From Brachyhypopomus gauderio (Eukaryota > Chordata > Actinopteri > Gymnotiformes > Hypopomidae), in the NCBI RefSeq assembly GCF_052324685.1, contig NC_135225.1:8542915-8606914 (forward strand): DNA of 64,000 bases. Reading direction: 5' to 3'. The position numbers were made by a program, and so were the translations under genes. The notes below the pieces were generated by a model. The model did not search any database. It saw only the letters and a list, made by a program, of their open reading frames with translations, and had not been told where the DNA came from. Within the stretch, counting starts at the first letter, position 1. Each line of letters begins with the position of its first letter. Below, piece by piece: positions 1 to 64,000 of the stretch.

Positions 1-75
1 AGTGGTTGGTGCCAGGGCAAACTAGTAACTCATTGAATCATAGATGTGGATCAGAGGTAAATAAACTAGATTTTT

Positions 76-171
76 TTTCCGGCGTGAGAAATCGGATGTG
101 TGGCGTGAGAGCGTGTGAAGACGGACAAATGCGTGTGTCTCATGCTCAGCACGTGAGGTTTGGCAACCCTG
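76..171. repeat. hAT-like transposon end fragment
   Basis: The segment reads as a terminal piece of a common fish DNA repeat (GGCGTGAGA... ...GGCAACCCTG). The inverse complement begins CAGGGTTGCCAA, a hAT-like CAG terminus. The other end is not recognisable, so this is a fragment. The identification rests on recall of similar fish repeats. Confidence 0.35.
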
Positions 172-849
172 GGTTCTGTATCTGAACTCGGGGAAGAGAG
201 CCTCTCTCTGTCACCATCATAATATCCAGTTCTATCTCAGCATGGATTGTGTATTTGAAGACATCTACGTCGAGAAAAAAATATATTGACAAAAGTGGAG
301 CGAGTTTTCAGCTATTGGGGACATCATTCTACGGCCTCATCGTGCACAAATGACATACAGACTTTTGGCCAGTTTGGTCTTTTGCAAATGCAATGCAGAA
401 TAGTTTACTGAAATGTCTAAAGTTGCAGATTCCTGTTAATTGTTCAGTTATTATATTTTTTTGTCTTGTGTCACTCACACATGTTCTCCAAGAAACCAGA
501 TAAGAGAAGAGAGGGAAAAATGCTGTTATGGTTCTTTGTATTTTACTGTGAAAATATCAGCACTTTTTATTTGAACATGGAGTTCTACTTATGACTTTTT
601 CACAGAATATTTATTTCTGGAAAATTGTAGTTTAAAGTATGAATATTTTTGCAGCTAAGTTTAACAAATTGAACTGTGCAATAAAGAGGTGTAATTTTAA
701 TTTTTTTTATACTTCGTGTTTTCAGTTGCACATGTTTTATCAAGATTTGAGGAGAATACAGATTTAAATTACAGATTTAAAGATTTTAAAGAACGCATGT
801 CTATTATTTACATTTAAAATATACCTGCAACATTGGTAAAAAAAAAAAA

Positions 850-1022
850 AGACTCGAAAGGACTTGAAATTCCAAGTTTCAGACTTGGGACTTGACTTGA
901 CTGTTGCCTGTCTTGACTCGAGACTTGACTTGACTTGAGTGTCTTTGCTTGAGACTTGACTCGGGACTTGAGGATAAAGACTTGGACTTACTTGAGACTT
1001 GCAAAACACTGACTTGGTCCCA
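850..1022. repeat. degenerate GACTT/GACTTGA tandem repeat
   Basis: Imperfect 5-7 bp units (GACTTGACTTGA, GACTCGAGACTTGACTTGA) follow each other for about 170 bp and end in a GGTCCCACCTC tail. Similar CAAGTC-rich arrays are scattered in fish genomes. The 81-residue minus-strand frame across it comes from the repeat and is not a gene. Confidence 0.7.
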
Positions 1023-1159
1023 CCTCTGAACTAAATGAAAGCAACATTGAACTTTCATCAGATAAAGACCACAGTGGCCATGTATATATTATCTTTTGGT
1101 TTTTTCATTTTCAATCTAATAACGCAAAGGCAAACAAAAACACTGGAGGTATTGTTGCA

Positions 1160-3566
1160 AAACGTAGGTACCTTTTATTGTGTACATTTGAGGATATCAG
1201 TACCTGCAAGGCACGCACCCGACTTCATTATGGGAACATAAACTTTCAAAAAGGTTAACAATAAGAAAAAAATAAAAAATATATATATATATATATTGAA
1301 GGGCATTTCCTTTCACAGAAAGGACATTAACTGCAGATAAACAAATTAAAGAGGGAGAAGAGTATATGTGGGCTTTATCTGCAGGCCGAAACCTATTTCA
1401 GTCCAGTGACGCTATGCTTGTACAGTGGCTTGTGAGTCTCGTAAGCAAGTGTTCCAAATATATGTAAGTTCAGACTATTTTGATCCCTGCAGAAATGATT
1501 GCACCACAAATGTAAATACAATGGAAGGCATTTATCTGTCATTAACGTATGAATTGCAGTTTTAATAACTGAATAAATCATTAAAAACTCAATTCACACA
1601 GTTTACATTGACTAGTGTGGTAACTGTTATAAAGTCCATTATAGAAGGAGGGATTCTATATTAATATGAAGTATTATTGGGCTCACAAGGCCATTGGGAC
1701 AGACCTGTTGTACTATTGTGGGTGCAGTCTTATTTAAAAGAATGCCCATGCATGTGAGACAGCTATCCACATACATAAGAACATCTGAAAGAGCTGCTGA
1801 TTTCACCACAGAAACAAAAAACGTTAAACAGATGTCTAGGCTCTTTTTCTAAGCAAGGAGAAGGGAACATGTGTGCATTTAATGAACAACACCAAGTGTC
1901 AGTTTTTGTCTGAAGATTATGCATTTCTCACAAGGTTCAAACCAATAATGGAAAAATCTTCATTAGTTATTACCATATTGATATGTTACTGAATAATCAC
2001 TGAGAATAATCACACGTACACACCCACACACACACATACAGGTAAAGTGGGAGATATGTTTTCTAATACTGACATCCATTCAAGAATAATACTGACATGG
2101 CACTCTAAGACCAAGCAAAAATACATGGCTCCCACTCTTATAAGCATTCATGCAAAACCTGTTCATAAGTTCTCAACAAAACACCAAGTTACAAGTTCCA
2201 GTTTGTATAACAATTTACAAAGAAATGTAACCAACACTTGATGAGCAAAAGCAAATTGCCTTAAAAGGAAAAACACAGATTACCAGGAAAAGTTTCATTT
2301 GGGTATTTCTGAATCGGGTTGTAAGACGTCTATGATCATGTAATTCCTCCCCATCCTCTCCAATCCTACAATTTCTTCCTTCTCTGGCTAGAACCTTAGA
2401 TCTCTAATCATTCATCAGCTTCTGTACTTTTGCACTGCCAAGTCTATTTGCCCCACTGACCGTGAGTTGATCAGATATACATGAGGGAAATATGGTGACT
2501 GAAACACAGCATTCAATTTTCCATCCATTTAATATTCTGCTCTTTACAGAGTTTCCCACGCATGAGAATCAGTGGACACATGTAGATCAAATATTGGGGG
2601 AAGGTTAAGACTAGATGTTTTTGTTTTTTGGTATCTTCTTTCACATACTGTTCTTTGCCACTCATTATGATTTAATTTGTAGTAACATTTGAATAACTCC
2701 TAACTAAGCCAAACAGCAAACCCCCCCCCCCCCCCCCCCCCATTCCCACTACGAGCTTCTGTGACTAGTTAATCTGCTTGTTGCCTTGGCATTGAGGTAA
2801 GTGTACTTGGTGCAAGTGTAGGGAGTTGGGAGACTCCCAGTAACAGTTTATGGGTCTTAGTAAGAACTTGCATAGTGTAACAAAGGCACAAGCGGTTCAC
2901 TTTGAGCAGCAGGCACCACACACACACACAAACACACATGCTACTTCTCCTGTCATTACAGGATTATAATATGGCTGTGGGTTCCATTTGTCATGAAAAC
3001 TTTGAGTGGATCATTGATGAAATGGTATGATACAGTCCATCAGAACCACTCATACACATACACTAAAACAAAATGTGTGTGTTTGACACAGACGTCACAC
3101 AGATGTAAAACACAGACATACATGCGCATCCTTACAAACTGTTCCTTCTGTACTAATCTCATAGGGACTGGATCATCAACTCAGTCTGCCATTATAATGT
3201 AGCTGTTGAAATGTAGGTGTGTGTGTGTGTGTGTGTGCCCAGAAAGGTCCAAAACATGAAACGGAATATTCTAAATAGCATGCAAAGATATACAGGTCAG
3301 CATACATACAAACACACACTCGTAGAGAGCATATATACAAACACACTCGTACAAAAGAGTTCACTCCTTGCTAACATGCTGAAGGCTGACCACACACACT
3401 GGCACATTTCCCTTTCTCTTCCTGTTTGAGTTAAAAAGCTGATATCTGCAGATCAATCACATTTTGCTCCTCACTAACACCTCACACACACACACACACA
3501 AATAAATGTCGTCAGTCATCGTGTCAAATCTTTTTTTTTTTGCTTTGGTTTTATCAAACTCTCTCT
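1160..3566 (-). other. frmd6: putative frmd6 3' UTR and downstream flank
   Basis: No coding exon is visible between the frmd6 stop at 3567 and the window start. A minus-strand AATAAA (plus-strand tttatt, 1174-1179) could end a UTR of about 2.4 kb, which fits the long 3' UTR known for this gene in mammals. The stretch also holds a C homopolymer (2721-2741) and short CA arrays. The boundary is a guess. Confidence 0.3.
2721..2741. repeat. poly(C) homopolymer, about 21 bp
   Basis: An uninterrupted C run lies in the presumed frmd6 3' UTR; on the transcript it would be poly(G). Length should be treated cautiously because homopolymers are error-prone in assembly. Confidence 0.9.
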
Positions 3567-10500
<6,934 letters not shown>

Positions 10501-10774
10501 TTTTAACTGCCGTCCTCCTGGAAATTCAGCTCCTTTGAGGAGCTCCGCCCCAAAGATTCTCCTATTCACTTCTGCTCACACTTTTGCTGTACTGAGACCA
10601 GTAAACTCTTACACGTACAGTTTTTACTGGTACCAGTACAGACACACACGCCCAAGCCACTTTCACGCCTGGTCCACTCCCTGTCAAGAGAGAAAAGGAG
10701 GGGTATGTTAAATAAATTATAAAAAAACGGAATAAAAAGCCCTATAAATGCTCTGTTATATAGTCCACATGCGT

Positions 10775-10776
<2 letters not shown>

Positions 10777-10839
<63 letters not shown>
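10777..10839. repeat. (CA)n microsatellite, 63 bp
   Basis: Lies in the presumed 5' UTR intron of frmd6; overlapping frames on both strands are artefacts of the repeat. Confidence 0.97.
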
Positions 10840-10843
<4 letters not shown>

Positions 10844-11671
10844 CACACACACTTGTACACACTAATACACCAGATTTGTTCTGCTCCTCTGATCTCATCA
10901 TCAAAGAATGTTTCGCTTGCTGGTGACAATCTGAACATCTGCCTGCACAGACATAACCCTACAACTCCCTACCACACAGTAGCATATGATAATATCATGT
11001 TACCCAAACCTTTAAATTAGAAGTTTCCAATATTCACATGTCCTTTTCTATAGACTTTATAGCCTTACATTCCCCTTCTATACATTTCATTTGGAATAGG
11101 AATATGACATGTTCTATAAATGGTTCACATAAAAACATAATCAATCAAAAGGTCAACACACGTTTCTATATCAACTAATGTGACACATAAAAAAAATTAA
11201 AAACTATCAAAATATGAAATAACACATTGAGATTATGCTGTGTTAAACAAATACTGTCTTAGAGTTTAGATTCTTCAAAGTAGACATCATTTACTTTCAT
11301 GACAGCTTTACACACTCATCATGAGGCAGCAACCTATGATGTCAAAGAAATTCTCTCATATGCTGGGCACTTGTTGGGTGAGGGGCTAAACAACAGAATG
11401 AAAGTTATTTGTTGAAAGGGGTACTTAATACATTTTTTTAATACAATTGCAGCATGTCAAGATAGGTAGACCTTTAGACAAAAGCCTTTACAACTATGAA
11501 AAACATAAATTCAGCCAGTGTCTACACTCGACTGGTAGCCTATTGTAGTTATACTTTGTAAATTGCTATAGGATATTTATTATGAGATTAGTTTAGATAA
11601 TCTCATAATGCTCCTCTTTCTTTTACATCCTTCATTCATCTCAACATTACATTCACACATATAATCTGTAT

Positions 11672-11679
11672 CACACACA

Positions 11680-11776
<97 letters not shown>

Positions 11777-11794
11777 GCACACGCACACACACAC
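11672..11794. repeat. interrupted (AC)n microsatellite, about 120 bp
   Basis: CA repeat with a few A and G interruptions, in the presumed frmd6 5' intron. Confidence 0.97.
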
Positions 11795-11970
11795 CTCTGC
11801 AATAACATCTCCGTAACACCGATCATCTAAAGTTACCACACGACTGCATAATTTAAAACTTTTATTTCAACTTTGTAAAATAAAAAAACTAATCAAAACC
11901 AGCTACAGTTTTAAATCTGAGTGAGTTTGAGTCACTGCCTACGATTCAGCCATGATGACAACGTGGCAGA

Positions 11971-11998
11971 ACACACACACACACACACACACACACAC
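11971..11998. repeat. (AC)n microsatellite, 28 bp
   Basis: Pure CA array in the presumed frmd6 5' intron. Confidence 0.95.
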
Positions 11999-13656
11999 TA
12001 CTCTCTACTCATTTCCGTTGAGCTCCCTCAGCGATTTACACACACATATTCACACAAGACAAATTATGCACACAACAGTCTGACAAGACATCTATATGAC
12101 TACATGGCTACATTTTATGTTAGCTTATTAGCAGAGCGGTTTGAGCAACACAGACTAAAATGACACCAAAGATGCAAGACAGAAAAGAAATGAAATTTTT
12201 TGGAAAATAAGACAAATCAAGATGGAGGGTGAGGGAGGAGTGAGTAAAAGACGTGACTGTGTGAGAGAGAGAGAGACAGAAAAGCGAGGAAGAGAGAAAG
12301 CATGCGCAAGACACACGCAAGTGCTTTAGTCAGGAGAATTCCAACCTAACATCTGTTTCTCATTCCAACAATGAACGCCTTTGATTCTGGACACACCACA
12401 AGGACATACACATACACACTCCATACATACACATACACGCTCCATACATACAAGACATACACAGTCTCACCACTACCTGTCACTGATCTTGGAGGAACTG
12501 CCTCAAACTGTATACAGACAAATGCACTTGAGCAGTTATCTTTGGTTTGTTAACCACAGGCAATATATTACAGCATTTGTAACAGCTAAAACCAATTTCA
12601 TCAGAATGACTCACAATGAGATTTTCAGTACCCTTAGCACTAGTGATTAATTTTGCTTGAAGTCCAGAGGTAACTTCTTTGACAGGTGCTCCTCAAATTT
12701 ATTGCTGTCCATATCCACCATTTCAGCATTTTTATCTTCCCCTGAAAAAAAACCAGTTTTTCAACTTAGCGCTCATTAGTCCTGTCTGAAATCTCCGTGA
12801 TTTTCCATGCAGATGTTGCCCTGCATGGGAAAGAAATATTTTTGACCACTTCTACCACCAGTATAAGTATCTTATCACACATCCACCACAGGTGTGAAAT
12901 GAAAAAACTGGTGTGGGTTAAGCCACTCAGCGAAAAAGAACCTAAAATTAATTGAGACAAACAAGCTCATGATGTTGTATGCAAATAACTTCATGCATAT
13001 AACTGCCAAACTAATCATAACAAGTCATAACAACAGAGGCCCCTGTATCCAACACCAGATATGATGCCCACACCCACGTGTCTCTATACAGGATGTCAAA
13101 CGTCATTTATACAGACAGATTTGGCTACTGGCCATGTAATTTTTCATACATTATGTATAAAGACAGCACTGTTTATTTGCAACTACAATTTATTTTCTTT
13201 TTAATGAAACATTAGCTCACAAAATTACAAAACCTACTACTAGATTATGATATATCTATGAAGTGTCAACAAAATGTTCTCTAGGACTGGTGTCTCACAA
13301 ACTAGACACAAATTTATCACCAAAATCTATTTTGAATTTTGACAAGGTTGTCCAGGATTAAGATAAAGCTCATTACCTGAGCTGACAACTAAAACAGACG
13401 ACATGACCAATATTTAGATGTCAGAGGAAACTGGGATTATGCTGTTTTCTTTATTGTTAATAATAGCTAAAACACCTTACAATACATTAGATGTATGTAG
13501 GGCTTTTCAATAACCAAGTACACTTGCGACCCCAACTATTTATATGGTAGAGTCTTGAAGTCACACTTGTGTCAACTTCCCTATGTTGTGTTTCGTACAA
13601 TAAGGGACATTAGTGTGGCTGTTCAGGACTCTGCCTTAATTTAGGTTCACCTACAG

Positions 13657-13659
<3 letters not shown>

Positions 13660-13716
<57 letters not shown>

Positions 13717-13765
13717 CACCTACAGATACACCTATCACCTACAGATACACACACACACACACACA
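13660..13765. repeat. (AC)n microsatellite pair with CTACAGATACAC spacer
   Basis: Two CA arrays (13660-13714 and 13748-13765) are separated by a short ACCTACAGATAC repeat, suggesting a local tandem expansion next to the solo LTR. Confidence 0.9.
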
Positions 13766-13838
13766 TCACCTACAGGTGTCTAATGTTTCAGTCACAGTCA
13801 ACACCTTCTGTCTGAGGTCTACTGTTTCAGATACAAGG

Positions 13839-14157
13839 TGTCATGGCATGGCCCTCTCCTCGACTCCTCCCCAAGTGTGTGTGTGGGTGTGTGTGTGTGT
13901 GTGTGTGTGTCTATTTCTTCATGGTCCTGCCTCTGCCTTCTTAGTCGGATATGTGTCACACCTGCTTCGTTATCGTCCTTGTTAGCGTTAAGTCCTTGTT
14001 AAGCCCCTGTTCTGTGGTTTTCATTTGTCGGTGTTTAACCCAAATGTATGTTGTGCTATAGCTTTAGTGCCTATTTTTTTCTAGTTACTGTTTGCTGTTA
14101 TTCGTTGTGTGTTGCGTTTAAATAAGCATCAGACTCGCTTTGACATCCTCCTTTACA
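13839..14157 (+). mobile_element. solo LTR, 319 bp, with 5-bp target duplication
   Basis: The element starts TGTCATGG and ends TTTACA, so it has TG...CA ends. It is flanked on both sides by the same 5 bp, CAAGG (13834-13838 and 14158-14162). It has the pyrimidine-rich body and A-rich signal near the 3' end seen in related copies at 47.7, 57.0 and 58.8 kb. An internal (GT)n array lies at 13875-13910. No internal region or second LTR is present. Confidence 0.75.
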
Positions 14158-14342
14158 CAAGGCACTAAAACATAAGAGCAGAACATTTGATCAGTAAATC
14201 AATGAAATTTATTTCTAGAGGAAATGTTTTAAATCACTGAAGGTGACAGAACAGCTGATGAAGAAAACGTAAAAAAAAATGTTTAGACATACAATTAACG
14301 ACAAACTGCCAACACAGCACACAGATTTATACTTTATTACCA

Positions 14343-14560
14343 CACTACCACAAAGGGGGGGGGGGGCTCGGAGCTGCATGATCCTAGTGCTAGATTTGTC
14401 GCTATTTGGATATTGTTTTTTTAACCGTTAAAAAGTGGGGGGGACATGACTTCGTCGCTACTTAAATATTTGGTTTTAACTGTAAAAACTGGGGGGGACC
14501 AAAACCGGCTTTTGAAAAAGTGGGGGGGACATGTCCCCCCCGTCCCCCCCCAAAACTACG
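14343..14560. repeat. G-run repeat fragment with perfect 20-bp palindrome
   Basis: Four G runs of 7-11 are spaced over 200 bp, with TGGGGGGGACATG repeated. At 14522-14541 GGGGGGGACATGTCCCCCCC is a perfect palindrome. The tail CAAAACTACGTCCGTGCC resembles a common fish repeat. A related CTAG-rich motif appears near 54.1 kb. Confidence 0.55.
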
Positions 14561-17500
14561 TCCGTGCCTATGGGATAGAGGTGACCATAAGTAGATACAA
14601 TAAGCTCTTTTTTGCTTAAAACAACTGAGAGCCGCTTATATTATGTGTGTTAATTTGACTTGGTCCTATTAAAGTTTGAGTTATATAAGATTCAACACTA
14701 ATATGAATGACAACACAGCAAGAATCACTAGGCTAAATTCTCATGAATCTCTTTTTTACTGGGTGACCTATTACATTTCACACATGGCAGACAGAACCTA
14801 AAGAAATACAATTGGCTGTGTTACCTGCATCACTTAGGCACTCTGAGTGCGTGAGAATCCCACTGGCTGTAATACTTGGGCACACTTGGGCTTTAGACTC
14901 AGGTCACATAATGCATGGCGGGACTAATCTATGAACCTGTGGCTCACTCTGCTTGCCATGTGCTTTGGGATCAGTCTCATTTATTAGGCAGCATAGCTAC
15001 TCATCTGGACCCCTAAGTTGTGTTCCCTGATCCCTGTATACTACTTTTCCTCTTGGTAGACTCATAGGGTCCCATCTATATTGTCCTCATTGACTCTGAT
15101 CCTTTTGCTTTCCACTTCTCCCTGCTATCTGCACTGTAGGACAGGTGTTCTAGTGCTGCACTAGTCTTGGTCTCAGTAGTGCACATTCCCTGGCTGCTGC
15201 TTGCTTGACTTTATACAGAAATGTCCCAGTTATGAGATATCTCATAAATCTATGTCACTGTGTACTGGCTTTGATTCTAACAGGATGTTTCTTCAGTGTT
15301 GTTATTCATCACATGAGCCTATCCAGGGCTACATGTTCTACCTAGCAGAGATGCAGTCTAAAGAGATGAGTTTTGATGCTGCAATTGTAAAATGCAACTC
15401 AACAGAATGTTCCAGATCACCCCTGTGAAATGGCATTTGGAGCTTGCTGAGAAGCGACATCAGGGGTATCCTCTGTGATTCCACACAACTTCACCAATGT
15501 GTTGTAACTTTAGTGACTCATTTCCTGTCATTTTCTACGTATGGAAACCAAAAGGTTTCATATCTGGATATCATATCAGTGACCTCAGTTGATCACATTA
15601 ACAGACAAACATTCCTGATTCCAATCTGCCTTCTTTGTCAGGTTTCTGGTCTACGGACTGGTCTATGGATTGGTCTACACTGGCAGTCTCAGTGCTGTGG
15701 TGGAGGTTGGGGGGTTGTTTCAAGTGTAAATGCTTGCCTGGCTTATGTTGGCTCCTAGATGTGCAAGCTTTAAAATGGACAGCTAAGCATTATTCAGCAG
15801 AAGTTAATTAATTCATCAAGATTGTGTGAGCTGCACAATTTCATCAATCAATATTAAACTCAACTGAACTAAGAACTGAACTAAGAACATACTGTATTTA
15901 GAAGCCTTTACAAGTACTCTGGGTTTGTACAGAGGTAAGAGTGTGCCTTTGTCATTATTGCAAAGCTTGGTTATCCACATGAGACCTTTAGGTTTTTAAT
16001 TAGGGGCTAGGCAGAATAAAGTTATACAGCACCACAGGAGATAAAAAATTAATCCCCCAAATGAGAGAATGGTTACTTGCTAACACTACAATAATATGAC
16101 CCGGTAAGAACATGCGACTTAATACTAAGACATCTGGCAAACATGGGGGGAAAAGGAGGGGGACATGGGAAAGGAAAAAAACAAAGGATAGAGTGAAAGA
16201 AGTCAAGGGAGAGAAAGAAAGAGACAGGGAGGAGAAAAAATGGAAATACCATGCACGTTGAATCAACATGTCCCAACATGTTCCGATAAAGCAAGCAGGC
16301 TAACAATCACACACTGCTCTTCTCCCAAGAGTCTAGCAGGGGTTTTTCCAAACATGCAGACATACACACTTCTGTAACAAGAATGGCCAATAGTTCATAG
16401 CCTAGCCACACTAAAAGGTCACAACTCCAAATACTGCAATTAAAGAACATGCTAGAGCAGCTTTGAGATCCACACATCTTGCAATTTCTGTAAAATCACG
16501 CCACGGCACTAACTCTGAGTGCATTCTTAATACATTGTATCTACATCTCTAAACATCTGGACCAAAAGAGTTGACCAAATTACACATCCAGGATACAGAA
16601 CTGTGGTTTGCAGTGATTCTCACCACGCCTTAGAGAAGTAGATCAGATCTCCTCTTTCATTTTGAAAAATAGTTCATAGTTGTGTTACTACTACCAAAGA
16701 AGAACCTTTTGTTGTCGTTAATACATTACTAACCTGCAGGTTCAACTTTTGCTGAAACTAGTTAAGGAATCTACTCTATTAATAAATCTCTTTCTAAAGA
16801 TTATTGTTAAATGCTTTCACTCGGTTTACCAGCCATAACTAACACGAAAGCCTCAAAACCTTTTTCTATGGAGCAGGGTAACTAGATAATATTAACAAGC
16901 ATGTCTTTCCTTTTCTTGTTGAGCGATTTTAAGATTTCCTGTTTGGCTTTTGATTCAGAACTGCTATCACTGTTAGCAATGACAAATATGGTGCAAACAC
17001 TTAAACACTACCAAAGATACAATACCCAAAGGAACCATTACAAACTATTCACAAAGTAAGTTCAGCAATGTGCCCACTGACCACTATAGTAGTGCAATGA
17101 TTTAACACTGCCCACTATAGTAACGTAATGATTTAACACACTGAATTTGCCGAGCATATCTGGTCATCGCAGCATGGATCTGTTTCAGACTGAAACAGAG
17201 AAGAGAATTTTGCAGAGAATGGCACCAAGCTGGGACATTTCTGCAAGGTGATAACAACTGACAAAAGAAAACAGAGGTTCATGCCTCTGTGTTTTTTCAG
17301 ACAGACCAATGACATGAGATTTAAGTTCCATGTGATTGAACACAGCATGATGACACTAAGGCACCACCTACTCCAAAGCATGAATCATTTATCCAGAGTT
17401 TCCAATTACGTTCCTGGAGGGCCACGAAGTTTAAATGTTTATTGTTTTACATGCTCAAACACACCAGATTTAGCAGGTAATTATTAAGCCCTTCCTTAGC

Positions 17501-20161
17501 TAAATGGGGTGAGTTACAGTGATGAGCTCTAGAGTGTGAAATAACTGCACTGTTCCCAAAAGCAGGGCTCTAAGACAAATTCCCAGGCAGGAAAGACAAA
17601 TAAGATGTCTACTTTTTTATATATACAGACATTCACACATTATATTAATATGTATACGTAATATGTTGAATCCAATAATACTGTTTAAGATGTAAATAAT
17701 GTGTAAGATGTACATAATTGTATTCACAATTATGCTCTATGCATAATTGCTCTGTTCGAAGCAAACACAACCTGCATCAAGTTAAACCCACCCATCACCC
17801 TGCAGAATCCACCTGATTGGTCCAAGCTGCATGTGTTTTCTTTTAAACACTGCTGGGTTGAAGCTGCCTTGTCAGGTGAGGCGTAATGATGAAACCCCGC
17901 CCTCCCCCCCATCACCACCACCACCACACACGCATGCACACAGAGATTTCCTACACAAAAGAAGAACAGCTCAGCAAAGAAAAACATCCGGAGGCTGAAA
18001 AAAAGGAGGAAGAGGAAAAGGAGGAAGCAGGAGAAGGGAAGAGAATGACCTGTTTCCTGTGCAGCCTCTCACACAGGTGGATATCAGAGCAAGGGTACGC
18101 ATACACACACATATACAGTCTAACTTTACTAATTCACTTATTTACAAAGTACAACTGATATAGCATTCTAGCTTTACTTGAGGCAAAATGTAAAACCAAA
18201 TCCACATGAGAACATACACACACACCTACACATACTCATACATACTCAGATAGTGACCCCAGGAAAGAGCTTGCAGCTACAACACGGTGACATGTCGCTA
18301 CAGTTCAGTTACAGCCTAACACACATACCATCAATGTTCTTACACAGATCATAGGAAGCCCTCCAGTGTCTCACACAGTAATGTAACATGAAGGTAGAAA
18401 AACTGTGCAGAAAATTATTACTGCATGCTACATCATTGCTTGTGTTCAGATCAAAACACTACCCATTAGACATCTAAAAAATGATAGAAATAGATGCACA
18501 TGCACAGGAGAATGAGAGAGAGAGGGGACCACCGAAAAATAATGAAGTATGAAAAGTGATGTAAGACTGGCTATACAATCATAGATTGGTGCTAATATTT
18601 TAGGGAGGTTTTAGGATATGGATTAAACTCAGAGCTGTTACATTTAATCCTGGTTCTGAAAAGAGGATCAATGACTTTAAACTGGGTCAGTAGGCTGCAG
18701 TTACACTGCAGACTGGATGTACATGAAACTCAAACCATCACAGTCAACATCTCAAACTTTGTTAGCCAGAGATTTCTCTTGTCAAAGGAAGAGTGAATAT
18801 TTACACGGTTTAAATCTAGGGTGAAAGTTTAATCCAGGATCCTGTATCTCGAGTTAGATAATGTTAAGAAAACAACATTTTAAATCCATGACATTAAATA
18901 GTTAAAGAAAAGGAAAAAATACATCCAGGATGTGGACCTAATGAGGATGTGAATGTTAAAATCTAATAAATGCACAGGATTATTATGCCTGCATTTCGGT
19001 CTATAAACAAGTAGAATTACAAACGAGAATACTAGCATTAATATTCGTGGACCTACAGATTGTACTGGACTAGACTTGTTCTGAGAAGCAGTTTAATTGA
19101 GCGCTGGTGAGCTGTGCAATGGGCTAATATTAAACTGGCTCTGACCGCGAGGAGGAAATTGTGAACATTCCTGAATCCTGAAGCCATTTGGCTGCAGTGA
19201 ACAATGTTAGTCCCTTGAAGCACAGACAGGCCCACATAACAGAGACAGATTTCAGCTGAAATAAGAAACTTTATCAAACCGAATAAGGCTTTCAACTAAA
19301 ATGTTCTACTTTTTCCCTCAAACAGTCGCACAGAAACATTTGAAAGCTGCGCCTGCCGCATTCTCAATGTTCCAGTTCACTGGCATCTGATCGTTAAAAC
19401 GTAACGCGCACGATATGTGCACAATCTAGATTTATATCTAGAGTGGTTATATCTAGAAACGAGCAGTTACTTCCCCCCTTATAATGACATCTAATTCAAG
19501 GCAAGAAAAAATAACCAGAAATAACCAGGAGGAATGAGAGCGCGACCCGTTATCCAGCGAATGGGGGCGGCACTCCACAAGATCAACATTATGATTTAAA
19601 TACTTAATGTCAGTTTTATTCTTATTAAACTTGTATGTGGAGCGGGACTCCATAACGTAAAGGGTTAGGGTTACCAGACAACTTCTTTCTAAGAGAAGAC
19701 AGACTAGTTTCTAAAGATATAAAAAAAAAGCAGTTCTGTGGCTCAAGTCTTAAAGTTGAAAATCAGGTTACATGACAAATGCAAGCACCTAACTGCCAAC
19801 TGAATAGGCAATTCACTCTTTTGTGTGCTGACACTTTTCCTTCATAGAGTAGGTAAGAGGCAGTCTAAACTCAATTGTACCTTGCCAAGGAGGCAAGTCT
19901 GTTTTTGCTTTTCTAAATCGGTGCCCACATCAGTAAAGATCGTTGTCTACTATAGGCAAATGTTTCTTTTTTTATATATAAGATAGCACGCCACACTCCA
20001 CTTTGCCACGTTGAATGTTCAGACATCTGGAGAACTGACCCGAACTGTTCTGACCGCCGAACAGACGGTTTCATGCACTCCCCCATTTCCAATCCTGCAA
20101 CGGCAGACTATTGAGAGAAAGACGATAAAGATTTGACGAAATGTACAAGTATGAAACTCAC

Positions 20162-20640
20162 CCTTTCAGTGAGCACAAATCCGTGAGTTTCACACGTGAA
20201 ATTAATCCAGCACGAACACAATAATTCCGTTTGTGTCTTCTTTTCGTGAAGGACTATTCAGCATCGGTCTGGGGGCTTTACAGCGGTTACAAGTTACGAT
20301 ACATGTGGAAGTCGTAGCAGGAATGTCATGTCCGACTGCGTAGGGACCGGTAACAGAAATATCGAGGGAAATACCGGGACGGGACCTCAGACCGTATTTC
20401 CGCTGACGGCCTTTAAATAACAGGACTGTCTTGTTTTTCGGTCGGGATATTAAAAGTCTGCGCGACAGTGTGAGAACTCTCCACCCCCGAACAACGGAGT
20501 TTGGTAGTGTCCACGGCTGCTTGTCATGCCCTTCGTCCCAACTGTAGCAGTGCAGCACGGCGTTGGAAGTGCGTTTATGCGGGGAGGGGTGGAGGAGCAT
20601 GGCGCCTTCCTTACGCAAGCAACGGGACCTCAGAAACCAT
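20162..20640 (-). promoter_or_regulatory. frmd6: candidate frmd6 promoter and non-coding exon 1
   Basis: This is the only GC- and CpG-richer block upstream of frmd6. On the minus strand it ends in AAAGG then GTGAGT (donor at 20161), so it could be a spliced 5' UTR exon joined to the exon near 10517. A 138-residue frame here looks unlike any protein I know and is probably UTR. No transcript evidence is available, so the start site is unknown. Confidence 0.4.
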
Positions 20641-21094
20641 GACTGAGAGGGCGTGACTCACTTGGGATAGGCATATAGTCCCGCTTTCCCAGTTGTAGCC
20701 GAATGATGTCGATTATATTGCTATGGCTAACTGGTTCACTCATGTATAGAGAAGCTGAGTGCAGCTCGGTTTGTGTGCTAAGACAACACAGGATTTGAAA
20801 GTTAATCTTCAGGAATTCCGTTGAAGACTGATTTGTATTACTGCCCATGTTAAAATTTCCTCCCATATACCTAACCACTCTTGCCCCTGAGTTTAAATGT
20901 GCTGATTTCAAAATGCAAACTCTTTTTTAAAATGAGCTGTCCCCTTCTCTAAATGCCCGGAGGACATACATTTCTAAAGAGCACTAAAAGCTCTAGAAAG
21001 ATGTCATAAAGTCTTCAACAGAACCTAGTAGAACTCTGGATCATATTTCAAAGCAAATGACCATGACCTGCAGAACCAGAGCCATCTGATCATT

Positions 21095-21098
<4 letters not shown>

Positions 21099-21163
<65 letters not shown>
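21099..21163. repeat. (GT)n microsatellite, 65 bp
   Basis: Pure TG array, intergenic upstream of frmd6. Confidence 0.97.
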
Positions 21164-21165
<2 letters not shown>

Positions 21166-21425
21166 GGTTGGTGAAATGATGCAGAACACCTATGGGCAGT
21201 GTTCAGGATCAAGAGCCCTATAAATCACTGCCACCAACTTAGATGGCAGACAAAATATACAATGGATTGTCACAAATTATTAAATCAGTGCTGTCGAATA
21301 TATACCCAAATAATTTCTAGCGGTCTATTTTCAAACAAGTATCATACATCGACCATGCATAACCATAAAATTTGCAGCTGTAAAATGAGATCTGTGCACA
21401 GCAATCCAAAGAGAAGATCAGAATA

Positions 21426-21429
<4 letters not shown>

Positions 21430-21479
<50 letters not shown>

Positions 21480-21494
21480 TGTGTGTGTGTGTGT
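21430..21494. repeat. (GT)n with internal (GCGT)n, 65 bp
   Basis: A TG array interrupted by about five GCGT units, a compound microsatellite. Confidence 0.95.
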
Positions 21495-23326
21495 AATAAA
21501 GCAGCAGGTCAAAATATTTGGTGCAATGAAATCAATTAAGTAGAAATACAAAAAAATGCAGTTGTAATGTTGCATATTTCACCCAGATGGTGCCACCATA
21601 TATACAAATTAAACAAAAACTTCATAAGCTATTATGAGGCTACATGAATTCTCTTCTGTTCTTCAGGCTGTGGTCAGTTATGCAGGTGTCAACATGAACA
21701 GAAGAACATCTGCTGATGCCAATCAGCCTCAGGGTCCTCATGCAAACATAAGAGAGGTCAAAGGGAGGTAAGCACAGTGGAGATCTGAGGCCCCAGCCAG
21801 AACACACTCCTTCAAAATTCATGAACATGCTAATTCCCACAGCCACAAAAACAACAAACTGTATTCAAGCACACACACGCATATGACCAAGCACCACTTT
21901 ACTGCACCCAACTTGCGTTGCTCATCTGCTGTCCCCAGCCACTCTCCGCAAGACAGATGGTGGAAGAGTAAACCTATACCCTGAGGGTGGAGGGGGTGAA
22001 GGTGTGGGGGATGGGTGGAGAAGAGGATTAGTGAAAAACAAATAAACTAAATGAGACGATTCCGACTCACAGGCCTGTGAGAGTGTATGTGGCTTCTTTG
22101 CCCAGTAGCAAGAGGAGATCATTCACACACAAAAAGAGAGGGAAGCAAACCAACAAACGCATACACACCCAGCATGTTGCTAGGGTAGATGGACATGACC
22201 AATAAAACTAGAGATGTTGCTCACTTGCCAAGCCCTATAGCTATTCCCAGAGTTCTCCAAGCTCAGCCATCACGAGTGTGTTTGTTTGCCATGAACGCCG
22301 CTATTTTAGGTGTGGGGCAGTTTTGTAAAGTTTGCATGCAATAACACATACTGGAATAAAGGAGAACGAATCATATACACACACACTTTGCATGTGTGTC
22401 ATTTATTCACTTTCTGCACAGAGATATTGACCTCATGGCTCAGGGTTACGCAGCTGCTGTTTAGAATTTCAAGACTTATCAGTTATCGTAATTATCAGTA
22501 AGGCCAGCCAGATAGAGGGCTGAGACTACACAGAACTGCATGTTTCACAGAGACTCTAAGCATTGAGAGAGTATTGAAAGACCGAGAGACAAAGTGGTAA
22601 TATAGTCTGAGCATGGTTTTTGGAACTGGTCCACTGATCTTTTCAGTAAAAAGCTGTCTAGAGTATGGCACTGTCTTAATATACCATAGTTCAGTTGCAG
22701 TTAATGACCAGTGACATCCCTATGGTTTCCTTCATTTGCTTTATTATAATCTTAGTGTCTGCCAGAGGTCAGGGTTATAGGCTCCAGGCATTAATTTTGG
22801 AATTATTCAGGCATTTTGGAGAGAACAAGTTAACCTTATGTTAGGGTTCTCCAGGCCTGAGATTGTATCCAGTTGGGGCAAAAAAAAAGACAAAAGTAAA
22901 TATTTATCCCAGTGGAGTTTGTGTTTGAGTTTCGATATGCTCAGAGTTCAAAGAGTTATATTAACACTTATTGTCACAATATCTGTGTCAAAATAGTTTT
23001 CTCGTCATTTCTGACTTCAGTTCAGTTGCTTATGGGCTTGAGTATTTGTGAGCGCATGCATATGAGCAAGCAAGAAAGAGGGAGAGATTATTCATCTGGC
23101 AGTGTGAGTGGTTCTTCATCCTGTTTGTACTGGATTGAGCAAGTACAGAATGCTGAGTAAGAGTGGAGAGACAGGAGAGGAAGAGAGCAGTAAGACGAGA
23201 AAAAAACAGGAGAAATAAATTAAATGAAAGACAATAAACACTTAAAACAACATGACCTACATGCATGCAGTACTAACCTCTTACAATAAAGAAGACAGAA
23301 GAACCCTAAGATGCTGATGCTTTGAC

Positions 23327-23330
<4 letters not shown>

Positions 23331-23364
<34 letters not shown>

Positions 23365-23389
23365 CGCACACACGCACGCACGCACGCAC
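23331..23389. repeat. (CA)n with (CGCA)n, about 59 bp
   Basis: Compound microsatellite with CACG variants at its right end, the mirror image of the array at 21.4 kb. Confidence 0.95.
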
Positions 23390-24534
23390 ATTCATACTCA
23401 CACATATTGTGCAGCATCTACTAGCTGGTGAAGAGGGCATCTTTGTTACTCTACTCACAATTTGTGCATATAAGACTTGAGGGAGACCCACTTTCAGCTG
23501 GGAAAATACTGTGTATATTATTACTCATACATAGATTGAATAATCTGTTACCATTCCCTTAAAAGCTATTCCACCACACATTTGAATAAATAAACAAGAA
23601 AACCACAGGTAATACATGACAAAAGTATCTAAATGTATTATAGTATAACGTCTTCAGATTTGCTCATGCTAAAGACATTTGTGTGAATGCACAATCCTGG
23701 CATTTCTATTAACACAAACTTTTAACTTGTAATATTTTCCATGCCCTTCCCATCACCTTCAGAAACTTGAGCATCTACAGTTACTAGCAACATACATCTA
23801 TACTGTGATAAAGCTCACGCTTTATGAACACTGATTCCATCTCCACCACCCTAGTCCCAGCATTTATTCAGTCTTTATTCAAAAGTCATAACATATGTTT
23901 TTGATATCAGTGTCACAATACCTTATGAATAAAAATGAATGTCTCTTATATCAAGCAGGAAATGTATGCAGATACAATTTTGGTCTATTTATGAATTTTA
24001 TTGTGGAATTATGCAGAAATGAAGAAAGTATTCCATACTATTATGCATATTATTGGAAATTCAATCTCTGCACACTAAACACTGTATAGTACATCTACAT
24101 GTATAGTATTAGTACTGCTTTAGCTACAGTAAATGTCTTAATAATGATACACTTAAATACTTACTCTATTATGCAAATAAATATATTATCTTTGCATTTA
24201 TGGTTTATTCCTCAAGGTATGCCAGTAACACACAACAGAATTAATGAAATAATATTTTTCATGATTTTAAATGTTCCAAATTTGCTTAGGACAGTTTTCA
24301 CTTTCCCTCACACACACACAAAAAACACACTTTCAGTTGTATTGTTATCAATAGAGAAGCTAAATCTTCAAATCCTACAGTTTGTGGAAAGAATCCTTCA
24401 TTATATAATTATTCTGTACCATCAGGATCTTCAGATGTACCTCTTACATCACTTCCCTCTATGCCATTGAGTGCCTGCTTCAGAGTATCCCTGATTTACA
24501 AAAACGTCAACTCAGGGCCACGTGGGAATCCACG

Positions 24535-24536
<2 letters not shown>

Positions 24537-24628
<92 letters not shown>
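24537..24628. repeat. (CA)n microsatellite, 92 bp
   Basis: Long pure CA array; all three ORFs through it are dipeptide artefacts. Confidence 0.98.
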
Positions 24629-24631
<3 letters not shown>

Positions 24632-26731
24632 GTCCCTGACCCAGCTGCAGTGCTATACTTACTCTAATTGTATACTGGGAGCAGAAGGGTGGAGGTGGCT
24701 GGTGCACCCGGCTCTTACTGCTTACTGCACAGCCAAAAATGCAGACAGAAGAAGAAATGGAGGAATGAAAGCTTGCACACAAATCACAGACTCTATGAGT
24801 TTTGGATGTTTTGGATGAACCTTATTTTTGCATTTTCAATGGTTTGTATTCAGCCAGAAGCGGATCCTAGTGGCGGATCCTAACAAAATAGGAGCTCAAG
24901 AACTGGTGGCAAATTACTTCAAAACCAAAATCAGCATCACCATCCACCTCAGTAACGCTGGTCCCCATGTGCTGATTAAACCAGGGACTCTGTACTTTTA
25001 CATTTGTTCTGCTTCCCTTGGTTTAACCTTGACTGCTTTTACTGAGTTTTTCCTATAGAAGAAAAACAGTCATTAGATTTTACTTCAAAATTGCACAATC
25101 TATGTGTGATTTAGACAGGACAGATTACAGGTCAATCTTCTTCATAATGAAAACATACCTGAGGGGGTTAGAATTCTTGCTGCAGTTCAGTGTTAGGATC
25201 AGAGCAAATAGCTCTAAGCCAGATAGATTGAGCGATGATGTTGTCTAGATGTTGTCTGGAACATCACATATAACTGCCAAGTGAAACATTTCTTTGAGCA
25301 ATTTCTTCATCTGTTAGAAGGTAATTAGAAGATTATTAGAAGGTTATTCTAATCATTATTATGTTGTCAATACAAAGAAAACTTCTAAAAACATTTCCTG
25401 TAAGGTAAGAAAATTATTTTATTGCCGGTTTTCCTGCTTGCTCATCTAAAATGTTGAAGACATTGTTTTGGCTCAGGATGTGCTCAGGGGTGGAGCAAGA
25501 CAAAGGGGCGGAGCAAAGGCAGAGAGGGTGGGGTAAGCTATAGAACTTAAGCTAAAAGCACATTTTGCTGGTATCAGATTGAACTGATTGTACATATGTG
25601 CGTGTGTGTGTGTGTGGGGGGGCGCATGCATATTTTATGCCAGCAGCGTTAACCACACATATACACACACCCTTAATATTTTTGACACATCATAGGCAGG
25701 TCTGAACCCATTCAAACTTTCATATAATTGAGCTGCCTATAACAAAGTCTAAATTCATGTCTCACTGAGGCAGTGTGTGTGTATGTGTGTGTGTGTGTGT
25801 GTGTATGTGTGTGTGTGTGTGTGTGTGTCTGTGTCTGTGTGTGCGAACACGTTCATATTGCATGTATTGAGAAAAGCAGGTTGGATTCTTCTAAAAGACT
25901 GAACATGTCGAAGCATGTAACAAGCAACACAGGTTACTCCACAATTTGGCAATCTTTTCTCCCCTTTCTTCAAGCAGCTTGAGTCATTTGTTAAGTTGTT
26001 ACACATATTTTCTTAAGTCACTACATTATAGCGTTTCGGCTCTTTTACTGCCCCTTGTTAGAGGTAACATTGCAACAGTTCTTTTCTTGGAGGCTGCTTC
26101 ATAACTTGTAGTTCCTTGGCTGTTATGTATCCTAACGTCCGAGTGCCAATGAATGAAAAAAAAATGCCATAGACTGATGTAAGTAGGTCCAGCTGTGGTT
26201 GTATAACATACCTTTACATAATATTCATCTAATAAACACAATAGGTAGAATGCAACTTGCCAATCTGCATGAAACTACAACGCCTTCATACAAAGACTGC
26301 TGGACCTAACGTTAGACACTGGGAGAGCTGGTTCAGTACTGTGGTCCCGTGGAGTGCAGGTGAGTACAGGTAGGTGAGGTAAACTGGGGGAAGAGGAGGT
26401 GGTATTGCATGTAATAAAATAGGCAGAGTTAGGAAGAGTTAAACTCACTACGTCTCTCACTAAGACACATGGCTTATTGTTGTCTTCTGCAGTACTGGAA
26501 AGTTTGAGAATTTGGAGCTTTTTCTGTCTCTTAAAACCGTACATTATCACCACACCCTATCCCATTTCCTGTGTATGCCTCAAGAGACATCTAAACACAG
26601 ACACACGTACACAACGGCACACACACACGTGCAGACTGCTGTTTTATTTTATTAAAAGAAAAAATTTGTGGTGATCAAGCATCTGACATCTGTGGTAATA
26701 TAATTTATTGCAGAATGCATTAATGAGACAA

Positions 26732-26735
26732 CCCC

Positions 26736-26766
<31 letters not shown>

Positions 26767-26772
26767 ACACAC
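26732..26772. repeat. poly(C) joined to (CA)n
   Basis: About 21 C followed directly by about 20 bp of CA repeat. Confidence 0.92.
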
Positions 26773-28822
26773 TGATAGGAGTATCAGTGCTTTACTCTCA
26801 TCTGTATTAAAACAGGACTTTCAGAGGTTTTAAGGAGTGGGTGTATACTGTGCATGTTTGTGTGTGTCTGTGTGTGTGTATAAAGTTGAAATTGTGTAGA
26901 TCACTGTAGTCTCTGTGGGTTCTTTCTGGGCCTGAATTTCTATCATAATTTCTACCCAAAAAGAGGAACATCTGGTTCCGTTTATAGCAACTCTGCCTGT
27001 CTCTCTGCCTGTACCAGTGTGAGTGAAATATGCCTCTCCTTCTGAGAACAAGAGAGGGAGCATGAAAGGAAGAAACAAAAAAGAGAGAAAGAGAGTGAGG
27101 GAAGGGTCTTGGGTGGAGTGGAGTTACTTTTTCATTGTTTATGAAACATCTTTCAGCCCCACTTAAGTTAGCCCCATTGATCGCCTGTTTGGTCAGGGCT
27201 TCCTAAGACCACTACACACCCTATTCTTTAAAGGAGCTCATTATGTGGTTAAGGATATAGGAAGTGCAGGGCAAATTCATTAATAAAAGTTCACATAATA
27301 AAAGTTCACATTTTATAATACCACCCCACAAATGGAAAACATGCATGCATTCCTGCCAAAAGAGAGAGCGATGAAAGAGATGATGAAAGATGGGAGAAAT
27401 AACAGCTAATGAGAATGGGATGAGGTAAACAAGGAGAAAAGGAGACAGGAAGTGTAGAGATGTCCTGTGTCTTTCTGGGCAGAGCTTCTGTTACAGCTCA
27501 TGGACAGGTCACTTCCTGTGAAATCAGCGTTGCCTTAGTGATAATAAGGAAACAAACCACTTTGTTTATCTACCCCTGTCAGATACTGTAGTGGTTTTTG
27601 GATAGCGGAGTTGGGGGGTCCAGGACCATAACTGCATAGCACTAAGAATTTGACTGCACTCCTAACACAGCGTTATGGACACAGAATGAATCCATTGAAC
27701 TCAGAGAATAGTTCTGCCATTGTTAACATTGTTTGTGAAAGGGTGGGCTGTTTTGGTCCACTTCCAAGTCTAAGGCACAAAAGCTTTTTTTTTCGTTTGA
27801 CAGAAAAAAAAAGACAATATTGCATTATTTTCTGGTGCTTCCCAGAGCTTTCTCCTCACTCCCCGCTGCACAAAGAAGAGGTGTGTGTGAGAGAGTGAGA
27901 GAGGGAGAGAGAGAGAGAGATAGAGAAAGCAGCAATAAAGGAGAGAGCAGCATAAAGCAGTGTTGTACTGGGATAAACATGTATGTGCGAGGTATATCTC
28001 CCACTCCTAAGAGGGTTTCAGTACAGGCCAAGCTATAGACACAAGCGCATCTGTGACATGACCTACTCGTCATCCCTGTGAGCTCAGTATAAAGTACAGT
28101 GTCATACTGTACAATCTACTGGTGCATTATAGTAAACCTAAAATAATGATAATACTGGGAATGATTTATTATTTACATTGAAACTAATGTGGAAAGACTG
28201 AATTTATGAGAGTGAATAGTGCAAGTCTGGATCCACCTGCTGTTCCTTAGGATTTTAGAGATTAATTAAATGTGGTAGATGCCTAATGTTGGGATATCCA
28301 CTTCAACAATTGTTACTTGTTGTATCAGGGGACCTGATTCATACAGTTTGACCAATAAAAATGTGATACAAAGTACAAAGCAGACGAGAGGAAACAAAAA
28401 CGTCAACATCTTTTCAATCATCTTCAGATATTATTGTAATTTGTGATGAGCTTTTAGTTAGCTATGAGCTGAACAAGTAGCCAAACAAGTTCACCCTTTC
28501 TCATGATGACTCATTCTTTAAAAATCATGGAAGTCCTGCCCTGTGGCTGTGTAGCTACCGTTACAAGCTCTGCATGATGCGATTAGTATGCAACACAAAT
28601 TAACTGGATGTTTTGGAAGCTGGTTAATTTTTCCCTACACAGGTGGGTTCACTTGTTATTTTTAGCCAACATACTTTTGTATTCATGATAGTGAAGAAGC
28701 AGATCTCATTGAAAAAATATCTTGGTCAATGGCCAGGTCTCAATGGCCACAGGAATATGAATGGAGTTTCCATTTGGTAAGATAGGACGAAAGGGGCTAA
28801 AGACAATTCCAGTGGATAAAGA

Positions 28823-29062
28823 TTATACACAAACACTATATACAGAACAAACAAACACATCAGCTAATGCCATAGACAGACACATCACCTGAAGACTATA
28901 TGAAAAACACCAAAGTGACTCAAGATTATGTACACTCTCTGCCTCTCCCTGTTGCCTCACATAACCTACTAGGGCTTTTCTCTCTTCCACTGAGGCTGGC
29001 TCTGGTTGGAATGTATACTGCCATTTGGTCACGTTCTGGTAATGACCCATCGTCTCCTGCAC
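28823..29062 (-). other. unrecognised open frame, possible exon
   Basis: A frame of about 79 residues contains a charged stretch that looks protein-like (WQYTFQPEPASVEERKALVG). It is preceded by a plausible acceptor, GTGTGCAG, and includes a plausible donor, CTTCAG then GTGATG. The last 20 or so residues are hydrophobic and look non-coding. I do not recognise a family and there are no neighbouring exons, so it may be chance or a relic. Confidence 0.2.
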
Positions 29063-29177
29063 ACTAACAGCTCAGATCAAGAAGATTATGACAGTGGTTC
29101 CATAATAACCTGCTCCCTTATCATTACAGAAACAAATGTATATTATGCCTAAGAAATATTATCAAGATAACTGATAA

Positions 29178-29180
<3 letters not shown>

Positions 29181-29242
<62 letters not shown>

Positions 29243-29252
29243 TGTGTGTGTG
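29181..29252. repeat. (TG)n microsatellite, 72 bp
   Basis: Near-pure TG array with one TTTG interruption. Confidence 0.97.
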
Positions 29253-31017
29253 ATGGATTCCCAAGTGGCCCTGAGTTAAAGTATTTAAGGCTATACGAGG
29301 TGAAAGGCCATGGTTAGATGAACGAGAGCCAGACAAAACCACATTCCATTAGGAACGTTGTGACTCCAAAATTTTACAGATGCAGACACACAGGCACACA
29401 CAAATAAAGAGGGAAAGGGACAGGCACTGTACCTGCAGTGTTCAAACTAGGAGAGCAGAGGACTCCAGTGATAGGAAAACAGCAGGATGGGGGGAGGGTG
29501 GGAGAGAGGACAGCTGGAGGACACTGGCAGGATGAGAGGACAGGGAACGGACAGAGCCCAGACCGGAATGAGCACAGCAGGCTTGAGTATCAAGGTTCAG
29601 ATTATCTAACATTCCCAAAGAGTACTACTGACACCAAATTACAGTCCTATTTAACACTGCCATAATATTTTTAATTGATAAAACATTCACATCTCCAAAA
29701 AAAAGTTACTGCTCAAAATGTTTGCATTGCTAACTCTGGTCAAATGAGTATCTAGACAACTCATAAAAGGAAAAAGAGATAAGAAAGAAATAGATAATAG
29801 ACAAAAGAATGAATGTCTGTTTCCTGACAGTGTCTGTGTCCTGAATTAATGTCCTTAATGAATGTCTGTGTCCTGACAGTATCCTGAAAGTGCGTCTCTC
29901 TCATAGTCGCATCACAGCACCAGTTCTGCCCAAAGGGCTTTCTGTTTTTAGAAATCAGAGACCTTCAAAAAATTCTATATACTTTTCTAAGTAGATCTCT
30001 GCCAGTAGCATCCTCTAAATGACCAGTCAACACCTCCCAGGAGGAATCCTGCAGACGGCCATCGCCGTGTGTAATTACTGTCTCTCTCAGCGACACTGTA
30101 CTGCAATTAAGGGAGTAATCACAGAGTGAGCACATACTGAAATAAAGCCCAAACATTCTACACACTGAAATAAAGCCCACACGTTCTACACACTGGGATA
30201 ACCCCAAGTACAGTAGATGGAGGTTTCTTGTAAGGACTTTAATAACTCCTCTGGAAAAAAAGACAGAACAGCTAGAAAGCATTGAAAAAATATGCATCTT
30301 TATTTCATTTTCTTTCTTCCTTCACATATCCACATACACAACCTGTCAGTTTGAATCTTGCATGCCGTTTGGTGATGCAACTGAGAACGAGCACAGAGCA
30401 CTCAGCATGTCATACAGAAAGAAAGAGAGAGTGACTCGGCCAGAGGCCACCTCGCCTTTGTCCCGATGTTATGTAATAACTTACATTGATTCATTTATCA
30501 GTTCCATGTTATTGTGAATCAAACATAGACATGTGTGAACCACACAGGCGAGTGCTCACGTACTTTCATTCCCTCATCCGTTCCCCCTGGCTGCTCTCTG
30601 GTCTAGTAACCACCCCAGCACAGTTTCCAACCCTTCATCATCATATATATACACCCCTGTTGGGTATTAGAGACTAGAAATGTCTCATACCACCGGGCCT
30701 CATGTTCGGTCAAATCTCCCATTAAGTATTGCTTGTTTTTTAGCCATAATACTCTGAGTGTTTAATATTCCCTGTGTGTTCTGGTCTCTGCTTGTTTAAT
30801 TTATTTTTCCTGCCTGTTGTACGCTGGTAGCATGCAATTAGACCCTGTATAATGTTTTCTGGGTCAATTGAACTTGTAAGCTCATTCTCTGACTCTGGAC
30901 ACTTTTCTGATGCAAACCTCCCCGAATCTTGCAGACTTATCATGTATCTTTATCAGTTACCCATTGGCCATGAAGCCAAAGGAAAGGCCAAGACAGTGGA
31001 ACACTTATATATACTTC

Positions 31018-31380
31018 AAAGTGGGCCACACCCCTGAAAGTAGTGGAGAATGACCGAGCTAAGATCCTGTGGGACTTTCAGATAGACTGGCATAAAAGCC
31101 AACCAGGCGGACATAACAGTGATAGGCAAGCAGCAGAAGAGGGCCGTAATGAGAGATGTAGCAATCCCACCAATGGCAACAACAGAAACAAGGAGCACAG
31201 AAAGCTCAAGAAGTATCATGGGCTGAGAGAAGATCTAGAAAAGATGTGGGAGGTGAAGGCAACAGTGGCACCCCCAAGCTGGGAGAATGGCTTCAGCAGA
31301 TCATGGGGCGTAACATCAGAGATCTCTGTCCAGAAGAGTGCAGTCCTGGGAACACAGCACAGTGCAGTAATACTAGTGTG
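31018..31380 (+). pseudogene. decayed LINE reverse-transcriptase C-terminal fragment
   Basis: Frame pieces VVENDRAKILWDFQI, RNKEHRKLKKYHGLREDLEK, then in another frame TPKLGEWLQQIMG, then SEISVQKSAVLGT, follow the order of the C-terminal end of fish LINE polyproteins (restriction-like-endonuclease type). At least two frame changes and a degraded centre show that it is dead. No upstream reverse-transcriptase core is present, as expected for a 5'-truncated insertion. Confidence 0.7.
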
Positions 31381-31719
31381 CAACCCACAACTCCCCAACT
31401 AAACCTTGAATGTGAACTTCAACTTTGGGGCACACATCTACACTGCAAAGTGCTGCTATGAGGGAGTCCACACTCACGGAGATCACAGGGAGAAATATTC
31501 GGCGTATCACATGCTTCTTTGGCTTTGCTCAAGGCCGGTGTTTCAGGAGAGCCTCCACAAGACGTGTGGTATATGGCTGTGTGTACACAGTGAACACATT
31601 GCCTCTGGGAACAGCCATCGGCAGACCGCTCACTGAAGGTCATACAGAGGTCTGTTTTCACCATAGCATCCCCTGATGCATTTGCCATCATTCGGAGAGG
31701 AATTTCTGACATAGTATAT

Positions 31720-32333
31720 CATACTCTACATGAATCCATTGGTTCATACATTTAGATAAATATTTTAAAACAATCTCACAATAAATACCACCCTCCAAAA
31801 AGCTTGCTGCTGTTAGTTCAACTGAAATAGATAGAAATAGACAACAGTTCAAAACATTCAATAATTTGGTGTCAATTTCAATACATTAATAATGCATAAA
31901 AATAATGAACAGATGAGAGTATTTCTCATATTCTCATTTTTCTGATTTTGGAATGAAATAGTGAAATTTTGCCTGATCCAAACCCATGTGGTTTCTTCTC
32001 AGCATATGTAGCACAAAAATGAGGGATTGTGGGGTTGCTTGCATACTTTATGTTACTACTATTTAGAAAACATTACTCTGTTAATTCTCTGCTGTGTTTT
32101 TTCTGCTTGTTCATGGCTCCCGAGTGTCTGTCAGAGACATCTATCTGTTACCTACTTCAGACAGTTATGTCTTTGCAATCCAATAGGTAACCTAAGTGTG
32201 AAGTGTTTTGCAGTGTGAAAGTCAGTACTTATGTCAGTACTGCATCGAAAGACTTTGTGTTAATGTAACAGGTGTCAACCTACCACCACAGTGAGACATT
32301 CTGACTGTGAGCAGTTAACAGTTTTCTACATTC

Positions 32334-32372
<39 letters not shown>

Positions 32373-33191
32373 ATGGGTGTGTGTGTGTAAAAACCTTTCC
32401 ATATGTGCGCTCCAGTTTAGAAAATTCATCTCTCCCTGAACTGCAGAAACAAAATTATGTATCTATGGAGATACAGGGAGGCCTGGATCTGTCTTATCCT
32501 CCAAAAGCTGAGAGTGAAATTGTATAGGCATGGCTGGTGAGGACATGCAAAAATAGGTTCATTTAAAGGCAATATCAGTCTCACTCTGTGGTTTCTGCAA
32601 TCACACCAAACTGAAACAACACCTCATTAATTGTAATACAATCACAACATTCACACTGCAGTGCAACACCTCAGTCATCACCATCCGTAAGAAGCAATTG
32701 CTCTGTTTGGATTGAGTAAGCATGTGTGTGACTGCATCCATCATAAGCTATTGGAGATCTCTATTGCTTTCACTTCCTGTCAAGTCATATTATAACCATC
32801 CCTAATGACTCGTCAATATTGCTAAACCATCAACATACATATTCTTGTACAAATGCATGTACACACATGCACGCACACAAACAAAACAATTAATAATCAT
32901 AATTTAAACATTTGTCTTATTCATCATCATTTAAACATACTCATGTTGTAAAACTCATGTGATGAAGAGGAGTGTCCAGCAACCTGTACTTTCATTTGTA
33001 GAACACTACAAGACTATTTTGACATTTCATTTTGAGATTTCATCCAATTCAGAAGAATATGAACTACGAATACGTGTTTATGTATGTCTCATTCGTGGTT
33101 TCTCACCTGAATTAGATTTATTATTATATGTGCAAAACGTTTGGGAAACCTCCTTTGGAGTTGAATGAGTCACCTAGACTCAAGATTCAAT

Positions 33192-33233
<42 letters not shown>

Positions 33234-33825
33234 GTGTGTGTGTCTGACACGACTACGGAAAAACTTGCAAATCAGTGTTAGAATACATCTAAAGGACACT
33301 ACTGCCCTCTGATGTAATAACATTACATCACAGAATTTATAATGACTAAAACTGAACTAAACTAAATAACTAAATATGTGCATAGCTTTTAAACTTTAAA
33401 ACTTGCTTAACCCATTTATGGAACATTTCTCTGCCTTTTTGATACATATGACATAGTAAAAATTTTATACATGAAGTATATAAAACATATATGAAGTAAT
33501 GTTACAATAGAAGTAGTTTTCAGTATTCAGGAGATGGCTTCCCTAATCATATCTGGTAGTACAGACAGGTGGTAAATATTTTGTAACAGGAGCCATTAGT
33601 CAAAGTTGATGCCCTAGCAGCAACTATTGAATTGAACAATGTTAATTCCTTAATTCCCTTAATTTGCTTCCTTGTTTTACATATACTTGTGAAACAAATA
33701 TTATCACTCAATATCTAGAAATAAGACATATTTCCCAAAATTATGATTTTATATGTCCCAATTGCAACTTGAAAGCTTTGTACCTTGCCGCTTTTAAATA
33801 CTGTGATTTCTGTGCAAATGAACTC
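31720..33825. other. intergenic, no gene supported
   Basis: AT-rich, with TG arrays at 32335-32388 and 33194-33244. Nothing coding is recognisable. Confidence 0.6.
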
Positions 33826-33842
33826 TGGTGCCATCTAGTGAC
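33826..33842 (-). promoter_or_regulatory. CTCF-like motif upstream of IRG cluster
   Basis: The minus strand reads GTCACTAGATGGCACCA, which fits the CTCF core CCASYAGRKGGCRSY except at the first base. It is about 200 bp before the first IRG remnant. A motif match alone is weak evidence for binding. Confidence 0.3.
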
Positions 33843-34046
33843 TAAATAACGTTACAAATAAAAGTGAGCACTTCGTTTACAAACTGCAGTGCCTCACAAT
33901 CAATCAAACCGACTATCAATCAAGAGTTTCAAAATGTTTAAGGAAACAAATGGAAAAACAAGATTCTCAACGTGCTTTACTCTAAATGAACGCCTGAAAT
34001 TAGTTTCACTTTCCATTAGTAATTCAAATTTTCCTGATGGACATAT

Positions 34047-34135
34047 TATCAGCAGTCATTCTCCATGGATGTTGACTCCTCAACCATTCTAGACATATCA
34101 TTTGAGGTACATTGTTTGGGATTATATGTATTATA
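34047..34135 (+). pseudogene. IRG remnant 1: end of exon 1 and start of intron
   Basis: The block matches 36625-36715 of the intact IRG gene next door: TATCAGCA.., GGATGTTGACTC, GACATATCATT, then GAGGTACA and TTTGGGATTATATGTAT. The matched stretch crosses the exon 1 donor into the intron, so it is a genomic (not retrotransposed) duplicate. The rest of the copy is lost; weaker similarity may extend to about 34000. Confidence 0.7.
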
Positions 34136-34169
34136 TTTTGCTCTTGCAAACATACATGCAATGTTCATA

Positions 34170-34290
34170 CATACATTATTGGCTCCGCCTTTTCACAACA
34201 TTGCCGGAAGACAAAATCGCATGTAGAGAAAAACTGGACACCTTTACAGTTTCTTTCTCACTCTCGGTTATCCTGTGATTCTGACTCGAG
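34170..34290 (+). promoter_or_regulatory. candidate promoter and non-coding exon of IRG gene 1
   Basis: An inverted CCAAT box and GC-box-like run (ATTGGCTCCGCC, 34178-34189) is followed by an ISRE-like motif AGTTTCTTTCTC (34248-34259; complement GAGAAAGAAACT, one mismatch to GAAANNGAAACT), and then a strong donor, CTCGAG then GTGAGT, at 34291. IRG genes are classically interferon-induced, so this arrangement fits. An acceptor, GGGCTCTAG (35747), lies 10 nt before the coding ATG. Confidence 0.45.
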
Positions 34291-34779
34291 GTGAGTTAAT
34301 CTCAAAAGCGATCTGAAAAGCATAACGTTTATGTTTGTTTTTAGCCTTTTCCACTCTAATACTTTATGTGCTCAGAAAGATTGGCCAACTTAGTAGCCAG
34401 TACTGCAGGTTCTGTATAAAGTGGGATGTTTTATGTACGTTAAAGCTTATAGAAAAATGAAATATAAAAATGTTTGATTACGTTTACTACCCACTTTATT
34501 AAAACATCCTAAACAGCACATTCATTCGCTGGCTACTTAACTCGCTGGGTGTTTATTGTGATAATATCGGGATGATTATCATGTCGCACATGAAAATCGC
34601 AAATCATGAAATATTTCTTTTGACGTGAATTTAAATCTGTGTCAAACTACACTGCAGCCTTCTGGCAGTGAAGGTTCATGATCAAAACCCCTTGCAGCGT
34701 GATCGTTACTGCAACGTATATCTTTAACAACCAATAGGGAGCAGTCTGGGCTTATGCCCAAACCAACGCTTATGGCTTA

Positions 34780-35270
34780 TGCCCAAACCAACCAACCAGT
34801 GTGGCCAACTTAGCGACTTTAGCCGGGTTTCCATCCAAACCTTTCGAAAAAATAATGCGCAATTTCCAAGTTTCGGCAGAAAAAAATGCGAATTAAGCCT
34901 TGTTTCCATTCATTACAGTTATGCGAATAAACTTTAGATCACGTGAGAGGACGCCAAACAATAGTGGTTTTACGTCCATCTGGCAGTTACGCATTTTTGC
35001 ACGTTGAGGTTTTGAAACATTTTTTTCTTTTTCTTTTCTATACATGGAGAAGTTAAATTCAATTTTGCTCTCTCCAGAACTGTTTTTGTATGCATTTGCC
35101 ATCTTTACATCGCGATCATGTACAGAACCACATGACTTGAGGCATGATACGTCATCGTTTATGCGAAAAACCCTTTTCCATCCAGTTTTTCCGAATTTTG
35201 GCGATGCGATAGTCTAATAGGCTATATTTAGCGACTTTTCAGACCCCCGAGCCACTTAAAAAAAGAAACT
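34780..35270. mobile_element. nested non-autonomous DNA elements in IRG gene 1 5' intron
   Basis: An inner element begins GGGTTTCCATCCAAA (34828) and ends near TTTTCCATCCAG...GGCGATGCGATAG (about 35215), with recurring ATGCGAA motifs. It sits inside sequence whose two halves read AGTGTGGCCAACTTAGCGACTTT and TTTAGCGACTTTTCAGACCCC, the signature of another fish hAT-like repeat. Exact ends are not resolved. Confidence 0.5.
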
Positions 35271-35757
35271 AGTGACTTTTTGTGTTACTGGAGACTTTTC
35301 GAGATTGAGATGGACAGCCTGTCACTCACCTCGTCCACAGCGTGTGCCTCAAACATCAATGCCGGATAAAGCAGGAGGGCTGAACGTAGAATAGCAGTTC
35401 CTGCTAATTGCTAATCTAACATTTAACAACACGGCAAAAAATCTGATTCATGTAATTTACGTAAAATATTTTTATACAAAGCAATAAAGTCATGAAGTTA
35501 TTTTGAGAAGTGACAGGCTATTTAAAAGGCAACAGAAGTTGAGAGAATACCTTTTATGGCCATTGTCTGTATTTTTTTTTATTACATTAATTTAATGACA
35601 TGAATCACTATTTAATTACATCATATGTTCCTATATATTACACAAACATGTCTGTTATTAAACTTATGTGTACATATTAACTTAAAAAATCTTCCCATTA
35701 TTCTGTGAACAGTGAGACGTCTCTTTTTGAATTGTTCTGGGCTCTAGTAATTGCACT

Positions 35758-36735
35758 ATGGCAACCCAGTTTACAATAAGTGAAGCAGAGATCCTTGAGA
35801 TGAGCAGTGTGCTGCAGTCCCATCGGGTCACTGACACTGTGGCTCAGGTGGAAGGCATGCTTCAGCAGATGACTGATGTGACACTGAACATCGCTGTGAC
35901 CGGAGAGTCAGGCGCAGGCAAATCTTCGTTCGTTAATGCCTTCCGTGGAGTTGTTGATGATGCACCCGAAGCAGCGGTGACAGGTGTGACAGAAACCACC
36001 CGGGAGGCCACGGCATACTCCCATCCCAGTGCTCGGAATGTCATTCTGTGGGATCTGCCAGGGATTGGGACTCCCTCTTTCCAGTCAAGCACCTACCTGG
36101 AAGATGTTGGCCTTCTGAAATATGACTTATTCATTATTGTCACATCTGGCCGTTTTCAAGACTACCATTCTGCACTGGCCAAAAGTATAATGCAAGCTGA
36201 AAAGAAGTTCTACTTCGTCAGGAACAAAGTGGACCAAGATTTGGAAGCAAGTGCCAAGCGCAGAATCAAACAGGCTTTAGCGGACGAGGACGTCTTGAAC
36301 TCACTCCGTACGGACTGTGAAAAGAACTTGAGAAAGGGACAAGCGGAAAAGTCACAGGTTTTCCTGATCTCCTGCTTCTATCCACAACGCTATGACTTTG
36401 CTGCCCTCCAGATGACCTTGCTGGAGGAGATGGAGGGCCACAAGAGACACGCCCTGCTTCTGTCGCTACCCAACCTCAGCACAGCAGTAATACAGAGCAA
36501 GAAGGAGGCACTAGCCAGCGGCCTGTGGAAGAGGGCCATGGCGGCGTCCTTGAGCAGTGTCACTGGGGCCCACACGAGGACCCACTCCATTATTCCAAAT
36601 GTGATGAACACACTGAAGTCCTATCAGCAAACATTCTGTCTGGATGTTGACTCTCTGCAACGATTAGCCAGCTTTACGGACATATCATTGGAGGTACAGT
36701 GTTTGGGATTATATGTATCATGTGCATTGTGTTGT

Positions 36736-36772
<37 letters not shown>

Positions 36773-38151
36773 GTATTATATATTTAATATATACACTAAC
36801 AAAGTTAGGGATATTTGGCTTTTGTGTTAAATTTAGGGAAAATGTAAAAGGTTCTTATTACAATGATGCATACTTGAAAATATGGCATTTAAATAGAAGC
36901 ATGTAGTGGTGATTTCCTCATCTCAAACAATATATTGAACAAATGCCAACAAGTGGTGGAGACCAGTCTAATGTAAATAGTTCTGAATGGTCTGACATGA
37001 CACGGGTGCTTCTCATCTAAATTTAATGTGCCTGGAGTTGTGTGGCTTTCATCATCTGGTTCCACAGGCCACTGTTCACGGTGAAGCAGGCACACACACC
37101 GGCGAGAAGCGGCAGCCAATTGCGCACAGCGTACTCTCTACCGGAAGCCACAGCCCCCTGGGGGACTGAATGGGGTGCAGGAAGGGGAGAGAGGACAGAC
37201 CCTAGTGGCAGAGCACCATCCACCACTGGGCATACAAGCACACACACTCAGACAACAACTTGTTTTTTATTGAACAGAGAGAGACACAGACACACAGACA
37301 GGGAGAATTTGTCAGGGAATGCCAATTTACCTAACCTCCATGTTTTTGGACTGTGGGAGGAAACCGGAGACAACCCACACAAACACAGGGAGAACATGGA
37401 AACTCCACTCAGATAGGGACTTGAACCCAAGACCCCAGTGCTGAGAGGCAAACGTGCTAACCACCAACCCACCGTGTTGCCTCAAACACCTGATCAAACA
37501 CCTATTGTGAATTTTGCTCTTAAGTTCCTTGTTAGAGAACATCAATTTGTGCAAAAAATTGAGAGAAACTCACATTAAAGGTTAGAGTGCATTTAGGTTG
37601 ATCCTGAAATTTCACTTGAAAGCCAAATATCCCTAACCTTTTGTGAGTAATGTATATAATATATATTTAGGCCATCAGACTACATAAGTGAGAATTTTTC
37701 CAAAATATCATATGTGGCTGGCTCATGAATGAATATGTGTATGTCCTGCTTTAATAAGTTTAAGTTTATTGTATTTAATAAGTTCACACTGGTTCTATGA
37801 CGTAGCCTTAAAATGAATATGCATTAACATGAGTCAAGTTATATGTTATAAATGGAATGTTGTGAATTGTTTCCACAACAGGAACTTCAGAAGGAGGTGA
37901 CATCCACCTTTGGCAAAGAACTGTCAGCACATACAGTGGAAGGTTTGCTGTCTCAGGCAGCCTCAGTACAGCCAATGTTGGCTAATCAGTTGGAGAAAAT
38001 GGTACCAATTCTGGGCACTATTGTTTCAGGTGGGCTTTCCTTTGTGGGTTCCTACTTCCTGTTTAATTCCGCCCTAAAGGACCTAAGTCAAGATGGAGAA
38101 AGAGTGATGCAGAAAGTCTTTCTTGGCTCTCTTTCCAAACACACGGATTAA
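35758..38151 (+). CDS. immunity-related GTPase (IRG, GKS type), gene 1
   Basis: IRG (p47) GTPases are interferon-inducible dynamin-like GTPases that act on pathogen-containing vacuoles and membranes. Coding exons are 35758-36693 and 37882-38151, joined in phase 0 (donor TTGGAG then GTACAG; acceptor CCACAACAG), giving 401 residues, a usual IRG length. The G domain shows G1 GESGAGKS (residues 49-56), a switch I region TGVTETT (75-81), G3 WDLPGIGTP (98-106) and G4 NKVD (156-159). The second exon gives the C-terminal helical region, with a hydrophobic stretch near GGLSFVGSYFLF. There is no N-terminal myristoylation signal. The open frame continues to 36906, but that is intron read-through. The intron holds a CA array and a fish repeat. 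Two AATAAA signals follow (38209, 38311). It differs clearly from genes 2 and 3, so this is an older paralogue. Confidence 0.9.
36740..36770. repeat. (AC)n microsatellite in IRG gene 1 intron
   Basis: About 31 bp of CA repeat, 47 bp after the exon 1 donor. Confidence 0.95.
37255..37490 (-). repeat. common fish interspersed repeat in IRG intron
   Basis: Contains CCAATTTACCTAACCTCCATG, TTTTTGGACTGTGGGAGGAA, GGGAGAACATGGAAACTCCA and CTAACCACCAACCCACCG, a very widespread actinopterygian repeat consensus that I recognise from many genomes. The class is uncertain. Confidence 0.65.
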
Positions 38152-38208
38152 CCTGACAACATGAATGATTGTGACTAATGAAGATCACTTCTCTTTTTTC
38201 TAAAGCCC

Positions 38209-38316
38209 AATAAATAGATATTTTGTCAGGTTACTTTCATCTTCTTCTAGGTTTTATCTTTTATTTTATCTTTTATTTTCCTTTCTTTTTACATGTGTCA
38301 TATTTGAGGCAATAAA
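38209..38316 (+). terminator. two polyadenylation signals of IRG gene 1
   Basis: AATAAA occurs at 38209-38214 and 38311-38316, 58 and 160 nt after the stop codon. Confidence 0.6.
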
Positions 38317-38319
38317 GAT

Positions 38320-39480
38320 CTTTCTGAACAAACTAAAACTCATAAAACAGTGTCTAATATAAATAAGAGCCTGTGTGTCTGTTTACCTGTGTGATGACTG
38401 TTATGCAACAAATGTCAGGAGAAAAGGTAGGAAGGCCGATGTAAGTCACAACAGAAAAATCACAGGCCAGCTGTATGGCAGAGTTTTGCATGAACAGCAT
38501 ATCGACATTGTGTAGACATTGCATAGACAATGACCAACAAAGGAAGCAGTAAAAGGGCTTAAATATAAACACTCATAAGAAACTTAAACAAAGACAGGAG
38601 AAGCATATATTGATCTAATAAGGATAACTGTGGCTATAAATGAGGGCAACGTCAGAAACAATAAGTGCATGTGGTGGGTCTGTCCCACATGGATTAGAGC
38701 TGCGTGGGGCATGCCGTGACCTCAGGTTCCCAGGATATGGCAGAACCATAGGGCATGTTGGCAGGATAGGGAAGGTAGAACCTTGTTCTCTTACCTAGAA
38801 TCAACATTGCAGCATCCTTGGCTCAGGGCTGAGGGGCCTGACTGGGATGGGCATCTTCTTCCATTGTGGGACAGAGAAGAACATGGACCTGAAACTGGAC
38901 AGGGTTCTGCACAAGAGGCAGAACCACAAGGACAAGAATCGTGACAGTCACAAACACAGGGAGAAGCAGAGACACAAAGGGAAAGATAGGAACATTAAGG
39001 GTGAAGGTGACAAGGACAATAATACACTGGGAGCAGGGTGGAAGACCAAGCAAGCAGCCAGGATGGGGAAAACGCACTGTCCTGTGACAGACTGGGGAGG
39101 ACTGAGCCAGTGGGCACAGTGGAGTCCTGGAAGCCAGGCATGGGTGAGTCTCAGGAACAGTGGTTGCAAATTGCTGCTGCGGACCTGGGGTGTGGACCTG
39201 TGGTGTGGCTGCAGCAGGTCCAGATGTGCCAGGGCGATGGGACATATCAGGCATGGGCCAGAACAAAAGCAAACATTTCTCACCAAACAAATCAGCCCTA
39301 GGAGGCCTCTGTCAAACTCTTTGGAGCACAAAGTGCATTGGATGGAATACTTTTGTGAGGGGCAGGTATGCACACATGTACAGCAGTAGGTGCTGCTCTG
39401 TCAGTCCTGAACTACCAGCTTTTCCACCAGAATGGCATTCTGAAGCCTGAACAATGACAAAAAGCTATGAACTTTTACTG
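38320..39480. other. spacer between IRG genes 1 and 2
   Basis: Overlapping frames on both strands at 38820-39450 share no recognisable family. The repeated GGACAAGAA/CACAAACACAGGGA motifs look like low-complexity or decayed repeat sequence. I see no supportable gene. Confidence 0.5.
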
Positions 39481-39484
39481 TTTT

Positions 39485-39497
39485 GGTTTCACTTTTG
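39485..39497 (+). promoter_or_regulatory. imperfect ISRE upstream of IRG gene 2
   Basis: GGTTTCACTTTTG reads as an inverted ISRE (TTTCNNTTTC) with one mismatch. It lies about 80 bp before the block shared with IRG gene 3. Confidence 0.35.
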
Positions 39498-39575
39498 CCT
39501 TTTTGAGTTCACTCAACATTCTGCTTGCTTGAATGGAGAACAAAGAGTCTCTTCAACACCCCATCGAATTCCCAG

Positions 39576-39958
39576 CAACAACTCACTCATTCCTCCTCCC
39601 CTCATTATTAACTCACACCTGTTGCACAACATATATCCAGTATTTAACTTTCCCTTTCCTCCCTGCGAAGTGTTGGCTACCGTTTCTGGACAGCATACTG
39701 AGCATTATATTCATATTGCCTCCCCTTCATGGTTCGCCATTGTTAGTACTCCTCTTATCTCATTTGGATCTGCCCCATTGTACCTTTGCCTAGCTTCTGT
39801 AATTTCTGGATACACCTGACCTGGAGCATTGTTGACGGTGAGATTGGCTTGCGAATTTCTCCATTCTCTCTGCTTTTTCTCCTGGCGCTATTGTTCAATA
39901 AACCCTATGGGTTTAATGTCTGTGTTCGTTTGTGTGATATTATGTACACGTCATTACA
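39576..39958 (+). mobile_element. LTR-like sequence forming the 5' region of IRG gene 2
   Basis: The body resembles the solo LTRs elsewhere in the window: CACCTGTTGCAC, a TATTTAA box, a T/C-rich leader, AATAAA near 39896-39901 and an end CGTCATTACA. A TG start is not evident, so the 5' end is missing. It contains a splice donor, TTGACG then GTGAGA (39839), usable for the non-coding first exon of IRG gene 2. Nearly identical to 48365-48748. Confidence 0.55.
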
Positions 39959-40397
39959 CCTACTAGTTTTAGTGAAAACCAGTTGGAGTCAGATCTGCTC
40001 ACAAAAGTATATTCGTTTCAGAGGGATACTTACTTAGCTGTGTGACGGTATGATTAAACTGCTTTTTCATTGTACTGACTGATATAATTCTAAAGGAGAT
40101 AAAATTTAGTTAATTCAGGTGAGAATCAGAATGAAATGTGAATCAATGTTACAGTAAGTATGGAAAAAAGGTACTAGAAATGTCATGGTTGAATTATCGA
40201 AACACATATTAACTTCAAGTTGTATTTGAATGCTGTTTAAGTCTTATCCACAGTGCTGAAATCAAAGAATGGTTTCTGGTTTATATGCTAGGTATTCTGT
40301 TACTTTCCACTTTCATGTATATGAACTCATATATTTAGTAAGATACATGCATGAATTCTACTGTTACATATGGCAGATAACACACTTTATTTTACAG

Positions 40398-41710
40398 ATG
40401 GAAGACCTGGAACTCATCGGTGTTGAAGAAATTAAAGTGTCACTGGGCTTTGAAGACCTGCCATCAGCTGTTGATAGAATCAAGCATTATTTTGAACAGC
40501 AAAACTGTGTGGAGCTGAATATTGGTGTGATAGGAGAATCCGGTTCTGGAAAATCCACGTTCATTAATGTCTTCAGGGGTTTGGGGGATGAGGAGGAGGG
40601 CAGTGCAGAAACTGGTGTGGTAGAGACCACTAAGGTCCTTCTATGTTACTCTTACCCTAAATACCCAAATGTGAAGTTGTGGGATCTTCCTGGTATTGGG
40701 ACCCCCAACTTCAAAGCTGATGAATATCTTAAAGATGTTGAGTTTGAACGCTATGATTTTTTCATCATCATTGCTTCAGATCGATTCAGAGAGTACCATG
40801 CCAATTTGGCATCAGAGGTAGTTAAACAGAATAAGAAGTTCTACTTTGTTCGCTCAAAGATTGATGCCAACATTGCTGCAGAACAAAGAAGAAAAACATT
40901 CAACAAAGAAAAGACACTGGATAAAATCCGAAAAGACTGCATTGCAGGTTTAGTTATCAATTTATTACCCTTAGGAAGCTAAAGTGGAAAAACCATAATT
41001 GATTATTTAGTATTAGTAATTAAAGTAATATAAATGTTATGTTCTGAGTATTTCTATTTTTAATCCTAGGCCTGGAAAATGTTGGTGTCAACTCTCCTCG
41101 TGTCTTCCTGATCTCTTCCTTTGATCTTAGTCTCTATGATTTCAATGGCCTTGAGGAGACCATGGAGATGGAGCTGCCCCAGCAGAAGAGACATATGCTG
41201 ATGCTGGCACTTCCAAACATCACTCTAGAGATCAATGAGAGAAAGAAGAAGGAACTGCAGAAAAACATATGGAGACTGGCTCTGCTCTCTGTTGGTGCTG
41301 CAGTCATACCAATCCCTTTGCTGAATGCTTCCATATCAATCAGTGCAAATGTTGGCATTTTGGTGTATGAGCTTAAGAAATATTACAATGCTTTTGGTCT
41401 TGACCCTGATTCCTTGCAGAACCTCTCTGACAGATCAGGGAAGCCAGTAGATGAGCTGAAAGCTGTGTTAAAGTCTCCTCTACATAAAGAAATTAGCAAA
41501 GATGTGGTCATTAAACTGCTGTCAGGTAGCAGTTTTTTTGCTGTAGAAGCAGCAGCAGAAACCTGGTTGGGTCTGATCCCGGGTCTGGGGTCTCTAGCAG
41601 CTGGTTCACTGTCCTTCGCCACTGTGTACTACGTATTAAATAAATGTCTCAATGAGCTGGCTCAAGATGTCCACAATGTACTCATAGCTGCACTGCAGAC
41701 AGAGGTGTAA
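40398..41710 (+). CDS. immunity-related GTPase (IRG, GKS type), gene 2
   Basis: Two coding exons, 40398-40947 and 41070-41710, join within a Gly codon (donor GCAG then GTTTAG; acceptor TAATCCTAG) to give 396 residues. The ATG follows directly on an acceptor TTTTACAG (40397), so a non-coding exon must lie upstream; the in-frame ATG at 40269 is in that intron. Motifs: G1 GESGSGKS (46-53), ETGVVETTK around switch I (71-79), G3 WDLPGIGTP (95-103), G4 SKID (153-156), and LISS as the probable G5 position. The C-terminal helical half ends ETWLGLIPGLGSL followed by a hydrophobic helix. A Val-to-Ile and Ala-to-Val change around the P-loop (I45, I56, V58) and LLC at 81-83 differ from gene 3. AATAAA at 42112 may end the transcript. 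Confidence 0.92.
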
Positions 41711-42111
41711 AAATTAATCAGGCATACCAGGGTACTAAAGAAAACATACATTAAATTGCATTTTCTGTTTATCAGCAGTATTTTTTTATTTCACATTTGA
41801 ACAGATTTTTTTCAAACTGGGTTTAACATTCTGCAGAAGGGTTAGGTTTATGCATTTATGAATTTGTCCATATGCAAATTCATTGTGCAAGTTGGAAGAA
41901 CACATTTTTGGCATTTACATTTTGAAATGAATTACTTTTGTATCACACTACAAAGCAATGTGTAAGCAAAATTTTGTATTCTAGTTCATGTTGGACATGT
42001 ACATTTAGAGAGTTAATCAGTAATTATATGGAAATGGGAATTGTACATCCTACACATGTTTTTGTATATGTTTTAAATTCTACAATGTGTGATAGTGTGA
42101 GAGTAAGTTCA

Positions 42112-42117
42112 AATAAA
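42112..42117 (+). terminator. candidate polyadenylation signal of IRG gene 2
   Basis: AATAAA about 400 nt after the stop codon. Confidence 0.4.
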
Positions 42118-42284
42118 TGGTAGCAGTGTAGGTAGTTGTGTGTTTGGTTAGTTAAGTGTTGATGTCTGATGATCTGAGTAGCTAGCTCTCGAAAGTGTCA
42201 ACCAAATATGTTAATCTTGTTTTTTTTTTTCATTTTGTTGTTGTATTATGTCGTATAGTACAGTATACCATATAGCAAGATGCT

Positions 42285-42953
42285 AGCCATAGCCATAACC
42301 ATATGGCAAAAAGTCTTCAATCTCCCCAAGTTCTCACATGTGACACCTCTGCTACGCTCTCTTCACTGGCTTCCAGTAGCAGCACGCATCAGATATAAAA
42401 CCTTGATGCTTGCTTACAAAGCCAAAAATGGACTGGCCCCTCCCTACATGATGCCCATGGTCAAAAGCCGATCCGTACAGCAAACACTCAGAACCTCAAG
42501 CTTGGCTTGACTCGAAACTCCATGCTTAAAGTCTCATGGAAGACAAAGCGCCAGACTATTCTCCGTCCTGGCGCCAAGATGGTGGAACAATCTTCCATTA
42601 GCTGCTAGGACTGCAGAGTCTATTGCTATCTTCAAGCCTAGACTGAAGACCCACCTGTTTGTTGAGTTCTTACCAGAGCACTAACTCAGCTGATACCACT
42701 TGCCGTTGTTCTTTAAATTGTATGTCTGTCTATGGTTATTTGTGCTTCTTGGCAAATGTCTTACTTGCAAAACTCTAGGTAATGACATTGACTCCTGTAG
42801 TTTAGTAGTAGTCTGACTCAATGGTATCTTGAATTCTGGCCTATCTGTACTATTTCCTAGGATGAATTCTGTGATTGGATGCAAAGCACCAATGCTATCG
42901 CTCTGGATAAGAGCGTCTGCTAAATGCCGTAAATGTAAAATGTAAATGTAAGT
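42285..42953 (+). mobile_element. 5'-truncated L2-like LINE
   Basis: The frame LPKFSHVTPLLRSLHWLPVA and AYKAKNGLAPPYM is the C-terminal end of fish L2-type reverse transcriptases. The next part is frame-shifted (RPGAKMVEQS for the usual WN.LP region). It ends in the typical 3' tail GGATAAGAGCGTCTGCTAAA followed by (AAATGT)n. It is a dead copy inserted between IRG gene 2 and an IRG remnant. Confidence 0.8.
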
Positions 42954-43199
42954 ATCACTAGAACGGGCTAGAAGTGCCAAGGGACTGATCTAATAATAAT
43001 AATATTTTCACCCATACATGTTTATATGTATAAAATTAAATAACAATAAAAAATAAATTAAGTCGCAAATATAAATGAACAATTAAAACAATAAAAACAG
43101 ATGAAAACAACCATAATACTGTAGGAAAATATAAGATGTCATGGGACTTCCAGATACAGACAATTTTTTTTTAATAAAGCACATATTGGATTGTCAGAC

Positions 43200-43680
43200 T
43201 TGCGAGAAACATGTTCTGATGAAACCAAGACTGAACTTTTTGGCTGCATTTTAGTGAAGAATCATATCTGCAGGAAACAAGGCACTCTGATCACCTGCCC
43301 AATACCACCCCTCCAGTCAAGCACGGTCGTGGCAGCATCATGATAAGAGCGTGCTTCACCACCAGCAGCACTGCTCCATTCAGCTTTCCCTCAACCCTGA
43401 CCAAAGTCCAGAGATATTCTTAATGGAAACCTTATCTAGAGCACTCGGGAACTCAGGCTGGGCCAAAGTTTCCTCTATCCACAAAACAATGATCGTAAGC
43501 AGACAGTCAAGACAACATAGAAGTGGCTTATAGACAACTCTGTGAATGTGCTTCAATGGCCCAGCTAGTTCTGACTTCAACCCCATCAAATAACTTTGAA
43601 AAGACCTGAAAATGTACACTAAATATCCACATCCATCCTGAAGCAGCTTGATAGAATTTTCCCTTTGCAATCAGTTTGCA
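43200..43680 (+). mobile_element. decayed Tc1/mariner-like transposase fragment
   Basis: GATGAAACCAAGACTGAACT, TTTTTGGCTGC, CAAGCACGGTCGTGGCAGCA and CCCTGACCAAAGTCCAGA are the nucleotide landmarks of the Tc1-like transposase C-terminal half. There are many stops and indels. Terminal repeats are not visible. Confidence 0.6.
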
Positions 43681-43819
43681 AACATTTCTAAATGTTTTCA
43701 CTTTATAATTGAATGCAGAATGATGGAGAGATTCACAAGTTATATTGAGTACTCTTAAGTTGTCACTTTACAGTTTACCCTTTATGAACAGTCTGTTTCT
43801 GATAGCAGGGTGTGTCTAC

Positions 43820-43972
43820 GTTCACACTGGTTCTATGACGTAGCCTTAAAAGCAGAGTACACAATAACATGTGTCAAGTGTGTTATAAATAGAACAGAAA
43901 TAGTTGTGAAATGTCTCCACCCCAGGGACTTCAGAGGAAGGTGACATCCACATTTGACAAAAAGCCCTAACA
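43820..43972 (+). pseudogene. IRG remnant 2: intron end and start of exon 2
   Basis: GTTCACACTGGTTCTATGAC, GTAGCCTTAAAA and ACTTCAGAGGAAGGTGACAT match 37790-37920 of IRG gene 1, covering the intron 3' end and the first codons of exon 2. The acceptor AACAG has become CCCAG, and the frame soon ends at TAA. It shows that a gene 1-type copy once lay between genes 2 and 3. Confidence 0.75.
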
Positions 43973-43999
43973 ATAAGTATATTTATCTGTGATTAACTG

Positions 44000-45640
44000 A
44001 AACAAAGTTTTTTTTTTGTCTCACAGCAAATCCAGTTTAAGATATATTTAGTCATTGTTGATCAGTAGTACCTCTGCCTGATCACCTGCCTGGTCTCTCC
44101 AGAATGACCACCACGCTCATGTTGACGCTCGTAGACGTTACACAGATTCTGGTATGACCAGCTGCCAAACATTCTCTCCATCTCTTGGATGATATATGCA
44201 ATGGAATAACACTCCAGAACTTCTTCTGTTTTGAATTCATGGCACGTTGTTCAATTGCATTAGCTCTTCTCTCTTTCAACACAGTACTGTAGATTTGTTG
44301 AATGGTAGGATCACCTCTTTGCCAATCCTCACTCTGTCTATACCCCCAAACTCACCTCTTAACTGAAGCTTTCACAGCAGCTTATATAGCTGACTTGTCT
44401 TTATTCCCCTCCACAAGTGGCCACAAGTATGCACACACCTCTTCTGTTTTCATAACTTTGAAATCTTGGTCTGCGTTCTTGCGACAGAATTGAACTTTGT
44501 GAATATCAGATCTCTAAACTTTTCTGTAAAAGCCCATTTAAGCACCAGTCACTCTAACTTGCATTCACTATAGTTCTTATTGTTCCTTTTCAGATCCTTA
44601 TAGACAGAACGGGTTCAGACTTTTCTGGGTCTCTGTTTGATATGGGGCCCTTCTACCTGATCTCTGTGACTTTTTTTGAACAGTTTGTTTTTTGATGTGC
44701 GCGCGACATCACTTTGTAGTTTCACTTTAGTTTCATTATGATACACTTGACATTAAGGGGAGATGGGGGGCCCTTCCTTAATTTCGCAGGGCCCTATGCA
44801 GCATGCTTAGTGAGTGTATAGGGTACACCAGCTCTGCATAGGCTATTACTCATTCAGATCACCACTGCCTTTGGCAGAGCATAGCTCCCAAACTATGGTT
44901 TATAGCAGACATCAAATTTGTACTCCCCCTCAATGTGTCATCCACCTCTTCTCAACAGCTCCCAGGTTGGCCATCCCAAGTACCGCACCGCTAATTGTGG
45001 TTAATGAGGACTGAACTTCATGAACATCAGATCTGTGAACTTTTCTATTAAAGCCAATTTAAGCACAAGCAAGTCTTACTTCTTCAAGTCTTACATCCTC
45101 AAAGGGACTCTGACACTCTTTACTCCAAGTGATTGGAGTTTTAGGGGCTCTACCTGTACAAAAGGCCCTACAGGAGCGTAACCATTTAACTGGCTGGACG
45201 TGACGTCATCACTCTGGCAGTTGACGAGTTCGTTTCAGTTGGTCTTTGTGGGGAGCCCGTTGTGCGATGTTCGTCGAGGGATTTTGATTGTATATAGTGC
45301 ATCGTTCGTGCGTACATGACTTAATGTAAGTTTATTGTTGTTCTGGATGGCGGAGGATGTAATGTAGTAGTAGTTGTAATGTAATATGATCACGTTTGCG
45401 TTCGTGTGATCACGGCGCTTTGAGTTCACCGCACGGGTTTAGCTAACTTGTTAGCGGTTAGCACGTGATTATTAAGTTAGTTCAGTTACGATGACTTGTT
45501 TCTTTACAGTGTGTGTTATGTCCGACCCTTACGTTTGTATATTTGTTACCTTATAACTATTTACATAGCATACTATTTCGCTGTTATGAGTAGTTACATA
45601 TTTCGTTGTACAGCGTTATTAAGTCATTAAGACAATTGCA
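44000..45640. other. spacer, no gene supported
   Basis: Mixed sequence with no recognisable exon. 45190-45900 looks LTR-like (AATAAA near 45837, GC-richer 5' part) but no paired ends or target duplication could be found. Confidence 0.4.
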
Positions 45641-45648
45641 TATATTCG

Positions 45649-45662
45649 CCACCAGAGGGTGC
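45649..45662 (+). promoter_or_regulatory. CTCF-like motif
   Basis: CCACCAGAGGGTGC has one mismatch to the CTCF core. Such motifs are frequent in fish repeats, so significance is uncertain. Confidence 0.25.
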
Positions 45663-45909
45663 AAAGGCACCAGTTGTACTGTTTATTCTATTTGTGCTTG
45701 TTATCTGTAAATGGAGATTATACATCTCATATCTGTATTTGTATTTTCAGAACCACACACACAACTACACATTTGCACTATACACAGCCATCCTGTAACA
45801 CACACCTCACATTCATATCCCTGCCTTGAACTGAAGAATAAAGAGTTGAATGCATTTTGGCCTCAAGTGGTGTTCTGGCCGACACACCGGGGTTGAATAT
45901 AGCAAAAGA

Positions 45910-47670
45910 GGGTAGACCAGTGACCAGCTCTAACTCTCAAGTTTAGTCTTCACTACACTACCCTTCCTTGTCTTACCTCCTACCAGCTTCTGTAATAGTT
46001 CATGAACCTAAACACCTGTCTCACACATTTGACTGTACCAGGAAAAGACTGTGTGTGTAGGCCTCTGACCTTCTCATTGCGTACTTGGACCAATTTTTCT
46101 GAGATCACAAAAGATACCAGGACTTTTTCTCTGCACTGGATAGCACACATCATTCACTCGCTTCACCTGTGCATTGACTATATCCATCTATTGGCTCTAC
46201 TCCCCCTCGAGTCCTGAAGAAATCCTGCAGTCTGCTGATTCATTTCGATGATGTCAGGAAGTCCCTTCATGTCGTTCACATCTGGGTTCGCATTGGTTCG
46301 CATATACACATGCTTCCTGTAAAGTGTAAAGTCTCCTGTAAACATACAGTGAAACAGTGAAAGGAAAAAACATGAAAACATCAGAAAGATGCAGTTCCCA
46401 GTGACCTCAAAGATGTGTGATTGACCAGATGTGAGCTTGTTTAGCTCTACGCCTGTTTGCTCTTCCCAAGTACCCCAGATAGTTCCCCTGAAATTCCACA
46501 ACTTGAATTTTGTCTGGAATTTTTCAACCTGAATTTCGAAGACCTGAATTTTTATTAGGCTGTATTATTTTACCTGCATTTTTAATGTCAGATTTTTTAC
46601 CTTAATTTTTTGATAGTTGACTATTTTACAATTGGAAAATGAAGACCTGAATTTCAAATATGTAAAGATTTTCATAGACCGTTTTTCAAGAATCATGCTT
46701 TCTGGTTAAGGTGACACTGATTTATTCCCGTATAGTAACCGCACTGACACTGGACACTAACAATGGACCGGTACATTCTTTCATTGAAAATATGAATTGG
46801 TTTCCTAAAGACAAGTCCGAAAGACTGAAAAAGCAGAGAAACTCTGTCGGATGCATGTTTGTTGCACGTTTCAGTTATGTCCGTCTACGCTTCCCTCAGG
46901 TGGTGTGTGTTCTTGGATCGGATTGTTAAATTCGGTTTCGTTTTCGTTACATGCATCAACAGTTGAATCTGGAGACTTGCGCTTTGTCAAACTTCATCTT
47001 TGGTCTGTACGTTCATCGTCCGCGATCGCAACCGTGTTTATTTGCGCTGCTGTTTAAAGGTAAGATTAAACGGACTTTTCGTGGTTCCTAAAGAACTATA
47101 ATAACACAATATCTTATATTGAATTAGACGAAATGAAAAGTAAAAGAAGATCAACCTATTTAACAAAAATGCTGCTGGTGTTGTTCCCAATTCTAACTCC
47201 ACGGCAGAATTTTTCCACGACATGGAAAAAAAACAATAAATAAATTACTGGTTAAAGTCATTCAATCTTAGCATTATTATATCACAATCACTTTTATGAT
47301 TTTATTGAAATCATCTCTAATATGTATTTTCTGAATGTCTCCGATTTAACAGCTCAATTCTAATTCTTCAGGTTAAAGGTGCTTCCTCCTTTAAACAGGT
47401 ATAACATGTATTTGTATCTGGCTACAAACAAAGCTGCTTTATGAATTCTTGCAACGCAGACAGGTCTTAAAAGCATTTGACACCGTTTTACTCTTATTCA
47501 GTATGGGCATATCTTTTTTTAAACTTAGTCAATGTAGTCATGCTTAAATTGCAAAGCTTTTATTTATCATTTATAAGTTTTTTTATCTGTAATTTCACTT
47601 GAGTGCTTTTTAAACATGTTGAACCACAGCATAGAGGCTACAAATTCAAACTACTATGCAGCCTTACAAC
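45910..47670. other. spacer, no gene supported
   Basis: AT-rich DNA with degenerate GAATTT/ACCTGAATTT repetition at 46490-46660 (ACCTGAATTTT units), probably repeat-derived. No coding signal. Confidence 0.5.
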
Positions 47671-47675
47671 ACACC

Positions 47676-48074
47676 TGTCATGTAAGGCCGCACCCTCCTC
47701 CCCTAGCGGGTTCCCTCATGTCTTTGTTCCTTGCCCGTTCATCCCACCCTGCTCGTTTGTCTCCGTGATTCCCTATTTATTACCACGCCCCTAGTGTCAT
47801 TGTCATCACCTGTTCCTTGTTTCAGTTCTGTGTATATTAGCCCCTGAGTCTCCCTTGTCGGTTATTATGTAATTATTAAAGGGCATACCATCATCGTCGT
47901 CACTGAAACAATCCGGGGTCATAACAGGAGGGCAGGCCAAGTAACATGCATAGACAGGCATGACAAAACAGGAAACACGAGTAACGGGCGATAAAACTGA
48001 ATACTGGAACACACCACGGAACCAAGACAACCAAAATAACCGACGTGACAGCTAGGGGAGGAGGGTGCGGCCAC
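47676..48074. mobile_element. inverted pair of LTR-like fragments
   Basis: The left arm (47676 to about 47926, plus orientation) starts TGTCATGTAAGG, shares GGGTTCCCTCATGT and GTCATTGTCATCACCTG with the solo LTR at 56980-57411, and has a late ATTAAA. The right end repeats the first part in inverse: GGCCGCACCCTCCTCCCCTA-type 22-bp arms are perfect at 47686-47707 and 48051-48072. I read this as two copies of the same LTR family abutting head-on. No target duplication is seen. Confidence 0.55.
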
Positions 48075-48332
48075 ATTTAACCTAAATATCTAAAATGCTA
48101 TAATAGCCTAAAATGGACACTTGCTGCTCATCCAACACTTCTCAGTCTTGGCCATTTGCTATTTTATCAGAATAAGGGCGCGAGGCTGCCAGATTTTGGG
48201 AAGTATGCAAACACCAATTAAAACTGAAACTAATCAATCGCCATTGTTCATCATTCTCATGTAATAAAGTCCCTGTGTTATCCTAACGTTACTACCTGCT
48301 TACGTACTACACTTTCCCTCAGTCTGTCCCTC

Positions 48333-48345
48333 GGTTTCTCTTTCA
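48333..48345 (+). promoter_or_regulatory. ISRE upstream of IRG gene 3
   Basis: GGTTTCTCTTTCA contains a perfect inverted ISRE core TTTCNNTTTC (complement GAAAGAGAAACC). It lies about 20 bp upstream of the block shared with IRG gene 2, in unique sequence. Confidence 0.5.
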
Positions 48346-48364
48346 CAAGCCTGCATCTCTGGCT

Positions 48365-48748
48365 GCAACAACTCACTCATTCCTCCTCCCCTCATTATTA
48401 ACTCACACCTGTTGCACAACATATATCCAGTATTTAACTTTCCCTTTCCTCCCTGCGAAGTGTTGGCTACCGTTTCTGGACAGCATACTGAGCATTATAT
48501 TCATATTGCCTCCCCTTCATGGTTCGCCATTGTTAGTACTCCTCTTATCTCATTTGGATCTGCCCCATTGTACCTTTGCCTAGCTTCTGTTATTTCTGGA
48601 TACACCTGACCTGGAGCATTGTTGACGGTGAGATTGGCTTGCGAATTTCTCCATTCTCTCTGCTTTTTCTCCTGGCGCTATTGTTCAATAAACCCTATGG
48701 GTTTAATGTCTGTGTTCGTTTGTGTGATATTATGTACACGTCATTACA
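48365..48748 (+). mobile_element. LTR-like sequence forming the 5' region of IRG gene 3
   Basis: Almost identical to 39576-39958, with the same TATTTAA box, AATAAA and CGTCATTACA end. The donor TTGACG then GTGAGA is retained (48629). Its left edge abuts unrelated DNA, which marks one border of the duplicated block. Confidence 0.55.
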
Positions 48749-49197
48749 CCTACTAGTTTTAGTGAAAACCAGTTGGAGTCAGATCTGCTCACAAAAGTAT
48801 ATTCGTTTCAGAGGGATACTTACTATTATGTGAGCAGCTGTGTGACGGTATGATTAAACTGCTTTTTCATTGTACTGACTGATATCATTCTAAAGGAGAT
48901 AAAATTTAGTTAATTCAGGTGAGAATCAGAATGAAATGTGAATCAATGTTACAGTAAGTATGGAAAAAAGGTACTAGAAATGTCATGGTTGAATTATCGA
49001 AACACATATTAACTTCAAGTTGTATTTGAATGCTGTTTAAGTCTTATCCACAGTGCTGAAATCAAAGAATGGTTTCTGGTTTATATGCTAGGTATTCTGT
49101 TACTTTCCACTTTCATGTATATGAACTCATATATTTAGTAAGATACATGCATGAATTCTACTGTTACATATGGCAGATAACACACTTTATTTTACAG

Positions 49198-50509
49198 ATG
49201 GAAGACCTGGAACTCATCGGTGTTGAAGAAATTAAAGTGTCACTGGGCTTTGAAGACCTGCCATCAGCTGTTGATAGAATCAAGCATTATTTTGAACAGC
49301 AAAACTGTGTGGAGCTGAATATTGGCGTGACAGGAGAATCCGGTTCTGGAAAATCCACATTCGTTAATGCCTTCAGGGGTTTGGGGGATGAGGAGGAGGG
49401 CAGTGCAGAAACTGGTGTGGTAGAGACCACTAAAGTTCCTACATCTTACTCTTACCCTAAATACCCAAATGTGAAGTTGTGGGATCTCCCTGGTATTGGG
49501 ACCCCCAACTTCAAAGCTGATGAATATCTTAAAGATGTTGAGTTTGAACGCTATGATTTTTTCATCATCATTGCTTCAGATCGATTCAGAGAATGCCATG
49601 CCAATTTGGCAGCAGAGATAGTTAAACAGAATAAGAAGTTCTACTTTGTTCGCTCAAAGATTGATGCCAGCATTGCTGCAGAGCAAAGAAAAAAAACATT
49701 CAACAAAGAACAGACACTTGATGATATCCGAAAGGACTGCATTGCAGGTTTAATTATCAATTTATTACCCTTATTAGGAAACCAAGGTGGTTAAATGATA
49801 ATTGATTAGTCAATTTCAGTAATTAATTAAATTGTGATTTCTAAGCATTTTTCATTTTTTAATCCTAGGGCTGGAAAACGTTGGTGTTAACTCTCCTGCT
49901 GTCTTCCTGATCTCTTGCTTTGACTTTGCTCTCTATGATTTCAACTGCCTTGAGGAGACCATGGAGAAGGAGCTGCCCCAGCACAAGAGACATGTGCTGA
50001 TGGTGGCGCTTCCAAACATCACTCTAGAGATCAATGAGAGAAAGAAGAAGGAACTGCAGAAAAACATATGGAGACTGGCTCTGCTCTCTGCTGGTGTTGC
50101 AGCCATACCAATCCCTTTGCTGAATGCTGCCGTATCAATCAGTGTAGATGTTGGCATTTTGGTGTCTGAGCTTAAGAAATATTATAATGCTTTTGGTCTT
50201 GACCCTGATTCCTTGCAGAAACTCTCTGACAGATCAGGGAAGCCAGTAGATGAGCTGAAAGCTGTGTTAAAGTCTCCTCTACATAAAGAAATTAACAAAG
50301 ATGTGGTCATTAAATTGCTGACAGGTAGCAGTTTTTTTGCTGTAGAAGCAGCAGCAGAAACCTGGCTGGGTCTGATCCCGGGTCTGGGGTCTTTGGTGTC
50401 TGGCTCACTGTCCTTCGCCACTGTGTACTTCATACTAAATCAATGTCTGAATGAGCTGGCTCAAGATGCCCACAATGTACTCATGACTGCACTGCAGACA
50501 GAGGTGTAA
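49198..50509 (+). CDS. immunity-related GTPase (IRG, GKS type), gene 3
   Basis: Coding exons 49198-49747 and 49869-50509 give 396 residues, with the same splice positions as gene 2 (donor GCAG then GTTTAA; acceptor TAATCCTAG). The start again directly follows a TTTTACAG acceptor. G1 GESGSGKS (46-53), G3 WDLPGIGTP, G4 SKID (153-156) and LISC at the G5 position are intact. Differences from gene 2 cluster at the P-loop and switch I (T45, V56, A58, PTS at 81-83) and are spread through exon 2, while residues 1-44 are identical. The last helix carries AQDAHNVLMTALQTEV. It is likely interferon-inducible because a perfect ISRE core lies near its presumed first exon. AATAAA at 50637 is a likely polyadenylation signal. 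Confidence 0.92.
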
Positions 50510-50636
50510 AAATGGATCTCCTCAATCTATTGAAGGAAACTTGCATTAGATAGCATTTACTGTTATCAATTTTATTTTGTTTTATTTCACATTTGAACTA
50601 GATTTAATGTAATGAAAGCTTTTGCAGTTCTTAATT

Positions 50637-50642
50637 AATAAA
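50637..50642 (+). terminator. candidate polyadenylation signal of IRG gene 3
   Basis: AATAAA 128 nt after the stop codon. Confidence 0.55.
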
Positions 50643-50649
50643 CCATAAA

Positions 50650-51088
50650 CACACTATAACCTTCCAGATTTCAGATTTTTCTTTGGATGATGTTACATGT
50701 TACTTTTTGTTGAACTTTATCCGGGCTCAGTATTTTTATAAATGAGGCTGAAACATAGATAACCATACTGGGTGGGATGAAGATAAATAATTGCCATCAG
50801 TTACTAGGAGAGATGAATTATGCCATCCAATAAAAGACACCTGCCAATAGTGGCCCTGTATGTCACATTAATCATGTAGTGTATTTGTAACAGACACAAA
50901 TACTTCATCTATGTCTACCACCTGCTGCCTCATGTCAGGATATGTTTTCTGCCATTTGAAATGGCTGACTCGATTTACTTTGAAATTAATGTATTAACGT
51001 CATTAATGTATATAAATGAATACAATGTTTAGTAGAAGATTTTAGCATTTTCAAGTTTGGAATTTGTACTCATGAAATAGGATGTTGG
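50650..51088. other. intergenic, nothing recognised
   Basis: AT-rich 3' flank of IRG gene 3. Confidence 0.6.
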
Positions 51089-51171
51089 TGTAACGGTGGG
51101 AGGAGGCAGGCAAGACGAGCGGGTACGTTGACATAAAATGTTTAATGTGAAGATACAAATGAACAAAGTGC
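51089..51171 (-). mobile_element. LTR 3' end, truncated copy
   Basis: TGTAACGGTGGGAGGAGGCA through AACAAAGTGC repeats 51797-51920 almost base for base, apart from the A/T tract inserted in the other copy. On the minus strand it ends CGTTACA with ATTAAA upstream, as in the other LTRs. It lies just downstream of the 175-residue ORF. Confidence 0.6.
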
Positions 51172-51250
51172 ACCTCTTCTGAGGTGATGTAGGGCGAGCA
51201 CTCCATCCGATCACCTCTGAGCCAAAATGCCCCTCCTCCTCCAGTTGTCC

Positions 51251-51778
51251 TCACTTCTCGGACTGTACGGTCACCTCTGACCATACAGAAGGGGGAGGGC
51301 TAGCTGCCTCCTCGCCCTCGCTGTCGGACTCGGCGAGGGGCGCGCACACGGAGGGAGGGGGACTGACGTCTGATTCCTCTTCACCGTAGTACTCAGTCGA
51401 GGCTGAGTAAACAGACGGAGGGGGACTGACGTCCTCACCCTCACCTTCTCTGTAGTGCTCTACTGGATCAGTGCCTACAGAGGGCCGAGGGCTGACTTCC
51501 TCAGTTTTGAGAGGAGCGGAGTGCTCTGTCTCCTCCTCTGAGTCTTCGGAAGGGGGAGGACTCTCCTCCTCTCCAGACTCCCCACTCCCAAACTCGAACT
51601 CGGGAGGGGCGAAGGCCCACGCACCTGTACCCACAATGAATGGTCCGGTATCCTCCTCCAGGTCTGCCAGGGGGAAGAATCCCTCCAGCATCAACACCTC
51701 TCCGGCAGGTGCAGGGAAGGACAAATGGCGATGTTTGCCCTTCTTCCCTTTCTTCGTCCGAGAAGCGTATCCCGGCAT
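51251..51778 (-). CDS. acidic SPPPS-repeat ORF between two LTR ends
   Basis: I do not recognise this 175-residue protein. The N-terminus is basic (RTKKGKKGKHRHLS), followed by a hydrophobic/acidic block (EVLMLEGFFPLADLEED) and then a Glu/Asp/Ser-rich half with five spaced copies of SPPPS or SPRPS. The ATG (51778) is 18 nt downstream of an LTR end (51797) in the same orientation, and the stop is 80 nt before a second LTR end. This suggests the internal region of a small LTR element, or a host-like sequence captured by one. There is no tRNA-primer site, protease or polymerase. GC-rich codon use differs from the surroundings. It could be a decayed gag-like or accessory reading frame. Expression is unproven. 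Confidence 0.4.
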   Translation of the reverse strand: MPGYASRTKKGKKGKHRHLSFPAPAGEVLMLEGFFPLADLEEDTGPFIVGTGAWAFAPPEFEFGSGESGEEESPPPSEDSEEETEHSAPLKTEEVSPRPSVGTDPVEHYREGEGEDVSPPPSVYSASTEYYGEEESDVSPPPSVCAPLAESDSEGEEAASPPPSVWSEVTVQSEK

Positions 51779-51796
51779 CTTGTCGGCTCGTCTTTA

Positions 51797-52176
51797 TGTA
51801 ACGGTGGGAGGAGGCAGGCACGACGAGCGGGTACGTTAACATAAAACGTTTAATGTGAAGATTTTTTTTTTTTACAAAAATTTTTTTATTTTTTTTTTTT
51901 TTTACAAATGAACAAAGTGCGGTGCGTATAGCACAAGCACGTCACACAGACATTCACACGGCACGATCTTCAGACAAAGATGAGCACAAGACATTGCGCG
52001 AACGCAATCAAGGCTTTAGTCGCAGGATGGATTTTTGGCATGTTGTCAGAGGTCAAGTTGCAGTGCAAGTGAAGGTTTGGGGTGCTAGAGTTCTTTTTAT
52101 ACACACCCACTAATTAACCAGTCAATTAGTGAGCACAGGTGAGGCTGTAAACTAGGATTGGGTGCATTATATGACA
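51797..52176 (-). mobile_element. LTR, 380 bp, upstream of acidic ORF
   Basis: On the minus strand it runs TGTCATATAATG ... CGTTACA, with CACCTGTGCTCAC, a TATAAAAAG box (near 52095-52103) and ATTAAA before the end: a complete Pol II-type LTR layout. An A/T homopolymer tract (51863-51905) interrupts its 3' part. The outer 5 bp, AGGCG, are not repeated at 51084-51088, so the two LTR ends may not belong to one insertion. Confidence 0.6.
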
Positions 52177-52924
52177 AGGCGACAAAACGTTTGTCTTGCT
52201 AAAATCTGTCCTTTCTGTGTTCATTAAATTATCAATATTTCTGCAGTGAAGAAAATTTATTTTTGTAAATTAAATTTCATTTGGGAGGGGTTCGGCTTTC
52301 ATATGAGTCATTTCTAAAACCAATCGATGAATTTAAAGTCAGGTTATAAGCTTTTGTTTCCACAACATGGATAAGCAACAGAACTTATATCAGGGACTGT
52401 ATGACGTTTTTGGGAATTATATTTTAATCCCTTTATATTTTGCTAGCATTACAGTATTAATCAAACTGCTTAAAATCAAAAGTGTCTTACAGACAGTACA
52501 AGAGCTGACAAGCATATTCTAAGTTCATGCAGAGAAGCGGAGATGGAAGGTTGCAAAACAGGATGCTTGAAAATAGCATCAGTAGGTGCATTTGACATTT
52601 GCAAACCGAGGAGTGAAAACAACACTTACTTCTAGAGAAGAGAAGTGTGTGTTTGACATCTGTAACCCCTGTGCAACCTCAAGGTGTGAAACTGTTGTAG
52701 GAGACAAACATCTGTGACCTCGAGGTGTGAAAAACTGCTATAGTGGTTAGTAGAAAATAGAATGAGCTCATCTATTGTGTAACAGACAAACAGTTTTTGG
52801 AAAACAGGTAGAGTTCGGGGAATTCCAACAGAGGCGGGGGGCCACACTCAGGTTTAATTATAAGACGGGAGGAGAGTCAAGCACAACAAGGTCAAACTAG
52901 ACTTGCATTACCTGAAGGAAATAC
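52177..52924. other. spacer, nothing recognised
   Basis: Contains a short duplicated phrase (ACATCTGTAACC/ACATCTGTGACC with CTCAAGGTGTGAAACTG and CTCGAGGTGTGAAAAACTG) at 52656-52740, a small local tandem repeat. No gene. Confidence 0.5.
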
Positions 52925-52944
52925 TATAGGGCTTGAAAAGGTGT

Positions 52945-53240
52945 GCCCCCTCTGCTCCATCTGCCCCTCTGCTCCATCACCCCCTCTGCTCCATCTGCCC
53001 CCTCTGCTCCATCTGCCCCTCTCCCTCATCTGCCCCATATGCCCCTCTGCTCCATCTGCCCCATCTGCCCCTCTGCCCCATCTGCCCCTCTGCTCCATCT
53101 GCCCCATCTGCCCCCTTTGCCCCATCTGCCCCCTTTGCCCCATCTGCCCCCTTTGCCCCATCTGCCCCCTTTGCCCCATCTGCCCCCTTTGCCCCATCTG
53201 CCCCTCACCCTCATCTGCCCCATCTGGCCCATCTGCATGT
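52945..53240. repeat. minisatellite, 18-bp core CTTTGCCCCATCTGCCCC
   Basis: The right part (about 53105-53200) is five or more near-perfect 18-bp units; the left part has variant units (CTCTGCTCCATCTGCCCC). Because 18 is a multiple of 3 and no unit has a stop, all frames on both strands stay open (QMGQRG hexapeptides on the minus strand). These are not genes. Confidence 0.9.
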
Positions 53241-53974
53241 ATGTATGTGTGTGTGTCTGTGTGGTGTAGATGTGTGTGACTGTAGTGGGTATGAGAGAGA
53301 TGCAGGTGTGTGCGCGTGCGTGTGTGGGGGAGGGGGAGAGACATTCAAAAATAACCGACACCGTCTCTGCCACTGAGTGGAGTAGCCTTGTTTTATGTGA
53401 TTTGCACCCTCCGAACAAACGCTCGTAGTTCGGGACCCATTTAACCTATCGCTTCACCGAAGAGATCCGTGTGAGAAAGAACCCCTTGGTGATGATTTTG
53501 ATATATTTTGGTGTGGTTTGACCCAAAAATGACTGATTTATGACAAGTTAAAAACACACAAAAATCTCAACAAAGCTGATTCTGATATATTTATATGGGG
53601 GCCAATGGGGCAGTTTTCTGTGTCTAGTGCCAAACAAATGCTCATAACTCTAAAACTAATTCATCAAATGATTAGATATCTCGGCGTGCCAGAAAGGACA
53701 AGTTTCTCTCCCATTTAAAATTTAAATGGAGCTTCTAGGTCAAGGTGTAAGGATTTTACAGCAGTTTATCCAAGAACGTTTTGATAATTTTTTATGCCAG
53801 CTCACTAACTGGCAGTGATGATTTGAAATTCGGAACATTCCACCATTCATTTTAATAGGGCCATTTTTCATTTTTAAACTCAATTCTATTAAAATCTATA
53901 ACTCTAATCGACTCCAAAAATGGATAGCACACCACACAGAGCCGAGACCTTCGAAACGCAGTTCGAACGGAGTC

Positions 53975-54324
53975 CAGGGTATCTGCACATTTTTAAATCT
54001 CAAATTCAATGACTTTTAAGACCTTTTTAATACCTCTCACAAGAAAAAAATAAATACTATTACTGGGGATGCAGGTGTGTTCCACATCGTTGACGGGGGG
54101 GGATACTCGTATACTCCAACGCTAGGAATCTAGCACTAGGACCCTGGAGCGGTTATTTTCTGCATGGTCCTAGCGCTAGATTCGGCAAAGTTCAACACAC
54201 ACTTATAATAATTTAATGCCTCCTCTCATAAAATTCCAGACATTTTAAGACATTTTTAGGCCTTGAATATGGAAAACTAAATTTAAGACATTTTAAGACT
54301 TTTTAAGGACCCGCGGGTACCCTG
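53975..54324. mobile_element. hAT-like MITE, 350 bp
   Basis: Ends CAGGGTATCTGCAC and (inverse) CAGGGTACCCGCGGGTCC, with a 6-bp direct repeat GGAGTC on each side (53969-53974 and 54325-54330). The interior carries repeated ATTTAAGACATTTTAAGAC phrases, known from fish repeats. Confidence 0.65.
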
Positions 54325-54395
54325 GGAGTCTGGCCGCATTAATTGCAGAAATTTGGAGAAAAGGAATAACAATATAGGGCTTTTCAAGCCCTATA

Positions 54396-54436
54396 ATTAC
54401 TAACGTTTTAACTGGGTAGGCATGACACAAATGCAG
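54396..54436. other. LTR-like 3' end, interrupted by hAT insertion
   Basis: TAACGTTTTAACTGGGTAGG and CATGACACAAATGCAGG resemble the end of the LTR at 58811 (TAACGTTTTCATCGGGCAGG). The sequence resumes after the hAT at 57577 (AGTTTATTGACGACG), so an older LTR was split. Confidence 0.45.
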
Positions 54437-54619
54437 GTTCTAAGTAGTGCTGGGTGGTATACCGGTTCACACCGAAAACCGGTGTTTATTTTTGTTATCA
54501 TAAGAATTTTTCATAAACCGGCCACAATGGTTTAAATAACCTTCATGTGTCTGGAACGCAGCACAGTCACTAATTGTTTATCAAGGGACTCTTTATTGCT
54601 GCGCCGCTAAGCACACATG

Positions 54620-55671
54620 CAGGCCCGTTGACAGTCTTGCTGGGGCCCGGGACAAGAAAGTTTCATGTGCCCCCCCCCCCCCCTACGTCATTTGAATTTC
54701 CTCTGTAACAGATAATCCTTGTGTTAGGTCATATAGTATATAATATAGCCACACATCAAAGCTGTTTCTGACAGCTGACTGGTTTATACTTGACGCATCG
54801 CGAGCGGCGCGAGGGTCTGCGCAGCGAAAATGACGTAATCGCAGTGGCACCGCCCGTGCGCGAGGGCTTCGCGCTGTCGATTCACGAGGTCGTGCACCTC
54901 TCGAATTTTGTAACTTCACGCGTGCAATGAACAGTCATGTTTGCAGGGTTCATAGACCCTGAATTCAAGCACTTGTACGACACTTTCAAGGTCCATTTCA
55001 ATATTTCCCAGCATGTTAAACTTAATTAAGTTAAATATTTATACATATACTCGAAATGATTAGAAATAATTCGCTTTTTATCACATTATTTAAGGGTTGT
55101 TTATTTTCAAAACGCCCAATCTTAATGTCTTCACGTTCTCTCATGTTTCGTCCTGGAATTACAGTTAACGTAATACAAGAGAACTGTTCAGTCAGACAGC
55201 TATTTGTTGTGAAACGAAGTAGTTACAATTTCAAGCATTTTAAAGTACTTTACCCTAAATTCCAGCACTTTTCAAACCTGGAAAACAATGCAACATTAAA
55301 ATTAGTCAGGTAAATGTTTTTCCTTTCTTTTCTGCGCTCCAGATTTCTGTTTACTTTAACCATCCACCACTGTATTTCCCGCTGTTGGGCGGGTACCAGC
55401 CGGCTACAGTCGGTGCTGGATCAAAACATTTTTCAGTGGGAGGCGGGGGTGTATGCACTTAATGGAAAATAATCAGATAAAAAGTAAAAAACATTTTAGT
55501 CATTGAGCTTATTTTGAGTACAGAATTTTATATTAATGAAAGATTTCAAGATTATATTAAAAATTATAGACTTTATATAAAAAAATAAATTGCTAGGCTC
55601 TTTGATGGGCCCCCCTGGCCCTGGGGCCTGGGACAATAGACCCGGTTGTCCCCCCCCTGTCGACGGAGCTG
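54620..55671. mobile_element. non-autonomous hAT, 1052 bp, with perfect 8-bp TSD
   Basis: Ends CAGGCCCGTTGACAG and inverse CAGCTCCGTCGACAG. The 8-bp duplication CACACATG is perfect on both sides (54612-54619 and 55672-55679). No transposase. A C run (54670-54682) and a CpG-rich patch (54790-54900) are included. A second inverted copy starts at 63226. Confidence 0.88.
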
Positions 55672-55814
55672 CACACATGCAACAGAGCGCAAATCTAGCT
55701 TGCTGAAAACGAGGTATGTTCTGTATCACAAATTCTACCAAACATTGAAGTAAAAGATGATGCCCCAAAGGAACTTTTGCCAAAGAAAGGAGCCGTGTCT
55801 GTTGTCAGGAAATA

Positions 55815-56604
55815 CCGTATTTTCGTGACTATACAGAGCACCTCAATATAAGCCGCACCTACAGTTTTTTCAAAAATGAAAAATGTTTTATAAGCCGCAC
55901 CGGGCTAAAAGCCGCATATATCTACTGAACTGAAAACATTTAACCGAACTGATCAGTTTTCAAAAGGTGCCTGTAGCATTTCACGTGCAACAGATTAGTC
56001 TTTCTGCCGGTGTTGTGTCGAATTCCGACTCCCCTCGTTTATCCGCATAAAGACGCTACAGATGATAGTCGATTTACGTTTCTTTGCATAAATAAGATAA
56101 TTATCCATCACAGCAAACTGCATTATCTATGTCCAAAAACACACTGGCTCAAGGGTGTTAATTATTTTAAATAAAAAACACTGGCTCTACCGAAGTTCAC
56201 CTCTGACCACATGACTTCGCAGTATTACAGCAGTATTACAGCAGTATTATGTCTAAATATCCAATTAGGACAAAACTAGAATGCTCAATGAACTAAGTTA
56301 TAATCACTGTAACTCCCGAATATCATCTGTATAGCATCTTTATGCGTGTGCAAACGAGGGGACTCTGAATTTGACACAACACGTTCGTTTGAAAAAATGT
56401 ATCCGTCGTGCCTGCTGTTGCATGTGCTAAATGAAATTGAGCACTTTTTTCTTTGATTTACAACTTTGTCCTACCACCCGATCAACTTTCTGCTCCACCC
56501 CTGACGGGTGAAAAAACATCTACAGAAAAGCCACACCTCATTATAAGTCACATGGTTCAAAGCATGAGGAAATAAGTAGCGGCTTATAATCTGGAAAATA
56601 CGGG
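55815..56604. mobile_element. TA-flanked MITE with long internal palindrome
   Basis: TIRs CCGTATTTTC and inverse CCCGTATTTTC are flanked by TA on each side (55813-55814, 56605-56606). ATAAGCCGCACC and GCGGCTTATAAT near the ends belong to a well-known vertebrate repeat type. Arms of an imperfect inverted repeat lie at about 55980-56085 and 56320-56440. Confidence 0.75.
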
Positions 56605-56624
56605 TAGCAATCGCAGGGGCTCCA

Positions 56625-56830
56625 CTGTGGCGTGTCGAGGTCACGTTCCACTCTTCAGCGCCGTGTTTGCAGGGTTAATCCACATTTACAAGGTGGAATT
56701 CAAAGCACATGTACGGCACTTTCAAGGTCCATTTTCAATATATTCCAGCACCTTCTGCTTAATTAAGTTACATATTTATACAAATACACAGTCGAAATTA
56801 TTAGAAATAATTCGCTTTTTATCACATTAA
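56625..56830. repeat. partial copy of 54930-55090 hAT interior
   Basis: GTTTGCAGGGTT, CACTTTCAAGGTCCAT, CTTAATTAAGTTA and ATTAGAAATAATTCGCTTTT occur in the same order as inside the 1052-bp hAT. It is a diverged fragment without termini. Confidence 0.7.
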
Positions 56831-56979
56831 AAGCAATTAAAAAATAAAAGGTTTTGTATTTTTACTGCAACTGTCGTGCTATATGATTCATTCGCTACTT
56901 TAGTGCTACCATTTGAAAACTGATCATGTGAGGCCATGCAAATCTGTCTTAGGTGGAGACATTTTTCTAACAGTGGAAT

Positions 56980-57411
56980 TGTAACGATCTGCGCGGGGCA
57001 GAACAGGGAGGCGGACACAAGCGCTGAGGAGAGCGAGATTTATTACAGGAAATTCCATAGGCAGAGTCGATGTAACGGGCATGGGTCATAACGGGTTGGC
57101 AATCCTGACATGAAATGTACAAAGGCATGAACACGGACAAAGAAAACAACAAGGAGGACTCACTAAACAGCAGCACTAGGGCGAACAGGCAAAACACAGC
57201 GAAAAACAAAAAGACCGACAACTAGACCTGGGAGACACAGGGACTAATATACACAGGACTAAACTAGGGACAGGTGATGACAATGACACAGGGGCATGGT
57301 AACAAACGAGGAATCAAAACCAACGAGCAGGGCGGGACAAACAGGCAGGGAACACGGACATGAGGGAACCCAGAGTGACAGCTACGAGAGGGGGCGTTGC
57401 CCTACGTGACA
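56980..57411 (-). mobile_element. solo LTR, 432 bp, with perfect 5-bp TSD
   Basis: Minus-strand TGTCACGTAGGGC ... CAGATCGTTACA, with AATAAA (plus strand tttatt near 57039) and CACCTG upstream of a TATATTAG box. The duplication GGAAT is perfect on both sides (56975-56979 and 57412-57416). It is the best-preserved member of the LTR family in this window and is related to 47676-47926. Confidence 0.85.
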
Positions 57412-57576
57412 GGAATAGGGTACTCAACCACTCTATTGCAGTAATTCTTTTCATAATCAATGCAGTTAACACATCACGCATGGGGGGAAAAACCGTCAAA
57501 TACAGTGAAACTGATATAATTTTGAAAAATATTGTAATATAGAACTTTGGTCATACTGCCCAGCACTAGTTCCAAG

Positions 57577-58101
57577 ATAGTTTATTGACGACGATGGCCC
57601 TGAAAGGACCATCTTTCAAAGCAACTTCATAAAAATTACACGTACACTACATTTCGGAAACACACTGCAAATTCAGAGACGCTGCAAATCTAGTCACAAC
57701 AGAACAGAAGTTGGAAGTTAATTCTGGGCGATTATTTTATGCAGAGACAGTGAAGGTTTTTAGCCAGAAACAGTTGTGTTATGCAGTTTCTCATTAAATT
57801 GTAGTCTGCATGCTACATTTAAATAGCTTTATTAAGACCCCTAACTAGCTATTTAGATTGAAACTAAGTTGTGTTAAATGGGATTTTTATGCCTTAGTTT
57901 CTGTTTAGCTACATTTAAAGAGCATTTATTTTACCCGTGATAAAAGCAGCGACTAGGCCTACCAAGTGAAAAGTAAGCAATTTTATCATGGGTAAGCATG
58001 ATGCAATATGTCTCAAAACAATTCCACAAAAAAAGACAAAACATAACTTAAGATGAAGAGAATAACTAGATGAAGGGGTTTTAAACTAGAAACAAGAGTT
58101 G
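57577..58101. other. old repeat-derived spacer
   Basis: Continuation of the interrupted LTR-like sequence, then decayed AT-rich DNA. No gene. Confidence 0.4.
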
Positions 58102-58109
58102 GGTTAGAC

Positions 58110-58610
58110 CAGGGGTGTCACTCATTTTGGTCTGGAGGCCGCATACAACTTAATTGGATCTCAAAGGGGCCAGACCAGTAAACTCATTCCAAAATGACAT
58201 GGAACCAACAATGAGTTCACTTTTTTTTTTTTCTTTGTATTAGAGCAAAGAAGTAAATTATAAAAATCTTTATATTAAATGAATTGTCCTTTTACTAAAT
58301 ATATTATGAACAACTTTTACTTTAAGAAATGTATGTGCAATTTTAATAACACTTTTACTCAGTTAAACATTTATTTTCTTTTCTCCTTTTTGGCAAAGAC
58401 ATTTCACTTAAGAGGGTGCCAGGGTCAACAGAAAATCAGGTAAAGCAATAGAAATGACTAAAACACGCATCTAGCGGACAATATAGGAACTGCAGATTTT
58501 AAATAAAATGGAGTTTATTCTTCTTTATTAATGCAGATTTATTCTGCAGGCTGGATTGAACCCCCTGGCGGGCCAGTTTCGGGCTGTGGGCCGTATGTTT
58601 GACACCCCTG
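58110..58610. mobile_element. hAT (Charlie-like) MITE, 501 bp
   Basis: Termini CAGGGGTGTCACTCATTTTG and inverse CAGGGGTGTCAAACATACG; the interior GGCCGTATGTTTGACACCCC is a classic vertebrate hAT MITE end. The 8-bp flanks GGTTAGAC and TGTTAGAC match at 7 of 8 bases. Confidence 0.88.
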
Positions 58611-59065
58611 TGTTAGACAGTATCTCAATAGGTAGAACAGGACTGAAGTAAAAAAAATAATAAATAAATAAAAGGTTGAGGGTTCCCCATGGTATCCAAA
58701 CATAGGGATAACAAGTAAAACCAAGAGGAGCACCCTCAGTCTAGGAACCCCATTTAATGTTGGCTTAGGCCCACCCTAAAAATCTTCAAATAGTTAAATA
58801 TTATAGAGATTGTAACGTTTTCATCGGGCAGGCATGATGCAAGTGCAGGATTTAACTAATTTATTCAAGTGATAAACACTACCTACAATATACAGAACCC
58901 AGGGAGAGAACCAGAACTGAGAGACACAAAACAGAAAGAAACAAACAATCGCCAACCAGACAATACTAATAGGAGGAAACACAAACAAGAACCAATAATA
59001 CAATAGATAAATAACGGAAAACGAACACAGCGCACACACACGAAACAAGGGAGCTACTGAACTCA

Positions 59066-59270
59066 ATCAATCAATCAATCAAATTTTATTTATATAGCGA
59101 TTTTTACAACAGTTGTTGTCACAAAGCAGCTTTACAAGTGCCGAGTCCTAGCCCCCAGTGAGCAAGCCAAAGGCGACAGTGGCAAGGAAAAATTCCCTAG
59201 TTTTTCCCCTAGTTTCTCCCTAGTAGAACTAAGGATCACGAGCAGGCTACAATGTAAAACATACTAAACA
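59066..59270. repeat. common fish repeat with (AATC)n
   Basis: (AATC)n is followed by TTTTATTTATATAGCG, GTTGTTGTCACAAAGCAGC, AAGTGCCGAGTCCTAGCCC and AAAGGCGACAGTGGCAAGGA, a repeat found widely in teleosts. It lies inside the solo LTR. Confidence 0.75.
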
Positions 59271-59400
59271 ACTTCAAAAAACATCGGAGAAACTATGAGG
59301 AGATACCAAACACAACCAAGACAGGAACTAGGGCATTAACTACACAAGTAACAGAGGAACACTGAGTTCTAACAGAGAAATAAAGGAACTAAGGGGCGTA

Positions 59401-59974
59401 CTCACACTAGGCTCTGTGATCCGGGCCCGGGCACGGTTGCCTGCCGAAGCACGGTTCGTTTGGCTAGTGTGAGCGCTCCAACCGTGCCCAGGCCCGGATC
59501 AGTTAACCGTGCTCGGGCCCGCTTTGAAGAGGTGGGCCAGGGCACGATTCATGTGGACTCGGGCACGGTTCGCTTCTAGTGTGAGCGCTATCCGTGCCCG
59601 GGCCCGCTTGGTGCCTCGTCTGATTGGTTCATTTCGCTGGAACTCAAACATGACATCAGTGATGCGACGCTCACGTTAAACAGTCATAGCGGCAAAGCGA
59701 TTAGCAGACAATCGTTGTGTTAAATTATCGATAAATCTGTGCTTGCACCGTGTTTCTGCACTCCCAAAACGACTCCAAAAATACAATAAAAAGAGAATCG
59801 TGAACTCTATAGTGTTGTGCGAGCGCGCTTTTTTCCAAATAAAGCGGCGTTGTGATGACGTAAGCGTGCTCGGGCCGGGTTGCTGAAGCGAGTGTGAGTG
59901 CAGGCCAGCGGGGGAGTGGGGAGGGGGGATAACCGGGCCCCAGCACGGAACGAGCAAACCGTGCCTAGTGTGAG
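59401..59974. mobile_element. TA-flanked MITE with internal GC-rich subrepeats
   Basis: TIR CTCACACTAGGC at both ends, flanked by TA (59399-59400 and 59975-59976). Inside, variants of ACCGTGCCCGGGCCCG occur several times in both orientations in the first 210 bp, giving it strong folding potential. No coding capacity. Confidence 0.75.
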
Positions 59975-60620
59975 TAAAAGACACAGAAGACTTACCACTA
60001 AGGAACGAAGAAACCAGAGACTGCAAAACACACGGAATTTGTAAGTAGCAGCGGGGAGGAGAGCAAGGAGACCAGAAGAACATACAATGACTGACAAAGA
60101 GGAATAAGGCAGGGGAAACTAAATACACAGAAACCAGGGAGGAGAAATGAGACACAGGTGGTAATCCTAAGGGCATGGGTGTGACAGACAGAGGGGACTA
60201 TGGCAACGGGGAAACAAGGCAGGGCGGAGGGCGGAGTTGGGCGTGACAGAGATGTGTGTGCATATATATTATATATAATATTAGGGGTGGGATGAGATTT
60301 TAAAAATGTATCAAAATAATTAGAAGCTTTGTAATTAATTAATCGAAATTAATCGCATTTTAATCGCATTTAAATATTTAACATGAGAAAAATTAATTTA
60401 AGTTTGAATGATGAATTAACATAAGCATAAACATCAACATCTTGTTTATTTTTCCACCAGTCTACTACACAGACCAATAGATGAGTGCAGAAAACGGAGC
60501 AAACAGTTTTCGAACACTGGAAATTCTGACCAAAAAATGTTGTTTAATTTGGGGAGTTTTGCTCAGGATATTGGAAGAATAAAAAGAACTGAAGTAAATC
60601 AGATGTTTTTTAATACCATT

Positions 60621-61362
60621 TTAGATGGTAGACTTTTTCTTTAATTTCCAGGCCTCTGCCACAGCCATAAAGTCCTCTACACAGGCATCTCCATAGTGCC
60701 TAGAAGTGGTCTTCTGCATGCTCAAAGAAAATGACTGGATCTTCCATTCATCATCTATAATATGAGCTGTCACACCAAGATAATTCTTGTTGCTAACAGA
60801 GATCCAGTGATCGCCAATCAGAACGACATTTGTGGCGCTCTTCACAATAACCTGTTTTACTTCCCTTTCCTCATCATAAAGCTGCTGGATTTTCTTCGAC
60901 ATTGTCTTTCTGGATGGCAATTCGTAACTTGCATCAGCTGACGCAATATGCAGCGCTTCTTGTAAGCCTTTATCTTCTACCACAGAGAGCGGTCTACAGT
61001 CCACAGCAATCCATCTCGCCATCTCGTCAATTTGTCTGACGTGGACTTTGACATTTTGTTTCTTAATTTGAACCCCGACATGTGGTCGAGTTTTGACTGG
61101 CAACACTGCTAGTACTGGGAATACATTTAGCAGCTAAGTTATCATTACTGACCTGCGCGTTAGCCCCAACATGTTTTGCGTTGAGGTGGGAACGAAAGGT
61201 GGAAGTGCTCCTGTGATAAGCGAACTCCTTCCTGCATGAAGTGCAAATAACACTATTTTTGTTTGTACTTCCATCTGGAAGTTTCTTATATTTAAATTTC
61301 CCATTCGACTTCCGGTTACGGTATGCCCAAGTGAAGACGCACGTCGAGCGCTCTCTGACCAC
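60621..61362 (-). pseudogene. truncated hAT transposase with BED zinc finger
   Basis: The N-terminal frame (61362-61063) contains a BED finger: CTSC, then HLNAKH about 17 residues on. After a frame change near 61100, 61106-60621 reads EMARWIAVDCRPLSVVED, LPSRKTMSKKIQQLYDEE, VLIGDHWISVSNKNYLGVTA and WKIQSFSL, the order of Ac/ZBED-type hAT transposases. It stops soon after the HYGDACVEDFMAVAEAW region, so the later catalytic core and dimerisation domain are absent. AT-rich TTAATCGCATTT repeats follow at 60340-60375. Confidence 0.75.
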
Positions 61363-61428
61363 AATATATCTTTAACTGCCTCTTATTGAAAAATAAATCC
61401 ACCTACTTACTCAAAAGTTACTACCAAA

Positions 61429-62472
61429 ATGGCATATTCACAAAAGACGTCCAGGAGGGAACCGAAAACCGGGAAGAACGACGATATGAAGGCAAGTCAA
61501 AAACAGTTAACGCTAGATGCTAGTCTAGCTCAAACCGACAATGTGAGTGAAATGCTGATGCTGACAGAGCTTCGTAAGTTTCGAGAAGAGTCGGGAATTG
61601 CTCAACGAGACATTATGGAATCTCAAACTCGGATGGAAGCTACAATAGGAGAAATTAAGGAAAGAATGGACGGATTGGAAGAGAGATTGAACTCGGCAGA
61701 AGAAAGAGTGAGCAACGCCGAAGACCGGGGCATACGACAAGAAAGAGCATTAGCGAATCTACTCAAAAAAGATGCCATGCTAACTGCAAAACATGACGAC
61801 CTGGAGAACAGAATGCGTAGGAACAATATCAGACTCTATGGGATGAAAGAGGAATCAGAAGGAAGAGAAATTATTCCGTTTGTCACTAACTTTCTGAAAA
61901 CTGCGCTAAAGTTACCAGACGGCTTAGACATGCGCATCGAAAGAGCCCACAGAGCAACAGCACCAAAGCCGAAGCTAGCAGCTCCTCCGAGATCAATAAT
62001 AGTCTGTTTTTTGGACTTCAGCGTTAAGCAAGTGGTGCTGCAGCAGGCATGGAAACAACGGGATGTAGAATTCCAAGGGAGCAAATCTATTTTGATCAGG
62101 ACTATTCCCCCGAGGTGCAAAGAAAACGAAAGCAAGTATGCAAAGTGATAAAAAAAATTGAAGGAACAGAACATCAAGGCACAATCTCCATACCCAGCTC
62201 AACTTAAACTCTTTCTGGACAATGGAATTGAAACCTTTCCCACTTTATTGGATGCCCAACCCACCCTGAAGAAGCTGGGGATTCAGGTAGAGGTGCACGA
62301 ACGAGACATCCTGGAGAGAGACTTGTTACATGCTAATTGGCAGACCAAGGGAAGACGCGAGAAACCTGACCAGATGATGAAAGACACGGAGATCAGGGCC
62401 ATCATAAACGCTGTGGATCAACATGAGGTAGAGGGAAGACACGGGGCGGGCCTAGTGGCACCCCCTGTTTAA
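61429..62472 (+). pseudogene. L1-like ORF1 protein (coiled coil, RRM, CTD), disrupted
   Basis: L1 ORF1p is the RNA-binding chaperone of the LINE particle. The first part, 61429-62148 (239 residues), has a heptad-rich coiled coil (about residues 40-120), then RRNNIRLYGMKEE, the RRM, with RIERAHRA and PPRSIIVCFLDF. After an in-frame TGA the same frame resumes at 62158 with the C-terminal domain (PYPAQLKLFLDNGIETFPTL). The local sequence suggests two compensating 1-nt indels around an A run (62141-62160). Neighbour ORF2 follows at 62912. Confidence 0.8.
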
Positions 62473-62902
62473 CTATCGTTTCAATTAATGGTGGAGTGCT
62501 TGTAGAAGTAAAGTAAATAATTTACAGGCATTATAAGTTTATTATGTTCTTATGTTATTATGTTTTTAAAAAAGAGATATCGGTCTGGGGGCACGCAGGG
62601 GAGTGCCTTAATTTAAACCGGGCATTTAATGCAGCAAAGAGTCAGAGACTGTGTGGACCACTGCCTTATCACCCAGGGACATTATATTCCCTTCCCATTA
62701 GACATCGTGTGTATGCCGCCCCTTCCCCCTCAGCACAGGGGCGACACACGGCTTAGTTGGAAGTTCTTTGATGAATCCAATGGTTTTGTATGCTTTCTTT
62801 GTTTTTTGTTACTTGGCAGGCGGTTTTTGAATGGTCATTTTGTTTACAGTGATATTGATATACCTCAGAAGGATGAGAAATATCTAATATGCTTTATATG
62901 TA
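62473..62902 (+). other. L1-like inter-ORF spacer
   Basis: 430 bp between ORF1 and ORF2 of the L1-like element. Two short frames are not recognisable. Confidence 0.5.
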
Positions 62903-62911
62903 ATGATGTCA

Positions 62912-63225
62912 ATGCTAAAAATTTGTAGTTATAATATTAATGGCATAAATCACCCTATTAAGAGGAAAAAAGTTTTAACTCAATTAAAAAGGTTGAATTG
63001 TAATATTGGACTTCTGCAAGAAACACATTTAAATGAGGAGGAACATGCTAAATTAAAAAGAGAGTGGGTAGGACAGGTATTTAGTGCATCATATATAGGC
63101 TCTAAAAAAAGGGGAGTAGCTATACTGTGTCATAAATCTCTATGTTTTGTAGCAGAAAAAGTTCTTAAAGATAAAGGAGGTCGTTGGACTATTGTGATAG
63201 GCTCAATTGGAGGATGGGTCTTAAC
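62912..63225 (+). pseudogene. L1-like ORF2 N-terminus (endonuclease), interrupted
   Basis: The frame starting MLKICSYNINGINHPIKR and continuing GLLQETHLNEEE and KRGVAILCHKSL is the N-terminus of an L1-type APE endonuclease: the N of YNINGI and the E of QETHL are catalytic positions. It is cut after about 105 residues by the hAT insertion at 63226, so reverse transcriptase is not visible in this window. Confidence 0.85.
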
Positions 63226-64000
63226 CAGCCCGTCGACAGGGGGGGACAACCGGGTCTGTTGTCCCGGGCCCCAGGGCCAGGGGGGCCCATCAAAGAGCCC
63301 AGCAATTTATTTTTTATTTAAAGTCTATAATTTTTAAATAATCTTGAAATCTTTCATTAATATAAAATTCTGTACTCAAAATAAACTCAATGGCTAAAAT
63401 ATATGTTTTTTTACCTATCTGCATATTTTCCATTAAGTGCATTCACCCCCGCATCCCACTGGAAAATGGTTTGATCCAGCACCATTTGTAACCGACTGGT
63501 ACCCGCACAACAGCGGGAAATACAGTGGTGGATAGTTAAAGTAAATACAGAAATCTGGAGCGCAGAAAAGAAAGGAAACATTTACCTGACGAATTTTAAT
63601 GTTGCATTGTGTTCCAGGTTTGAAAAGTGCTGGAATTTAGGCTAAAGTACTTGAAAATGCTTGAAATTGTAACTACTTCGTTTCACAACAAATAGCTGTC
63701 CGACTGAACAGTTCTCGTGAAGACGTTAAGATTGGGCGTTTTGAAAATAAACAACCATTAAATAATGTGATAAAAAGCGAATTATTTCGAGTATATGTAT
63801 AAATATTTAACTTAATTAAGTTTAACGTGCTGGAAAATATTGAAATGGACCTTTAAAGTGACGTACAAGTGCTTTAATTCCACATTATAAAGGTGTATGA
63901 ACCCTGCAAACATGACTTTGTTCATTGTGCTGAAGCGCGTCGCGCGTGAAGTTACAAAAGTCGAGAGGTGCACGACCTCGCGAATGGACAGCGTGCGAGG
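63226..64000. mobile_element. second copy of 1052-bp hAT, inverted, cut by window end
   Basis: Starts CAGCCCGTCGACAGG right after L1 ORF2 sequence and follows the inverse of 55671 downwards (GGGGGGACAACCGGGTCT, then CTTTCATTAATATAAAATTC, then TTAAATAATGTGATAAAAAG). Its far end and second target duplication are outside the window; the left one should be GTCTTAAC. Confidence 0.85.

Follow-up and report, generated by a model that had tools for sequence, protein, structure and literature searches.

The 5' part of the IRG gene g3 appears to be a recent copy of the corresponding part of its neighbour g2. In the 64,000-nucleotide stretch of the Brachyhypopomus gauderio genome that we analysed (the window), g3 reads as a frame-preserving chimera, carrying the N-terminal 43 residues of g2 on its own GTPase and C-terminal parts. 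We suggest, with a probability of roughly three in four, that g3 was a gene of the type of g4, a third copy, and that its 5' part was recently overwritten by a copy of g2 through one-sided repair of a break. IRG genes are fast-evolving defence genes, and the locus would show one route to a chimeric member in a single repair event, with the donor, the recipient and both edges still readable. The genes and the two copies of the tract are located as follows.

40398-41710, + strand: g2, an irgf-type IRG gene (coding exons 40398-40947 and 41070-41710; 396 aa)
49198-50509, + strand: g3, the apparently chimeric IRG gene (coding exons 49198-49747 and 49869-50509; 396 aa)
39575-40525, + strand: probable donor tract in g2, identical to 48365-49325 at 948/951 aligned sites
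48365-49325, + strand: probable copied tract in g3, the recipient, placed by alignment, with its direction taken from the flanks and the cut repeats

The IIGP domain was recognized in both genes far above the Pfam cut-off of 24 (314 bits in g2 and 331 bits in g3). In g2, g3 and g4 the coding intron follows KDCIAGL and precedes the strand VFLIS, a site close to the end of helix 4 in the G domain, the helix being assigned by position. The tract in g2 contains most of an old repeat, the remaining upstream or intron 1 sequence and the ATG exon to codon 43, and after the replacement g3 still has its splice acceptor and reading frame.

When g2 39575-41810 and g3 48365-50607 were compared by global alignment, the homologous block extended over 39575-41808 in g2 and 48365-50605 in g3, and the best single break fell on the last position of codon 43 (40526 in g2, 49326 in g3), the very codon at which the original prediction had seen identity fall. 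Its description of near-identical 5' blocks, separated by a few bases and one 10-bp indel, was borne out by 3 substitutions (39801, 40035 and 40086) in 951 sites and a single indel of that length, compared to 115 substitutions in 1274 sites on the 3' side. The likelihood gain of the break was 54.9 log units, while the best shuffle gave 11.6 and none of 2000 shuffles was as strong; the longest substitution-free run covered 439 sites, a length reached in 0/5000 shuffles (maximum 243). The rest of exon 1 and exon 2 had been said to differ throughout, and differences were indeed found in both exon parts (24/422 and 45/641), yet their coding identity is still 93-94%. The short intron 2 (40948-41069 in g2, 49748-49868 in g3) is far more diverged, as had been noticed, with 23/116 sites differing and 11 gap columns. 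The block was predicted to start at 39576, but it starts at 39575, where homology stops completely, so that no zone of moderate divergence lies upstream.

Because the noncoding 5' part differs at only 3/823 sites, compared to 23/116 in intron 2 (Fisher p = 3e-19), selection does not explain the break. We also rejected the idea that purifying selection or a low-mutation region has kept the 5' part identical, since this part is mostly noncoding and its counterpart in g4 is very different. The identity shared by g2 and g3 in this block thus exceeds both chance and selection, and it is nearly certain from the alignment that the 5' half was copied between the two genes recently, long after the gene duplication. 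The same noncoding contrast fits the prediction of a recent homogenisation of the 5' half in place of a single duplication age. Of that idea the recent copying is retained; an evening-out of two similar 5' halves probably did not take place, because the remainder of g3 and its flanks are g4-like and the 5' half of g4 differs greatly.

The direction of copying was read from g4, which lies at 83311-84616 in window numbering, 19 kb past the window end, and from the sequences that it shares with g3.

46824-47153, + strand: segment upstream of g3 common to g4 (81288-81557) and absent from any third place
50605-50888, + strand: 3' flank of g3 common to g4 (84729-85079) and missing in g2

A genome search found the upstream segment at these two genes alone (2/2 candidates scored), and the search with the 3' flank reached no other gene (3/3 candidates scored), although this flank is not wholly unique, as 74 bp of the g4 version occur a second time, at 86854-86927. 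No coding match to a further IRG copy was found 2 kb beyond g4 (tblastn with the g4 protein over 84620-93900). Thus g3 has g4-like flanks on both sides and a g2-type 5' part, and the recipient has retained its outer flanks, as in a non-reciprocal exchange. In 40397-40525, g4 differs from g2 at 29/123 sites, and at the 3' end of intron 1 the two can hardly be aligned. Judging from the flanks alone, a g4-like original 5' half in g3 was most likely replaced. No remnant of the former N-terminal exon of g3 was detected upstream by tblastn, which, known genes aside, returned only weak, chance-like matches.

Because g3 retains both its upstream and its downstream flanks, we favour an internal replacement over a crossover. 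If g2 had crossed over unequally with a g4-like gene, just such a hybrid would be expected, with a g2 5' part and a g4-type 3' part. However, this crossover would also delete the spacer and g3's own upstream flank, both of which are present, and its reciprocal product, with opposite halves and a duplicated spacer, does not appear in the self-comparison. Neither deletion nor duplication of the spacer accompanies the hybrid gene, and we give this explanation almost no credence. We also rejected a recent copying of the whole of g2 followed by overwriting of the 3' half, since searches of the genome, including its IRG-matching stretches, found no near-identical donor for the 3' half of g3. The best source elsewhere is 89-90% identical, and therefore it is not the 3' half that is recent.

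The left edge of the tract involves two repeats of different kinds.

39551-39958, + strand: old low-copy repeat native to g2, unbroken across the tract edge at 39575
47217-48364, + strand: part of a high-copy LTR-like repeat, truncated on both sides, within what is presumably intron 1 of g3
48364-48366, + strand: left joint in g3 between the LTR-like fragment and the truncated old repeat, which overlap by 2 bp (GC)

Among 14 other matched loci of the old repeat, 8/14 align across the edge by at least 9 bp in g2, and 0/14 by more than 2 bp in the g3 comparison. The LTR-like fragment houses a smaller insertion with inverted ends at about 47677-48071, and all six LTR-like copies examined, two of which (L038 and L039) are near-identical, continue with repeat sequence past the joint, unlike g3. 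Both repeats are therefore cut at 48364/48365, so that one end of the tract is without homology to the recipient. On this evidence the tract does not end in homology on the left; two cut repeats meet there in a non-homologous joint. Because the g3 flanks are g4-like and the old repeat is unbroken in g2 but cut in g3, there is a strong case that g2 was the donor and g3 the recipient. Identity by itself is blind to direction and would suit a copying of the 5' half of g3 into g2 equally well. This reversal is highly improbable, as the old repeat has family sequence on either side of the edge in g2, both repeats are cut in g3, and the outer flanks of g3 match g4 and not g2.

The joint also bears on the main alternative in the original prediction, an assembly duplication. 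On the assembled sequence, we find an artefact of collapsed or misjoined copies hardly credible: the left joint lies in non-homologous sequence, which gives an assembler little cause for a misjoin, the copies are separated by three substitutions and the 10-bp indel, and the window is without N and lies within a 23.6-Mb contig.

One-sided termination of the conversion tract is likely, although a subsequent deletion could have left the same pattern. In that case a longer stretch of the g2 upstream region would have been converted or duplicated into g3, and a second event, a deletion, would have brought the LTR-like fragment up against the middle of the old repeat. Deletions did occur here, as the fragment is cut at both ends, and the joint has no dating feature; an overlap of 2 bp such as GC is fairly frequent by chance and on its own is no proof. 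However, this course requires one extra event, and the region upstream of g3 gave no match to the 38.3-39.57 kb sequence of g2. We consider it unlikely. Because the left end of the LTR-like fragment is truncated too, more than one rearrangement took place in intron 1 of g3. The fragment as filler from the same repair is disfavoured, its best copies elsewhere being only 91-95% alike among the 40 of 2995 candidates that were scored, which leaves some room for a closer source.

The right edge is of the ordinary kind.

40505-40526, + strand: right breakpoint zone, which covers codons 36-43 and runs into the strand that precedes the P-loop

The first difference between g2 and g3 occurs at 40526, and the right tract end lies within sequence common to both genes, just before the P-loop. 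Under the one-sided repair that we prefer, a double-strand break would have opened g3 upstream of the P-loop, and the gene-side broken end would have invaded g2 through the sequence common around codons 36-43. Synthesis would then have run outward over some 950 bp of g2 or more, from codon 43 to codon 1, through intron 1 and into the old repeat. On the far side no homology was left for normal annealing, and the copy would therefore have been joined by end-joining, with the 2-bp overlap, to the other broken end in the LTR-like fragment of g3 intron 1. The original N-terminal half exon of g3 would have been lost, and the chimera would have stayed downstream of its own candidate first exon. We infer both these repair steps and the expression of the chimera. 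The pattern itself is likely that of a long-tract gene conversion in which end-joining closed the tract.

The candidate first exon lies in the upstream segment of g3 (46824-47153), with a splice-donor-like site at 47060. The same segment has an ISRE-like site at 46934, which has no counterpart in g4. A scan of 60 kb gave three strict matches (34002, 46934 and 48333), the last of them within the LTR-like fragment. The site upstream of g3 is only a lead to interferon induction of the gene.

We also observed that g4 differs from g2 and g3 more strongly to the left of codon 43. It is possible that an older event around the same place separated g4 from the other two. A scan of the 3' half for small tracts (176 variable sites) detected one 11-site run at 41431-41490 in which g2 equals g3 against g4 (1/5000 shuffles), which could equally be explained by clustered change in g4; the longest runs in the other two pairings were unremarkable (1119/5000 and 785/5000 shuffles). 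A wider reading, which we offer tentatively and think rather less probable than not, is that a germline, inherited, frame-preserving and microhomology-ended long-tract conversion exchanged the helical N-terminal portion of an immune GTPase, that it brought into the first intron of the recipient a 5' segment of the donor in which the repeat supplies a candidate start and a splice-donor-like site (39838 in g2, 48628 in g3), and that codon 43 is a repeated exchange point in the cluster. If so, g3 would have two alternative starts.

Fish irgf genes encode IRG GTPases and have a single coding intron, placed close to where helix 4 of the G domain ends (Bekpen 2005, PMC1297648), and g2 and g3 are like them in both respects. 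They differ in that g3 appears to be a recent chimera, and the term gene conversion is absent from the main text of that paper. By title and opening of the abstract, no paper on conversion in fish IRG genes was found among the matches listed in a search of mainly open-access literature. The locus resembles interlocus (ectopic) gene conversion between tandem paralogues in its non-reciprocal internal block between neighbours, its unchanged flanks and its sharp break. A review (PMC3924818) puts the mean tract in such conversion at around 10 to 100s of bp, whereas the tract in g3 is at least 951 bp, above the mean given there, and has one edge without homology. The locus also resembles long-tract conversion that terminates non-canonically, through microhomology (Hartlerode 2016, PMC5104497). 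There, as probably in g3, one edge is homologous, whereas at the other the tract meets a resected end that lacks homology and overlaps it only briefly; microhomology or base addition was reported there at 9/9 cloned breakpoints in mammalian cells. That system used an induced break in a mammalian-cell reporter, with tracts of several kilobases, whereas g3 presents an inherited coding outcome in one genome, with its mechanism inferred. Overall, the locus is a clear case of an already known kind of event, and g3 would be a natural counterpart of the termination pathway studied by reporters in cultured cells.

The original prediction of an abrupt identity break between g2 and g3, two IRG (IIGP) GTPase genes, was borne out by alignment of 39575-41808 in g2 with 48365-50605 in g3. 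Up to 40525 there were only 3 substitutions in 951 sites and one 10-bp indel (95% interval of the divergence, 0.07-0.92%), compared to 115 substitutions in 1274 sites to the right of it. The best single break was 40526, the third base of codon 43, with a likelihood gain matched by none of 2000 shuffles. Selection was ruled out as the cause because noncoding sequence shows the contrast as well, with 3/823 differences left of the ATG vs 23/116 in intron 2 (p = 3e-19). The proposal of gene conversion is upheld, and we give recent copying between g2 and g3 a probability of about 0.95.

A search for the IIGP family in the 796.5-Mb genome matched 12 stretches, seven of which are on C15, the contig holding the window, and together form four genes; two others were on contig C28, two on C13 and one on C7.

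IRG genes of contig C15 (window numbering)
g1: near 35758, IRG gene
g2: 39575-41808, IRG gene; near-identical 5' tract at 39575-40525
g3: 48365-50605, IRG gene; near-identical 5' tract at 48365-49325
g4: 83311-84616, IRG gene, outside the window

Each of g2, g3 and g4 has two coding exons for 394-396 aa without stops (Pfam IIGP scores, 314 bits for g2 and 331 bits for g3), and the coding intron is at the position given for fish irgf genes in PMC1297648 (g3 aligned to Irgb10). The g1 gene (35758-36906) does not have this intron; near 36694 its frame reads through GTACAG, which resembles a splice donor, and enters a CA repeat. The last coding part is therefore probably in a further exon. The two C13 stretches cover overlapping parts of the profile and are perhaps two neighbouring genes; one (L005) has a TAG within it and is possibly a pseudogene, with the second match 300 bp further. 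The two C28 genes (L012-L014) are alignable over ~1.5 kb at 84%, with a shared array of tandem repeats close to one end of the matched region.

Right of codon 43, g4 was 88% identical to g2 and 92% to g3, and intron 2 divergence was comparable in all three pairs (g2-g3, 23/116; g2-g4 and g3-g4, 18/116 each). In 40397-40525, g4 differed from both g2 and g3 at 29/123 sites, and in the intron 1 stretch adjoining the exon (40200-40396) it was hardly alignable (84/177 differ). An upstream segment (46824-47153 in g3, 81288-81557 in g4; 73-88%) and a 3' flank (to 50888 and 85079) are common to g3 and g4; neither is present at g2, and genome searches found them at g3 and g4 only, except for 74 bp of the g4 3' end that recur ~2 kb further at 86854-86927 (L011; 98.6% identity), with no IRG coding sequence nearby. 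Hence g3 is of g4 type on either side of the tract, while the tract itself is of g2 type. We consider it very probable that the copying ran from g2 to g3. A ~575-bp repeat occurs three times around g4 (72194-72767, 79135-79706 and 87898-88467; L009-L011), two copies being 99.7% identical.

The left end of the tract is inside an old low-copy repeat (39551-39958 in g2), a search for which gave 17 matches. Of these, 14 are repeat matches, some adjacent to one another, and the other three are g2, g3 and the g4 exon. At eight of the 14 loci the alignment with g2 extends at least 9 bp across 39575 (seven loci aligned together), and at none does the alignment with g3 reach more than 2 bp left of 48365. 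There, g3 carries part of a high-copy repeat (40 scored of 2995 first-look candidates), a fair guess for which is an LTR, since its copies have ~960 bp in common and some extend further. Seven copies were fetched, one of which (L041) ends short of the joint at 48364/48365. All six reaching it run on with repeat sequence absent from g3; L038 and L039 are 99.4% alike, leaving five independent copies. The cut ends of the two repeats overlap by GC. The LTR-like fragment is truncated at its left end too (47217), and inside it is a ~390-bp insertion with inverted ends (47677-48071) resembling a small DNA transposon.

The internal replacement left both outer flanks of g3 in place, which speaks against crossing over. 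Because one edge is in shared coding sequence and the other in unrelated repeats, one-ended invasion, copying of g2 sequence and then end-joining would fit. The main alternative is that a later deletion made the non-homologous left edge; we think it likely that this ending belonged to the same event as the copying. Not in the original prediction are the direction of the copying, g3 as its recipient and the lack of homology at the left edge.

Older exchanges may also have occurred. Synonymous differences between g2 and g4 were ~10.5/26 in codons 1-43 vs 33/242 beyond (Fisher p = 0.003), and the same comparison for g3-g4 gave p = 0.0004, with counts rounded in these tests. The larger difference of g4 left of codon 43 could reflect an earlier exchange near the same place or 3'-half homogenisation among the three genes; faster N-terminal change could account for part of it. 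In the 3' half, g2-g4 synonymous divergence was patchy (11.5/50 in codons 44-116 vs 1/40 in codons 117-183; p = 0.01, rounded counts), a weak hint of occasional small exchanges. In 41431-41490, 11 consecutive variable sites have g2 = g3 against g4, either from another small exchange or from changes clustered in g4. A tandem array of short imperfect repeats (52944-53236) lies within open frames on both strands.

The coding part of the tract takes in residues 1-42 plus two bases of codon 43. The phmmer match to Irga6 (1tqd) has an offset of 30 at its start, by which the tract's residues reach Irga6 ~73, inside the strand before the P-loop, and the P-loop lysine falls at Irga6 residue 82, the known P-loop lysine there. 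Since the tract ends before the P-loop, the predicted g3 protein combines the N-terminal helical part of g2 with GTPase and C-terminal regions native to g3. Upstream, g3 has a candidate first exon with a donor-like site (47060), kept in g4, and an ISRE-like site (46934), disrupted in g4 by a 6-bp gap. Because the copied old repeat brings its own donor-like site (48628; 39838 in g2), two alternative starts for g3 are conceivable.

In mammalian cells, as described in PMC5104497, 9/9 cloned breakpoints of such endings had microhomology or added bases. A review (PMC3924818) puts mean gene conversion tracts on the scale of 10 to 100s of bp, so the g2/g3 tract, of at least 951 bp, is long. This locus adds a clear new example to a known class of events.
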